DNA from: Elusimicrobia bacterium HGW-Elusimicrobia-3
GTDB taxonomy: Bacteria > Elusimicrobiota > Elusimicrobia > Elusimicrobiales > UBA9959
DNA length: 56,837 bases
Assembly: GCA_002840355.1 (NCBI GenBank)
Contig: PHAL01000011.1
Coordinates: forward strand, 1-56,837
Direction of reading: 5' to 3'
The notes below the pieces were generated by a model that was not told the DNA's origin, searched no databases, and was given only the letters and a program-made list of their open reading frames with translations. Below, piece by piece: positions 1 to 56,837 of the stretch. Every line of letters starts with the position of its first letter. Positions within the stretch are counted from its first letter, which is position 1. The translations under genes were made by a program, and so were the position numbers.

Positions 1-202
1 AATCCCCGCCGGCCCCGTTATTCCGGGGCCCGTCGGGGGTTTGCGGCCCGCCCGGCTGGGGCCCGGCCGCTAGGTGACCTATATCAAACTTGACCGCGGT
101 TACAGAACGCTGTTTCTCATTGGGAAAACGACCGCCGCGATTTTTTTATTATCCCATAAAAGGTTCATTGACACAAGGAGGATTTTCTACTAGACTTCCC
201 TT
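1..202. other. Upstream region of cassette A
   Basis: No complete gene is visible. One frame stays open from the window edge to a TAG at 71-73 and could be the last codons of an upstream gene, but it is too short to judge. A perfect 7-bp hairpin (arms 11-17 and 24-30) lacks a good T-run. A 12-mer CCTATATCAAAC at 78-89 also occurs upstream of the second FecR gene at 34797-34808. A T-rich tract lies at 141-150. A Shine-Dalgarno-like AAGGAGG at 175-181 is 21 nt from the only possible start codon, which is too far to act on it. Confidence 0.5.
168..196 (+). promoter_or_regulatory. Candidate promoter of FecR gene A
   Basis: TTGACA (168-173), a 17-nt spacer and TAGACT (191-196) form a good housekeeping-type promoter. 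The ATG at 203 follows the -10 by only 6 nt, so a transcript from here would be leaderless. The AAGGAGG inside the spacer would not be transcribed. An in-frame TAG at 191-193 rules out any earlier start codon. Confidence 0.5.
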
Positions 203-1984
203 ATGAGGAACAATATTCTTTCGCTATTCCTATTAGTAGCGCTGCCCGGGGGGGCTTTTGCCGCTGAGGCCAAGATCCTTTCCATGAGCGGTGCCGTGGA
301 GGTACGACCGACCCGCGAGGGCCAGTGGACTTCCGCTTCAGAAAATATGGAGATCGCCGAGGGCGGCGGCATACGCACGGGGGCCGAGGGCGGCGCCGTG
401 GTGCTGATGCCCAATAAATCCAAGATCTGGCTCAAAGAGGGCACCGCCCTGGAGATAGAGCAGCGCCAGACGCTGGCCAGCCGGCTGGCCCTGGTGTTCG
501 GCAAGATCAAGGTGCGCGTGCCGCACCTGATGCGCAAGGAAAAATTCGAGGTGCGCACCCCGGCCGCCGTCTGCGCCGTGCGCGGCACCGAGTTCACCAT
601 GGGCGCCACCGAGAGCGGCAAAACCGACGTGCAGGTGCTCTTCGGCGAGGTGAAGTTCAAGTTTACCGTGCCGCAGGCCAAAGGCCGCTCCGAATTCAAT
701 ATACCGCAGGGCCAGGGCCTGATGTCCCCCGAAGAGGGCAAGCCCGCCAAGCCCGTGCTGCTGACCGCCAAGCAGGAGCGCGCCGCCCTGGAGAGCTGGA
801 ACCCCGGCCTCTCGGCCGAGCAGCGCCAGGAGGGCCTGATACAGAAAGAGAACGACAGGGCCCAGATCAAGGACTTCGCCCGGGCCACCGCCAGCGCGGA
901 GAACGCCGTAAAGGGCTTTCTGAACGTGGTCAAGGAGAGCGACCTGGAAGCGGGCCGCACCCTGCGCGACGTGCACGGCAATGTGGTGCGCGTGGACCAG
1001 CGCCTGATGCGCCCCGACGACCGCACCCTGCAGTTCTTCAACCTGGTCAAGCGCCCCACCTACGCCGACTTCACCGGCCCCGTGGGCGGCTTTACCTATA
1101 ACGGCGGCGCGATGACCGAGCGCCTGGACATGGCCCGGCTGGAATTCGTCTTTAACGCCGACCTGCCGCAGCGCATAGAGGAATGGCCGGGCTTCTTCGA
1201 CAGCAACTCGGTGCGCGCCGAGCGCTCTGCCTTCATCTTCGCCAATAAGTCGCAGGGCGACGAGTACATCTTTACCATCGCCGAGCTGTACAAGTACGAC
1301 GCGGCCCGCGACGAACTGGTGAACAATATACGCGTGGTGGATTCCGGTGCCGCGCTGACCAATACCACCGACAGGGATGTGGTCATTACCGGCTTCACCG
1401 ATGCCGCTGGTCTCAACAAAATAGCGGCCGGAGATATCGTGGACTCCGGTGGCGGGTATCTGGATGATGGCGCCGCCAACCCGCTGACCGGCCTGAGATG
1501 GGCTATCAAGTATACACCGACCGGCGGCGAGTCCGGCTACTATGAAAAAGTCGGCGACCCGTCGCTGTACCAGTACAGCGCCGACGCCTATGTGATAGGC
1601 GCCAACATTTCCCCGGCGGCCTCCAACATGATCTGGATAGCCAGGGAAAACTATGTCATCAATAATAGCGGCGGTATAAAGAGTGTGGACGACTTCACCT
1701 CCTCGGGCCTGGACCCTTTCTCCGTTCTCAAGGAGACAGCCGGCCAGACCATCATGTATGTGAAGAAGGCCGCCACCGAACCCGGTACTTGGACCACCAG
1801 TCTGAACGCCGACGGCAGCAAGAACTATTCCAATGTGTACGCCGGCATAGACACCGCTGACTGGTTCGTAACTGCCGGTCTTCCTTACAGCTCCGGCACC
1901 AACATCGACCTGGTGATAGTGCCCGACCTGGCCCTCGCCGCGGTACAGCGCATGCTGCCCGCCCTGAGCGCGATGAACGAATAA
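203..1984 (+). CDS. Secreted FecR-domain protein (cassette A)
   Basis: A 593-residue exported protein. A signal peptide (about residues 1-20, ending GGAFA) is followed by a FecR-type domain at about 22-150, with the family hallmark KFEVRTPAAVCAVRGTEF near residues 113-130. The remaining 440 residues form a region I do not recognise. It resembles the C-terminal part of the FecR protein at 34889: both have a GNxVRxxxxxxRPxD stretch and a late DFxSxGL motif. Classical FecR is an inner-membrane anti-sigma regulator, but no transmembrane helix, sigma factor or TonB receptor is present, so I infer an exported structural or ligand-binding protein. It starts an operon with two further exported proteins (gaps of 14 and 11 nt). 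The start is forced by an in-frame stop at 191. Confidence 0.8.
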   Translation: MRNNILSLFLLVALPGGAFAAEAKILSMSGAVEVRPTREGQWTSASENMEIAEGGGIRTGAEGGAVVLMPNKSKIWLKEGTALEIEQRQTLASRLALVFGKIKVRVPHLMRKEKFEVRTPAAVCAVRGTEFTMGATESGKTDVQVLFGEVKFKFTVPQAKGRSEFNIPQGQGLMSPEEGKPAKPVLLTAKQERAALESWNPGLSAEQRQEGLIQKENDRAQIKDFARATASAENAVKGFLNVVKESDLEAGRTLRDVHGNVVRVDQRLMRPDDRTLQFFNLVKRPTYADFTGPVGGFTYNGGAMTERLDMARLEFVFNADLPQRIEEWPGFFDSNSVRAERSAFIFANKSQGDEYIFTIAELYKYDAARDELVNNIRVVDSGAALTNTTDRDVVITGFTDAAGLNKIAAGDIVDSGGGYLDDGAANPLTGLRWAIKYTPTGGESGYYEKVGDPSLYQYSADAYVIGANISPAASNMIWIARENYVINNSGGIKSVDDFTSSGLDPFSVLKETAGQTIMYVKKAATEPGTWTTSLNADGSKNYSNVYAGIDTADWFVTAGLPYSSGTNIDLVIVPDLALAAVQRMLPALSAMNE

Positions 1985-1998
1985 CAGGGGAATAAATA

Positions 1999-2742
1999 AT
2001 GAAAAGGCTGATCTTAATCCTTTTGGGGCTATTCTTGGTTAAAAGCCCCGCCTTTGCCAGCATAGACTGGGAATCCAAGGGCATGCAGATGGTAGGCGAA
2101 ATAATGGCCAACCCGGCCGGCTTCTTCTACGACTTCCAGCAGGACCTGGAAGGCACCACCCCGCTGCCGCCCGGCAAGCGGTTCGGCCTGCAGACCTCGT
2201 TGTTTCCCACCACGATACCGATGACCTACGCCAATGTCTCGGCCAAGGTGCGGCTGCACGGCGAGGGCCGCATAGCCCCCGGCGTGCCGCAGCTCGACCT
2301 CATAGGCGGCTACTGGGACATGCTGGCGGCCAAGATGGCCACCAAGGACTCCGACACCATAGACAAGGCCGAGTTCGGCGGCTACTATGCCGGGGCCATC
2401 ATGAGCACCTCGGTCAGCCCGCGCGTGCGCACGTTCTGGGGCTACAAGCACAGCGTGCTCAAGGCCAAGCTGGACTTCAAGGCCGGCGAGGAGCCCGAGC
2501 TGCTGGGCACCAAGGTCAACAGCTTCGACACCGGCTTCAAGGACGACTTCTTTGTGGCCGGCATAGAGACGCCCAAGGGCATAGGCAAGCTGTGGAGCAT
2601 ACAGCTTAACTACGGCCTCAAGACGCAGACCTTCTCTAGCAAGGTGAGCTGGTACGGCAAGTACTTCGAGCTGGGCCTGAACATCTTCCCGGAGGGCGTG
2701 CTGGTCTTCCACCCCGTCTGGAATTTCCACCTTAACTTTTAA
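1999..2742 (+). CDS. Unknown exported protein, probable small outer-membrane barrel
   Basis: A 247-residue protein with a clear signal peptide (MKRLILILLGLFL, cleavage near AFA-S). The mature part alternates polar and hydrophobic residues, with many Gly, Tyr and Phe, and ends HLNF; a C-terminal Phe is typical of BAM-inserted outer-membrane barrels. I do not recognise the family. It lies 14 nt after the FecR-domain gene and 11 nt before a larger barrel gene, with AGGGGA upstream of the ATG, so all three are probably co-transcribed and may form one envelope assembly. Cassette B has no counterpart, so it may be an accessory component. A soluble periplasmic beta protein is the main alternative. 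Confidence 0.6.
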   Translation: MKRLILILLGLFLVKSPAFASIDWESKGMQMVGEIMANPAGFFYDFQQDLEGTTPLPPGKRFGLQTSLFPTTIPMTYANVSAKVRLHGEGRIAPGVPQLDLIGGYWDMLAAKMATKDSDTIDKAEFGGYYAGAIMSTSVSPRVRTFWGYKHSVLKAKLDFKAGEEPELLGTKVNSFDTGFKDDFFVAGIETPKGIGKLWSIQLNYGLKTQTFSSKVSWYGKYFELGLNIFPEGVLVFHPVWNFHLNF

Positions 2743-2753
2743 GGGATAAAACG

Positions 2754-3956
2754 ATGAAAAAACTGATCTTAAGCGCTTTTATAGCGGCAAGCATGGCCGG
2801 CGGGGCCTGGGCGGCCGTGGCCGAAGATTCCAAAGTCTTCACGCCTTTCTTCGACATGACCCTCTCCGAGGCGGCTTTCCTGCCCTCGGAGGGCAATATC
2901 TTCAGCGGCGGCAATATCAACACGCAGGTGGGCCTGCTGGCCAACGTGTCGCAGAAGGACCAGCTGTTCGGCCTGTACAACTTCGGCTATGTGGGCCAGA
3001 GCTTCACGCCGCAGGACTCGAAGCAGTTCACGGACCGCTCCATGTCCCACGGCTTCAACCTGGAGTACCGCCGCCTGCTCGGCGATAAATTCCGGCTGCG
3101 CCCCGGCGTGTCCCTTACCAAGGAATACCGCCGCTCCGGCGCCAACGAGGCCTGGGAGACCGGCCTGTACAACATGAATTCGGTGGGCGGCCAGCTGGCC
3201 GCGGACTACACCTTCGACCGGGAGCGCAACGGCTACGTGACGCTGCAGTACCTGTACCGCAAGGTGGAATTCCCCAACTATACCGACCTGCTCAGCGAGT
3301 TCCAGAGCGCCGGCAGCCAGGGCAATATCGACGGCGGCCTGAACGACCAGACCATGAGCCAGGTCAGCCTGCGCCCGGCCTGGAACAAGTTCTTCGGCGG
3401 CGTCACCTACACGATGCAGAATTACAAGAACCAGAAGGTCGTGGAACTGACCGGCGTGTACGGCGGCACCAAGCAGGAGGACACCGACACCATGCTGGAC
3501 TTCGGTTTCCACCACCGCCTGTGGATCTTCGAGATGTATCCCATGGTGTCCTACACCATGCACGAGTCCAACCAGAACTTCATGAAGTACAAGTTCCTGG
3601 GCGATACCAGCCCCGAGTTCGCCCCGGATTATTACAACTTCAAGGAAATGAACCTCTCCGTGCCGGTGGACCTCAACATCACCAGCAAGTGGGCCATTGG
3701 CGGCTCGCTGAACCTCACCCGCCGCGCCTACGACGCGCGCATGGCCCGCGACGCCAACAACGACTTCACCACTTCCAAGCAGGTGAACACCATGAGCACG
3801 CTGACCGGCTCTATCCGCAAGCGTATCAACGAAGTGGCCATGGTGCGGCTGTTCGGCGCCATGATAGTGGCCAGCTCCAACAGCAAGTTCGAGAAGTACA
3901 TGCCGTATAACTATACCGGCAACAGCTTCGGCATCGCCTACAGCCTGTCCTACTAA
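2754..3956 (+). CDS. Outer-membrane beta-barrel protein (cassette A)
   Basis: A 400-residue protein with a signal peptide (cleavage near AWAA) and a mature region made of amphipathic, aromatic-rich strands ending YSLSY, as expected for an outer-membrane barrel. It appears related to the 405-residue protein at 36373. Both contain a PNYxxLLS motif (residues about 170-180), a GLxxxNxVxxxxE/A-type segment before it and an SSNxxxExxxxYNY segment near the C-terminus. Both follow a FecR-domain gene, so barrel and FecR protein have been kept or duplicated as a pair. The substrate is unknown, and no TonB box or plug domain is visible. The gene is last in its operon, before the terminator at 3977. Confidence 0.7.
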   Translation: MKKLILSAFIAASMAGGAWAAVAEDSKVFTPFFDMTLSEAAFLPSEGNIFSGGNINTQVGLLANVSQKDQLFGLYNFGYVGQSFTPQDSKQFTDRSMSHGFNLEYRRLLGDKFRLRPGVSLTKEYRRSGANEAWETGLYNMNSVGGQLAADYTFDRERNGYVTLQYLYRKVEFPNYTDLLSEFQSAGSQGNIDGGLNDQTMSQVSLRPAWNKFFGGVTYTMQNYKNQKVVELTGVYGGTKQEDTDTMLDFGFHHRLWIFEMYPMVSYTMHESNQNFMKYKFLGDTSPEFAPDYYNFKEMNLSVPVDLNITSKWAIGGSLNLTRRAYDARMARDANNDFTTSKQVNTMSTLTGSIRKRINEVAMVRLFGAMIVASSNSKFEKYMPYNYTGNSFGIAYSLSY

Positions 3957-3976
3957 GGCTGTCCGCCTGAAAGAGG

Positions 3977-4008
3977 AGGCCCGGGACCGTCCCGGGCCTT
4001 CTTATTTC
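3977..4008 (+). terminator. Rho-independent terminator after the barrel gene
   Basis: A perfect 10-bp GC-rich stem (arms 3977-3986 and 3990-3999) with a 3-nt loop is followed by TCTTATTT. It ends the FecR/247-residue/barrel operon 20 bp after the stop codon. Confidence 0.85.
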
Positions 4009-4024
4009 TGTAACACGGGTATAT

Positions 4025-4030
4025 TATAAT
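4025..4030 (+). promoter_or_regulatory. -10 element of the PorV-like gene
   Basis: A perfect TATAAT lies just after the terminator and 12 nt before the ATG at 4043. No convincing -35 is present. Because the terminator ends near 4008, the transcript must start between there and the gene, leaving a leader of about 5 nt. Confidence 0.45.
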
Positions 4031-4042
4031 TTGAGTGACGCT

Positions 4043-5065
4043 ATGAGACCCGTACTCTGTCTGCCGCTGATAGCCGCCGCCCTCTGGGCGGCCGGCCCCG
4101 TCGCGGCCGGCGGCCCCGGCACCACCGCGGCTAATTTCCTGAAGATACCGGTGGGCGCGCGCGAGACGGCCCTGGGCGGCTCGCTGGCCGCCGCGGCCGG
4201 CGGCCCGACTTCACTGTTCTATAACCCGGCCGGCCTGGGCTCGCTGGCGGCCCCGGAAATCTCTTACTCCTACAATAACTATTTCTCCGGCCTGTCCCAG
4301 CAATGGCTGGCGGCCGCTTATCCCCTGAAGTACGGCGCGCTCGGCCTGGGCCTGAACTATTTCAACGTAAAGGCTTTCCCGGCCTATGACGGCGCCGGCG
4401 CGGGCATAGGTTCGGTTTCGGCCTACGACGCCGCGGCCTACCTGGGCTACGGCGCGGGCTTCGACACCGGGCTGGCCCTGCTGCCGCGGGCGCGGTGGGG
4501 GGGCGCCGTGAAATATATACGGAGCCGGCTGGACGACGCCTCGGCCTCCGGCTACGGCGCCGACGCGGGCCTGATGCTGCTGCCCGCTCTGCGCGGCCTT
4601 AGCCTGGGGCTGGCCTGGGAGAACCTGGGCGGCAGCCGCCTGGAATACATAAGCGGCGGGGCGCGCCCGGCGCGCAAGTTCAAGGCCGGCGCGGCCTACC
4701 TGGTGGGCGGCCTGCCGCTGTCGCTGCTGGTGTCGGCCGACCTGAACTTCCCAGAGGACGGCGCTGATTATCTTTCGGCCGGTATCGAAAACACGCTGTA
4801 CGGCGCGCTGGCCCTGCGGGCCGGCTACAGCACTTTCGGCGACGTTTCCAACGGCCTCAGCTTCGGCCTGGGGCTGGCCCTGCCGCGGCGCTATGCCGGC
4901 GACGCGGTGCTGGATTATTCCTACAGTTCCACCTACGACCTGGGCAATGTGCATAAATTCGGTTTCTCTTATAAGTTCGCCGCTCCCGCCGTTAAAATTA
5001 CGGCGGCTGCCAGGCGCTGTACGGGTCCGATCCCGCCGCCGCGCGCGAGGCCGCCGCGGCCATAG
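4043..5065 (+). CDS. PorV/PorQ-like outer-membrane protein (cassette A)
   Basis: A 340-residue protein with a signal peptide (MRPVLCLPLIAAALWAAG). The mature start has the PorV/PorQ hallmarks: GTTAANFLKIPVGARETALGG, then SLFYNPAGLG. The rest is barrel-like. In the type IX secretion system of Bacteroidota, PorV shuttles or anchors cargo at the outer membrane, and nearby genes carry T9SS-like C-termini, so a similar role is inferred. The related protein at 46792 ends right after its HRFGMWMQF. Here the matching HKFGFSYKF (codons up to about 4979) is followed by some 28 low-complexity residues that look like an out-of-frame read of the HEAT region, so a frameshift or lost stop is suspected. An alternative TTG start lies at 4031, but it abuts the TATAAT, so ATG 4043 is preferred. 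Confidence 0.7.
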   Translation: MRPVLCLPLIAAALWAAGPVAAGGPGTTAANFLKIPVGARETALGGSLAAAAGGPTSLFYNPAGLGSLAAPEISYSYNNYFSGLSQQWLAAAYPLKYGALGLGLNYFNVKAFPAYDGAGAGIGSVSAYDAAAYLGYGAGFDTGLALLPRARWGGAVKYIRSRLDDASASGYGADAGLMLLPALRGLSLGLAWENLGGSRLEYISGGARPARKFKAGAAYLVGGLPLSLLVSADLNFPEDGADYLSAGIENTLYGALALRAGYSTFGDVSNGLSFGLGLALPRRYAGDAVLDYSYSSTYDLGNVHKFGFSYKFAAPAVKITAAARRCTGPIPPPRARPPRP

Positions 5066-5082
5066 CCGGGGAGCCGCGGGCC

Positions 5083-5367
5083 ATGGACCACTTTTCGGCC
5101 CTGCTGTATTCGGGCCGGCTGGACTGGCGCCTGACGGCCGTGCACGGCCTGGCCGCCAGCCGCGACTCCAGGGCTGCCGGCGAGCTGCTCAAGGCCCTGG
5201 GCGACGCCGAGCCCGAGGTCAGGGCGGCGGTGGCGCGCGCCCTGCGCGGCCGCGGCGGAGCGGAGGCCTCGCTGCGCCTGCAGCAAGCGCTGCGCGACGA
5301 AGAGGACGAGGCCGTGAAGAGCGCCGTGATGGAGGCCCTGCGCGCGTATGCCGGGGAACGGGACTGA
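5083..5367 (+). CDS. HEAT-repeat protein, possibly a 5'-truncated or frameshifted domain
   Basis: A 94-residue open frame that reads as HEAT-like helical repeats: WRLTAVHGLAAS, then DAEPEVRAAVARAL and a further DEDEAVKSAVMEAL. Such repeats usually form helical protein-binding scaffolds. The same frame stays open and protein-like back to a TAA at 4993 (CQALYGSD, then REAAAAIAGEPRAMDHF) but has no ATG, GTG or TTG before 5083. This suggests the domain once continued from the PorV-like gene through a frame change near 4994, or that its start is lost. It ends one base before the next gene's ATG, so translation is probably coupled. No signal peptide is present, so if it is not fused to the upstream protein it would stay in the cytoplasm. 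Confidence 0.55.
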   Translation: MDHFSALLYSGRLDWRLTAVHGLAASRDSRAAGELLKALGDAEPEVRAAVARALRGRGGAEASLRLQQALRDEEDEAVKSAVMEALRAYAGERD

Positions 5368-5368
5368 T

Positions 5369-5911
5369 ATGCGATCGAAAATATTGCCGCTCTGCCTGAT
5401 TGCCGCCGCCCTCTGCGGCGCGCCGCGGGCCGCCGCGGCCGCGCTCGGCGGCGGCGCTTACACCGTGCCGGTACTGGCCGCGCTCAGCGGCGGCGCTGCC
5501 GCCACGGGCGGGGCTTTTTCCGCGGCCGCGCTCAATTTGGGCGGGCCGTCCTATTCGCTGACGCCGCCTGCCGGAGGGGCTTTCAGCCTGGCCACCGGCG
5601 CCGCCCCGGCCGTGGTGATAATAGAGTCCGCCAGCGCCACGCTGGGGGCCGCGCACTGCTACCCCGTGCCGTTCAAGCCCTCCCTGGGGCATACCAATAT
5701 CACTTTTACCGGGCTCACCCGCCAGGCCCGGGTGCGGGTCTATACGGTCAGCGGCGAGCTGGTGCGCACGCTCGACAAGAACGACGGCGGCGAGACACTG
5801 GCCTGGGACGTACGCAACGCCCGCGGCCAGCGCGTGGCCAGCGGCGTCTATGTTTACACGGTCAAGAGCGGCGGCGAGACCGCCACCGGCAAACTGATGA
5901 TCATCTGGTAG
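5369..5911 (+). CDS. Exported protein with FlgD/T9SS-like C-terminal domain
   Basis: A 180-residue protein starting MRSKILPLCLIAAALC (signal peptide to about residue 23). An Ala/Gly-rich stretch leads into a C-terminal immunoglobulin-like domain of about 80 residues with RVYTVSGELVRTLD, then WDVRNARGQRVASGVYVYTV and a final GKLMIIW. This is the pattern of FlgD-like domains used as type A sorting signals for type IX secretion. The giant protein at 37653 ends the same way. A PorV-like gene lies just upstream, so this is a plausible cargo protein or a minimal surface anchor. The ATG at 5369 is one base after the HEAT stop; an in-frame ATG at 5348 would put seven residues before the signal peptide and is rejected. 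Confidence 0.65.
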   Translation: MRSKILPLCLIAAALCGAPRAAAAALGGGAYTVPVLAALSGGAAATGGAFSAAALNLGGPSYSLTPPAGGAFSLATGAAPAVVIIESASATLGAAHCYPVPFKPSLGHTNITFTGLTRQARVRVYTVSGELVRTLDKNDGGETLAWDVRNARGQRVASGVYVYTVKSGGETATGKLMIIW

Positions 5912-5926
5912 ATTTACGGAGCTAAT

Positions 5927-7111
5927 ATGAAAATTAAGATAAAATCCCTCACCCTCGCCCTGGTCTGCGCCGCGCTGCTGCCGGCCGCGCTCAGCGCCGG
6001 AGCCCCGCTCAAGATAAACTTCCAGGGCCGCCTGGACGAGGGCGGCCAGCCGGCCGCCGGGGCCAAGACCTTCGTCTTCGAGATCTACGACGCGGCCTCG
6101 GGCGGCAGCCCGCTCTGGACGAGCGCTCCCCAGGCCCTGGACCTGGCCGGCGGCGTGTTCAGCGCCGTGCTCTCGGCCGGCAGCCCGGCCGACCTGTCCA
6201 CCGCCACTTTCTCCGGGCCGCGCTACGTGGCCATGACCGTGGACGGCGTGCCGCTGAGCCCGCGCCAGGAGATGGTCTCGGCCCCTTACGCCATGGTGGC
6301 CCAGGCGCTGGCCCCGGACGCCGTGCTGCCCCCGGCCCAGCTGCTGGCCGCCTCGGTCACCGACTACCACGTGCTGCTCTCCACGGCGGCCATCGGCTCC
6401 GGCAAGTTCGGCGACGCGCGGGTTTCGCTCAGCACCGCGGCGGTGGCTTCTGGCAGGTTCGGCGACGACCGGGTGCTGATAACCACCGGGGCCTTCACCG
6501 GCGGTTTCAACGGCGGCGACCAGCTGGTGCAGCTGGACGGCGCGGGCAAGCTGCCCGCCTCCGCCCTGACCGAAACCGACCCGCTTTTCGTGGTCAGCGC
6601 CTCCTCGCTTGTAGTTTCGGGGGATATAGCCAACTGGGACGCCGCTTACGCCTGGGGCGACCACGCCGCAGCGGGCTATGAAACCGCGGCCGCCCACAGC
6701 GCCAGCCTGACCGCCTATGCCGCCCTGGCGGCCACCCAGACCTTCTCCGGGGTGAACACCTTCTCCGGGGGGGTTTCCATGCCCATACGCAGCGTTTCCG
6801 CCAGCGGGCCGGTAACGGACTCGGACCATACGCTGCTGGCGAATTCAGCCGGCGGCGACATCACACTTTCCCTGCCTTCGGCCGTCGGCAGGGCCGGGCG
6901 TATCTACGCGGTCAAGAAAACGGCCGTGGCCAACAATGTCCTGATCGCCCCGCAGATAGGGCAGACTATAGATTCGGTCTATAACAGCAACCCCGGCTTC
7001 GAGAACCCCCTGCGCCTGAACTCCGTGGACGGCTGGGATTCGGTAATGCTGCAAAGCGACGGCGGCAACTGGTTCATCCTTTCGTCTTACTCGCCGCCTC
7101 CGCCTCTTTGA
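5927..7111 (+). CDS. Secreted tail-fibre-like adhesin
   Basis: A 394-residue exported protein. A signal peptide (to about residue 24) is followed by a domain beginning INFQGRLDEGG and continuing FVFEIYDAASGG, LWTS and GVFSAVLS, ending SAPYAMVAQAL. This domain is common in large bacterial surface proteins with fibre stalks. Residues about 145-190 hold short imperfect repeats of the type STAAxxSGxFGDxRV, as in fibre shafts. The C-terminal 110 residues form a separate beta-rich unit (SAGGDITLSLP, GRIYAVKKTA) and end in a Pro run plus Leu. I infer a surface adhesin. ACGGAG precedes the ATG, and the gene follows the FlgD-like protein by 15 nt. A phage origin is unlikely because no other phage genes are nearby. 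Confidence 0.6.
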   Translation: MKIKIKSLTLALVCAALLPAALSAGAPLKINFQGRLDEGGQPAAGAKTFVFEIYDAASGGSPLWTSAPQALDLAGGVFSAVLSAGSPADLSTATFSGPRYVAMTVDGVPLSPRQEMVSAPYAMVAQALAPDAVLPPAQLLAASVTDYHVLLSTAAIGSGKFGDARVSLSTAAVASGRFGDDRVLITTGAFTGGFNGGDQLVQLDGAGKLPASALTETDPLFVVSASSLVVSGDIANWDAAYAWGDHAAAGYETAAAHSASLTAYAALAATQTFSGVNTFSGGVSMPIRSVSASGPVTDSDHTLLANSAGGDITLSLPSAVGRAGRIYAVKKTAVANNVLIAPQIGQTIDSVYNSNPGFENPLRLNSVDGWDSVMLQSDGGNWFILSSYSPPPPL

Positions 7112-7160
7112 GCCCGCTCAAGACACCGGAACCTCTTTATTTATATAATTACTTGCACTC

Positions 7161-7183
7161 CCGGCAGCGCATTGTGCTGCCGG
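7161..7183. other. Hairpin upstream of smc
   Basis: An 8-bp perfect inverted repeat (7161-7168 and 7176-7183) with a 7-nt loop sits between the adhesin and smc. There is no T-run on either strand, so it is not a classical terminator. It could be an mRNA processing or Rho-related structure. A TATAAT at 7144-7149 just upstream may be the -10 for smc, but no -35 is evident. Confidence 0.4.
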
Positions 7184-7224
7184 ACCCATGGCTTTATCCT
7201 GCGGATCTGTAAAGGGGCTTGCTA

Positions 7225-10200
7225 ATGTACCTCAAAGCGCTTGAAATCTACGGTTTTAAATCCTTCGCCAACAAGGTGAAGATGCCGCTCAAACCCGGCA
7301 TTACCTGCATAGTCGGCCCCAACGGCTGCGGCAAGTCCAACGTGGTGGACGCCCTGAAGTGGTGCATAGGCGAAATGAGCTGGAAGTCGCTGCGCATGCC
7401 GTCCATGATGGACGTCATCTTCGCCGGCACCACCAAGCGCCAGCAGCTGAACATGGGCGAGGTCTCGATGACCTTCGACAACGACTCCCGCAAGCTGCCG
7501 CTCGACTTCAGCGAGGTCACCGTGACCCGCAAGATCTACCGCTCCGAGGAGAGCGAATATTTCATCAACAAGGTGCAGTGCCGCCTCCGGGACATCCGCG
7601 AGATGTTCCTCGACACCGGCATAGGCACGGACGGCTACGCCATCATCGACCAGGGCGAGGTGGAGACCGTGCTCTCGGCCACCGCCGAGCAGCGCCGCGA
7701 GCTGTTCGAAGAGGCCGCCGGCGTGAGCAAGTACAAGGCCAAGCGCGAGGAGGCCGGCCGCAAGCTCGAGAAGGTGGAGACCGACCTGAACCGCCTGGGC
7801 GACTCGATGATCCTGCTCGACGAACAGATCAAGAAGCTCGACAAGGAGGCCGCCAGGGCCCGCCTGCAGGCCAAGTACAAGGAAGAACTGACCGGCTCGG
7901 AAGTGGCCCTGCTGCTCAAGGAGGGGGACGCCTTCGCCGCCCGCAGCGCCGAGGCCGCCGCCCGCCTGGAGCCCGTCAAGAAAGAACTTTCGGAGATAGC
8001 CGTGGCCATCACCGGCCTGGAGGGCGAGATAGCCGCCCTCAACCTGACCCTCACCCAGAAGGTGGAAGAGCAGCGCGTGCTCAAGGAAGCCGTCACCAAC
8101 GTCAAAATTGACAAGAACCAGGCCGAGGGCAAGATCGTGGGCGGGCAGGAGATGCTCGCCGAGATCGCCCGCAACCGGGCCCAGCTCGAGACCTCCGAGC
8201 GCCGCAACGCCGAGCAGCTGGCCGCCATAGAGCCCCGCATGGCCGAGCTGCGCGCCAGGCTTTCCTCCGACGAGGGCGGCCTGCCCGCCCTGCAGGCCGA
8301 GTGCGACGCCGCCGCGGCCGCGCTGGCCGAGGTGAGCTCGCAGATGCAGGTCACGGACTCGGCGGTGGACAAGCTGGCCGCCGAGATGAACGCCGCCTAC
8401 ACCCGCGAGATGGAGATCTCCAGCAAGATCGCCGTCACCGGCTCCAACATAGGCCATTTCAACGACGCCAAGGCCGGCCTGGAGAAGGACATAGCCGACA
8501 TCAACGGCGCCGCCGCTTACATAGGGGCCCGCATAGAAGAGCTCAGGGCCCGCTCCGCCGCGCTGACCGGCGAGCTCAACTCCGAAAAAGAGAAGGGCGC
8601 CGCCGCCGAGGCCCAGGCCGCCGCCCTCTCCTCCCGCCTCGAGGAAATAGACTCCCGCCAGGCCAAGCTCCGCGAGGATAAAGCCTGGGACGAGAGCCGC
8701 CTGGAGGCCATCCTGGCGCAGGGCGAGCACGATTCCTACTGGGTGGGCATCAACGGCGTGCTGAACTCCGGCGTGGCCGGGGTGAAGGGCACGCTGCGCC
8801 ACCTGCTCTCGATACGCAAAGAGGACCGCATGGCCGTGGACGAGGCCCTGGGCCGCTTCCTGGATTCCATAGTCTGCGAGAACGAGGCCGCCGCGCAGGA
8901 GGCCATCGGTTACCTCAGGCATATCGGCAAGGGCCGCTGCCGCTTCCTCATCCTCGACAAGGCCCCGGCGCCGGGCGCGCAGGCCGAGGGCTGGACCGCC
9001 CCCGGCGCGCAGCGCGTGCTGGAGAAGATCTCCTGCGAGCCGCAGTACCTGCCGCTCGTGACCGCGCTGCTGGCCGGCGTGTACGCCGCCGGCGGCTCGG
9101 TGCACGGGCCGTTCTGGGTGACCGGCGGCGTGGACGAGATCGTCTCCAACGAGCCGTATTGGGAGGAGGCCGACGACCTGAAGGCGCAGATCGCCAAGTT
9201 CGAAGAGGAGAACGCCGCCCTCGAGACCGAGAAGGTTTCGCTGCTGCCGCAGCTCGACGGCGCCCGCGCCGCGTCCGCCGCGGCCGGCGCCAGGGCCGCC
9301 GCCCTGAACGTGGATTTCCACAAGAACGAGACCGAGGTCTCCGGCGCCGAGGACGACTTGCGCGTCAAGCGCGAGAGCCTGGCGCTGTCCCAGTCCGAGC
9401 TGGAGAAGGCCGAGGCCGGCATACGGCAGGCCGAGGCCGAATTCGCCGCCCTGCTGGAGGACAAAACCGCCGCCAACGCCGCCACCGAGTCCCGCCGCGC
9501 CGAGCAGGCCGCCCTGGGCGAGAAGAAGGACGCGCTGCACCAGGATTACGCCCACAAGAAAGAGGAGCTGGGCGCCCGCCGCGCCAACCTGGAAAATTAC
9601 CGGGCCACGCTGGAGGCGCTCAAGAGCGAGCTCGCCCGCGCCGAAGGCGACCTGGCCGCGATCACCGAGGAGCGCTCTCACTTCGAGGGGCGCCGCGAGG
9701 AGTACGCCGCCCGCGAGGCCCGCTACAACGAGGAGATCTCCTCGTTCCGCGGGCGCCTGGCCGAGCTGATGCACGACCTGGCCGAGAAAGAGATCATCGA
9801 CCGCGCCATGGAGGACGAGCTTAACGAGATGCGCGGCACGCTGGCCCGCCTGGGCGCGAACCTGCGCGACAACCGCGACGTGGCGCAGGAGAACGAGCGC
9901 TCCCGTTACCAGATAGAGACCGAGCTGGCCACCATAGCGGCCCGCGCCGAAGAGACGGCCCGCCGCATGGCCGAGGAATTCAACATCACCCCGGCCGAGG
10001 CGCGCGAGCGCTACGCCGGCATCGAGACGGACCACGAGCGCGTGCAGTTCCTGCGCCGCCGCATCGTGGAGATGGGCAACGTCAACATGACCGCCCCCGA
10101 GGAGTACGAGGCCCTGACGCAGCGCTACAACTTCATGAACTCCCAGGTGGAGGACCTTAACCGCGCCAAGGCCGACCTGCGCTCGGCGATCAACAAGATC

Positions 10201-10707
10201 AACGACACCACCCGCGAGAACTTCAAGCTCACCTTCGACAAGGTGCGCGGCTACTTCAAGGAACTGTACTCGCTGCTGTTCAACGGCGGCGAGGCCGACC
10301 TGGTGCTGACCATGCCGGACAACCTGCTGGAGACCGGCGTGGAGATCCTGGCCCACCCGCCCGGCAAGAAGCTCGTGAGCATCTCGCAGCTGTCCGGCGG
10401 CGAGAAGGCCCTGACCGCCCTGGCCCTGCTGTTCAGCTTCTTCCGCGTCAACCCGTCCCCGTTCTGCGTGATGGACGAGGCGGACGCCCCTCTGGACGAG
10501 GCCAACGTGGAGCGCTTCGTGCGCCTGATCAAGGAATTCTCGGCGACCACGCAGTTCATCGTGATCACGCACAACAAGCGCACGATGGAGGCCGCTGACA
10601 CGCTTTACGGGGTGACCATGGAGGAGCTCGGCGTCAGCAAGCTCGTCAGCGTGGACCTCAAGCGGGCCGCCCATATGGTGACCAGCGAGGAGCCGGTGGG
10701 GGTATAG
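7225..10707 (+). CDS. smc: Chromosome segregation protein SMC
   Basis: A full-length 1160-residue SMC ATPase, which forms the ring of bacterial condensin that organises sister chromosomes. Walker A is GPNGCGKS at about residues 31-38. Long coiled coils flank a hinge at about 505-635 (GVAGVKGTLRHLL). The C-terminal head has the ABC signature LSGGEKALTALALL near 1055 and Walker B FCVMDEADAPLDEANV near 1080. The arms are very rich in Ala, Glu and Arg. I chose ATG 7225 with GGGG upstream over TTG 7219, because MYLKALEIYGFKSFA is the normal SMC N-terminus. The partners scpA and scpB are not in the window. A phosphoesterase gene follows after 10 nt. Confidence 0.97.
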   Translation: MYLKALEIYGFKSFANKVKMPLKPGITCIVGPNGCGKSNVVDALKWCIGEMSWKSLRMPSMMDVIFAGTTKRQQLNMGEVSMTFDNDSRKLPLDFSEVTVTRKIYRSEESEYFINKVQCRLRDIREMFLDTGIGTDGYAIIDQGEVETVLSATAEQRRELFEEAAGVSKYKAKREEAGRKLEKVETDLNRLGDSMILLDEQIKKLDKEAARARLQAKYKEELTGSEVALLLKEGDAFAARSAEAAARLEPVKKELSEIAVAITGLEGEIAALNLTLTQKVEEQRVLKEAVTNVKIDKNQAEGKIVGGQEMLAEIARNRAQLETSERRNAEQLAAIEPRMAELRARLSSDEGGLPALQAECDAAAAALAEVSSQMQVTDSAVDKLAAEMNAAYTREMEISSKIAVTGSNIGHFNDAKAGLEKDIADINGAAAYIGARIEELRARSAALTGELNSEKEKGAAAEAQAAALSSRLEEIDSRQAKLREDKAWDESRLEAILAQGEHDSYWVGINGVLNSGVAGVKGTLRHLLSIRKEDRMAVDEALGRFLDSIVCENEAAAQEAIGYLRHIGKGRCRFLILDKAPAPGAQAEGWTAPGAQRVLEKISCEPQYLPLVTALLAGVYAAGGSVHGPFWVTGGVDEIVSNEPYWEEADDLKAQIAKFEEENAALETEKVSLLPQLDGARAASAAAGARAAALNVDFHKNETEVSGAEDDLRVKRESLALSQSELEKAEAGIRQAEAEFAALLEDKTAANAATESRRAEQAALGEKKDALHQDYAHKKEELGARRANLENYRATLEALKSELARAEGDLAAITEERSHFEGRREEYAAREARYNEEISSFRGRLAELMHDLAEKEIIDRAMEDELNEMRGTLARLGANLRDNRDVAQENERSRYQIETELATIAARAEETARRMAEEFNITPAEARERYAGIETDHERVQFLRRRIVEMGNVNMTAPEEYEALTQRYNFMNSQVEDLNRAKADLRSAINKINDTTRENFKLTFDKVRGYFKELYSLLFNGGEADLVLTMPDNLLETGVEILAHPPGKKLVSISQLSGGEKALTALALLFSFFRVNPSPFCVMDEADAPLDEANVERFVRLIKEFSATTQFIVITHNKRTMEAADTLYGVTMEELGVSKLVSVDLKRAAHMVTSEEPVGV

Positions 10708-10717
10708 GTTTGACCTT

Positions 10718-11449
10718 GTGAGATACGGCGTATTCTCCGACGTGCACGGGAACCACGTGGCCCTCAAGGCCGTGCTGGCCTTCCTGCGCGCCAACGGCGT
10801 GGAGAACTTCGTCTGCTGCGGGGACATCGTGGGCTACGGCCCCCAGCCGCTGGAATGCGCGCAAGAGCTGATGGCCATGAAGAACCTGACGGCCGTGATG
10901 GGCAACCACGACGCGGCCGCCGTGGGCAGGATGGACGTGAAGTGGTTCAACCCTAACGCCGCCTGGGCCATAGATTTCGCCCGCAAGCAGCTGACCGGTG
11001 AGGCCATGGACTTCATCGCCCGCCTGCCGGAGCGCGCCGAGAACGCCGATTTTACGATGGTGCACGGTTCGCCGCGCAAGCCGCTGACCGAGTACCTGCT
11101 CAGCGAGGGCCAGTTCACCGACAACGCCAAGGGCTGGGAGGTCTCGCCCTGCTTCATCGGCCACAGCCACATGCCCCTCTATTTCAGGGAGGGGGAGTGC
11201 GGCATCCCGGAGACGGATTTTCTCAAGCCCGCGGTGAAGATCTTCGTGAAGGGCAAACTGATGCTCAACCCCGGCTCCGTGGGCCAGCCGCGCGACGGCG
11301 ACACCCGCGCCGCCTGCGGGATCTACGATTCGAAGCTGAAATATTTCGAGCTGTTCAGGGTCTTTTACGACGTGGGAGCCGTCCAGAGCCAGATGGCGGG
11401 GCTGAAGATGCCCTCTCTGCTCGCGGAGCGGCTCAGTTTCGGATTTTAA
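10718..11449 (+). CDS. Calcineurin-like metallophosphoesterase (YfcE/ApaH-like)
   Basis: A 243-residue cytoplasmic phosphoesterase. The two-metal site motifs are all present in order: DVHGN (residues 8-12), GDIVGYGP, GNHD, HGSP and GHSH. This arrangement is found in YfcE/MJ0936-type phosphodiesterases and in some diadenosine-tetraphosphatase relatives. The natural substrate cannot be told from sequence. It starts with GTG 11 nt after the smc stop and is followed two bases after its own stop by a receiver-domain gene, so it is likely in the smc operon. Confidence 0.85.
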   Translation: MRYGVFSDVHGNHVALKAVLAFLRANGVENFVCCGDIVGYGPQPLECAQELMAMKNLTAVMGNHDAAAVGRMDVKWFNPNAAWAIDFARKQLTGEAMDFIARLPERAENADFTMVHGSPRKPLTEYLLSEGQFTDNAKGWEVSPCFIGHSHMPLYFREGECGIPETDFLKPAVKIFVKGKLMLNPGSVGQPRDGDTRAACGIYDSKLKYFELFRVFYDVGAVQSQMAGLKMPSLLAERLSFGF

Positions 11450-11451
11450 CT

Positions 11452-11859
11452 ATGCCCATGACCATACTGATAGTGGACGACGACAAGAACTTCATAGAAA
11501 CGCTGGAGGACGGCCTCAAGCTCAAGAACGTGGAGGCCGTGGTGCGGGTGGCCAAGAGCGCCAGGGAGGCGCTGGACCAGCTGGCGGCCGTGCTGCCCTC
11601 GGTGATCATCCTCGACATCCAGCTGCCCGACATGCACGGCGTGGAGTTCCTGCGCCTGATCCGGGAGTCGGCGCGGCTCAAGAAAGTGCCGGTGGTTTTC
11701 ATCTCCGCCAAGTACACCGAGCCGGCGGACCGCTCGGAGGCGATGCTGGCCGGCGCCGGTGCCTTCTTCTCCAAGCCCATAGACATAGACGAGCTCTGGA
11801 AGGAGCTCAGCTACCTGCTCGGCCGCTCCGGCGGCGCCGGGCTTGACAATAAAAAGTAA
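11452..11859 (+). CDS. Stand-alone response-regulator receiver protein
   Basis: A 135-residue CheY-like receiver with no output domain. The acidic pocket is VDDD (residues 8-11), the phospho-acceptor Asp is in VIILDIQLPD near residue 48, the switch residues are FISAKYT, and the conserved Lys is in FFSKPID. Such proteins act by binding partners rather than DNA. No histidine kinase is encoded nearby, so the partner is unknown. The start lies two bases after the phosphoesterase stop, implying coupling. A second ATG at 11458 would remove only two residues. Confidence 0.85.
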   Translation: MPMTILIVDDDKNFIETLEDGLKLKNVEAVVRVAKSAREALDQLAAVLPSVIILDIQLPDMHGVEFLRLIRESARLKKVPVVFISAKYTEPADRSEAMLAGAGAFFSKPIDIDELWKELSYLLGRSGGAGLDNKK

Positions 11860-11871
11860 GTCTTATACCAT
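11843..11871 (+). promoter_or_regulatory. Candidate trxA promoter
   Basis: TTGACA (11843-11848), 17 nt and TACCAT (11866-11871). The -35 lies inside the last codons of the receiver gene. Transcription would start near 11878, giving a leader of about 50 nt. Confidence 0.5.
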
Positions 11872-11927
11872 AAGGCTATCTTCTTCTGCCGCCAGAGATT
11901 TAGGGAATAAAAAAAGCGAGGCCAAAC

Positions 11928-12251
11928 ATGTCAAACGAGATACAGCTTACCAACGAGAACTTCGAGCAGGAAGTGGTCAAGAGCGCGCAGCCCGTGCTTG
12001 TGGACTTCTGGGCCCCCTGGTGCGGCCCCTGCCGCATGATCGGCCCCGTGATCGAAGAGCTGGCCAAGGAGTACGACGGCAAGGTGAAGGTCTGCAAGCT
12101 CAACACCGACGAGGCCCAGGACATCGCCGCCAAGTACCAGATCTCGGCCATTCCCACCATCCTGCTCTTCAAGGGCGGCAAGGTAGTGCAGCAACTCGTG
12201 GGCCTGCAGCCCAAGGAAGAACTGAAGAAGCACCTCGACGAACTGATCTGA
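11928..12251 (+). CDS. trxA: Thioredoxin
   Basis: A complete 107-residue cytoplasmic thioredoxin, which reduces protein disulfides using electrons from thioredoxin reductase. The active site is WAPWCGPC (residues about 28-35), the structural cis-proline is in AIPTI, and FKGGK follows as usual. It has its own candidate promoter at 11843 and a GC-rich hairpin after the stop, so it is probably monocistronic. The Shine-Dalgarno signal (GCGAGG) is weak. Confidence 0.95.
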
Positions 12252-12263
12252 GCTGCCCCCGCT

Positions 12264-12300
12264 GGCCCGCCGCCGTGAAAAGCGGCGGGCCGTTCCTCTC
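12264..12300 (+). terminator. Probable terminator after trxA
   Basis: A perfect 10-bp GC stem (12264-12273 and 12282-12291) with an 8-nt loop is followed by GTTCCTCTCT. The T-run is weak, so partial read-through into polA is possible. Confidence 0.6.
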
Positions 12301-12318
12301 TCCCGGTCCCCTTTAATA

Positions 12319-14892
12319 ATGTCAACCAAGCGCGTTTTCATCATAGACGCACACGCTTTCCTGCACAGGAGCTACCACGCCCTGCCCAAGTTCTCCACCT
12401 CGAAAGGGGAGGAGGTGGGGGCGCTGTACGGCTTCACCCGCGTGCTGCTGAAGATCCTGCGCGAGCGCAAGCCGGACTATGTCGCAGTCTGCTTCGATTC
12501 CAAGGGCGGCACCTTCCGCGACGAGATGTTCGCGGACTACAAGGCCAACCGCAAGGAGACCGAGCCCGCGCTGATCGGCCAGCTGAACACGGCGCGGGAC
12601 CTGACGGCGGCGCTGGGCCTCAAGGGCGTCTACCTGAAAGGCTTCGAGGCCGACGACATCATAGCCACGCTGGCGCGCCGCGCCGCGGCGGCCGGCCTGG
12701 AGGCCGTGATAGTTTCCGGCGACAAGGACGCGGCCCAGCTGGTGGGGGACAAGGTGAAGATGTGGGACGGCAGCTCGCCCGACTTCTCCGGCCCCGAGGC
12801 CGTGGAGAAGAAGTACGGCCTGCCACCCTCGCTGCTGCCCGACTATTTCGCGCTGACCGGCGACTCTTCGGATAACGTGCCCGGCGTGGCCGGCGTGGGC
12901 CCCAAGAGCGCGGTAAAACTTATACAGGCTTACGGCCCGCTGGAGAAGATCCTGGCCGCGGCCATGGACCCGGCCCTGGCCGCGGCGGACAAGGCCCTGG
13001 CCAAAGTGGCCAGGGACATGGAGAACGCCCGGCTGTCCCGCCGCCTGGTCTCGCTGGCGGCCGACGCGCCGGTGGAGGAAGGGCTGGACATCTTCAAGCC
13101 CGCCGCTCCCGGTGGGCCGGAGCTGGCGGAGATGGCCCGCCGCCTGGAATTCAAGGAACTGCTGGCGCTGGCCGGCACGGCCCCGGCCGAACAGCAGGCC
13201 GTGCCGCTGCCGCCCCTGCGCGCGCCGGAAGAGGTGTTGGCCGGGTTGAAGGGCGAAGCCGCTTTCGCGGCTTTCTCCGACGGCCTGGCCATAGGCAACA
13301 AGGACGGCGTCTGCGTGCTGCGCCCCGGTTTTTTCTCCCCTGAACAGGCCGCCCTGGCGGTGCGTCTGCTGGAGGACAAGGCCGTCACAAAGATCACTTT
13401 CGGCCTGAAGAACGTATTGCGCCTGCTGGATCTGCCGGCCGGTTTCGCCCCGGTAAATTATCACGACGCCGACACGGCCGCCGCGCTGCTGACGGCCGGC
13501 ACGCGCCGCACCGAGCTGCCGCAGCAGCTCTTCGAGCGCCTGGGCCTGCCGCTGCAGCTGCCCGGCTCCGACGAGGAGAAGGCGCAGGCCTGCGCCGGCC
13601 TGCCGGCGCTGTGGGCCCTGCTGAAGGCGGAGCTTGAAAAAGCCGGGATGCTGGGCGTCTACGAGGAACTGGAGCTGCCGCTGCTGCCCGTGGTCTACGC
13701 CATGGAGCGCACCGGCGCCGCCGCCGACACCGCGCTGCTGGGGGAACTCTCCACCCGCTTCGAGCGGCAGATGGCCGGGCTGCAGGCCGAATCGCAGCGC
13801 CTTACCGGGATGGAAGTGAACCTGAATTCCCCCAAGCAGGTGGCCGCTCTGCTCTACGAGAAGCTCAACCTGGGCCTGGGCGAGGCGCAGAAGCGGCAAT
13901 TCAAGACCAAGGACGGCTATACCACCGGCGAGGAGGCCCTGCAGTACCTCAAGGCCGCGCACCCCGTGGTGCCGCTGCTGATGGAGTTCCGCGAGGTCTC
14001 CAAGCTCAAGTCCTCTTTCGTGGACAACTTGCTGGCCGCAGCCGGTCCCGACGGGCGGCTGCACACCACATTCGACCAGCTGGGGGCCGCCACCGGCCGC
14101 TTCTCCAGCTCCAGGCCCAACCTGCAGAATATCCCGGTGCGCTCGGAGGCCGGCCTGCTGGTGCGCAAATGCTTCGTGGCCCGAGAGGGCTTCGAACTGC
14201 TCAGCGCCGACTACTCGCAGATAGACCTGCGCGTGCTGGCGCACCTGTCGGGCGACCGGAACCTGACCGAGGCTTTCAGGAGCGGCGAGGACATACACCA
14301 GCGCACCGCCTCCGAGATCTTCCACTGCGCCCCGCAGCTGGTGACGACCGAGATGCGCCGCGCGGCCAAGGCCATAAATTTCGGCATAGTCTACGGCAAG
14401 ACGGCGCAGGGCCTGTCGCAGGACCTGGGCATCAGCCGCGCCGAGGCCGCCGGCTACATCAGGCATTACTTCGAGGCCTGTCCGGGCGTGAAGGAATGGA
14501 GCGAGCGCACGGTGGCCGAGGCCAAGCGGACCGGCCTGGTGGCCACCTTCACCGGCCGCCGCCGCCACCTGCCGGAGCTGAAGGCCACCAACCCGCACCT
14601 GCGCAGTTTCGCCGAGCGCGCCGCCGTGAACACCCCGGTGCAGGGCGGCTCGGCCGACATCATCAAGAAGGCCATGGTAGGCCTGTTCGGCGAGTTCAGG
14701 CATTCCAAGGACGTCTTCATGCTGCTGCAGGTGCACGACGAACTGATGTTCGAGGTGCGCAAAGGCCGGCTCAAGGAAGCCGCCGCCATCATCAAGCGCG
14801 GCATGGAAGGCGCCTACGCCCTCTCGGTGCCGCTGGTGGCCGACTTCAAGTCCGGCCTCAACTGGCGCGACATGACCAAGTATGAGATATAG
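12319..14892 (+). CDS. polA: DNA polymerase I
   Basis: An 857-residue family A DNA polymerase for Okazaki-fragment processing and repair. The N-terminal 5'-nuclease (about 1-290) carries FEADDIIATLA and VSGDKDAAQL. The middle domain (about 300-470) lacks the DxE proofreading motif: the expected position reads AFAAFSDG, so 3'-5' exonuclease activity is probably lost, as in several other bacterial Pol I enzymes. The polymerase domain has motif A LLSADYSQIDLR (about 626), motif B RRAAKAINFGIVYG (about 679) and motif C VHDE (about 804). No Shine-Dalgarno precedes the ATG; TAATAATG straddles it. Confidence 0.96.
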   Translation: MSTKRVFIIDAHAFLHRSYHALPKFSTSKGEEVGALYGFTRVLLKILRERKPDYVAVCFDSKGGTFRDEMFADYKANRKETEPALIGQLNTARDLTAALGLKGVYLKGFEADDIIATLARRAAAAGLEAVIVSGDKDAAQLVGDKVKMWDGSSPDFSGPEAVEKKYGLPPSLLPDYFALTGDSSDNVPGVAGVGPKSAVKLIQAYGPLEKILAAAMDPALAAADKALAKVARDMENARLSRRLVSLAADAPVEEGLDIFKPAAPGGPELAEMARRLEFKELLALAGTAPAEQQAVPLPPLRAPEEVLAGLKGEAAFAAFSDGLAIGNKDGVCVLRPGFFSPEQAALAVRLLEDKAVTKITFGLKNVLRLLDLPAGFAPVNYHDADTAAALLTAGTRRTELPQQLFERLGLPLQLPGSDEEKAQACAGLPALWALLKAELEKAGMLGVYEELELPLLPVVYAMERTGAAADTALLGELSTRFERQMAGLQAESQRLTGMEVNLNSPKQVAALLYEKLNLGLGEAQKRQFKTKDGYTTGEEALQYLKAAHPVVPLLMEFREVSKLKSSFVDNLLAAAGPDGRLHTTFDQLGAATGRFSSSRPNLQNIPVRSEAGLLVRKCFVAREGFELLSADYSQIDLRVLAHLSGDRNLTEAFRSGEDIHQRTASEIFHCAPQLVTTEMRRAAKAINFGIVYGKTAQGLSQDLGISRAEAAGYIRHYFEACPGVKEWSERTVAEAKRTGLVATFTGRRRHLPELKATNPHLRSFAERAAVNTPVQGGSADIIKKAMVGLFGEFRHSKDVFMLLQVHDELMFEVRKGRLKEAAAIIKRGMEGAYALSVPLVADFKSGLNWRDMTKYEI

Positions 14893-15057
14893 CGGGACGA
14901 AATTAGGGGTTCCGCCGGGACGGACGGCTCGGGTTAGCAAAAGCCCCCCGGAGGCCGACGCTTGCGTAAGCGCGGAGGCCGAGGGCGGCAGGCGCGCGCA
15001 CGGTGTGCGCGACGCCGATTTTGCGATCCGGGCCGGCCGGCACGGCAGGAGCGTGCG
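14893..15057. other. Intergenic region between polA and rhomboid gene
   Basis: There is no convincing gene. A GC-rich block (14949-14985) holds two copies of CGGAGGCCGA on either side of a CGCTTGCGTAAGCG near-palindrome. No T-run follows, so it is not a clear terminator. AGGAG at 15047-15051 is the ribosome binding site of the next gene. Confidence 0.4.
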
Positions 15058-15813
15058 ATGAGGCTTAGCGCCGCGCCGCTGAGGGAACTGCCGCCGGTAA
15101 CGCGGTGGCTGGCGGCGGCTTTCCTGACCGGCTGGGTGATAAAGCTGGTCTTCGGTTTCAAGGCCAGCTATTATTTCGGCCTGGTGCCGTACCAGTTCCT
15201 GGGCGGCTGGCTGTGGCAGGCCTTTACCTATATCTTCCTGCACGCCGACTTCTGGCATTTCCTGTTCAACGCCTTCATGCTCTGGATGCTGGGCAGCGCG
15301 GTGGAGCCTGTCATGGGCTCGCGCCGGTACCTGCTCTATTTCCTGGGCTGCGGCGCCGCCGCAGCGCTGCTGACCGTAGCCTGGCAGCCCGGCTCGGTCA
15401 GGCCGGTCATCGGCGCCTCCGGGGCCGTCTTCGGCCTGCTGGGGGCTTTCGCCTTCCTGTTCCCGGACGCCCGGGTCTACTTCTATTTTCTTTTTCCCAT
15501 GAGCGCGCGCACGATGGCCGTGCTGCTGGGCGGGCTGGAACTGGTGATGACGCTCACGCGGCCCGGGTCCGGCATCTCCAGCATCACCCACCTGGGCGGG
15601 CTGGCGGCCGGCCTGGCCTGGCTCTGGGCGGAGCGCCGCTGGCGGGAGCGGCCGGCGCGGCCGGAGCGGCAGGCGCCCGACCCGGCGGCGCTGGAGCGGG
15701 AGGAGATAGACCGCCTGCTGGAGAAGATCTCCACGCGGGGGCAGGGCGCGCTGAGCCGGAGCGAGCTGGAGCGGCTGGACGAATATTCCAGGCGTAAGGG
15801 GGGCAGGGCTTGA
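15058..15813 (+). CDS. Rhomboid-family intramembrane serine protease
   Basis: A 251-residue multi-pass membrane protein. It has the rhomboid landmarks: a HADFWHFLFNAFMLWMLG segment, the catalytic Ser in VIGASGAVFG, and the catalytic His in SSITHLGGLAAG, spread over about six transmembrane helices. Rhomboids cleave transmembrane substrates within the bilayer. The final 60 residues are a charged cytoplasmic tail rich in Arg and Glu, ending with a short helix-turn unit (LLEKISTRGQGALSRSEL) common in this family. ATG 15058 is chosen because AGGAG sits 6 nt upstream; the frame is open further upstream but encodes Arg-rich non-protein-like sequence. The stop overlaps the TTG start of coaE. Confidence 0.85.
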   Translation: MRLSAAPLRELPPVTRWLAAAFLTGWVIKLVFGFKASYYFGLVPYQFLGGWLWQAFTYIFLHADFWHFLFNAFMLWMLGSAVEPVMGSRRYLLYFLGCGAAAALLTVAWQPGSVRPVIGASGAVFGLLGAFAFLFPDARVYFYFLFPMSARTMAVLLGGLELVMTLTRPGSGISSITHLGGLAAGLAWLWAERRWRERPARPERQAPDPAALEREEIDRLLEKISTRGQGALSRSELERLDEYSRRKGGRA

Positions 15814-16433
15814 GATTCAGGGTGCCGCGGGGCAAGACCGTCATAGGCCTGACCGGCCCCATAGCCTCGGGCAAAAGCCTGGCGCTGGAGCTCTTCATTA
15901 AGGAGGGGGCGCTGGGCCTTTCCGCTGACGCCGTTTCCGCTTCCTTATTGACAGAACCCCCCTGCTATAATAAAATATTAAGGAAGTTTAGCCCTGGTAA
16001 AATCCTCACAAACGGAAAACTGGACAAAAAGAAGCTGGCGGCCGAGATATTCGGTTCACCGGCGAAACGCAAATGGCTTGAAGCCTTGCTGCACCCGCGG
16101 ATCCTTAGAAGAATTCACTCCCTAATAACCAGCTCCCCAAAAAAGATAACGGTTGTCGAGGCGCCCCTGCTGTTCGAAGCGGGACTCGAGGAGTGTTTTA
16201 CGTTCACGGTCTGCCTGTCCGCCCCCGAGCGGACGCTGCGGGCCAGGGCCCTGAAGAGGGGCTGGAGCGCAGCGCAGTACCTGGAGCGGGCGCGGGCCCA
16301 GCTCCCCGCCGAGGAGAAATACGCCAGGGCGGACCTGACGCTGGATAATTCCGGCGCGCCGCGCGAGCTGGCGGAGAAGATAAGATTCATTTGCCGTTTC
16401 CTGAAGGAGACGGCTCAAGGAAAAAAGACATGA
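15810..16433 (+). CDS. coaE: Dephospho-CoA kinase
   Basis: A 207-residue P-loop kinase for the last step of coenzyme A synthesis, adding phosphate to the 3'-hydroxyl of dephospho-CoA. Walker A is GPIASGKS (about residues 16-23), the acceptor-site Asp is in LSADAVS, and [18 protein letters not shown] and the lid region [21 protein letters not shown] match the family. The TTG start overlaps the rhomboid stop, and the stop overlaps the rho ATG (ATGA), so translation is coupled on both sides. A stretch around 15940-16160 is clearly more AT-rich than its surroundings and contains a TGCTATAAT. Confidence 0.9.
15963..15971 (+). promoter_or_regulatory. Possible internal promoter for rho (extended -10)
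   Basis: TGCTATAAT is a perfect extended -10 within coaE, in an AT-rich patch. An upstream TTGACA (15948-15953) is only 12 nt away, too close to act as its -35. It could provide extra transcription of rho, which is often autoregulated. Confidence 0.3.
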
Positions 16434-17905
16434 ACGGACAACAACAGGACGAGAAAAGATTTCAGAGAAATCAGAATATGGGGCCTAACGGCGGGCAGCG
16501 CGGCAACGGCGGCGACCCCCGGCGGGACGATAGGGGAAACCAGAAAATGAACGACAACAGACAGCATAACCAGGGCCAGAATCAGAACCAGGGGCAGAAC
16601 CAGAACCAGGGACAGGGGCAGAACCCTAACCCGAACCTGCCCAAGCTCGACATAGCCGGCATGACCAAGATGACCGTGGCCGAGCTGGTAAAGATCGCCG
16701 AGCAGTTCAACATGGAAGGCGTCGCCTCTCTGCGCAAGCAGGAACTCATCGGCAAGATCATGGAAGCCCAGGCCAAGGCCAACGGCGTGGCCCAGGGTGA
16801 GGGCGTGCTCGAAGTGCTGCCCGACGGCTTCGGCTTCCTGCGCTCGCAGGAGTACAACTACCTCTCCAGCCACGAGGATATTTACGTGTCCCCGTCCCAG
16901 ATCAAGAAACTCGGCCTGCGCAAGGGCGACGCCGTCAACGGCCTGATACGCCCGCCCAAGGACGGCGAGCGCTTCTTCGCGCTGCTGCAGGTGAAGACCG
17001 TCAACGGCGTGGAGATAGAGAAGATACAGCACCGCCCGCTGTTCGAGAACCTGACGCCGCTGCACCCCAACAAGCGCTTCCTGCTCGAGACCGGCAAGGG
17101 CGAGATGACCGGCCGCGTGATCGACCTCATCGTGCCCGTCGGCAAGGGCCAGCGCCAGCTCATCGTGGCCGCCCCCAAGACCGGCAAGACCATGATCCTG
17201 CAGCGCATCGCCAATTCCCTGGCCACCAATCACCCCGAGATAGAGCTGATAGTGCTGCTCATCGACGAGCGCCCCGAAGAAGTCACCGACATGAAGCGTT
17301 CCGTGCGCGGCGAAGTGCTGGCCTCCACCTTCGACGAGCCGGCCGACCGCCACGTGCAGGTGGCCGAGATCGTGCTGGAGAAGGCCAAGCGCATTACCGA
17401 GATGGGCAAGGACGTGGTGGTGCTGCTCGACTCGATCACGCGCCTGGCGCGCGCCTACAACACCGTGGCGCCCTCCTCCGGCCGCGTGCTGTCCGGCGGC
17501 CTCGAGTCCACCTCGCTGCAGCGCCCCAAGCGCTTCTTCGGCGCGGCCCGCAACATCGAGGAAGGCGGCTCGCTGACCATCATCGCCACCGCCCTCGTAG
17601 AGACCGGCAGCCGCATGGACGACGTTATCTTCGAGGAATTCAAAGGTACCGGCAACTCGGAAATTTACCTGGAGCGCAAGCTGGCGGACCGCCGCGTGTT
17701 CCCGGCTATCGACATCAACCGCACCTCCACCCGCAAGGAAGAGCTGCTGATGAGCGACGACGAGCTCAATAAGGTCTGGATCCTGCGCAAGGTGCTGGCT
17801 CCCCTGTCTCCTATCGACTCGATGGAGCTGCTGATCTCCAAGCTTAATTCCACCAAGTCCAACAAGGACTTCCTGAAATCCATGGAGATAGGTTCGGGCC
17901 GCTGA
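16430..17905 (+). CDS. rho: Transcription termination factor Rho with Q/N-rich N-terminus
   Basis: A 491-residue hexameric RNA helicase that ends transcription. An N-terminal disordered region (about 1-70) rich in Gln, Asn and Gly contains tandem NQGQ-type repeats (about 45-66). Then come the Rho N-terminal helical domain ([15 protein letters not shown]), the RNA-binding domain with DGFGFLR, and the ATPase with Walker A APKTGKT (about 247-253), Walker [17 protein letters not shown] and [19 protein letters not shown] 16430 overlaps the coaE stop and has AAGG upstream. The stop shares a base with the next ATG (TGATG). The Q/N-rich insert resembles low-complexity regions seen in some other bacterial Rho proteins. 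Confidence 0.97.
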
Positions 17906-18831
17906 TGGCGGGAGGGCGCTGGGCGATAGCCGCGGGCCTGGGAGTGCTGCTGGGAACGGCGGCGCTCTCTTCGGCCGTGGCGCCCGGCGTCTCTGCTTTC
18001 TACTACGCCCGTTTCTCCGTGCTGACGCCCCCGGGGCCTGTCGAGCCGCCCCCGGAGGCTTTCCGCCTGATCCCCCGCCTGATCCACGCCCGCCACAAGG
18101 TGGCCAAGGGCGACAACGTGCGCGCGCTGGCCTCCGCCTACGGCACCGACGTGCGCTCGCTGCAGAGCACCAACGCCAACGAGTTCATCTTCATGAGCCG
18201 CGGCGGTTACATCAGGGTGCACAACGGCAAGGGCCTGCTCTACGAGGTGACGGTCAACGGCGAAAGCCTGAACGGCATCTCCTCGCGCTACGTGGGCAAG
18301 GGCCGCGACCTGCGGGCCTTCAGGGCCGAGATCGTGGAGGAGAACGGCCTGCCGCCCTCCGCGCTGCTGCTCAACCACAAGTTCAAGAGAGGCGACAGGG
18401 TGTACCTGCCCTCGGTCTACGTGGACCTGGACACCTACCGCATGCCGCTGCGCAGCTACGGCCGCATCAGCTCACGCTTCGGCTCGCGCTACCATCCCGT
18501 GCTCAAGCGCCGCATCTTCCACAACGGCACCGATATCCCCATGCCGCTGGGCACCCCGGTCTATCCTTCCCGTTCCGGCACCGTTACCTTCTCCGGCTGG
18601 CGGGGCGGCTACGGCAACCTGGTAGAGGTGCAGCATAAGGACGGTTCGCGCTGCCGCTACGGCCACCTGTCGGTGCTGAAGGTGAAAGCGGGCGAGACCG
18701 TGCAGAAGTCGAGGACCCTGCTGGGCAAGGTGGGCTCCACCGGCATGTCCACCGGGCCGCATCTGCATTTCGAGATCCTGACCCCGGCCGGCAAGTCGGT
18801 CAACCCGCTGGCCAAGATAGGCAAGAAATAG
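17905..18831 (+). CDS. LysM/M23 peptidoglycan endopeptidase
   Basis: A 308-residue envelope protein. An N-terminal membrane anchor or signal segment (about 5-30) is followed by two LysM-like peptidoglycan-binding stretches (about 66-97, RHKVAKGDNVRALASAYG; and about 112-170) and a C-terminal M23 metallopeptidase domain (about 205-300). The zinc site residues are HNGTDI and PHLHFEI, with YGHLS between. M23 enzymes cut peptide crosslinks in peptidoglycan, and proteins of this layout often act in cell division or elongation. The ATG overlaps the rho stop (TGATG), so the two are translationally coupled. Confidence 0.88.
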   Translation: MAGGRWAIAAGLGVLLGTAALSSAVAPGVSAFYYARFSVLTPPGPVEPPPEAFRLIPRLIHARHKVAKGDNVRALASAYGTDVRSLQSTNANEFIFMSRGGYIRVHNGKGLLYEVTVNGESLNGISSRYVGKGRDLRAFRAEIVEENGLPPSALLLNHKFKRGDRVYLPSVYVDLDTYRMPLRSYGRISSRFGSRYHPVLKRRIFHNGTDIPMPLGTPVYPSRSGTVTFSGWRGGYGNLVEVQHKDGSRCRYGHLSVLKVKAGETVQKSRTLLGKVGSTGMSTGPHLHFEILTPAGKSVNPLAKIGKK

Positions 18832-18873
18832 GGGGCGGGCCGGAAACTCCGGCTCAACAAGCGCTCCCGTTTA

Positions 18874-18882
18874 TGCTATAAT
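18874..18882 (+). promoter_or_regulatory. rpmE promoter (extended -10)
   Basis: TGCTATAAT is a perfect extended -10 and lies 31 nt before the ATG. No strong -35 is visible. GAGGAAG at 18904-18910 is the ribosome binding site, so this transcript has a normal leader. Confidence 0.6.
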
Positions 18883-18913
18883 TTATTTTCGGAAGTAACT
18901 TTAGAGGAAGGCT

Positions 18914-19279
18914 ATGAAAAACGATATACACCCCAAATACACTCTCTGCGAGGTCTCCTGCGTCTGCGGTAACGCTTTCCAGACCCGCTCCGTGAAGCCC
19001 GCGATCAAAGTCGAAATGTGCTCCGCTTGCCACCCGTTCTACACCGGCAAGCAGAAGATGCTCGACACCGCCGGCCGCGTGGAGCGCTTCAACAAGAAGT
19101 TCGCTTCCACCGAAGGCAAGATGGTTGAGCGCAAGGCCAAGAAGCTCGCCGTGAAGGCCGTGGCCCCGCGCCACACCGTCAAGCGCAAGCTCTCCTCCGC
19201 CGCCGTCGTGGCCAAGAAGGACGAGAAGCCCGCTGCGAAGGCCGCTCCCAAGGCCGCGCCGAAAACCGAGACGAAGTAG
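18914..19279 (+). CDS. rpmE: Ribosomal protein L31 with long basic tail
   Basis: A 121-residue large-subunit protein. Residues 1-70 are ordinary L31 (MKNDIHPKY, then [20 protein letters not shown]), with the zinc-binding type Cys set C13, C17, C19 and the CSAC pair near residues 37-40. Typical L31 proteins end near residue 70. Here a further 50 residues rich in Lys, Ala and Pro follow ([11 protein letters not shown]-type repeats), probably disordered and RNA-binding. The gene has its own promoter and a strong terminator, so it is probably a single-gene unit. Confidence 0.92.
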
Positions 19280-19290
19280 CTTCGCTCCAG

Positions 19291-19326
19291 AAACGGGCGT
19301 TCCATGCCATGGGACGCCCGTTTTTT
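19291..19326 (+). terminator. Rho-independent terminator after rpmE
   Basis: The stem is AAACGGGCGT (19291-19300) with ACGCCCGTTT (19314-19323), extended by TCC/GGG, followed by a run of T to 19326. It is strong and in the right place after rpmE. Confidence 0.9.
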
Positions 19327-19333
19327 CATATTT

Positions 19334-19426
19334 GGGGACGCTGATGACTATATGACTATTTTGTCCGTTAGTGGTAATGGAAATGCCGGCCAGTTTTCAA
19401 ATAGTCATATAGTCATCAGCGTCCCC
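19334..19426. repeat. 93-bp perfect inverted-repeat element before prfA
   Basis: Two perfect 28-nt arms (19334-19361 and 19399-19426) flank a 37-nt spacer. Each arm begins or ends with GGGGACGCTG/CAGCGTCCCC and contains a tandem duplication of ATGACTAT (19344-19351 and 19352-19359; mirrored at 19401-19416). Its AT-rich core differs from the surrounding GC-rich DNA. It ends 6 nt before the prfA ATG. The form fits a small non-autonomous element such as a REP/RAYT-type hairpin or a MITE. No transposase or target-site duplication is visible. Confidence 0.8.
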
Positions 19427-19432
19427 TAGCCT

Positions 19433-20506
<1,074 letters not shown>

Positions 20507-21323
20507 AGCCGCCGCCCGCCTGGCCGCGGGGGGCGTGGAGGAGCCGGCGCTGAACGCGCAATGGCTGCTGGCCGACGCTACCGGCGTGGAGCGCCTGCGC
20601 CTGCTGGCCGAGCCGGACACGCAGGTGGCGCCCGCCGCGCTGAAAAAGTTCAGGGCGGGGCTGCTGCAGAAAGAGCAGGGCCTGCCGCTGGCCTATATAC
20701 TGGGCTGGCAGGATTTCATGGGGCTGCGCATCAACGTGGACAAGCGCGTGCTGGTGCCGCGCCCCGAGACCGAGGAGCTGGCCGGCCACGCCGCCGACTT
20801 CCTGCTGGGCAGGAAGGGGGACCTCTCCGTGCTGGATTACGGCTCCGGCTCGGGCGCGATAGGCCTGTGGCTGGCGCGCCGCTTCCCGGCGCTGCGGGTG
20901 ACCGGGGTGGAGATCTCCGCCCGCGCCATCAACTGCTCCGCCGACAACGCCCGCGAACTGGGCGTGGCGGACAGGGTGAAATTCGTGAAGGGCTCCACGC
21001 TGGCCGCCGTGCGGAGCACCTTCGACGCGATAGTTTCCAACCCGCCGTATATTCCCACCGGCGTGATACCGGGCCTGGCCCCGGAAGTGCTCAGCGAGCC
21101 GCGCGTGGCGCTGGACGGCGGCGGCGACGGGCTGGACGTGGCGCGCATGCTGGTGCGCCTGGCCCCGGCGCGGCTCAAGAAGGGCGGCGCGATGATCATG
21201 GAACTCGGCGGCGGGCAGGCTCCGCGGCTGCTGGCGGCCATGCCGGCCGCCGTCTGGACCGGCAAGAAGACTTTTAAGGACTTGTGCGGCGTGGAGCGGT
21301 TCCTGTTCGCGAGGAAAAAATAA

Positions 21324-22580
21324 ATGGATAATTTCATCATACGCGGCGGCCGGCCCCTGAGCGGCCAGACCACGATAAGCGGCTCCAAGAACGCCGCCCT
21401 GCCTATCCTGGCCGCCACGCTGCTGACCCGGGAAAAATGCGAGATCAAGAACGTCCCGGAGCTGATGGACATCCGCTCCACGTTCGAGCTGCTCAACTAC
21501 CTGGGCAAGAACTGCTTCTACGGCTACGGCAACTTCGTGGCCGAGGAGCACGCCCAGCTGAAACTGCACGCCCCTTACGACCTGGTGCGCAAGATGCGCG
21601 CCTCCATGCTGGTGTCCGGCCCGCTGCTGGCCCGCTTTAAAAAAGTGCGCTTCTCGCTGCCCGGCGGCTGCTCCATCGGCATGCGCCCCATAGACATACA
21701 CCTGGAAGCTTTCAAGAAACTGGGCGCCGTCGTCTCCTACGAGAAAGGCGACGTGATACTGACGGCGAAGAAGCTTAAAGCCGGCCGCGTGAAGTTCCGC
21801 TTCCCCAGCGTGGGCGCCACCGAGAACCTGATGATGTGCGCCGCGCTGATAGAGGGCGTGACCACCCTCGAGAACTGCGCCAGGGAGCCCGAGATAGAGG
21901 ACCTCGCCAACGCCCTTACCCGGATGGGCGCCCTGGTGGAAGGCGCCGGCACGCCGACGATAAAGATAACCGGCGCGGCCTCGCTGAAAGGCCTTAAATA
22001 TTCCGTGATGCCCGACCGCATAGAGACCGGCACTTTCATGCTTCTCTGCGCGGCCGTGGGGGGGAAGGTAAAGCTCCTCAACGCCGCGCCCAGGAACCTG
22101 GACGCGCTGATCCGCTCCATGAAGAAAGCCGGCGTGAAGATCACGGCTTACAAAGATTCCATAGAGGTGGAGGCCGCCCGCGGGCGGCCCAGGCCGGTGA
22201 GCGTAATAACGGAGCCGCATCCCGGTTTTCCGACTGACCTGCAGGCGCCCTGGATGGCTTTCATGGCGCGCGCCAACGGCACCAGCGAAGTGCAGGAACA
22301 CATTTTCGAGAACCGCTTCATGCACGCGCCCGAGCTGGTGCGCATGGGCGCGGATATCACGGTGACCGACAAGAAGGCCGTGGTGCGCGGCGTGGCGGAC
22401 CTGCTGGGCGCGCCGGTGATGGCTTCCGACCTCAGGGCCGGCGCGGCCCTGGTGGTGGCGGCGGCGGCGGCCAAGGGCAAGACGCTCATCCGCCGTATCT
22501 ACCACATAGACCGCGGCTACGAGAAGCTGGAACATAAACTCAAGGACCTGGGCGTGGACGCCAGCCGGGTAAAAGCGTAG
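21324..22580 (+). CDS. murA: UDP-N-acetylglucosamine 1-carboxyvinyltransferase
   Basis: A 418-residue cytoplasmic enzyme for the first committed step of peptidoglycan synthesis, moving enolpyruvate from PEP to UDP-GlcNAc. The N-terminus has the family's GSKNAALPILAATLL, and the active-site Cys is residue 116 in PGGCSIGMRP. With Cys rather than Asp at this position the enzyme would be expected to be fosfomycin-sensitive. It starts directly after the prmC stop and ends two bases before folC, inside a tightly packed operon. Confidence 0.96.
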   Translation: MDNFIIRGGRPLSGQTTISGSKNAALPILAATLLTREKCEIKNVPELMDIRSTFELLNYLGKNCFYGYGNFVAEEHAQLKLHAPYDLVRKMRASMLVSGPLLARFKKVRFSLPGGCSIGMRPIDIHLEAFKKLGAVVSYEKGDVILTAKKLKAGRVKFRFPSVGATENLMMCAALIEGVTTLENCAREPEIEDLANALTRMGALVEGAGTPTIKITGAASLKGLKYSVMPDRIETGTFMLLCAAVGGKVKLLNAAPRNLDALIRSMKKAGVKITAYKDSIEVEAARGRPRPVSVITEPHPGFPTDLQAPWMAFMARANGTSEVQEHIFENRFMHAPELVRMGADITVTDKKAVVRGVADLLGAPVMASDLRAGAALVVAAAAAKGKTLIRRIYHIDRGYEKLEHKLKDLGVDASRVKA

Positions 22581-22582
22581 GC

Positions 22583-23872
22583 ATGACCTTTAAAGAAGCC
22601 GAGAAAATACTGGTCTCGCGCCAGGACTATATAAAGAAAGACGGGTTCGGCCGCGTCTGGGCCTGCCTGGGCAAGCTCGGCAACCCGCAGCAGCGGCTCA
22701 AGACCGTGCACGTGACCGGCACCAACGGTAAGGGCTCGGTCTGCGCCCTGTACGAGGCGGCCGCCCGCGCGGCCGGCCTGAAGACCGGCCTGTTCACCTC
22801 GCCCCACCTGCTCAACATGACCGAGCGCATACAGGTCGGCGGGGCCTGCATAAGCGAGGAGGCCTTCGCCGCGCTGTTCGCGGAAGTGTTCGCGGCCGGG
22901 CCGGACCTGAGCTTCTTCGAGCTGCTCACCTGCATGGCCTTCCTGCATTTCGACCGGGAGCGCACCGACCTGGCGGTGATAGAGGTGGGCATAGGCGGGG
23001 GCTACGACACCACCAACGTGCTGGGCAAGCCTGAACTTTCGGTCATCACCTCGGTGGACCTGGACCACGTGAAATTCCTCGGCGGCACCATAGCGGAGAT
23101 CGCCGCGCAGAAGGCCGGCATCATCAAGCCCGGCGGCATCTGCCTGGCCCCCCTGCTCCCGGCCGAGGCGCGCGTGGAGATCTCCAGGGAGGCGGAGCTG
23201 CGCGCCGCGCAATGCCATTTCTTCGCGCCGGCTTTCGAGATCGCGGACCGCGACTGGGAGAAGAGCCGCCTGCTGCTGCGGCACAGGAAGACCGGGGAGC
23301 TTTATCCGTACGGCATCATGGGCGAGGGCCAGGTGTCCAACGCCACGCTGGCCTGGGAAGGCCTGGAGATACTGCGCGGCCTGGGCTGGCCCATCAGCCG
23401 CGCCCATGTTTCGGCCGGCTTCGCCTCCGTGCGCTGGCCGGCGCGCTTTCAGGCGTTGCGCGCGGGAGCGGAGTTCGGCAAGGCCCTTTTCGTCATAGAC
23501 GGGGCCCATAACGAGGAGGCGGCCAGGGCTTTCGCCGCCACCTGGCGGGGGTCGCCGTTCGCGCGGCGCCCCGCGGCCCTGGTGCTGGGCATGCTGCAGG
23601 ACAAGGAGCGCAGCGGCATACTGGAACTGCTGGCCCCGCTGGCGGCCAAATTCATTCTTACGAAACCGGACTCGCCGCGCGCGGCCGACCCCTGCGCGCT
23701 GGCCGACGAGATGGCGGCCATCAGGCCGGACGCGGAAATAGAGGTGCAGGAGGACATAACGGCCGCGCTGGCGGCGGCCGCGCCCGGCGGCACGGCCGCC
23801 GTGGTGGGCTCCTTCTATCTGGCGGGCTCCGCGCTTAAAATACTGGGCGGGCAACGGGAGGGACCATGCTAG
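22583..23872 (+). CDS. folC: Folylpolyglutamate/dihydrofolate synthase
   Basis: A 429-residue Mur-ligase-like enzyme that adds glutamate to folates and, in many bacteria, also to dihydropteroate. The ATP loop is VTGTNGKGSVCALYE (about residues 46-60), followed by GLFTSPHLLNMTERI, the metal-binding VGIGGGYDTTNV and a C-terminal glutamate ligase domain with FVIDGAHNEEA. Sequence alone does not say whether both activities are present. It overlaps the ROK kinase gene by 7 nt. Confidence 0.92.
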   Translation: MTFKEAEKILVSRQDYIKKDGFGRVWACLGKLGNPQQRLKTVHVTGTNGKGSVCALYEAAARAAGLKTGLFTSPHLLNMTERIQVGGACISEEAFAALFAEVFAAGPDLSFFELLTCMAFLHFDRERTDLAVIEVGIGGGYDTTNVLGKPELSVITSVDLDHVKFLGGTIAEIAAQKAGIIKPGGICLAPLLPAEARVEISREAELRAAQCHFFAPAFEIADRDWEKSRLLLRHRKTGELYPYGIMGEGQVSNATLAWEGLEILRGLGWPISRAHVSAGFASVRWPARFQALRAGAEFGKALFVIDGAHNEEAARAFAATWRGSPFARRPAALVLGMLQDKERSGILELLAPLAAKFILTKPDSPRAADPCALADEMAAIRPDAEIEVQEDITAALAAAAPGGTAAVVGSFYLAGSALKILGGQREGPC

Positions 23873-24810
23873 GCATAGGCATAGACATAGGCGGGACCAA
23901 CACTAAGCTGGTGGTGGTCAACAAGGCCGGCAAGGCGCTGGCGCAGGAGCGCTTCAAGACCGAGGCCGACAAGGGCCCGGCTTCATTTATTAAACGGCTC
24001 GGCGCGGCGGTGGACGGCCTGCGGCGGGACTACGGCCGTCAACTGGTGTCGTTGGGCATAGGCGCGGCCGGCGACGTGGACCCCGAGCGCGGCTTGCTGC
24101 GTTTCGCGCCCAACCTGGGCTGGCGCAACGTCAAGCTGACCGCCCCGCTGGAGCGGCTCACCGGCCTGCCCTGCGCCATGGAGAACGACGCCAACATGGC
24201 CGCCTGGGGCGCCTACGAGATAGAGCTCAAGCGCAAGTACGCCGACGTGCTGACCCTGACGCTGGGCACCGGCATAGGCTCGGGCATGGTGATAGACGGC
24301 AAACTTTACCACGGCTCCTCCGGCTGCGCCGGCGAGGCCGGGCACATCAAGATAATCCCCGACGGCCGGCTCTGCGGCTGCGGCGGCAAGGGCTGCCTGG
24401 AGGCCTACTGCGGCAGCGGCGCCATCATGCGGCGCGCCCGCGAGCTGGTGAAGAACGAGGCCGCCTACGTCAAGAAATTCGCGGACCCGGCCCGGCCCAA
24501 ATTCAACACGATCTGCCTGACCAGGGCGGCCGAGGCCGGCGACCCCGCCGGCCGCAGGGTGTGGGCCGAGACCGGCCGCCACCTGGGCATGGGCCTGGCC
24601 AGCCTGATACTGCAGCTCAACCCCGGCTGCGTGGTGCTGACCGGCGGCGTGTCCCGGGCTAGGAAATGGTTCCTGCCCGCCATGATGGAAGTGCTGGGGG
24701 ACCAGCAGATCAAGACCCCGTTCGCGAGGGTGAAGGTGAAGATCTCCGACGACGCCGATTTGGGCTCCCACGGGGCCGCCCTCTTCGGCCTGGAGCGGGC
24801 CCTGAAATAA
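23866..24810 (+). CDS. ROK-family sugar kinase (glucokinase-like)
   Basis: A 314-residue ROK kinase. The ATP site is GIDIGGTNTKLVVV at the N-terminus, the catalytic region holds MENDANMAAWGAYE, and the zinc motif CGCGGKGCLEAYC is near residues 167-179. There is no DNA-binding domain, so it is an enzyme rather than a ROK repressor. Glucose is the most likely substrate, with other hexoses or N-acetyl sugars possible. The gene overlaps folC by 7 nt. Its Ile codons are unusual: 9 of 16 are ATA by my count, mostly before G. Confidence 0.85.
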   Translation: MLGIGIDIGGTNTKLVVVNKAGKALAQERFKTEADKGPASFIKRLGAAVDGLRRDYGRQLVSLGIGAAGDVDPERGLLRFAPNLGWRNVKLTAPLERLTGLPCAMENDANMAAWGAYEIELKRKYADVLTLTLGTGIGSGMVIDGKLYHGSSGCAGEAGHIKIIPDGRLCGCGGKGCLEAYCGSGAIMRRARELVKNEAAYVKKFADPARPKFNTICLTRAAEAGDPAGRRVWAETGRHLGMGLASLILQLNPGCVVLTGGVSRARKWFLPAMMEVLGDQQIKTPFARVKVKISDDADLGSHGAALFGLERALK

Positions 24811-24823
24811 GGCTTTACTCTAA

Positions 24824-26902
24824 GTGAAAAACCTCCTGACCGTCCTCCTGCTCGCAGCCGCCGCTCCCGCGGCGGCCTACGAACTGCCGTCCTCGACCGG
24901 CGCGCACCGCGTGCGCTTCGAGGCGGACCAGGCCGGTTTCAACGAGTATACCCGCGAGATACACCTGCAGGGCAACGTGCGCCTGGAGGAGCTGTCGGCG
25001 GAGGGCAAACAGCTCAAGCTGGTGCGCGCGCATGACTTGTCCGTCAGCATGTCCAGCCGCACCGTCTCGGCGCCTTCCGACTTCGTGATCGACGACGATA
25101 CCGGCACCGCCTACGGCAAGAGCGGCTTCTTCAGTTACGGCGAGAACCACGGCTATATCCGCGACGGGCGCTTCCAGCACGGGAACTTCATCTTCCGCGG
25201 CCGCTCCATCAGCTTCGACCAGGACGGCTACGTCTACAAGCGGGCCAGCCTGACCAGCTGCGACGAGGATCCGCCGCATTACCGCATCCGGGCCTCGCGC
25301 ATACACCTGGCCCCCGAGCGCTATTTCGTGGCCTACAACACCGTCTTCTTCCTGGGCCGGGTGCCGATCTTTTACCTGCCGGTGCTCTACAAGCCGATGG
25401 GCCGCGGCACGCCTTTCGTCACCAGCCTGTTCCCCGGCTACGACGAGCGCAACGGCGCTTTCCTGAAGTCCAACTACATGTACCGGGTCAACCCGCACAT
25501 GCGCGTGAAGGCCTACCTGGACTATTTCTCCAAGCGCGGCCTGGGCACCGGCGGCGAGCTGGACTACCGCCAAGAGGGGAAGAACATCACCAACCTGTCG
25601 GCCTACCGCATCCGCGAGCACGGCCAGGCGACGGACCGCTGGGGGCTCAACGGCGGCTTCTGGCACGCCTTCAACAGGTTCAGCGAATCCGACCCGGCGC
25701 AGTACTACGGCCAGTCCTTCTTCCGGCTGCTCTCGGACCCGTCCTTCAACAACGATTTCTTCCGCACCAACCCTTTCGCAGTCAGCCCGGACAAGCAGGC
25801 CAGCCTGGCCTTCACGCGCAAGACCAACTACACGGTGACGCGCGTGAGCGCCTACGGCCGCGACGAGCGCTCCGTCGCCGACCCGGAGAAGTTCGTGAAG
25901 GCCTACGAGTCGGCGCCGCGCCTGGACTTCAACACGGTGCCCTTCGCCATTCCGAAGGTGCCGGTGCTCAATACCTTTGCCGGCTATTTCGAGAACGTCC
26001 GGGAATACGGCATAGGCTATTTCCAGAAGAAGGGCAGCGCCAACTGGAGCGTGTCCAGGACGGTGCCGCTGAGCCGGCGCGTGATACTTTCGCCCTCGGC
26101 TTTCTACGACCAGTCCGTGGCGCTGTCCACGGCGCCGGCCCTCGGCGATATTTGGACCGGGCGCTACGGCGGGGCGGTGAACCTGCGCTACGACCGGCTG
26201 TGGGGCTCGCTGGACCTGCGCTATGCCTCCACGCGGCGCATGCGGGAGAATACCTTTTCCGTGGACCTGAGCTCGGCCGACAAAGGCCAGGAGCTGGAAT
26301 CCTTCTACGCCGACCTGTTCATCATGCCGCGCCATAACGCCTACTTCCGGCTGCGCTCTTCCTACGACCTGCGCAACTATTATACGGCCTCGTTCGCGCG
26401 GCGCCTCTCCCCGCTTATCGCCGAGGCCTATTACTCGCCGCGCCCCACGCTGGACCTCTACGCCCAGAATTCCTACAGTTTCGCCACCGGCAACCAGGGC
26501 TTCGTCGGGCAGGCCACGGTGGGCGGGGCGGAGTCCTATTACAGCGCCGGCGTGGCCAATTACAGCACCGACCCCGAGGCCTGGGTGATCAGCAATACGC
26601 TGGGCTTCAAGCCCTGGCGCACCTCCAAATGGCGCGCCGAGGCCGTGCTGCGCTACCGCCTGGTGCCGGACGGTCTGGGTAAATTCGAGAGCTTTAAATT
26701 CTTCGAGAAGGCCGTGACGCTGTTCCGTGACTTCCACGACTTCCGCACCAGCTGGGACTTCAGGGTGCGCTCCGGCGGCGTTAAGGAATTCTTCTTCTTC
26801 GTGAACCTGAAGATGAACGATCCCGACCGCTACGACACCCTAGAGGAGAAGTCGCGCGCCTTTTGGCATCCCTGGCGCCGCAGCGACGCCGTCCGGGACT
26901 AA
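24824..26902 (+). CDS. lptD: LPS-assembly protein LptD
   Basis: A 692-residue outer-membrane protein that inserts lipopolysaccharide into the outer leaflet together with LptE. A signal peptide (cleavage near AAAYE) is followed by an OstA-like beta-jellyroll (about 25-190, with FNEYTREIHLQGNVRL and RASLTSCDEDPPHYRIRASRI) and a large C-terminal barrel rich in aromatic strands (YFLGR, RVNPHMRVKAYLDYFSKRGLGTGGEL). It starts with GTG 13 nt after the ROK gene. Its presence is strong evidence for an LPS-type outer membrane. Confidence 0.9.
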   Translation: MKNLLTVLLLAAAAPAAAYELPSSTGAHRVRFEADQAGFNEYTREIHLQGNVRLEELSAEGKQLKLVRAHDLSVSMSSRTVSAPSDFVIDDDTGTAYGKSGFFSYGENHGYIRDGRFQHGNFIFRGRSISFDQDGYVYKRASLTSCDEDPPHYRIRASRIHLAPERYFVAYNTVFFLGRVPIFYLPVLYKPMGRGTPFVTSLFPGYDERNGAFLKSNYMYRVNPHMRVKAYLDYFSKRGLGTGGELDYRQEGKNITNLSAYRIREHGQATDRWGLNGGFWHAFNRFSESDPAQYYGQSFFRLLSDPSFNNDFFRTNPFAVSPDKQASLAFTRKTNYTVTRVSAYGRDERSVADPEKFVKAYESAPRLDFNTVPFAIPKVPVLNTFAGYFENVREYGIGYFQKKGSANWSVSRTVPLSRRVILSPSAFYDQSVALSTAPALGDIWTGRYGGAVNLRYDRLWGSLDLRYASTRRMRENTFSVDLSSADKGQELESFYADLFIMPRHNAYFRLRSSYDLRNYYTASFARRLSPLIAEAYYSPRPTLDLYAQNSYSFATGNQGFVGQATVGGAESYYSAGVANYSTDPEAWVISNTLGFKPWRTSKWRAEAVLRYRLVPDGLGKFESFKFFEKAVTLFRDFHDFRTSWDFRVRSGGVKEFFFFVNLKMNDPDRYDTLEEKSRAFWHPWRRSDAVRD

Positions 26903-26907
26903 CGAGA

Positions 26908-27037
26908 GAGGCCGCCTGGGGCACGCCCTCTACGGGTACGCTCGGCCACACCGTGGCCTCGCTCTTTCACTCAGGCTCGGCGCTGCGCAAGCCTCGCCTT
27001 CGTGAGGCCCCTCCGAGGGCATGCCCCAGGTGGCCTC
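26908..27037. repeat. Long imperfect inverted repeat with nested hairpins
   Basis: Two 23-nt arms (26908-26930 and 27015-27037) differ from perfect pairing at only two positions, one of them a possible G-U pair. The 84-nt interior holds a second perfect hairpin (26944-26949 with 26953-26958) and competing GCCTC/GAGGC pairings (26991-26995 with 27004-27008). No T-run follows. It lies between lptD and the epimerase gene and may be a transcript-end structure, a small RNA or a decayed mobile hairpin. Confidence 0.6.
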
Positions 27038-27114
27038 GCAGAAGCAGCCCTCTCCGTGCGGGCCGCTTCAACGCTGAATTTGAAAATGATAAACTTTAGG
27101 CAGGGAAGGATAAT

Positions 27115-28068
27115 ATGACAAAACCGCTTTGGCTCGTTACCGGCGGGGCCGGGTTCATCGGCTCCAATATCGTGGAAGAACTCGTGCGGCGCGGCTGCCG
27201 CGTGCGCGTGTTCGACAATTTCTCCACCGGCAAGGCGGAGAACCTCGCCCCGTTCAAGGGCAAGTTCGACCTGGTGCGCGGCGACCTGCGCGAGCCGGCC
27301 GACCTGAAGAAGGCGATGAAGGGCGTGACCTACGTGCTGCACCAGGCCGCCTTCCGCTCCGTGCCCAAGTCCGTGGACAACCCGCGCGCCGCCAACGACA
27401 ATAACGCCACCGGCACGCTGAACGCCCTGATGGCCGCCAAAGAGGCCGGCGTAAAGCGCTTCGTCTACGCCGCCACCAGCTCCGCCTACGGCGAGTGCAA
27501 GGTGTTCCCTCAGCACGAGGGCCTGCCCACCATGCCCGTCTCTCCCTACGCTGTCAGCAAGCTCGCCGGCGAGAACTACTGCCGCGTCTACGCCAAGACC
27601 TTCGGCCTGGAGACCGTGGCGCTGCGCTATTTCAACGTTTTCGGGCCGCGGCAGAACCCCGAGTCCATGTACTCGGCCGTGATCCCGCGCTTCATGGAAT
27701 TGTTCCTGCAGGGCAAGCCGCTCGAGATACACTGGGACGGCAAGCAGAGCCGCGACTTCACCTATGTCGCCAACGTGGTGGACGGCAATATCCGCGCCGC
27801 CCTGGCGCCGTCCAAGGTCTCCGGCCTGACCATCAACGTGGCCACCGGCACCAACATCTCGCTGCTCGACATAGCCCGCGAGCTGGAGAAGATCACCGGC
27901 AGGAAGGCCGCCAAGGTCTTCTCGCCCAAGCGCAAGGGCGATATCCGCAAGACCTATTCCGACATCGCCCTGGCCCGCCGCCTGCTGGGCTACAAGCCCC
28001 TCGTGAAATTCCCCGAGGGGCTGCGGCTGACCTGGGATTATTTCTCGGCCAAGTGGGGGAAGAAATGA
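27115..28068 (+). CDS. NAD-dependent sugar-nucleotide epimerase/dehydratase
   Basis: A 317-residue extended short-chain dehydrogenase. The Rossmann motif is GGAGFIGSNIVEEL (residues about 8-21), the catalytic Tyr-Lys pair is in SPYAVSKLAGENYC, and FNVFGPRQNPESMYSAVIPRF is typical of UDP-glucose/GlcNAc 4-epimerases. It probably makes UDP-galactose- or UDP-GalNAc-type precursors for surface polysaccharide; the exact substrate is not certain. GGGAAGGA precedes the ATG. The stop overlaps the tdk start (ATGA). Confidence 0.85.
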   Translation: MTKPLWLVTGGAGFIGSNIVEELVRRGCRVRVFDNFSTGKAENLAPFKGKFDLVRGDLREPADLKKAMKGVTYVLHQAAFRSVPKSVDNPRAANDNNATGTLNALMAAKEAGVKRFVYAATSSAYGECKVFPQHEGLPTMPVSPYAVSKLAGENYCRVYAKTFGLETVALRYFNVFGPRQNPESMYSAVIPRFMELFLQGKPLEIHWDGKQSRDFTYVANVVDGNIRAALAPSKVSGLTINVATGTNISLLDIARELEKITGRKAAKVFSPKRKGDIRKTYSDIALARRLLGYKPLVKFPEGLRLTWDYFSAKWGKK

Positions 28069-28628
28069 TCTTCAACGTTTCCGCTTCTTCGGGCTGGATA
28101 GAGGTGGTCTGCGGCAGCATGTTCTCCGGCAAGACGCAGGAGCTCATCCGCCGCCTCAAGCTCGCCAACATCGCCAAGCAGAAGGTGCAGGTGTTCAACT
28201 CGCACCTGGACGTGCGCTACGCCAAGGAGCATCTGGTCTCGCACGACAAGTCCACGCTGGCCGCGCGCCCGGTGAAGGGCGCCAAGGAGATCCTGAAGGC
28301 CGTGGACAAGGACACGCAGGTGGTGGGCATCGACGAGGCGCATTTCTTCGGCCCCGAGATCGTCGAGGTCGCGCAGCGGCTGGCCGACTCCGGCCGCCGC
28401 GTGATAGTGGCCGGTCTCGACCAGGACTACCGCGGCGAGGCTTTCGACAACATGGCCAAGCTGATGGCCGTGGCCGAGTTCGTCACCAAGAACCTGGCCA
28501 TCTGCATGGTCTGCGGCAACCCGGCGCATTTCAGCCAGCGCCTGACCGATTCCGGCAAGCGCATCGTGGTCGGCGCCGGCGACAAATACGAGGCCCGCTG
28601 CCGCAAGTGCTTCCAGCCGGAAAAATAA
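28065..28628 (+). CDS. tdk: Thymidine kinase
   Basis: A 187-residue type II thymidine kinase for the deoxythymidine salvage pathway. The P-loop is GSMFSGKTQELIRRL (about 17-31), the DEAHFF motif follows, and a zinc site is formed by CMVCGNPA and the C-terminal CRKC. The protein begins MIFNVSASSGWIEVVCG; the start ATG overlaps the epimerase stop by 4 nt. It is followed two bases later by the orphan transposase-like gene. Confidence 0.95.
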   Translation: MIFNVSASSGWIEVVCGSMFSGKTQELIRRLKLANIAKQKVQVFNSHLDVRYAKEHLVSHDKSTLAARPVKGAKEILKAVDKDTQVVGIDEAHFFGPEIVEVAQRLADSGRRVIVAGLDQDYRGEAFDNMAKLMAVAEFVTKNLAICMVCGNPAHFSQRLTDSGKRIVVGAGDKYEARCRKCFQPEK

Positions 28629-28629
28629 A

Positions 28630-29124
28630 ATGTACCGCTCCGAAAAATTCAACCCCACGCTGTTCGGCAAACTGTTCCACCTGGGCTCCAAGCTGGCCGA
28701 AGGCAACCGCTGGCTGCGCCTGGCCGAGGCGCTGCCCTGGGAGCGGCTAGACGAGGAATACGGCCGGCATTTCGCCGCGGGGCAGGGCCGCCCCGCCAAG
28801 GATTCCCGGCTGGTCTGCGGCCTGCTGGCCGTAAAGCAGCTCAAGAACCTCTCCGACGAGGACGCCGTGGCCGAGTTCATGGAGAGCCCCTACATACAGG
28901 CTTTCTGCGGGCAGGAATATTTCGCGGTGGAGGACGTCACCAATCCCGGCATCCTGTCGGAGCGCCGCAAGCGCCTGGGGCCGGAGTTCCTCGCGCTGCT
29001 GGACGCCGAGCTCGCGGCCGCGCTGAAGGCCAACCGCGACCTGAAGTTCCGCTCCGCCAAGACCGCGCCGGACGGCGGCCTCTGGAACGCGGTGGTGGAA
29101 AAGCTGCGGTCCTTCTTCCCCTGA
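28630..29124 (+). CDS. Stand-alone transposase N-terminal (DUF772-like) domain
   Basis: A 164-residue protein. Residues about 15-120 match the N-terminal domain of IS5/IS1182-type transposases: ENRWLRLAEALPW-like N-terminal, a GRPAKDSRLVCGLLAVKQLKNLSDEDAV helix pair and an ENPYIQ-like SPYIQAFCGQEYF. The catalytic DDE domain is absent; after residue 120 there is only a short charged tail. No terminal inverted repeats are seen. The frame is intact, starts two bases after tdk and ends before a bidirectional terminator, so this is either a transposase remnant kept by chance or a domesticated DNA-binding domain. Codon usage resembles its neighbours. Confidence 0.7.
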   Translation: MYRSEKFNPTLFGKLFHLGSKLAEGNRWLRLAEALPWERLDEEYGRHFAAGQGRPAKDSRLVCGLLAVKQLKNLSDEDAVAEFMESPYIQAFCGQEYFAVEDVTNPGILSERRKRLGPEFLALLDAELAAALKANRDLKFRSAKTAPDGGLWNAVVEKLRSFFP

Positions 29125-29140
29125 ACCTTTACCAGGAAAT

Positions 29141-29171
29141 AAAAAAAGCGGAACCCGGTTCCGCTTTTTTT
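29141..29171. terminator. Bidirectional terminator between convergent operons
   Basis: A perfect 8-bp stem (29148-29155 and 29157-29164) has a run of A before it and a run of T after it, so it works on both strands. It ends the epimerase-tdk-transposase-domain unit and the tolB operon on the minus strand. Confidence 0.9.
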
Positions 29172-29185
29172 ATTGGCCGGGCCCC

Positions 29186-30472
29186 TTACGGGCCCCAGTT
29201 GGGGGTGAAGGAGTTGCCCTTCATGTCGGTCAGCGGGTGCGGGGCGCTGCCGTCCGCGTCCATGATGAAGATCTCGCGTTTGCCGCGCCGGTTGGAGGTG
29301 AAGGCTATGAACCTGCCGTCGGGGGACCAGGACGGGTCCTCGTTGTCGCCGGCGCCGCTGGTGAGGCGGCGCACCTGGCTGCCGGTGGGGTCGGTCACGA
29401 AAATGTTGAGCTTCTCTTTGCGCGTCTCGCGGCCGGCGAACACTATCCACTCGCCGGAGGGGGACCAGGACGGGGAGTCGCACCAGTTGAAGCGGGTGAG
29501 CTTGCGGGTCTTGCCGGAGGCCATGCCCAGCACGAAGATCTGGGGGTTGCCGGCGCGGTCGGAGATGAAGGCCGCCTCCTTGCCGTCGGGCGACCAGGTG
29601 GGCGAAGAGCTGACGCCGAAGCCCTTGAGCAGCTTCTTGGCCTTCTTCGTGACGATATCCAGCGCGTAGATGCTGGGGTCGTCGCCGCGGGACAGCGTCA
29701 TCAGCATGGTCATGCCGTCCGGGGAGACGCCGCCGGGGATGTTGAGGCCCTGGAAGGTGGTGAACGGCTTTATCTTGCCGGCCTTCAGGTCTATCTCGAA
29801 CATGTCCGGGTTGCCCCAGCGGTAGGTGGTGAAATAGATGCGGTTGCCGTCCTGCGACCAGCGCGGCAGCAGGCTGATGCTGTTGTCGGAGGTGAGCCTG
29901 GTCAGGCCTTCCCCGTCGTAATCCGCCATGTAGATCTCTTTGCGGCCGGTGGCGTTGTTGGAGAAGGCCAGCTTGGAGGCCGCTATGCCGCGCTTGCCGG
30001 TCAGGCGCAGCACGACGTCGTCGGAGAACATGTGCGCCGCGCGGCGCAGCGCGCGCTTCTCGCCCTGGTAGAATTTCTCGGTCAGCTTTTTGCCGGTGGC
30101 GAGGTCGTAGAGTGTGCCGGTGAAGGTCCAGATGTTGCCCGCGTCGCGCACCCTGCCGGTCACCAGGTGGCCGGCCAGGCCCTTCCACCACCCGAGGGAA
30201 TCCTTGGAGGCGTCCAGGTTGGCGGGGGACAGCGCGTCTTCTTTGACGTCGAAATAGCGGGAGTAGAGGAGGTCGGCGCGGATTATTTCCCTGAAGGTCT
30301 CGGCCAGGGCGAGGTCCTCGGGGCTCTGCGGCCTGGCCGGGAGGAATTGCGCCAGGCCCAGGGCGGCCTTCCTGCTTTCCTGGCCGCCGGCGACGCCTAT
30401 ATAAACGTCGGCGCCGGCGGCGGCGCGGGGCGCCGCCGCGAACAGGGCGGCGAGCAGCAGCGTCCTGAACAT
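29186..30472 (-). CDS. tolB: Tol-Pal system beta-propeller protein TolB
   Basis: A 428-residue periplasmic protein. A signal peptide (to about residue 20) is followed by the TolB N-terminal domain (ADVYIGV, FREIIRADLLYSRYFDV) and a six-bladed propeller with repeated WSPDG motifs. TolB links Pal to the inner-membrane Tol complex during outer-membrane constriction. The gene overlaps cpoB by one base, giving the order pal-cpoB-tolB. tolQ, tolR and tolA are not in the window, and the order is reversed from the usual tolB-pal-cpoB. Confidence 0.92.
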   Translation of the reverse strand: MFRTLLLAALFAAAPRAAAGADVYIGVAGGQESRKAALGLAQFLPARPQSPEDLALAETFREIIRADLLYSRYFDVKEDALSPANLDASKDSLGWWKGLAGHLVTGRVRDAGNIWTFTGTLYDLATGKKLTEKFYQGEKRALRRAAHMFSDDVVLRLTGKRGIAASKLAFSNNATGRKEIYMADYDGEGLTRLTSDNSISLLPRWSQDGNRIYFTTYRWGNPDMFEIDLKAGKIKPFTTFQGLNIPGGVSPDGMTMLMTLSRGDDPSIYALDIVTKKAKKLLKGFGVSSSPTWSPDGKEAAFISDRAGNPQIFVLGMASGKTRKLTRFNWCDSPSWSPSGEWIVFAGRETRKEKLNIFVTDPTGSQVRRLTSGAGDNEDPSWSPDGRFIAFTSNRRGKREIFIMDADGSAPHPLTDMKGNSFTPNWGP

Positions 30473-31248
30473 CAGCCTTTCTTAGCGGGGGCCTTGGCCG
30501 GGGCTTTCTCCGGAGCCTTGGCGGGGGCCGCGGGCTTGGGGGTCAGTTTGGCTATCTGGTCCTTGGCCGTCTTGGCTTCCTGCGACTGGGGGAAATCCTT
30601 TACCACCGACTTCAGGTATTTCAGGGCTTCGTCCTTCTTGTCCCCGGGCAGCTTGAGCAGGGCAAGGGCGTACTTGAGGCGCGCGGCGGGCACGCGGGGG
30701 CTCCTGGGGAACTTCTCGAGCACGGTGGCGTAGGCCAGGGCGGAGTCCTGCCAGCGCTCCTTGAGATAGAGCGATTCGCCCAGGTAGAAGTAGGCGCCTT
30801 CGGCCATTTCTCCGCCGGGGAACTTGGCCAGGTAGGCCTTGAAGCCGGTGGCCGCGCCGTCGAAGTTGTTGTTGAGGAAGGCGTTGTAGGCGTCGTTGTA
30901 GAGCTTGGCGGGCAGCAGGGAGGCTTCCACCTGCTCCTGCTGCTTGCGGATGCTCTGGCCTATCGCGTTGACCCGCTTGCCCATGGACGAGTCCATCTCG
31001 TCGAGGCGGGCGCCGAGGCGGTCCATCTGGCCGGAGAAGTCCTTCATGCTCTCGGAGGAGGAGTTGAGGCTCCTGGAGAGCTCGTCCATCTTCACGGCCA
31101 GCTCGGCCTGGTTCTTCTGCATGTTGTTCAGGCTGGTATTAAGGTCGTCCATCTGGCTCTGCATCTGCAGCATGTCCTGCTGCGTGGCTACGCAGCCGGT
31201 GGCCAGCAGGCAGACCGGGACCAGCAGTAAGGCTTTTCTGAATGACAT
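30472..31248 (-). CDS. cpoB: CpoB/YbgF-like TPR lipoprotein
   Basis: A 258-residue envelope protein. The start is chosen at MSFRKALLLV because a lipobox LLATGC (Cys about residue 19) follows; upstream codons read as Arg-rich non-protein sequence. A coiled-coil stretch (MQSQMDDLNTSLNNMQ) is followed by TPR-like repeats (YNAFLNNNFDGAATGFKAYLAKFP, AYFYLGESLYLKERW), as in CpoB, which coordinates cell-wall synthesis with the Tol-Pal machine. Unlike typical E. coli CpoB it is a predicted lipoprotein. The last 30 residues are a Lys/Ala/Pro-rich tail. The gene shares one base with the pal stop. Confidence 0.8.
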   Translation of the reverse strand: MSFRKALLLVPVCLLATGCVATQQDMLQMQSQMDDLNTSLNNMQKNQAELAVKMDELSRSLNSSSESMKDFSGQMDRLGARLDEMDSSMGKRVNAIGQSIRKQQEQVEASLLPAKLYNDAYNAFLNNNFDGAATGFKAYLAKFPGGEMAEGAYFYLGESLYLKERWQDSALAYATVLEKFPRSPRVPAARLKYALALLKLPGDKKDEALKYLKSVVKDFPQSQEAKTAKDQIAKLTPKPAAPAKAPEKAPAKAPAKKG

Positions 31249-31793
31249 TAGTTGGCCTTGACCTTGGTTTCGGCGCGGCGGTTCTGCAGCCAGCAGGCGT
31301 CGGTGGCCTCGGAGCAGACCGGCTTCTCTTCGCCGTAGGAGATGGTGCCCATGACGCTTTCCGGCACGCCGAGGCGCACGTAATAGTCGCGCACGGACTT
31401 GGCGCGCTTCTGGCCCAGGGCGAGGTTGTACTCCACGGTGCCGCGGTCGTCGCAATGGCCTTCCACCACCACGGTCCAGTCCTTGCGGGCCTTGATCAGC
31501 TCGGCGTTGGCCTGCAGCGTGGCGCGGGTCTCTTCGGAGAGCTCGTAGCGGTCGTAATCGAAGTTGACGGTCTTTATCGTCTCCAGGGCGGCGAATTCAC
31601 CGCCGCGGATGTCTCCCTCGGTGGAGGCGTCGGCCCCTTCCTGTATGTCCAGCGTGGGGATGGTGGCGGTGTCGGTGGTCATGTCCGCGTTGTCTCCGGC
31701 CGCGCCCTTTACGTTCTTCTTATTGCAGGAAGACAGGGTGAAAGCCGCGAGCAGCGGCAGGGCGAGAGCGAGGAGCAGGTGCTGTTTCTTCAT
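31248..31793 (-). CDS. pal: Peptidoglycan-associated lipoprotein Pal
   Basis: A 181-residue outer-membrane lipoprotein that tethers the outer membrane to peptidoglycan. A lipobox-type signal (AFTLSSC) gives Cys at about residue 23. The C-terminal OmpA-like domain holds VNFDYDRYEL, VEGHCDDRGTVEYNLALGQKRA and the peptidoglycan-binding acidic/basic pattern. ACCTCC at 31801-31806 on the plus strand is its Shine-Dalgarno (GGAGGT), and a promoter lies at 31829-31857. It leads the minus-strand pal-cpoB-tolB operon. Confidence 0.93.
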   Translation of the reverse strand: MKKQHLLLALALPLLAAFTLSSCNKKNVKGAAGDNADMTTDTATIPTLDIQEGADASTEGDIRGGEFAALETIKTVNFDYDRYELSEETRATLQANAELIKARKDWTVVVEGHCDDRGTVEYNLALGQKRAKSVRDYYVRLGVPESVMGTISYGEEKPVCSEATDACWLQNRRAETKVKAN

Positions 31794-31828
31794 TAATGGG
31801 ACCTCCGTGAATCTTGATGTCAGCCTAT

Positions 31829-31857
31829 AATCTATAATAATTTTCGCGCCTTTACAA
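31829..31857 (-). promoter_or_regulatory. Candidate promoter of the pal operon
   Basis: On the minus strand TTGTAA (31857-31852), a 17-nt spacer and TAGATT (31834-31829). Start near 31822 gives a leader of about 28 nt containing the GGAGGT ribosome binding site. Confidence 0.5.
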
Positions 31858-31870
31858 TGAAGAAAGGTTT

Positions 31871-32722
31871 TCAGGCCGCTATGTAGAGGCCGGCGGAGAG
31901 CAGCAGCCCGAAGACGGCGACCAGTTTCCCTGTTTCCGGTACCAGCACGGAATAGTCCCCGCGCGCGGCCATCCGGGCCAGGCGCAGGGCCAGCGGCACC
32001 GAGACCGCGCAGAAGACCGGGGGCCAGACGCTGCCGAAGGTGAAGGAGAAGAAATAGGGCAGTATTATCAGCGCGTAATAGAACTTCAGCGCCCCGCCCG
32101 GCCCCAGCGCGGCGGCCAGCGTGGTAAAGCCGGCCGCGCCGTCGCCCCGCGCGTCGCGCATGTTGTTGGCGTGCAGGATGCCCACTATCAGCAGGCCCAG
32201 GGGGATGGAGGCCCACAGGGCCTCGGGCAGGAAGGTGCGGGCCTGTATCAGGGCCGTGCCGGTGACGATAGCGGGCCCGAAGGCCAGGAAGATGCCGACG
32301 TCGCCCAGCGTCCTGTATTTGTAGGCGAAACCGGTGCCGGTGTAGAACCAGGCCAGGGCGAAGCCGGCCGCGCCCAGCCAGAGCAGGGCGGGCACGCCGT
32401 TCTTGAAGGCCAGCAGCAGGCCTAGGGCCCCGCCGGCGGCGAACAGGCCGAGGGCCGTCAGCAGCATGGCCCGGGGCGTCATCAGCCCGTCCACCAGGCC
32501 GCGGTCGTCCGCCGTTTCGGGGCGGTCCACGCCGTTCTTGAAGTCGAAATAGGTGTTGGCCAGGTTGGCCGCCGAGTGCACGACGAAGGCCGCCACGAAG
32601 GTCAGGGCGAAATCCAGCCAGGAGAAGGCACCATGGCGCCAGGCCACCACCGAGCCGAGAATTACGGGCGCCAGCGAGGCCGGCCAGGAGTAGGCGCGCA
32701 GTATGATGAACCATTTCTTCAT
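31871..32722 (-). CDS. menA: UbiA-family prenyltransferase, probably MenA
   Basis: A 283-residue multi-pass inner-membrane enzyme. The N-terminus (WFIILRAYSWPASLAPVILG) and the NLANTYFDFKNGVDRPETADDRG motif, with the paired Asp-rich sites of UbiA enzymes, fit 1,4-dihydroxy-2-naphthoate polyprenyltransferase, which attaches the prenyl tail to make demethylmenaquinone. A prenyl diphosphate synthase gene lies 25 nt upstream on the same strand, supporting a quinone role. 4-Hydroxybenzoate or another aromatic acceptor is the alternative. Confidence 0.7.
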   Translation of the reverse strand: MKKWFIILRAYSWPASLAPVILGSVVAWRHGAFSWLDFALTFVAAFVVHSAANLANTYFDFKNGVDRPETADDRGLVDGLMTPRAMLLTALGLFAAGGALGLLLAFKNGVPALLWLGAAGFALAWFYTGTGFAYKYRTLGDVGIFLAFGPAIVTGTALIQARTFLPEALWASIPLGLLIVGILHANNMRDARGDGAAGFTTLAAALGPGGALKFYYALIILPYFFSFTFGSVWPPVFCAVSVPLALRLARMAARGDYSVLVPETGKLVAVFGLLLSAGLYIAA

Positions 32723-32747
32723 AACGGTATCCTTTGGGCTGAGGGGG

Positions 32748-33713
32748 CTAAGCGGTGCGCGCGCAGAGCGCGGCCAGGAAATCTTTGAGCGCGGCCCCGC
32801 CCTCCGGGGAGGGGAAGCCGTCTATGAGCGGCGCCAGGGCGGCTATCTTGCCGGCCGCGGCGCGCCTGGCGGCCGCGGCGAAACCGCCCTCGCGCACCAG
32901 GTCGGCCAGAGCCAGCGCTGGCGCCAGGTCCGCCCCGGCCCCGGCCCGGGTGGCCGCGAGCAGCCGCTCGGCTTCGGGGCCCGCGGAGGGGTCGTTTAGG
33001 GCGAGGATGAGCGGCAGGGTGAACTTGCCTTCCCGCACGTCCTTGAGGGTTTCCTTGCCGCAGGCCTCGGCGTCACCCTCGAAATCCAGCACGTCGTCTA
33101 TGATCTGGAAGGCGCTGCCGGCTTCCTCGCCCACCCGGGCGCAGTCGGCCAGCAGGGCCGGCTTATCGGAGAGCCGCCCGGCGGCCAGCGCGCACCAGCG
33201 GAACAGCGCGCCGGTCTTGAGGGCCACTATGCGCTCGGCGGCGGCGGCGGAGATCTTTTTGCCTTTGGAGGCTTCCTCTATCAGCGCGCCCTCGGTCATG
33301 CGCCGGACGGCCTGCATCAGGCTCTCGCTGAGGTCGGGGGCGGCCAGGCGGGCCGAGTCCATGGCCATGGCTATCAGCAGGTCGCCCACCAGAATGGCGG
33401 AATTGACCCCGGCCTGGTCGTAAAGGGTGGGCAGCCCCCTGCGGTAGCGGGCTTCGTCTATGCAGTCGTCGTGGAGCAGCGAGGCGGTATGGGCCAGTTC
33501 GGCGGCCGCCGCGGCCTTTTCGGCCCTGGCGGCGTCGGAACCCAGGGCGCCGGCCATGAGCAGCGTGAAGCGCGCCCGGGCGGCCTTGCCCAGGAAGCTG
33601 AAGGGATATTTGGCGAAGTCGAAGATCTCCTTGTCCACGGCGTCCAGCTCGGCGGCGATGGCCGCTTTCACGGAGCGCAGTGACTCCTCGACATTCCCGA
33701 CTGTTTTTGTCAT
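32748..33713 (-). CDS. Polyprenyl diphosphate synthase
   Basis: A 321-residue trans-prenyltransferase. The first Asp-rich motif is LLHDDCIDEA (about residues 75-84) and the second IIDDVLDFEGD (about 205), both needed to bind prenyl diphosphates with magnesium. It elongates isoprenoid chains, here probably for the menaquinone side chain in view of the downstream menA. The ATG at 33713 is preferred over 33734: the -10 element TAGAAT (33730-33725) follows the earlier ATG, so a transcript from it would lack that codon. The leader is about 5 nt. The first residues are MTKTVGNVEESLR. Confidence 0.8.
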   Translation of the reverse strand: MTKTVGNVEESLRSVKAAIAAELDAVDKEIFDFAKYPFSFLGKAARARFTLLMAGALGSDAARAEKAAAAAELAHTASLLHDDCIDEARYRRGLPTLYDQAGVNSAILVGDLLIAMAMDSARLAAPDLSESLMQAVRRMTEGALIEEASKGKKISAAAAERIVALKTGALFRWCALAAGRLSDKPALLADCARVGEEAGSAFQIIDDVLDFEGDAEACGKETLKDVREGKFTLPLILALNDPSAGPEAERLLAATRAGAGADLAPALALADLVREGGFAAAARRAAAGKIAALAPLIDGFPSPEGGAALKDFLAALCARTA

Positions 33714-33724
33714 ATAACCACGAT

Positions 33725-33749
33725 ATTCTAGCATTAAAATTCATATAAT
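33725..33749. promoter_or_regulatory. Overlapping divergent -10 elements
   Basis: Minus strand: TGCTAGAAT (extended -10, hexamer 33730-33725), 11 nt before the synthase ATG. Plus strand: TATAAT (33744-33749), 7 nt before the efflux-gene ATG. The hexamers are only 13 nt apart, so polymerase cannot sit on both at once. Neither has a clear -35. Confidence 0.5.
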
Positions 33750-33756
33750 CCCTATC

Positions 33757-34758
33757 ATGGATAACGCCGGCGGACACCGCCACGGACAGCATCATGAGGA
33801 CCACCACGGGCACTCGCATGAAGACCGCCATGCGCACAAGCGGGAGGGCCACAGCGGGCACGGCTGCGCCCACGGGCACGCTCACGGGGCGGGCGCGCAG
33901 CGCGGCGCCATAAAAGCCGCCTTTTTCATAACCGCCGCCTTCATGGTAGCCGAGGCCGCCGGCGGCCTGCTGACCGGCAGCATGGCCCTGCTCAGCGACT
34001 CGCTGCACATGATGACAGACGCCGCCGCCCTGGGCATGAGTTTTTTCGCCTCGCGGCTGGCCTCGCTGAAGCCCGATCCCTCCCGCACCTACGGCTACCG
34101 CAGGGCCGAGGTGGTGGCCGCCCTGGCCAACGCCATGCTGCTCTGGATCCTTTCCGGCTACATGCTGCGCGAGGTGTACGAGCGCTTCCATAACCCGGTC
34201 TCGGTGCTCTCCGGCCCCATGCTGGCGGTGGCCGTGCTGGGCCTGCTGGCCAATCTGGCCAGCGCCTGGATACTGCACGCCCACAGCGAGGACAATATCA
34301 ATGTCCGCGGGGCCTTCCTGCACGTGATGAGCGACCTGGCCGGCTCCGTGGCCGCCATCATAGCCGGCCTGATCATCTATTTCACCGGCTGGTACCGGGC
34401 GGACACCATAGTTTCGCTGCTCATCATAGCCCTCATCCTCTTCAGCTCCACCCGCCTGCTGCGGGAGGCTTTCCACATACTTATGGAGGGGACCCCAAGG
34501 GACCTTTCCCTGCCGGAGCTGGAGCGGGCCCTGCGGGGCATAGACGGGGTGTCGGACGTGCATGAACTGCACGCCTGGAGCCTCTCCTCGGGTTTCAACG
34601 CCGTCAGCGCCCACCTGGTGGTCAAAAACCCGGCCCTGCAACAGGCCGCGCTGAAGGCCGCCACCTGCGGGGTGGCCGCGGCCTTCGGGATCCGGCATAC
34701 CGTGTTCCAGGTAGAGGCCGAACCGGTGGAAAATTCCTCCTGCGATATCTGTTCCTGA
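33757..34758 (+). CDS. Cation diffusion facilitator (CzcD-type) metal exporter
   Basis: A 333-residue inner-membrane exporter using proton exchange, most often for zinc, cobalt or cadmium. The N-terminal 45 residues are extremely His-rich and probably bind metal. Six transmembrane helices follow, with the site motifs SDSLHMMTD (about 85-93) and HVMSD (about 188-192). A C-terminal cytoplasmic domain (GIDGVSDVHELHAWSLSS) ends SSCDICS. Metal specificity cannot be read from sequence. The ATG follows a TATAAT by 7 nt, so the mRNA is probably leaderless. Confidence 0.85.
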   Translation: MDNAGGHRHGQHHEDHHGHSHEDRHAHKREGHSGHGCAHGHAHGAGAQRGAIKAAFFITAAFMVAEAAGGLLTGSMALLSDSLHMMTDAAALGMSFFASRLASLKPDPSRTYGYRRAEVVAALANAMLLWILSGYMLREVYERFHNPVSVLSGPMLAVAVLGLLANLASAWILHAHSEDNINVRGAFLHVMSDLAGSVAAIIAGLIIYFTGWYRADTIVSLLIIALILFSSTRLLREAFHILMEGTPRDLSLPELERALRGIDGVSDVHELHAWSLSSGFNAVSAHLVVKNPALQQAALKAATCGVAAAFGIRHTVFQVEAEPVENSSCDICS

Positions 34759-34765
34759 CAGGTAT

Positions 34766-34784
34766 CGAAAGTTACAGACTTTCG
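34766..34784. promoter_or_regulatory. Inverted repeat upstream of the FecR B promoter
   Basis: Two 7-nt perfect arms CGAAAGT (34766-34772) and ACTTTCG (34778-34784) flank a 5-nt spacer, and end two bases before the -35. No T-run follows, so an operator is at least as likely as a weak terminator of the efflux gene. GTTACAGA (34771-34778) also occurs upstream of the first FecR gene (99-106). Confidence 0.4.
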
Positions 34785-34786
34785 GA

Positions 34787-34815
34787 TTGACTTAGTCCTA
34801 TATCAAACCTATAAT
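34787..34815 (+). promoter_or_regulatory. Promoter of FecR gene B
   Basis: TTGACT (34787-34792), a 17-nt spacer and a perfect TATAAT (34810-34815). The spacer contains CCTATATCAAAC (34797-34808), which also occurs at 78-89 upstream of FecR gene A. Start near 34822 gives a leader of about 67 nt. Confidence 0.75.
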
Positions 34816-34888
34816 CAAAGTAATGGTTAAGGGGACCTTTTTCCGCCCGTTCCGCGGGCCATATCGTGCTATACAGACAGGAGCTCTT

Positions 34889-36337
34889 ATGCGTTATCTA
34901 TTTTCATTGATACTGCTGGCCGCCCTTTGTCCCGGCCTGCGCGCCGCCTACATCGATTCGGTGCGCGGCAACGTGGACCTGAAGAAGGCCGGCGCCGCCG
35001 ACTGGAGCCGGCTGGCCGACGGGGAGAAGACCCGCCTGGCGGCCGGCGACGAGCTGCGCACCGCCCGCGCCTCCACCGCCGACATCTATATGGACGACGG
35101 CTCGCGCGTGAAGCTGGCGCCGCTGTCGGCCTTCAAGATGACCGCCGAGAACAAGGATTCGGTCTCGCTCGGCCTGTATTTCGGCCGGGTGCGCTCGTGG
35201 GTCAAGAAGTTCTCCAAGAAGTTCGAGGTCCGCACCCCGTCGGCCGTCTGCGCCGTGCGCGGCACCGACTTCATGGTCTCGGCCGACGCCGACGGCAACA
35301 GCCGCGTGGAGGTTTACGAGGGCAGCGTGCTGGCCGGCGACAGCCGCGGCAACTCCGCGCTGGTGCGCGAGGGCCAGTTCTCCGACATTCCCAACGGCGG
35401 CAGCATGCGCGAGCCGGGGGACAACCCCAACGAGCCCAGCGACATGAATTCCGCCGTCGGCGACCCCCGCCAGATAGCCCGCGCCGAGATCTACTCCGAG
35501 ATCTCCCGCGAGGACGTGATGAGCCGCGCGCAGGAGGAGATGCAGTCGGCCGAGTACCAGATGCGCAAGACCGCCATAGACGCCTTCGGCAACCGGGTGC
35601 GCATGGAGGAATACACCATCCGCCCCGCCGACAACCAGTTCAAGTACGTCGTGCTCAACACCCGCGGCGACCGCTTCGATTTCGGCAAGATCCTCTTCAC
35701 CTTCAACGCCGCGCTGCCCGCGGACCTCTCGCAGGCCACGGCCAACATGATCACTTCGCCGGGCGCCTCGGCCCCGGCCTGGCAGCTGACCGAGATGAAC
35801 AGCGTGATGAGCAACACCCTCGACAAGGTCACCGAGGACGCGGCCGGCGGCAGCATGGTCTATAACGGCAGCCTGACCAGCCCGGCCTACAACCTGGTCT
35901 TCAATAATTACTCCTTCTACGCGGCCGGGCCCGCGCAGGCCGACGAGAACGGCGGCCTGGGCCGCTGGCTCTGGACCCGCAATAACTACAATGTGGCCAC
36001 CAACCAGCACGCCAGCATCACCTACCTGGGCGGCAGCGCCCCCGCTACCGAGTCCTCCAGCCCGTCCGGGACCGACGTCTTCCACACCTTCGCCAAGAAC
36101 ACCTATTCCGATTCCACCTGGATCGCGGCGGAGGATTTCGTGCTCTTCGACGACGGCGACATCCTGTCGGCCGGAGATTTCTCCAGCGGCCTGGGCGGGG
36201 GGGAGACCGTGGACCAGGTCACCGACCGGCTCAATTTCGAGCGCGTCTACACCAGCTCGCTGTTCGGCGGGCGCAAGATAGACGTGATGTACTCGGCCAA
36301 GCTGCTCAAGGACGCCGGCCTGCTGCGGTTCGAATAA
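34889..36337 (+). CDS. Secreted FecR-domain protein (cassette B)
   Basis: A 482-residue exported protein. The start is set at ATG 34889 (CAGGAG upstream) because MRYLFSLILLAALCPGLRA is a clear signal peptide; ATG 34823 lies one base after the promoter's expected transcription start. The FecR domain spans about 20-150 with KFEVRTPSAVCAVRGTDF, closely like the protein at 203. The C-terminal 330 residues are an unrecognised region shared with that paralogue (AFGNRVRMEE, then FVLFDDGDILSAGDFSSGL). No membrane helix or partner sigma factor is present. It leads cassette B: FecR, barrel, giant exoprotein, PorV-like protein. Confidence 0.8.
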   Translation: MRYLFSLILLAALCPGLRAAYIDSVRGNVDLKKAGAADWSRLADGEKTRLAAGDELRTARASTADIYMDDGSRVKLAPLSAFKMTAENKDSVSLGLYFGRVRSWVKKFSKKFEVRTPSAVCAVRGTDFMVSADADGNSRVEVYEGSVLAGDSRGNSALVREGQFSDIPNGGSMREPGDNPNEPSDMNSAVGDPRQIARAEIYSEISREDVMSRAQEEMQSAEYQMRKTAIDAFGNRVRMEEYTIRPADNQFKYVVLNTRGDRFDFGKILFTFNAALPADLSQATANMITSPGASAPAWQLTEMNSVMSNTLDKVTEDAAGGSMVYNGSLTSPAYNLVFNNYSFYAAGPAQADENGGLGRWLWTRNNYNVATNQHASITYLGGSAPATESSSPSGTDVFHTFAKNTYSDSTWIAAEDFVLFDDGDILSAGDFSSGLGGGETVDQVTDRLNFERVYTSSLFGGRKIDVMYSAKLLKDAGLLRFE

Positions 36338-36372
36338 GCCGGGCCGCTTTATAAGGATATAACCGTAAACTT

Positions 36373-37590
36373 ATGATAAAGAACCTTAAATTCGCCGCCG
36401 CGCTGCTCGCCTGCTGCCTGCCGCCCCTGCAAGCCGAAATGAATATCACCCCTGTGGCCAGCGTCAACTTGCTGGGCGGCAAGTATTTCCTGGATTCCGA
36501 CGCGGCTTCCTTCCAGGGCCGCGTGGACGCCTTCGTCTCGCCGGCCATCAACCTGGCCGAGGGCCGCGACCTGATCCCGGTCTACTCCGGCAACTACTCC
36601 GGCACGCAGGACATACAGGAGCTGGCCGGCGGCGGCGTGCTTACCCGCAAGCGCCAGACGCATACCTTCTCGCTGAAGTACGTGCACACTAGCGAATTCA
36701 ACAAGTACAAGCCCCGCCTCTCCTACTCGCTGGCCCGCATCAAGGAGACCAACGACGAGGACTGGGGCGACGGCCTGTTCGACTACAATACCGTGTCCGC
36801 CGGCTTCGAGGCCGAACAGGAGCGCCCGCACGGTACCTTTACCGAGTCCTACGACTTCTACAGCGTGGCCTATCCCAACTACAGCACGCTGCTCTCGGAC
36901 TCGCAGTCCGTCTTCAACGACACCACCACCTTCAACGAGCTGTCCACCAACGCCGGCGAGAACCCGATGGACAACATGAGCCACCGGCTGGCCTTCGGCT
37001 ACGCCTGGTTCCCCGAGCCGCTCAACATGAAGGCCGGCTACGACATCACCTACCGCACCTACGGCGACCAGGCCGTGACGGCCAGGCCCGCCACTGGGCA
37101 GTCGCCGTTCAAGAGCGACACGCGCGCCGACATAGCGCAGAACTTCAGCCTGAAGGCGGCCCGCGTGGTAAAGCCGCTGTACCTCAGCGTCGGGGCCCGG
37201 GCCGGCTGGCTGAGCTCCAACCAGGGCTCCTACGATTCCGCCCGCAGCAAGTACATGGACGACTACTACAGCTATGTCGACGTGCAGGTGAGCCCGTCGA
37301 TGACGCTGGCGCTCAAGAACGGGGTGCAGTTCGGCTTCAGCCTGGACTGGCGCCGCGTGTTCTACCTCGGCCGCCTCAAGCAGGACTCCGCCGGCAATTA
37401 CGGCTCGGACGAGATAGACCAGACCTACTGGCTCACCTCCATCTCGGCCCGCTACCCGCTTTTCAACAGGTTCTTCGCGCGCGCGGCGTACAACTACCAG
37501 GTGTCCAGCTCCAACATGCGCTACGAGGATAATTACAGGTACAACTACAGGGCCAGCACCTACCTGATGGGCCTGGAGTGGGAGTTTTAA
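36373..37590 (+). CDS. Outer-membrane beta-barrel protein (cassette B)
   Basis: A 405-residue protein with a signal peptide (LLACCLPPLQA) and barrel-like strands ending in LEWEF. It resembles the barrel at 2754: PNYSTLLSDSQS against PNYTDLLSEFQS, a WGDGLFDYNTVSAGFE against WETGLYNMNSVGGQL, and the C-terminal SSNMRYEDNYRYNY region. No plug or TonB box is seen. It lies 35 nt after the FecR gene and 62 nt before the giant exoprotein gene. It may help bring or hold surface proteins at the outer membrane; the evidence is only context. Confidence 0.7.
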   Translation: MIKNLKFAAALLACCLPPLQAEMNITPVASVNLLGGKYFLDSDAASFQGRVDAFVSPAINLAEGRDLIPVYSGNYSGTQDIQELAGGGVLTRKRQTHTFSLKYVHTSEFNKYKPRLSYSLARIKETNDEDWGDGLFDYNTVSAGFEAEQERPHGTFTESYDFYSVAYPNYSTLLSDSQSVFNDTTTFNELSTNAGENPMDNMSHRLAFGYAWFPEPLNMKAGYDITYRTYGDQAVTARPATGQSPFKSDTRADIAQNFSLKAARVVKPLYLSVGARAGWLSSNQGSYDSARSKYMDDYYSYVDVQVSPSMTLALKNGVQFGFSLDWRRVFYLGRLKQDSAGNYGSDEIDQTYWLTSISARYPLFNRFFARAAYNYQVSSSNMRYEDNYRYNYRASTYLMGLEWEF

Positions 37591-37652
37591 GCCGCAGCGG
37601 CGGGAAAATATCGCGGTATTTCGTGCAAGTTCGCGGTCGTACGGAGACTATT

Positions 37653-40600
37653 ATGCTCAAGATGAACAAACTTTCCATTTTAGCGGCGGGCCTGCTGGCC
37701 CTGGGATTGCTGCCGGCGGCATTCGCCCAGCAGCTGCCCGGAACGCTGGTAGAGGAAGAGCTGGCTAACGGCTCCACGGTCTACCTGACCCCGGCCTATA
37801 CCTGGCAGAGCGACGACTGGAGCAAGGAGAGCAATATCGCCCGCGACCCCGCCGGGAACATATACATGGCCGGCACTTTCTCGCCCGATTTCGGCGACAG
37901 CCAGCGCCCCTTCATCCGCAAGATCTCCCCCGCGGGCGTTACGCTCTGGACCAGCACCGTGACCAACACTTCAGGTCAGCCCGGTTCTTACGATTACGGC
38001 CGCGGCGTGGCCCTCAGCCCCGACGCCAATTCCGTCTACCTGCTGAGCGTCAGGGACAACTCCGGCAATGTCGAGGTGGTGGTCAACAAGTATTCCGCCG
38101 CCGGCCTGGAGCTTTGGGCCGAAGGCGGCGTGGCTTACACCGGGGGCTGGGGCAACAACGCTTACGATATAGTCGCGGATGACAACTTCGCCTACGTGTC
38201 CGGCACCAGCAACAACGATATAGCTATTTTCAGTTTCCCGGTGGGCGGCGGCGTCCCCCAGGTGACCGCTTTCGACGGCGGCGACTCCTACAACGTGGCC
38301 TACGCCATACACCAGAACCTCACCCACCTGGCCCTGGCCGGCACCATTTACGACGGCCGCGACTATAACGATCCCTCCGACCTGGAGTACGGCAACGAGA
38401 TCTGGGTGGCGCAGTACAAGAAGAGCGATATGACGCAGGTCTGGGCCAGCACCTACACCCCGGCCAACCACCCCGAGTGGGGCTACGACGAAGCCCATGC
38501 CGTGAAGATGGACCTCAACGGCAACGTTTACGCCGCCGGTTTCTACTACAGCTACGACTCCGGCTCCGACATCTGGCTGGGCAAGTTCGACTCCGCCGGC
38601 AACCTGGTCTTCGCCAAGACCAAGAACGGCCTTTCCAACGGCTATGACAAGGCCTTCGGCCTGGCGCGCGACGCCGCCGGCAATATTTACGTTACCGGCA
38701 AGATGGAGGCTTACAGCTTTAACCAGGGAGACAATGTCTGGCTGGGCAAATACTCGCCGGCCGGCGCCCTGCTTTCCGAGGTCACCACGCACCGCAACCA
38801 TGAGAGCGGCTACGACGTGGAGGCGGCCAGCCATGTGGTAATAGTCGGCGGCGCCTTCGACGACAGTTACGGCATACTCGAGGTGGCGCAGGAGCAGTTC
38901 GGCGCGCCGCAGCAGCTGATGGCCGGCCCGGGCTGGACCCCCGGCTCGGTACGGCTCTTCTGGAACTACGAGAATGCCGCCGCCGCCTACAACTACGAGG
39001 TGGAGTACGCCACTTCTCCGTCCTTCTCCCCGGGCGAGGGCCTGGCCGTCATCTCCGGTACGGACGCTGATGTCACAGCCGGGGATTCCAAGGAGCTGGA
39101 CATTAACGGCCTGCCGGTGCGCCTCGACCATACCGTCTGGCCCAATACCCCCGGGCCGCTGTATTATTTCAAGGCCAGGATCAGCGCCGACGGGGGCAAC
39201 ACCTGGGTCCCGCTGACCAACACGGCCAGCGCCGCGCCCAACGCCCCTTACAATTACTGGAACTACAGTTCCCGCGGCCAGGACAGCTTCTGGGTGTTCA
39301 ACAGCGCGATGGCGCCGTCGTCGGCCCTCACCCGCGACGCGGCCGGCAATACCTACATCGCCTACGGCAACAATATGGGCGGCGTGGCCATAGTCAAGAT
39401 GGACCAGTACGGCGCGGCCCAGTGGACCAGCTTCTACAACCACGCCACCATCAACGGCCGCTTCGTGGTCAACCGCATAAAACTCGACACGGTCGGGAAT
39501 ATCTACGCCGTCGGCATGATAGCCGACCAGGCGACGCCCGACCAGCCTGACGCCTGGATAGCCAAGTTCAACCCGCTGGGCGTGAGGATCTGGGACGACG
39601 TGGTGGCCGGGGCGGCGGGAGAGTCCGACAGCTTCTCCGCCGTTGTTTTCGACTCCCTCGGCAAGGTTTACGCCGGCGGCGAGACTACCGCCGTCGCCAA
39701 CGACGGCCTCTCGATGCTGCTCGTTAAGTACGAGCCGGCGCGCATGGCGCCCGCCGATCAGTGGATCTCCTCCTTTACTTATAAAGGTTCCACGCCTTCC
39801 GGTTCGCCCGCCGCCATCTGGGGCCTGGCCGTGGATGGTTCCAACAATATCTACGCAGGCGGCTATTTCTCCATCACCGGCAGCGCCGTAGACCGCGACG
39901 CCGCGATAGTGAAGCTCAATACTTCGCTGGGCGTAGTCGGTACGGCCTCCTACGCCAATGTCTCCAATGTAGGCGTGACCGGCACCGACGCCATCTCCGA
40001 CCTGATCGTGGATAACGGGAATATCTACGCCGCCGGCCAGAAGAACATGGACGTCTCGCTGTCCACCACCAGTTTCTGGGTGGCCAAGATAGACGCCGCT
40101 AACCTGGGCATAACCTGGAGCGACGCCTATAATTCCTCCGACGACCTGGACGCGGCCGCCTACGGCCTGCGCCTGAGCGGCGGCTACCTGTACGCGGCCG
40201 GCTACGAGAACCGCCTGTATTCGACAGAAAACCAGAAGAATATGGTGCTGCGCAAGTACGATCTCGCCGGCGCCGCGCAGTGGACCAAGGCCATAGACGG
40301 CACCTACCAGAACGAGAGCGTGCTCTCGTACGGCCTGGAAGTGGGCTCGGACGGCTACTTCTACCTGGCCGGCGTCTTCAATATCTGGGGGATGGATGGG
40401 GAAGGCAATCCCGGCATAGCAAAAGTGACCGAGCCGCAGAGCGGCCTGATGGCCCAGCCGGGCCATAAGCCCTCCTCGGTACGCCTGTCCTGGGTGGCCG
40501 AGACCGAACTTCCGATGGGCACGGAGTTCTACGTGCACCACGCAACTTTCTCGGCCTTCACGTTCGACGCCGCCGCGGCCCAGTACGTCTTCACTAACGA

Positions 40601-43600
40601 CTACACGCTGTTCAACGGCGATTACCTGGACCGCCTGGTGCCCGGCCTGGAGTCCGGCACCGGCGCGCCGGTGCCCGGCGGCAGCAATATAGACACGCCG
40701 GTGCATTACTTCCGCCTCGGCTACAAGCGCCCCGCGGACGCGGATGTTACCGATCTGGGGGTCTCCACCAACGCGGTGCCCAATACGCCCGGCGCCTGGG
40801 ACCGCAGCGACCGCTATCCCAACGGCAACCTGTACATTATCAATAACGCCCACGGCGGCAGGAACCCGCTGGTGCGGGACGCCGAAGGCAATATCTATAC
40901 CGCCGGCACCTTCAGCCCCTGGGGCCAGGGCTCGGCCTCGGCTTTCGTGCGCAAGTTCACGCGCACCGGCGTGCCGGTCTGGACCCGCTTCTGGTCCGAC
41001 CAGTACGAGCAGTCGCAGCCGGTCATCAACGCGCTGGCGCTCGACGGCCAGGGCAACCTGTACGCGGCCGGCACCGCCGGTTCCGACGGCTACGTCTATT
41101 ACCCGGCCTACGCGCCGGAGTCCGGGACCAAGAAGGACGCGCTGGTGATAAAGTACGGCGTAGCGGACGGCCGCGTGCAGTGGGCCAGGACCTACGACCT
41201 CGAGAACGCCAACGCCAACGACGAGATCAACGCGGTGGCCGTGGGCCCCGCCGCCGTCTACATCGCCGGCAAATTCCAGAGCGCCTCCAACGGCGAGGAC
41301 GGCATCATCGCCGCGCTGGACCCGCAGGACGGCAGCCTCGGGGCTTCGTTCAAGACCGACGCCACTGGCGACGACGTGTTCAACTCGGCGGCTTTCGACG
41401 GGACGAACGTTCTGGCGGGGGGCCGGATCCAGGACGGCTTATGCGCCGACAGCGTAACTCCTAACTATAACGGCGTGGTGGTCTTTTTCGACGCGAACCT
41501 CGCGAATCCCGCCATGCCGATAACGGTAAATCCCGGCTGCGAGGACGAGATCTACGCGGTTAAAGTCGATACCGTCGCCCCGGCCCTCTACGTGGCCGGC
41601 GCGGTGGACGCCGGCAACGCCTCCCAGGACGCTTTCCTCGCCAAGTATGTCGGAGGCGTAATTGCCGCCGGCTGGCCCAAGACCTACAACTCCGCCAACG
41701 ACAACGAGGACGAAGCCTACGGCATCGCACTGGACGGGCTCGGCGGCGTCTACATGAGCGGCGTGGAATCCCGCTACGACATCAACCAGGGCAAGAACGT
41801 GTTCATCCGCAAGTACAACACGGCCGGCGACCTGATCTGGTCGCAGGCGCTCAACAGCTCCGGCAGCAACGACGACAGCGCCGGCGGCATAGAAACCGAC
41901 CCGATAGGCGGCGTGTACGCGGCGGCCGACGCCGGCTCCATGGTGACCGCTGCCTACTACAATACCTACGACACCATCAGCGGGGCGGGCTTCTTCAAGC
42001 ATACGCAGTTCAATATGAACGTGACGAACCCGCGCCTGACCGTGCGCGTCAACAGCGGCCCCAACGCCGGCCTGCAGGGCGTGCGCGTGGCCGTGATGGG
42101 CTTCAGCTCCACCGGCGGCATAGACCCCAACGGCATAGCGATGGAAGTCACGGATTCCTCCGGGGCCTACACCTTCTCGCTGCCCGGCGGCAAGTCCTAC
42201 TTCGTGGCCATTTCCAGCCACAACATGGTGCCCACTATAAAAGAACAGCTGTCCGACCCGGGCGGCAACTTCTTCGTGGACCTCAACGCCGACACCACCC
42301 GGCAGTACTACATCACGCCGCGCGCGGCCGCCGCCGACGCGGTCTACAAGATGACGCTGAACGTCTCCACGTTCACCGGCACCCTGGAGGGCGGCGACTA
42401 CCTGATGGGCGAGGCGTTCATCACGCAGACCGGCGAACGCGTGGGCTACAGCGTGATCAAGGCCGCGGACGCTCTGATCAACCCCATGGAGATCTACAAC
42501 CTGCCGTCCGCCGCCAACGGCGTCTACGGCATGGCCGTAAGCGTGCCCGCCAGGAACAAGGTGCTGCAGCTGTTCATGAACGGGCCTTTCCCGTCCACGA
42601 GCACCTACCTCGCGGACATGTCCCAGGCCTCGCAGCTGGCCGCCTCTTTCGAGGTGGGCGGCTCTACCATGCCGCCCTCCGTGGCCGGCATGGTGCTGGA
42701 CCTCAACTGGTCCCCCATAGCGGGCGCCCGCGTCAGGCTTGAGCGGTGGCAGTGCACCGACGGGGACCCGGACTCCGACCCGAACACCTGCTTCCAGTCC
42801 GGGACCGTATACAGTAAAGAAACGCTCACCGACACCGGCGGCAGTTTCTCGTTCTATAACGTGCCTTACGTCCCGGTCGGCCCCGACAGCAATTACAACC
42901 TCAACGTGGGCAAGGCCGGCTACGAGAGCGGCTACCGCAACTTCCCGCTGCCCGAGGGCACGCCCCTGCCGTACATGGGCGATTCCTACAACTCCACCAC
43001 GTTCAACCTGGCGCTGGCCACGTACACGCTCACCGGCATACTGAAGTATAACGGCGTGCCGCTGCCCAACGCCACCATCATGGTCAACCCCGACTGGATG
43101 AGCTACAACTACTCCAGCCCCAGCGCCACCGACACCTACCGGCAGGGCGAGTGGGGCAACAGCCTCGGCATACGCTCCAACGCCAGCGTACGCACCGGGG
43201 CCGACGGCAGCTTCACCGTGCCCGGCCTGACTGACGGCAACGCCCGCATAGAGGCCGCCTTCGAAGGCGGCTGGCGCTCGCTCAACGAGGGCACCGTTTA
43301 TTCGGAAGAGCTGGACAGCGACGACTTGCGCGTGGTCATCTCCTCGCAGGGCGCGAGGGGGCCCGGCCTGCCTTTCAACAATGCCTGCCGCCCCGGCAGG
43401 ACCTGGGTGGTCAACAGCTCAGGCACCTGCGTGACGGCCGGCAACGTGGCCTTCAACATAGTGCCCGAAGGCGCCAACTCGCTGGGCCGCCTCTACGGCA
43501 GCCTGACCTTCGTGACCACCTACACGGTGACGGCGGCCAACCCGCTGGTCATCTCCACCTCCTCGCCGCTGACGCTGATGGCGCAGGAGAGCTGCCGCGA

Positions 43601-46600
43601 CGACTGCAAGAACCAGCAGATGGGCTTCACCTCGCTGGCCGGCACCTTCAGCTCCAATACCACCAGTTACTCGATAATAGTGTCGAGCGGCGTCACTTAT
43701 TACCCCCGCGTGTTCTCCACCGCCTGGGCAAAGGCCACTTCGTTCGATTCGGAGATAGACCTGTCCTCCACCGACACCTTCCGCATGGATATGTCGGTGG
43801 TGCGGGCCGGCGCCCTGCGCGGCGTGGTCAAGATGCCCGACGGCTCCAACTTCAAGAACCTGGAAGGGCCCGAGGATTCCCCTACCGCCTACTGGGCCGA
43901 GATCGATGTCAAAGGCGTCAATGTGGACGTAAAGGATGGCCGCCGCCTGGACCAGTACGGCGAGTTCGAACTGCCCAACCTCGCCCCCGGCATCTACGAC
44001 GTCTCGGTGCGGCCCGGCGGCCGCGGCTTCGTCTGGGCTCCCGTCAGCCAGCAGGTGACGGTCAGCGCGGGCGTTATGACCGAGCTCAAGCTGCAGCTGG
44101 CCCTCGGCCTGGCCGTGCAGCCGCAGATCTTCGGCCTGCCCGAGATCTCCACCGCCAGCTGGGGCTACACGATAGTCGGCGTAGAGTCCGGTACCGAGAT
44201 GAACCAGAAGAAGATAACGGAATTGTTCTTCTCGGAGCCCGAGTACTCGTTCGACTACAGCACCAGCACCGGCTGGAGCATGATGTACATGCCCTCCGGC
44301 CAGTACGACTTCTACCTGATGCTGGGCGCTACCTACGACCCGGGCGGCGGCGACGAGAACCTCGTCAGCTACCAGCAGTTCGCCAACTTCATCGGCCGCG
44401 TAAGAGGCGTGGCGGTGCAGAAGTCGGACAGCAACCCGCTGGTGGGGACCGCGGCGCAGCCGATCGCCATCAACATACTGGGTTCGCTGGGCCAAGCCGG
44501 CGTAGCCGGCACCGTGAAGGGCGCCAACATCTTCACGGACGCGGACCTGGACAGGTTCTTCGCCAACTTCAACGAGATGTTCCCGCTGATCCCGGCGGTG
44601 ATGCTCTATGACTCGGCCGGCGACCTGAAGGGCTTCTCCAGCGCCATGCCGGACGCCGACGACTTCCCGTACTTCGAAACCGCGCTGGTCACCAAGGACA
44701 AGGAGGGGATGCGCTCGTACCTGGCGTCCAACCCGCTGTCCTACGGCATCTGGGGCCTGCCGCCCGGCCGCTACACCGCGGTGTTCAATAACCCCAACTA
44801 CCCGCCCGTAGCGAAGGAAGTGCTGGATATCACCGCGCCCGGCGCGGATATCACGGCCTTCAACTTCGATAACGAGGAAGTGGTGACGGCCGGCATCTCC
44901 GGCGTGGTGAAGAGCAGCGCCACCGGCGAGGCCCTGGCGGGCGCGCGGGTGTACCTGAAGCACCGCACGGTGGAGAAGTTCACGCTGACGGATTCCTCCG
45001 GCGCGTTCTCCTTCTCCAACCTGCCCACCGGCATCTTCCGCCTGGAGGTCACGCGCAACGGCTACGTGACCGTGGGCCGCAAGACCAGCCTGGCGGCCAA
45101 CGACGCGGAGCAGTTCACGCTCTATATGCTGCCGTCCGAGTCCAAGATCACCGGCCGCGTCTTCATGAGCAAGTTCCCGACGCAGGTCACCAAGGCGGGG
45201 GTGGATATCGTGGTCTACGACGAGACGCTTAACGTCCAGGCCCCCGAGTCCTACCTGCCCAAGACCGAGGTGCAGACCGACGCTTCCGGCAACTTCGAGA
45301 TCACCGGGGTGGTGCCCGGCCATCTCTACAAACTGTCGGCGTTCTCCTCCGGCAAGCTGCCGGAGGTGCTGGAGGTCACGGCGCAGGAGGGCAACACGGT
45401 CCTCAGCGACCTGACGCTCAAGGACACGCCGCCGCAGATCACCATCAAGGTCAAGAAGTCTCCCGACTCGGTCAGCAAGGTGGATGTCATCATCAAGTCG
45501 CCCAAGCAGCTGATCACGGCGCCGTCTTGCAGCTACAACAACGGCCAGACCTACGACGCCGCCGCCGCGGTAACGCTGGCGCTGGTGCCGGGCCCGAACC
45601 GCACCTACCTGGGCCAGTTCACCGTGAGCAGCAGCCAGCAGTATTACACGGTAAAGGTCACGGCGGGTGACGCCGGCAACAAGATGGAGAAGTTCTTCGT
45701 CTACGACCAGGTCAGCAATGCCAAGACCGAGCAGTACATACAGCAGGAGTCGCTGGCCGGCGGCTCCGTGCAGATGGACACGGAGACCGAGGAATATTCC
45801 GGCATAGAGCTGGACCCCGGCGCCCTGTCCTACTCCACGGTCACCGCGGGCGCGGTGGACTACTCCAACCTGGTAGGCGGCTTCTTCAGCGCGCTGCCGT
45901 CGGTACGCACCGTCAAGACGGACAAGGGCAACCTGACTATCAGCGACGCGATACAGGGCCTGATGGCGTCCGAGGTCTATAATATGGACCTCTCCAACGC
46001 CTCGGCCAACAAGCCGTTCACGCTGACGCTCAAGTACGACAAGGAACGGGGCGCGGCCCACAGCCAGCGCCTGCGCATCTACCAGCAGGACGACACCGGC
46101 AACTGGAACGAGGTTCCCGGCAACTACACGGTGGACCCGATGCTGGGCGTGCTCAGCGTTGACGTGGCCAGCCTCACCAACGCCACGGAAGGCACGGGCG
46201 CGTCCTCGACGCCGCTGGGCCGCAAGCGCTTCGGCATGAGCTCCGTGGTCAACGGCCGCTACGTGCCGTCCACCACCGCCTCCACCAGTCAGTCGGGCAA
46301 GTTCGCCGTGTTCACGGCCAACCCGCCCACCGGCACCGCCGCGTACTCCTCGGGCTTCGAGGTGGTCAATATGCCCAACCCGTTCAACCTCAAGAGCAAG
46401 AACGTGGACCTGAGCTCGGATGCCAATGTGGGAGTATCCGGTATTTCCGACCCATACCCGACCAACGGCACGGTGATCAAGTACAACCTGCCGGCGGGCA
46501 AGTCGGGCAGCCTGAAGTTCGTGATCTACAACCTGGCCGGCGAGAAGGTGCGCACCTTGGACGAGGGGCACCGCGACGGGAACCAGATCCTGTACTCCGA

Positions 46601-46718
46601 GTGGGACGGCAAGAACGACGCCAACCAGGACTGCGCGTCCGGCGTCTACTTCATGCTGACCTACCTGGAGGGCAAGAAGCTGGGCAACAAGGCCCACAAG
46701 ATGGCGATAATAAAGTAG
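37653..46718 (+). CDS. Giant modular exoprotein with T9SS-like C-terminus
   Basis: A 3021-residue exported protein. Start ATG 37653 (GGAG upstream) gives a signal peptide ending AAFAQ. Three beta-propeller-like blocks with SBBP-type repeats (GNIYVTGK, GNVYAAGFYY) occupy about 25-415, 545-925 and 1055-1440, separated by two fibronectin-like linkers (PGSVRLFWN near 424; PSSVRLSWV near 933). About 1450-2550 is a string of carboxypeptidase-regulatory-like Ig folds (ISGVVKSSATGEALAGARVYL near 2411). The last 120 residues are a FlgD/T9SS-type domain: MPNPFN, FVIYNLAGEKVRTLDEG, WDGKNDANQDCASGVYFM and KMAIIK. I infer a cell-surface protein displayed by a type IX-like route, with a PorV-like protein encoded next. 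Its ligand is unknown. Confidence 0.75.
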   Translation: MLKMNKLSILAAGLLALGLLPAAFAQQLPGTLVEEELANGSTVYLTPAYTWQSDDWSKESNIARDPAGNIYMAGTFSPDFGDSQRPFIRKISPAGVTLWTSTVTNTSGQPGSYDYGRGVALSPDANSVYLLSVRDNSGNVEVVVNKYSAAGLELWAEGGVAYTGGWGNNAYDIVADDNFAYVSGTSNNDIAIFSFPVGGGVPQVTAFDGGDSYNVAYAIHQNLTHLALAGTIYDGRDYNDPSDLEYGNEIWVAQYKKSDMTQVWASTYTPANHPEWGYDEAHAVKMDLNGNVYAAGFYYSYDSGSDIWLGKFDSAGNLVFAKTKNGLSNGYDKAFGLARDAAGNIYVTGKMEAYSFNQGDNVWLGKYSPAGALLSEVTTHRNHESGYDVEAASHVVIVGGAFDDSYGILEVAQEQFGAPQQLMAGPGWTPGSVRLFWNYENAAAAYNYEVEYATSPSFSPGEGLAVISGTDADVTAGDSKELDINGLPVRLDHTVWPNTPGPLYYFKARISADGGNTWVPLTNTASAAPNAPYNYWNYSSRGQDSFWVFNSAMAPSSALTRDAAGNTYIAYGNNMGGVAIVKMDQYGAAQWTSFYNHATINGRFVVNRIKLDTVGNIYAVGMIADQATPDQPDAWIAKFNPLGVRIWDDVVAGAAGESDSFSAVVFDSLGKVYAGGETTAVANDGLSMLLVKYEPARMAPADQWISSFTYKGSTPSGSPAAIWGLAVDGSNNIYAGGYFSITGSAVDRDAAIVKLNTSLGVVGTASYANVSNVGVTGTDAISDLIVDNGNIYAAGQKNMDVSLSTTSFWVAKIDAANLGITWSDAYNSSDDLDAAAYGLRLSGGYLYAAGYENRLYSTENQKNMVLRKYDLAGAAQWTKAIDGTYQNESVLSYGLEVGSDGYFYLAGVFNIWGMDGEGNPGIAKVTEPQSGLMAQPGHKPSSVRLSWVAETELPMGTEFYVHHATFSAFTFDAAAAQYVFTNDYTLFNGDYLDRLVPGLESGTGAPVPGGSNIDTPVHYFRLGYKRPADADVTDLGVSTNAVPNTPGAWDRSDRYPNGNLYIINNAHGGRNPLVRDAEGNIYTAGTFSPWGQGSASAFVRKFTRTGVPVWTRFWSDQYEQSQPVINALALDGQGNLYAAGTAGSDGYVYYPAYAPESGTKKDALVIKYGVADGRVQWARTYDLENANANDEINAVAVGPAAVYIAGKFQSASNGEDGIIAALDPQDGSLGASFKTDATGDDVFNSAAFDGTNVLAGGRIQDGLCADSVTPNYNGVVVFFDANLANPAMPITVNPGCEDEIYAVKVDTVAPALYVAGAVDAGNASQDAFLAKYVGGVIAAGWPKTYNSANDNEDEAYGIALDGLGGVYMSGVESRYDINQGKNVFIRKYNTAGDLIWSQALNSSGSNDDSAGGIETDPIGGVYAAADAGSMVTAAYYNTYDTISGAGFFKHTQFNMNVTNPRLTVRVNSGPNAGLQGVRVAVMGFSSTGGIDPNGIAMEVTDSSGAYTFSLPGGKSYFVAISSHNMVPTIKEQLSDPGGNFFVDLNADTTRQYYITPRAAAADAVYKMTLNVSTFTGTLEGGDYLMGEAFITQTGERVGYSVIKAADALINPMEIYNLPSAANGVYGMAVSVPARNKVLQLFMNGPFPSTSTYLADMSQASQLAASFEVGGSTMPPSVAGMVLDLNWSPIAGARVRLERWQCTDGDPDSDPNTCFQSGTVYSKETLTDTGGSFSFYNVPYVPVGPDSNYNLNVGKAGYESGYRNFPLPEGTPLPYMGDSYNSTTFNLALATYTLTGILKYNGVPLPNATIMVNPDWMSYNYSSPSATDTYRQGEWGNSLGIRSNASVRTGADGSFTVPGLTDGNARIEAAFEGGWRSLNEGTVYSEELDSDDLRVVISSQGARGPGLPFNNACRPGRTWVVNSSGTCVTAGNVAFNIVPEGANSLGRLYGSLTFVTTYTVTAANPLVISTSSPLTLMAQESCRDDCKNQQMGFTSLAGTFSSNTTSYSIIVSSGVTYYPRVFSTAWAKATSFDSEIDLSSTDTFRMDMSVVRAGALRGVVKMPDGSNFKNLEGPEDSPTAYWAEIDVKGVNVDVKDGRRLDQYGEFELPNLAPGIYDVSVRPGGRGFVWAPVSQQVTVSAGVMTELKLQLALGLAVQPQIFGLPEISTASWGYTIVGVESGTEMNQKKITELFFSEPEYSFDYSTSTGWSMMYMPSGQYDFYLMLGATYDPGGGDENLVSYQQFANFIGRVRGVAVQKSDSNPLVGTAAQPIAINILGSLGQAGVAGTVKGANIFTDADLDRFFANFNEMFPLIPAVMLYDSAGDLKGFSSAMPDADDFPYFETALVTKDKEGMRSYLASNPLSYGIWGLPPGRYTAVFNNPNYPPVAKEVLDITAPGADITAFNFDNEEVVTAGISGVVKSSATGEALAGARVYLKHRTVEKFTLTDSSGAFSFSNLPTGIFRLEVTRNGYVTVGRKTSLAANDAEQFTLYMLPSESKITGRVFMSKFPTQVTKAGVDIVVYDETLNVQAPESYLPKTEVQTDASGNFEITGVVPGHLYKLSAFSSGKLPEVLEVTAQEGNTVLSDLTLKDTPPQITIKVKKSPDSVSKVDVIIKSPKQLITAPSCSYNNGQTYDAAAAVTLALVPGPNRTYLGQFTVSSSQQYYTVKVTAGDAGNKMEKFFVYDQVSNAKTEQYIQQESLAGGSVQMDTETEEYSGIELDPGALSYSTVTAGAVDYSNLVGGFFSALPSVRTVKTDKGNLTISDAIQGLMASEVYNMDLSNASANKPFTLTLKYDKERGAAHSQRLRIYQQDDTGNWNEVPGNYTVDPMLGVLSVDVASLTNATEGTGASSTPLGRKRFGMSSVVNGRYVPSTTASTSQSGKFAVFTANPPTGTAAYSSGFEVVNMPNPFNLKSKNVDLSSDANVGVSGISDPYPTNGTVIKYNLPAGKSGSLKFVIYNLAGEKVRTLDEGHRDGNQILYSEWDGKNDANQDCASGVYFMLTYLEGKKLGNKAHKMAIIK

Positions 46719-46726
46719 AGCCCGCG

Positions 46727-46751
46727 CCGGGCTGCGCCCCGCGCGGCCCGG
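46727..46751 (+). other. GC hairpin between giant gene and PorV-like gene
   Basis: An 11-bp stem with one possible G-U pair (46727-46737 with 46741-46751) and a 3-nt loop lies 9 nt after the giant gene's stop. No T-run follows. It may reduce read-through or protect the upstream mRNA end. Confidence 0.5.
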
Positions 46752-46791
46752 AAGCGGAACTGCGGATAGCCTGTGTTTTCGAGAGGTACTT

Positions 46792-47721
46792 ATGAGAAAA
46801 ACGATTTTAATAGCGCTGCTGGCGGCTTTGCCGGCCGGGGCTTACGCCTCGGGCGCGGGTACTACGGCAGCGCCGTTCCTCAAGGCGGCCATGAGCCCGC
46901 GGGCGGTGGCGCTGGCCGGCGCTTACAGCGCCATGGCCGACGACTCCGGCTCGGTGTTCGTTAACCCGGCCGGCCTGGCGCAATTCGAAGAGCAGGAGGC
47001 CGCGCTGGACTTCAGCACCTACCTGCAGGACGCCAAGATGGGCAACTTCTCCTACGCCGGGCAAATAAAAGATAACCGCTTTGGCCTGGGCCTGACCTTC
47101 ATGACGGTGGGGGGCATAGAGCGGCGCGGCCTGACCGACTCCGTGGGCTACGTGCCCGAGCTGGGCTCCTTCGACGCCAGCGACATGGCCGTCACGCTGT
47201 CCTACGCCCGCAGGGAGATCTCGCCTGAGCTGATGCCCCGCCTGGACGGCGGCTTCTCCGTGAAGTTCATACGCTCCGGCATCGACGACGAGACGGCCTA
47301 CGCTTTCGCCCTGGACGCGGGCGCCATCTACCGCGCCACCGAGCGGATGAACTTCGCCATGGCCGTGCAGAACCTGGGCACCAAGATGAAGTTCGTGGAC
47401 GAATCCGACCCGCTGCCGCTGAGCATCCGCGCCGGCGGCGCGTTCCGGGTCTCCGACCGGTTCACGGTGGCCGCCGAGATCAACGAGTACCTGCAGGACG
47501 AGAAGTTCTACCCCTCGGTGGGCGCCGAGTACTGGTTCCGCGAGGCGCTGGCGCTGCGGGGCGGCTACAAGTTCGGCTACGACACCTCCAACCTGGGCGG
47601 CGAGGTGGGCATGAGCCTGGGCTTCGGCATAAAGGTACAGGGGCTGGGCATAGACTACGCCTTCCTGCCCTTCGGCGACCTGGGCAGCGTGCACCGCTTC
47701 GGCATGTGGATGCAGTTCTAG
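46792..47721 (+). CDS. PorV/PorQ-like outer-membrane protein (cassette B)
   Basis: A 309-residue protein. A signal peptide (MRKTILIALLAALPAGAYAS) is followed by the PorV/PorQ start GAGTTAAPFLKAAMSPRAVALAGA and SVFVNPAGLAQF, then barrel strands, and a C-terminus HRFGMWMQF ending in Phe. It is related to the protein at 4043. In Bacteroidota PorV carries or anchors T9SS cargo; here the gene directly follows a giant protein with a T9SS-like sorting domain. GAGAGG precedes the ATG. Confidence 0.78.
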   Translation: MRKTILIALLAALPAGAYASGAGTTAAPFLKAAMSPRAVALAGAYSAMADDSGSVFVNPAGLAQFEEQEAALDFSTYLQDAKMGNFSYAGQIKDNRFGLGLTFMTVGGIERRGLTDSVGYVPELGSFDASDMAVTLSYARREISPELMPRLDGGFSVKFIRSGIDDETAYAFALDAGAIYRATERMNFAMAVQNLGTKMKFVDESDPLPLSIRAGGAFRVSDRFTVAAEINEYLQDEKFYPSVGAEYWFREALALRGGYKFGYDTSNLGGEVGMSLGFGIKVQGLGIDYAFLPFGDLGSVHRFGMWMQF

Positions 47722-47736
47722 CCCCCGCCGGCAGAT

Positions 47737-47775
47737 AAAGCAGAAGGGCCGCCCGCGCGGCCCTTCTGCTTTTTT
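47737..47775. terminator. Bidirectional terminator after cassette B
   Basis: A perfect 13-bp stem (47740-47752 and 47757-47769) with a 4-nt loop is followed by a T-run (47770-47775), and preceded by AAA for the minus strand. It closes cassette B on the plus strand and the small membrane-protein gene on the minus strand. Confidence 0.9.
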
Positions 47776-48394
47776 ACCTGAGGAAATCGTCGCCGGGCCA
47801 GTCGCCCGGGGTTCCCGGCACCGAGGTGAGCCGGGGGTCTTCGGTGGAGGCCTTGTTCATCTTCTGGAAGGATTCTTTAAGCTCGGAGAGGGAGACGTCG
47901 GACTTTTTAATGCGCATCAGTATCAGGTAACCTGCCGCCCCCAGGCCCAGGGCCACGGGCAGCACGTACGTCCAGGCGGCGGCCTTGAGCATGAAGATGA
48001 GCACGGCGCAGAGGAAAGTCCAGAACGAGATGGACATGCTGACGCCGCAGAGCGTGTAGCCAAGTATGATGTTGGCCTCCTGGTTGCGCGGCATGGCCAG
48101 GATGATGGCCAGCAGGGCGATATTTATCAGGGTCAGGTACAGGGCGCGGGTGACCCAGCTGCGCCAGCGGTATTTGGACAGCACTATGGTGCCGTATATC
48201 GGGTGGTTGATCATTTCCGCGTCTTCGAAAGTGACCTCGGTCGAGGATCTTTGCACCTTCTCGGCCGCCTCCGCCCCGGGGTCATAGTCAAAGGCCTGTT
48301 CTTCGGCCCTCGACCCGAACTGGGCCGCCGCGGGCGCGGGCAGCAGCGCGGCCAGGGCCAGGCCGCCGGCGAGCAGGAGGAGGGTCTTATTCAT
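47774..48394 (-). CDS. Unknown membrane protein
   Basis: A 206-residue protein with a cleavable-type N-terminal signal (LLLLAGGLALAALLPAPAAAQ), then a soluble segment of about 60 residues and four hydrophobic helices (LYLTLINIALLAIILA; ILGYTLCGVSMSISFWTFL; AVLIFMLKAAAW; VLPVALGLGAAGYLILM), ending in a charged tail with GTPGDWPGDDF. I do not recognise a family. It overlaps the small gene at 48387 by 8 nt, which in turn overlaps valS, so all three form one transcript. Confidence 0.6.
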   Translation of the reverse strand: MNKTLLLLAGGLALAALLPAPAAAQFGSRAEEQAFDYDPGAEAAEKVQRSSTEVTFEDAEMINHPIYGTIVLSKYRWRSWVTRALYLTLINIALLAIILAMPRNQEANIILGYTLCGVSMSISFWTFLCAVLIFMLKAAAWTYVLPVALGLGAAGYLILMRIKKSDVSLSELKESFQKMNKASTEDPRLTSVPGTPGDWPGDDFLR

Positions 48395-48677
48395 CGTCGC
48401 CCAGCCTCGGCATGGCGGGGAGGGTGTCCTCTTCCATGCGGTAATACCTGGTGGCGCCGGAACGCAGCCTGGAGGGCGATAACTGCGTGTCCCGCAGTTT
48501 CTTTATCTCCGCCTCTTTCGTGAGGTTGCTCTTGATCTTAATCTTTTGTCTCACTGAGATGCGGTCCTGGAAATGCCAGTACGAGGAGACGAAGGAGCCT
48601 ATGGCGCAGGCGATGACCACGCCGCTGAGAAAATAGTTGGCCCTGTCCTGGCGTATCCAGAACCTGCGCGCGCTCAT
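48387..48677 (-). CDS. Small unknown membrane protein
   Basis: A 96-residue protein with one membrane helix (YFLSGVVIACAIGSFVSSYW, about residues 14-33) after a short basic N-terminus, followed by a charged, coiled-coil-like tail (IKIKSNLTKEAEIKKLR). No family recognised. The start MSARRFW overlaps the valS stop (ATGA), and the stop overlaps the next gene by 8 nt, so the three are translationally linked. Its layout is like small single-pass division or assembly proteins, but that is only a resemblance. Confidence 0.6.
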   Translation of the reverse strand: MSARRFWIRQDRANYFLSGVVIACAIGSFVSSYWHFQDRISVRQKIKIKSNLTKEAEIKKLRDTQLSPSRLRSGATRYYRMEEDTLPAMPRLGDDE

Positions 48678-51367
48678 CCCAGCTCCTCCAGTATCGCGGT
48701 CAGGCGCGAGATCTTGCCGCCGCATTCCTCGGCGCGGGTCCTGATCTTGTCGATCTCGGCTTTGGGGGCCCGGGCCATGAAGGCCGAGTCTCCCAGGCGC
48801 TGCTCGCACTGCGCGCTGTCGCTGCGGGCCTTGTCCAGCTCCTTGGCCATACGGCCTTTTTCCTTCTCCAGGTCCACGGTGCCGTCCATCGGCACATAAA
48901 GGTTGAAGGCGCCGGCGATGGCGCTGATGGCGCGCGGCGGTTTGGGCAGGTCCCTGCCCACGGCGAGGTCCTCCACCTTGGCCAGCAGGCTGACGTAGGC
49001 CGCGCCGGCCCTGAGACGGTCCAGCGCTGGCGCGTCGCCCGAGACGGCCAGGGCCTTGATCATTTTTCCGGGCGGGATCTCGAACTGGGAACGCACCACG
49101 CGCAGCTGGGTGATGACGCCCATCAGCTCCTGCATTGCCGTCGTGGCCGCGCCGTCGGTGACGGGGGCTTCGGGCCAGGCCTCGTTGAGCAGGTAGCCGC
49201 CGGGCCTGGGCAGGTAGCCCTTCAGGCTGGAGTAGAGCTCCTCGGTGACATAGGGCATGAACGGGTGCAGCGCCTTGAGCGCGCCGGTGAACAGCTCCAG
49301 CATCAGCGCGAGAACCTTGTCTTTATCCGGGCCCTGCAGCCGCGGCTTGGCCAGCTCCAGATACCAGTCGCAGAACTCGTCCCAGATGAAGCCGTACAGC
49401 GCGTCCTGCGCCTTGGGCAGGTCGTATTCGGCCATCGCGGCCCGCGACTTGCGCAGCGCCTCGGCGTAGCGCTCGGCGATCCAGCGGTCGGCCAGCTCGG
49501 CCGGTTTATCCGCCGCAACGGGCGCGGGGGTTTCGGGCAGGTACATCTGCATGAAGCGCGCGGCGTTATAGAGCTTGTTGACGAAGTTGCGCCCGCCGAC
49601 GATGCCTTCCTCGGAGAACGGGATATCGCGGCCGCCCATCGTCTGCGCCATCAGCGAGAAGCGCAGCGCGTCGGTGCCGTACTTGTCCACCATCAGCAGC
49701 GGGTCCACCACGTTGCCCAGCGACTTGGACATCTTCTTGCCGTGCTTGTCGCGCACGATGCCGTGCACGTAGACCTGGCTGAACGGCGGCCGGCCCATGT
49801 GCTCGATGCCGCTCATCACCATGCGGGCGACCCACAGGTAGAGGATCTCGTAGCCGGTGACCAGCACCGAGGTCGGGTAATAGTAGTCCAGTTCCTTCGT
49901 CTTCTCCGGCCAGCCGAAGACGGAGAAGGGCCAGAGGGCCGAGGAGAACCAGGTGTCGAGCACGTCGGGGTCCTGCAGCAGGTCGTGGCCGCCGCACTTC
50001 GGGCAGGAGGACGGCTTGTCCTGCGAGATGACGGGCAGGGCGCCGTCCTCGAAAGAAACGCGGGACAGCTCGCCCTTGTCGTCGAACTTCAGGCCCGCGC
50101 CCGAGCAGGCGCGGCAGTACCAGACGGGGATGCGGTGCCCCCACCAGATCTGCCGCGAGATGCACCAGTCCTGTATCTTGCCGAGCCACTGCGTGAACGG
50201 CTTCTTCCAGGAGGCGGGGTAGAACTTCACGTCCTCTTTTTCCGCGGCCGCGATGGCGGGGGCGGCCATGTCCTTCATCTTGACGAACCACTGCTCGCTG
50301 ACCAGCGGCTCTATGTGGCTGCTGCAGCGGGAGCATTTGCTGACGGAATGTTTGTAGTGTTCCTCTTTTTCCATCAGGCCGGCGGCGTTCAGGTCTTCCA
50401 CGACGGCCTTGCGGGCGGCCTGCACGCTGAGGCCGGCGTACTTTTCCGGGCAGTTGACCATCTTGCCCTCGTAGGAAATAACGCGCAGCACTTCGAGGTT
50501 ATGGCGCTCGCCTATCTCGAAGTCCAGCGGGTCGTGCGCCGGGGTGATCTTCACCGCGCCGGTGCCGAAATCCTTCTCCACGCCCTCGTCGGCCACCAGC
50601 GGGATGACCCTGTCGGTAAGGGGCAGTTTTAATTTTTTGCCGTGCAGGCCCTTGTAGCGGGGGTCCTCCGGGTTCACGGCTACGGCCGAGTCGCCCAGCA
50701 TGGTCTCGGGGCGGGTGGTGGCCACCGTGACGGTGCCGGTGCCGTCCTCGAGAGCGTACCTGATGTGCCAGAGCTTGGACTTCTCGTCCTCGTATTCCAC
50801 CTCGATGTCGGACAGGGCGGTGCCGCAGCGCGTGCACCAGTTGATCATGCGCTCGCGGCGGTAGATCTGGCCCTTCTCCCACATGCAGCGGAAAGCTTCG
50901 AAGACGGCGGCCGCGCGCGGTTTATCCATGGTGAAGCGCACGTTGCTCTTGTCGAGGTCGAGAGCGCAGCCCAGGCGCCGCAGCTGGCCGAGTATGGTGC
51001 CGCCGCATTCCTCGTACCAGGCCCAGGTGCGTTTTATGAATTCCTCGCGGCCCAGGTCGTGGCGGGTCTTGCCCTCGGCCTTGAGCTGCTTCTCCATCAC
51101 GTTCTGCGTGGCGATGCCGCCGTGGTCGGTGCCGGGCACCCAGTAGGCCTCGCGGCCCATCATGCGGGCGTAGCGGATCAGCACGTCCTGCAGCGTGTTG
51201 TTGAGGGCGTGGCCGATGTGCAGCGCGCCGGTGATATTGGGCGGGGGGATGACCACCACGAAAGGCTTCTTGTCGGGGCTGGGGGTGGAAATGAAGAGCC
51301 TTTCTTTCTGCCAGGTATCGGCCCACTTGGCCTCTACCGGCTTGGGGTCGTAAGCTTTGCTTAGCAT
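48674..51367 (-). CDS. valS: Valyl-tRNA synthetase
   Basis: An 897-residue class I aminoacyl-tRNA synthetase that charges tRNA-Val and edits mis-activated threonine. The HIGH motif is in PPPNITGALHIGHALNN (about residue 45) and KMSKS is GKKMSKSLGN (about 545). The editing domain (TTRPETMLGDSAVAV) and the C-terminal coiled coil (KARSDSAQCEQRL) are present. A likely zinc knuckle is seen in CSRCSSH and CPKCGGH. AAAGGA precedes the ATG. It lies 13 nt after hemW. Confidence 0.97.
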   Translation of the reverse strand: MLSKAYDPKPVEAKWADTWQKERLFISTPSPDKKPFVVVIPPPNITGALHIGHALNNTLQDVLIRYARMMGREAYWVPGTDHGGIATQNVMEKQLKAEGKTRHDLGREEFIKRTWAWYEECGGTILGQLRRLGCALDLDKSNVRFTMDKPRAAAVFEAFRCMWEKGQIYRRERMINWCTRCGTALSDIEVEYEDEKSKLWHIRYALEDGTGTVTVATTRPETMLGDSAVAVNPEDPRYKGLHGKKLKLPLTDRVIPLVADEGVEKDFGTGAVKITPAHDPLDFEIGERHNLEVLRVISYEGKMVNCPEKYAGLSVQAARKAVVEDLNAAGLMEKEEHYKHSVSKCSRCSSHIEPLVSEQWFVKMKDMAAPAIAAAEKEDVKFYPASWKKPFTQWLGKIQDWCISRQIWWGHRIPVWYCRACSGAGLKFDDKGELSRVSFEDGALPVISQDKPSSCPKCGGHDLLQDPDVLDTWFSSALWPFSVFGWPEKTKELDYYYPTSVLVTGYEILYLWVARMVMSGIEHMGRPPFSQVYVHGIVRDKHGKKMSKSLGNVVDPLLMVDKYGTDALRFSLMAQTMGGRDIPFSEEGIVGGRNFVNKLYNAARFMQMYLPETPAPVAADKPAELADRWIAERYAEALRKSRAAMAEYDLPKAQDALYGFIWDEFCDWYLELAKPRLQGPDKDKVLALMLELFTGALKALHPFMPYVTEELYSSLKGYLPRPGGYLLNEAWPEAPVTDGAATTAMQELMGVITQLRVVRSQFEIPPGKMIKALAVSGDAPALDRLRAGAAYVSLLAKVEDLAVGRDLPKPPRAISAIAGAFNLYVPMDGTVDLEKEKGRMAKELDKARSDSAQCEQRLGDSAFMARAPKAEIDKIRTRAEECGGKISRLTAILEELG

Positions 51368-51380
51368 GATGTCCTTTGAT

Positions 51381-52472
51381 TTACACGAATTCGCGGAAAA
51401 CAGCGTTGGAGACGTAAAGGCGGTCTTCCCTGATCCGGATGGCGGAACCGCTTTTCTCTATGAGGCCGGCTTGCAGCAGCCGGTCCAGCTCGCCTTTAAA
51501 TTCTATAAATATATCGTCCGGCAGTTCAATTCCGGCCGTGCGCCGCAGCCCCAGCATGATCTTTTCGGCGTTCTTGGCCCGGCCTTCCAGCTTCTCCGAG
51601 TACTGCAGCGGGATGCTGTCTCCGGCGGACGCGGCCCGCACATAGTCCGCGGTGGAGGCGGTATTGGCGCGGCGCTCGCCAGCCAGGTAGGAGGCGGCCG
51701 CCGGGCCCAGGCCCAGGTACTCGCCCTGGTCCCAGTAATTCAGATTATGCAGAGATTCCCGCCCGGGCCGCGCGAAATTGGAGATCTCGTAGCGCCGGAG
51801 GCCGGCCAGGCCCAGTGCCGCGGCCCCCGCCTCGTACATGGCGGCCGCCGCGTCCGGCTCCTCGTTCACGCCGGCGGCCGCGAACGGCGTGCCGTCGTGG
51901 ACCTCCAGCGCGTAGAAGGAGACGTGTTCGGGCTTGAGCGCCAGCAGCCAGTCCAGCGAATCCGCGAAATCTTTCAGCGATTGCCCCGGCAGGCCGCACA
52001 TCAGGTCCGCGTTGATGTTGTGGAAGCCGGCGGCCCGCAGCTGCCCGTAGGCGCGCAGGAAGTCCTCCGGGGTGGCTATCCTGCCCAGTTTCCTGAGCAG
52101 CCTGTCTTGCGTGGATTGGAGCCCCAGGCTGACGCGGCTGACTCCGGAGCGCTTGAGCAGGGCGGCTTTTTCCGCGTCCAGGCTTTCCGGGTTGGCCTCG
52201 AAGGTGCTCTCCCGCAGGCTCTCCAGGGGGCCGGTGAGGGTCTCTATTATGCCGCACAGCCGCTCGAGCTGTTCAGGGGAGAGCAGGCTGGGCGTGCCGC
52301 CGCCCACGTAAAGGGTGTCAAAGCCGCCCGCCAGGGCGTCGTAGCGCGCGGACTCGGCCGCCAGCGCGCCCAGGAAGGCGTCTATCTCCCCGGGCGCGCC
52401 GGGGGCGGAGGCGAAGTCGCAGTAGCCGCATTTGGCCCTGCAGAACGGGATATGTACGTAGAGTCCGCGCAT
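51381..52472 (-). CDS. hemW: HemW-like radical SAM protein
   Basis: A 363-residue radical SAM protein. The iron-sulfur motif is FCRAKCGYCDF (Cys 11, 15 and 18), followed by VGGGTPSLLSPEQL and GLQSTQDRLLRKLGR, the pattern of HemW, a heme chaperone long annotated as an anaerobic coproporphyrinogen oxidase (HemN). HemN itself has a different cofactor motif with an extra Cys, so HemW is preferred. The ATG lies 6 nt after a TATAAT that is joined to the preceding terminator's T-run, implying a leaderless mRNA. It is followed by valS. Confidence 0.88.
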   Translation of the reverse strand: MRGLYVHIPFCRAKCGYCDFASAPGAPGEIDAFLGALAAESARYDALAGGFDTLYVGGGTPSLLSPEQLERLCGIIETLTGPLESLRESTFEANPESLDAEKAALLKRSGVSRVSLGLQSTQDRLLRKLGRIATPEDFLRAYGQLRAAGFHNINADLMCGLPGQSLKDFADSLDWLLALKPEHVSFYALEVHDGTPFAAAGVNEEPDAAAAMYEAGAAALGLAGLRRYEISNFARPGRESLHNLNYWDQGEYLGLGPAAASYLAGERRANTASTADYVRAASAGDSIPLQYSEKLEGRAKNAEKIMLGLRRTAGIELPDDIFIEFKGELDRLLQAGLIEKSGSAIRIREDRLYVSNAVFREFV

Positions 52473-52478
52473 GGTCCT

Positions 52479-52484
52479 ATTATA
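52479..52484 (-). promoter_or_regulatory. -10 element of hemW
   Basis: TATAAT on the minus strand (52484-52479), 6 nt before the ATG. Its first T is the last T of the upstream terminator's T-run. No -35 is recognisable; that position lies in the terminator stem. A transcript from here would be leaderless. Confidence 0.5.
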
Positions 52485-52515
52485 AAAAAAGAAGGGGCGG
52501 CCGGGCCGCCCCTTC
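52484..52515 (-). terminator. Terminator after the stomatin-like gene
   Basis: A perfect 10-bp stem (52506-52515 and 52491-52500) with a 5-nt loop is followed on the minus strand by seven T (52490-52484). It separates the stomatin-like gene from hemW. Confidence 0.88.
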
Positions 52516-52532
52516 GAGTGCGGCCGCGCCGC

Positions 52533-53276
52533 CTAGTTCTGGCTCTTCTTCAGGAACTGGCTGATCATGTCTATCGGTATCGGGAAGATCGTGGTGGAAT
52601 TCCTCTCGGTGGCCACCTCGGTGAGCGTCTGCAGGTAGCGCAGCTGTATGGCGGCCGGCTCGCTGCCGATGATCTTGGCCGCGTCGGCCAGCTTCTGCGA
52701 GGCCTGGAATTCGCCCTCGGCGTGGATGATCTTGGCGCGGCGCTCGCGCTCGGCCTCGGCCTGGCGGGCGATGGCGCGCTGCATTTCCTGCGGCAGGTCC
52801 ACGTTCTTCACCTCGACGCTGGACACCTTGATGCCCCAGGGTTCGGTGTGCTGGTCCAGGATCTGCTGCAGGTTCTGGTTGATCTTGTCGCGCTGCGCGA
52901 GCAGGTCGTCGAGCTCCTGCTGGCCGAGCACGCTGCGCAGCGTGGTCTGGGCCAGCTGGCTGGTGGCGTACATGAAGTTCTCGACGTTCAGTACGGCCGA
53001 CTGCGGGTTGACGACGCGGAAGTAGACCACGGCGTTGACCTTGACCGAGATGTTGTCGCGGGTGATGATGTCCTGCGGCGGCACGTCCATGACGACCACG
53101 CGGGTGCTGATGCGGAACATCTGCTGCACGCCGGGGATCAGGATGATCAGGCCGGGGCCTTTGACGCCGGTGAAGCGGCCGAACGTCAGCGTGACGCCGC
53201 GCTCGTACTCATTGAGCACCTTGATGCTGGCGAACAATATTACCACCGCTATGATTATTAAAGGAGTGAAACCCAT
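52533..53276 (-). CDS. SPFH/stomatin-like membrane protein
   Basis: A 247-residue slipin-type protein. One N-terminal membrane helix ([16 protein letters not shown]) is followed by the SPFH domain with [52 protein letters not shown] and a helical C-terminus ([20 protein letters not shown]). Such proteins oligomerise on membranes and often regulate proteases or membrane domains. The usual NfeD partner is not encoded next to it. GGAGG lies 6 nt before the ATG. It has its own terminator. Confidence 0.9.
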
Positions 53277-53402
53277 TATAAACCTCCGTTGTCTGCGTTG
53301 TTTCCCTTACCATGGCTAGTCTACAAAAGACTGAGCCGGATGACAACATTTTATCCCCGTCGTAAATTTAGTATTATATCTGTGCAAGGTCTTTTTAAAA
53401 TT
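53277..53402. promoter_or_regulatory. Divergent intergenic region of the stomatin-like gene and nusB
   Basis: A palindromic TATTATA at 53372-53378 can serve as a -10 on both strands: TATTAT for nusB (plus) and TATAAT for the stomatin gene (minus). No good -35 is visible for either. No gene is seen in this gap. Confidence 0.35.
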
Positions 53403-55819
<2,417 letters not shown>

Positions 55820-55986
55820 CCGGGAGTCTTGGAGGGGGCAGCCGGGGTGTAACCCTAGCGAACCCTTTGGGGAAGGGGGGCCCCGCTTCGGGGGGGAACC
55901 GCGCAACGGTTCCCTGCAGTCCAGGGTGAGCGGGTTATGCCACGGATGGCCCCGACTTCACATCTCGCGGTTATCGCAATATTTGA
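55820..55986. other. Structured GC-rich leader region before purH
   Basis: No convincing gene lies in these 167 nt. There are hairpins at 55881-55893 (CCCCG/CGGGG, 3-nt loop) and at 55894-55914 (perfect 8-bp stem, 5-nt loop), preceded by a G-rich block. It resembles a folded RNA leader, possibly regulatory, or a terminator of ligA without a T-run. It does not match a known riboswitch that I can recognise. Confidence 0.4.
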
Positions 55987-56837
55987 ATGGACAAGACCGC
56001 ATATCTCAGCGTTTATGATAAGGCCGGCGTCGAGGACTTCGCGCGCGGCCTGGCCGAGCTGGATTTCGAGATCTACGCCTCAGGCTCCACCTATAAACTG
56101 CTGGCCGAAGCCGGCATAGAGGCCGAGGAGGTGAAGTACTCGCCGCCCGTGCCCGCGGCCGTGCTCAAGGCGCTCGCCGGCCGCTTCCCGGCCGTCTCCG
56201 AGAACGGCGTGGAACTGCCGCGCTTTCGCGTGGTGGTCGCCAACCTTTACCCCATAGCCGCCGTCATGAGCCAGCCCGAGTTCGCCATCGAGGAGCTCCC
56301 CGGCTATCTCGACCAGGCCAACTCCGCCGTGCTGCGCGCGGCCGCGCGGGATTTCGTTAATGTCATCGCCGTCTGCTCCGCGGCCGATTACGCCCCGGTG
56401 CTGACCGCGCTCAAGGAAGCCGGCGGCCTGGAGCCGGCCGTGCAGAAGCAGCTGGCCGCCCGGGCCTGGCAGTACCTGGCCGCCTACGACGCCACCGTGG
56501 CGCAATACCTCTCCGAGACCGGCAGCTTGCTGGGCGACGAGGTGGTGATGAGCCTGCGCAAGGTGGCCGACCTGGATTACGGCGAGAACCGCCACCAGAG
56601 CGCGGCCTTCTACGCCCTCAGCGGCGCGCGGCCGCGCGGCCTCAACGCCGTCCGGCTGCTGTCGGGTTCCGACTTCAATTTCAACCATTACCTGGACCTC
56701 GACACCGCTTATGAGCTGGCGCAGGAGTTCGAGGAGCCGGTCTGCGTGATCGCCAAGCATGACAGGCCCGCCGCGGTCTGCTGCGGCAGCACCCAGGCCG
56801 AGAGCCTGCGCGGCGCCCTGCGCAGCGAGCCGGCGGG
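55987..56837 (+). CDS. purH: Divergent PurH (5' part, runs off the window)
   Basis: The first 283 codons of a PurH-like protein; no stop before the window end. PurH is a two-domain enzyme for the last two steps of purine synthesis. The N-terminal cyclohydrolase part is recognisable (LSVYDKAGVEDFARGLAELDF, VVVANLYP), and LDYGENRHQSAAFYAL marks the start of the transformylase part, with CVIAKHDRP at the place of the usual KHxNPCG (the KH is kept). The segment that normally holds the DGRVKTLHPKxHGG loop is shortened and lacks that motif, and IGGPTMVRSAAK is replaced by DQANSAVLRAAA. The cyclohydrolase activity is therefore doubtful. ATG 55987 is the only sensible start. Confidence 0.75.
   Translation, partial: MDKTAYLSVYDKAGVEDFARGLAELDFEIYASGSTYKLLAEAGIEAEEVKYSPPVPAAVLKALAGRFPAVSENGVELPRFRVVVANLYPIAAVMSQPEFAIEELPGYLDQANSAVLRAAARDFVNVIAVCSAADYAPVLTALKEAGGLEPAVQKQLAARAWQYLAAYDATVAQYLSETGSLLGDEVVMSLRKVADLDYGENRHQSAAFYALSGARPRGLNAVRLLSGSDFNFNHYLDLDTAYELAQEFEEPVCVIAKHDRPAAVCCGSTQAESLRGALRSEPA

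Follow-up and report, generated by a model that had tools for sequence, protein, structure and literature searches.

A probable non-autonomous miniature element with TIRYT-type terminal inverted repeats between rpmE and prfA in an Elusimicrobiota genome

Introduction

Several of the closest described systems are built around Y1 transposases. In TIRtrons, also termed TIRYTs, a Y1 transposase gene is located between terminal inverted repeats (TIRs), of which many, but only some, share the sequence GGGGWSAS; copies of the TIRs occur elsewhere, also as dimers (Di Nocera et al. 2013, PMC3733652). The TnpAREP proteins of subclass 2.1.2 belong to the RAYT branch and possess a Bac_DnaA_C-like C-terminal domain. 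REP-like sequences were not found near the corresponding genes, and their TIRs were reported to bear no resemblance to DnaA boxes (Quentin et al. 2018, PMC6006769).

Here, we analyze an inverted-repeat element located upstream of prfA in a metagenome-assembled genome (MAG) of the Elusimicrobiota. The window, namely the whole stretch of 56,837 nucleotides that was analyzed, is part of the genome referred to as G000, whereas the remaining G numbers designate related genomes.

Results

The locus comprises the following features.

18914..19279, + strand: rpmE, the upstream neighbor, named from the first-pass annotation and inspection of the sequence
19289..19325, + strand: intrinsic terminator of rpmE, a 17-bp stem followed by T's, adjoining the insertion point
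19334..19426, no strand assigned: whole miniature element (TIR dimer, 93 bp), defined by its arms and the copies in the genome
19334..19361, + strand: left TIR (arm), GGGGACG-CTG-ATGACTAT-ATGACTAT-TT, the same sequence as that over the transposase stop codon
19344..19359, + strand: tandem octamer pair of the left TIR (period-8 repeat), the lineage-specific part
19362..19398, no strand assigned: loop, unique, with no second copy found in its own genome or in the relatives searched
19399..19426, - strand: right TIR (arm), the inverted copy, defined by arm complementarity
19401..19416, - strand: tandem octamer pair of the right TIR (period-8 repeat)
19433..20506, + strand: prfA, the downstream neighbor, named from the first-pass annotation and the sequence

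The first-pass annotation had described a perfect inverted repeat, and this was confirmed: the two arms of 28 nt are 100% complementary and enclose a loop of 37 nt, ATGACTAT is duplicated in tandem (19344-19351 and 19352-19359) and mirrored in the opposite arm, and the termini are GGGG and CCCC. The AT-richness of the element was also evident, its GC content being 0.45, whereas the window as a whole has 0.65 and the 1-kb flanks have 0.62 to 0.67. The predicted RNA fold has an energy of -56.2 kcal/mol (z of -9.4 versus shuffles), and a z of -12.2 versus shuffles was obtained for the DNA fold. No inverted repeat was found inside a single arm, no promoter was predicted within the element, with the sole promoter being upstream of rpmE, and a PDB sequence search at E 0.001 found no relative.

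As originally described, the element is situated between the rpmE terminator and the prfA start: it begins 8 nt past the terminator stem, and the prfA start codon follows 6 nt past its end. Nearly every relative contains one full-length prfA orthologue. The reported lack of a Shine-Dalgarno sequence upstream of prfA was also apparent; the element is not the cause, since relatives lacking an insertion in this spacer have no visible Shine-Dalgarno sequence either. The suggestion that the hairpin may bury the prfA start was not borne out because the AUG lies outside the arms in the predicted fold, and hiding of the start codon was thus rejected.

It had been proposed that the element is a REP/RAYT-type or MITE-like unit, along with a search for further copies, for a transposase gene next to one of them, and for empty sites in relatives. 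All three were found. The first 18 nt of the arm have 15 exact copies in the G000 genome, as compared with 1 control match. The arm forms part of five further hairpins (C41:15054, C41:83159, C57:24513, C58:5480, and C89:21867), the loops of which are unlike one another, and three single arms were identified (C57:26278, C75:14272, and C95:19713). The arm sequence also overlaps, as the right TIR, the stop codon of a transposase gene at C57, the single Y1_Tnp gene of this genome. Empty prfA spacers in relatives are presented below. The hairpin at C65:5510-5593 belongs to a second TIR family; it bears TTATCCGCG and TTATCGACA at the inner edges of its arms, and no transposase matching this family was found in the G000 assembly. 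As a separate observation, a sequence of about 100 nt (GGTACGGCCCCTCGCTCCTGACCGCAGG...) in the left flank of one of these loci (L024, G000:C58; query 1088-1196) has many matches in G012, G022, G024, and G030, and looks like another repeat family that is unrelated to the TIRs.

The transposase matches PF01797 with 36.5 bits (cut-off 23). It scores 62.7 bits against NF047646, below the curated cut-off of 80, and residues 251-308 match PF08299 weakly, with 29.0 bits (E 1e-6), just below the cut-off of 31.5. An HFH motif is visible in the sequence. Judging from these matches, the protein possesses a RAYT-like Y1 domain and a C-terminal DnaA-like helix-turn-helix, the architecture of TnpAREP subclass 2.1.2, which has been equated with TIRYT in the literature. 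Both TIRs flank the orthologous transposase gene in G014 and G008 (L126 and L129). In G000, the left TIR was not found within 170 bp of the gene, and the current activity of the transposase in this genome is therefore uncertain; this copy may have lost the ability to move as a unit.

A small conserved hairpin, CCCGACA-nnnnn-TTGTCGGG followed by CTGCTATNCTATT, was noted about 30 to 60 bp before the transposase start codon. In the window genome it is present at C57 (L021:2725-2780), and it likewise precedes nearly all TIRYT genes of L126 to L145; it may be a promoter or operator of the transposase gene.

Approximately 40 transposase genes of the DnaA helix-turn-helix class were read from relatives, and nearly all of them are flanked by TIRs, with the left one upstream and the right one at or near the stop codon. 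The TIRs consist of GGGGACG (AGGGACG in a few cases), 3 nt, and two tandem octamers. For 32 of these genes the TIRs were compared; a subgroup with a period of 7 (L133, L136, and L137) was excluded from the test. Octamer identity was 0.875 at period 8 versus 0.16 to 0.26 at other periods. There were 28 distinct TIRs among the 32, and their divergence tracked that of the whole proteins (Mantel r of 0.65, p of 0.0002). The octamers are specific to each transposase lineage. Hairpins of the GGGGACG-CGTCCCC type with real arms were observed mainly in the Elusimicrobiota family of the window genome (genera g1, g10, g12, and g13), and isolated ones elsewhere in the phylum sample. Shorter RAYT-like proteins without the DnaA-like domain have other ends, such as GGGGACAGGCTACTTTTT. 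Genes for RAYT-like proteins of 211 to 245 aa (L108, L109, L112, and L116) were also seen between other palindromes, for example AAAAAGGTGCCTGGCACCTTTTT and GTCTGAGAACTTTT/AAAAGTTCTCAGAC.

The spacer upstream of prfA was compared at 30 orthologous positions. A GGGGACG or AGGGACG hairpin was present within a few bases of the same position in nine genomes (G000, G014, G008, G022, G030, G024, G025, G012, and G001), whereas at least 10 others have a hairpin-free spacer, including G005, G017, G018, and G028. The arm families at this site were ATGACTAT in G000 and G008, CTTCCTAT in G014, ATTCCTAA in G022, TTAACTAT/TGGACTAT in G030, TTGAGTTG in G024, and TTGACTAT in G025. In all 6 decidable genomes (G000, G008, G014, G022, G024, and G030), the prfA arm is identical to the TIR of a transposase of the same genome; no Y1 gene was found in the G025 assembly. 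The difference between families is illustrated by G000 and G014, in which both flanks at prfA are 94 to 96% identical and neither the octamers nor the loop are shared. An unrelated and larger inverted repeat, GGGGACAGGGTTAGTAAAAC, was seen at the same location in G007 (L074).

The site at prfA is not unique in this respect. Among 55 distinct elements, flank homology revealed approximately 11 other sites that are common to several genomes, and the TIR family differs at most of them. At the rimO site (C41:83159; gene named from the N-terminal sequence), six genomes harbor elements of four families and three genomes are empty; alignable loops are common to G000 and G008, and to G014 and G030. According to a rough estimate based on 7 elements in G000, about 27 in G014, and about 1,500 spacers, 0.1 shared sites are expected by chance, as compared with the 3 sites that these two genomes share with different families. 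A control pair, L180/L197, is of the same family and has a similar, alignable loop, although its flanks are only 80 to 88% identical. Under vertical descent the loop thus remains recognizable, and the presence of different families at one site indicates exchange or new insertion.

Two alternatives to repeated insertion bear on these data. The first is that a single ancient insertion persists at prfA while gene conversion or inter-element recombination rewrites its arms so that they fit the resident transposase. The conservation of position to within a few bases in nine genomes, the GGGGACG end common to all families, and the existence of hybrid elements with one GACTAT half and one TTCCTAA half are consistent with this scenario. 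However, the loops of G000 and G014 are unrelated and that of L180/L197 has been kept despite lower flank identity, which implies that the whole unit was exchanged and not the arms alone; we therefore regard such rewriting as unlikely. The second is that insertion is rare and that different occupants result from interspecies exchange of the locus by homologous recombination across the flanking genes. This would account for the grouping of G000 with G008 and of G014 with G030 at rimO, which contrasts with the closeness of G000 and G014 at prfA. Yet the 94 to 96% identity of these two genomes at prfA extends to the element from either side, so that exchange would need breakpoints near the element ends, and in six genomes the occupant belongs to the family of the resident transposase, making locus exchange an improbable explanation as well. 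A conserved regulatory RNA hairpin controlling prfA as an attenuator or translation switch is very unlikely: a very stable hairpin does lie 6 nt ahead of the start codon and the site is filled in many close relatives, but copies adjoin many unrelated genes, the arm family differs between sister genomes, more than a dozen relatives with an intact prfA have an empty site, and no Rfam family was found at the gathering score, with only microRNA-like sub-threshold matches due to the hairpin shape. A single copy conserved at prfA in all relatives, the pattern that the first-pass annotation had associated with a regulatory RNA, was not observed; the element is neither single-site nor conserved with prfA, which contradicts such an RNA as its primary nature.

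The set of 55 distinct elements was analyzed further. An A was found at the junction of 85 of the 110 element ends, resulting in the pattern A/GGGG...CCCC/T (slashes mark the junctions). No consistent target-site duplication was seen by eye in the 55 elements. A terminator-like hairpin was located at 70 nt or less from 19 of the 55 elements, as compared with 20 of 784 random positions in the same loci, which were mostly coding. Nearly all loops are unique despite the perfect arms, one element pair with a common loop being that of G008:C7. Such unique loops between perfect arms are not predicted by a simple copy-and-paste of whole elements.

An inward-facing DnaA-box-like motif, TTATNNACA, was detected in 9 of the 55 elements, whereas 0.5 elements were expected from shuffled inner sequences. 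Its distance to the end of the element was 25 or 26 nt in every case. Some transposase genes (L034, L143, and L144) have the motif as well, immediately inside their TIR. The window element does not contain it. The motif could be read by the DnaA-like domain of the transposase or by the host DnaA.

Discussion

Taking the data on copies, transposase, and orthologous sites together, the element beside prfA is very probably a non-autonomous miniature transposable element, consisting of a pair of TIRYT TIRs and a short passenger loop. We infer its mobility solely from the comparison of empty and filled sites.

A mechanism can be proposed on this basis. On single-stranded DNA, for example the template of the lagging strand, the arms would pair to form a long hairpin, and the transposase encoded by the single C57 gene would recognize the constant GGGGACG end and the tandem octamers and cut at the A/GGGG...CCCC/T junction. 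The unit would then be pasted into short intergenic spacers, apparently with a preference for positions beside a terminator hairpin. The short stretch separating the rpmE terminator from the prfA start codon would be dispensable, which would explain why an insertion was tolerated here. The same spacers may be reused by different transposase lineages, so that each lineage would refill a site with a new TIR family. A more elaborate version, in which a modular tandem-octamer code that the transposase reads and that changes along with it sets the TIR family, shared spacers are refilled by the active family through replacement of whole elements with new loops, and the DnaA-box-like motif at its fixed position couples the elements to replication, is put forward tentatively and is, as a whole, rather unlikely.

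The likeness to TIRtrons/TIRYTs (PMC3733652) comprises the TIR-flanked Y1 transposase and the dispersed TIR copies, including dimers. In terms of sequence, GGGGACGC conforms to the GGGGWS part of GGGGWSAS but has a G rather than an A at position 7. Unlike in that system, the elements described here are from Elusimicrobiota, the TIR is composed of GGGGACG and a lineage-specific pair of tandem octamers, and different families occupy many orthologous sites of related genomes. The RAYT-branch protein shares with TnpAREP subclass 2.1.2 (PMC6006769) the Bac_DnaA_C-like C-terminal domain; in contrast to that subclass, a subset of the elements contains TTATNNACA within the TIR, at a fixed position.

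The initial classification as a REP/RAYT or MITE-like unit holds in part: the element is repeated, MITE-like, and tied to a RAYT-type transposase, but it is not a classical REP or REPIN. Like the REPINs of REP-RAYT systems (Bertels and Rainey 2011, PMC3116915), it is a short, non-autonomous, intergenic, and RAYT-linked inverted pair that forms a hairpin. Its arms, however, are not palindromic GTAG-tagged REPs, since they start with GGGGACG and contain tandem direct octamers; the loops are unique, and the copies found in each genome numbered from one to a few dozen. Similarly, it resembles a MITE in being a miniature element that bears the TIRs of the resident transposase, and differs in that no target-site duplication was seen, the enzyme is of the single-strand HUH rather than the DDE type, and the loop is, as far as seen, not a remnant of a transposase gene.

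TIRYTs are a barely studied branch of RAYT transposases, and their name occurs in only two papers of the literature searched. With 28 distinct TIRs of known partner protein and dozens of sites that are either filled or empty, the clade analyzed here makes it possible to test how DNA is recognized, how targets are chosen, and why the loops are unique. The spacers at prfA and rimO provide ready-made insertion hot spots for the study of site choice.
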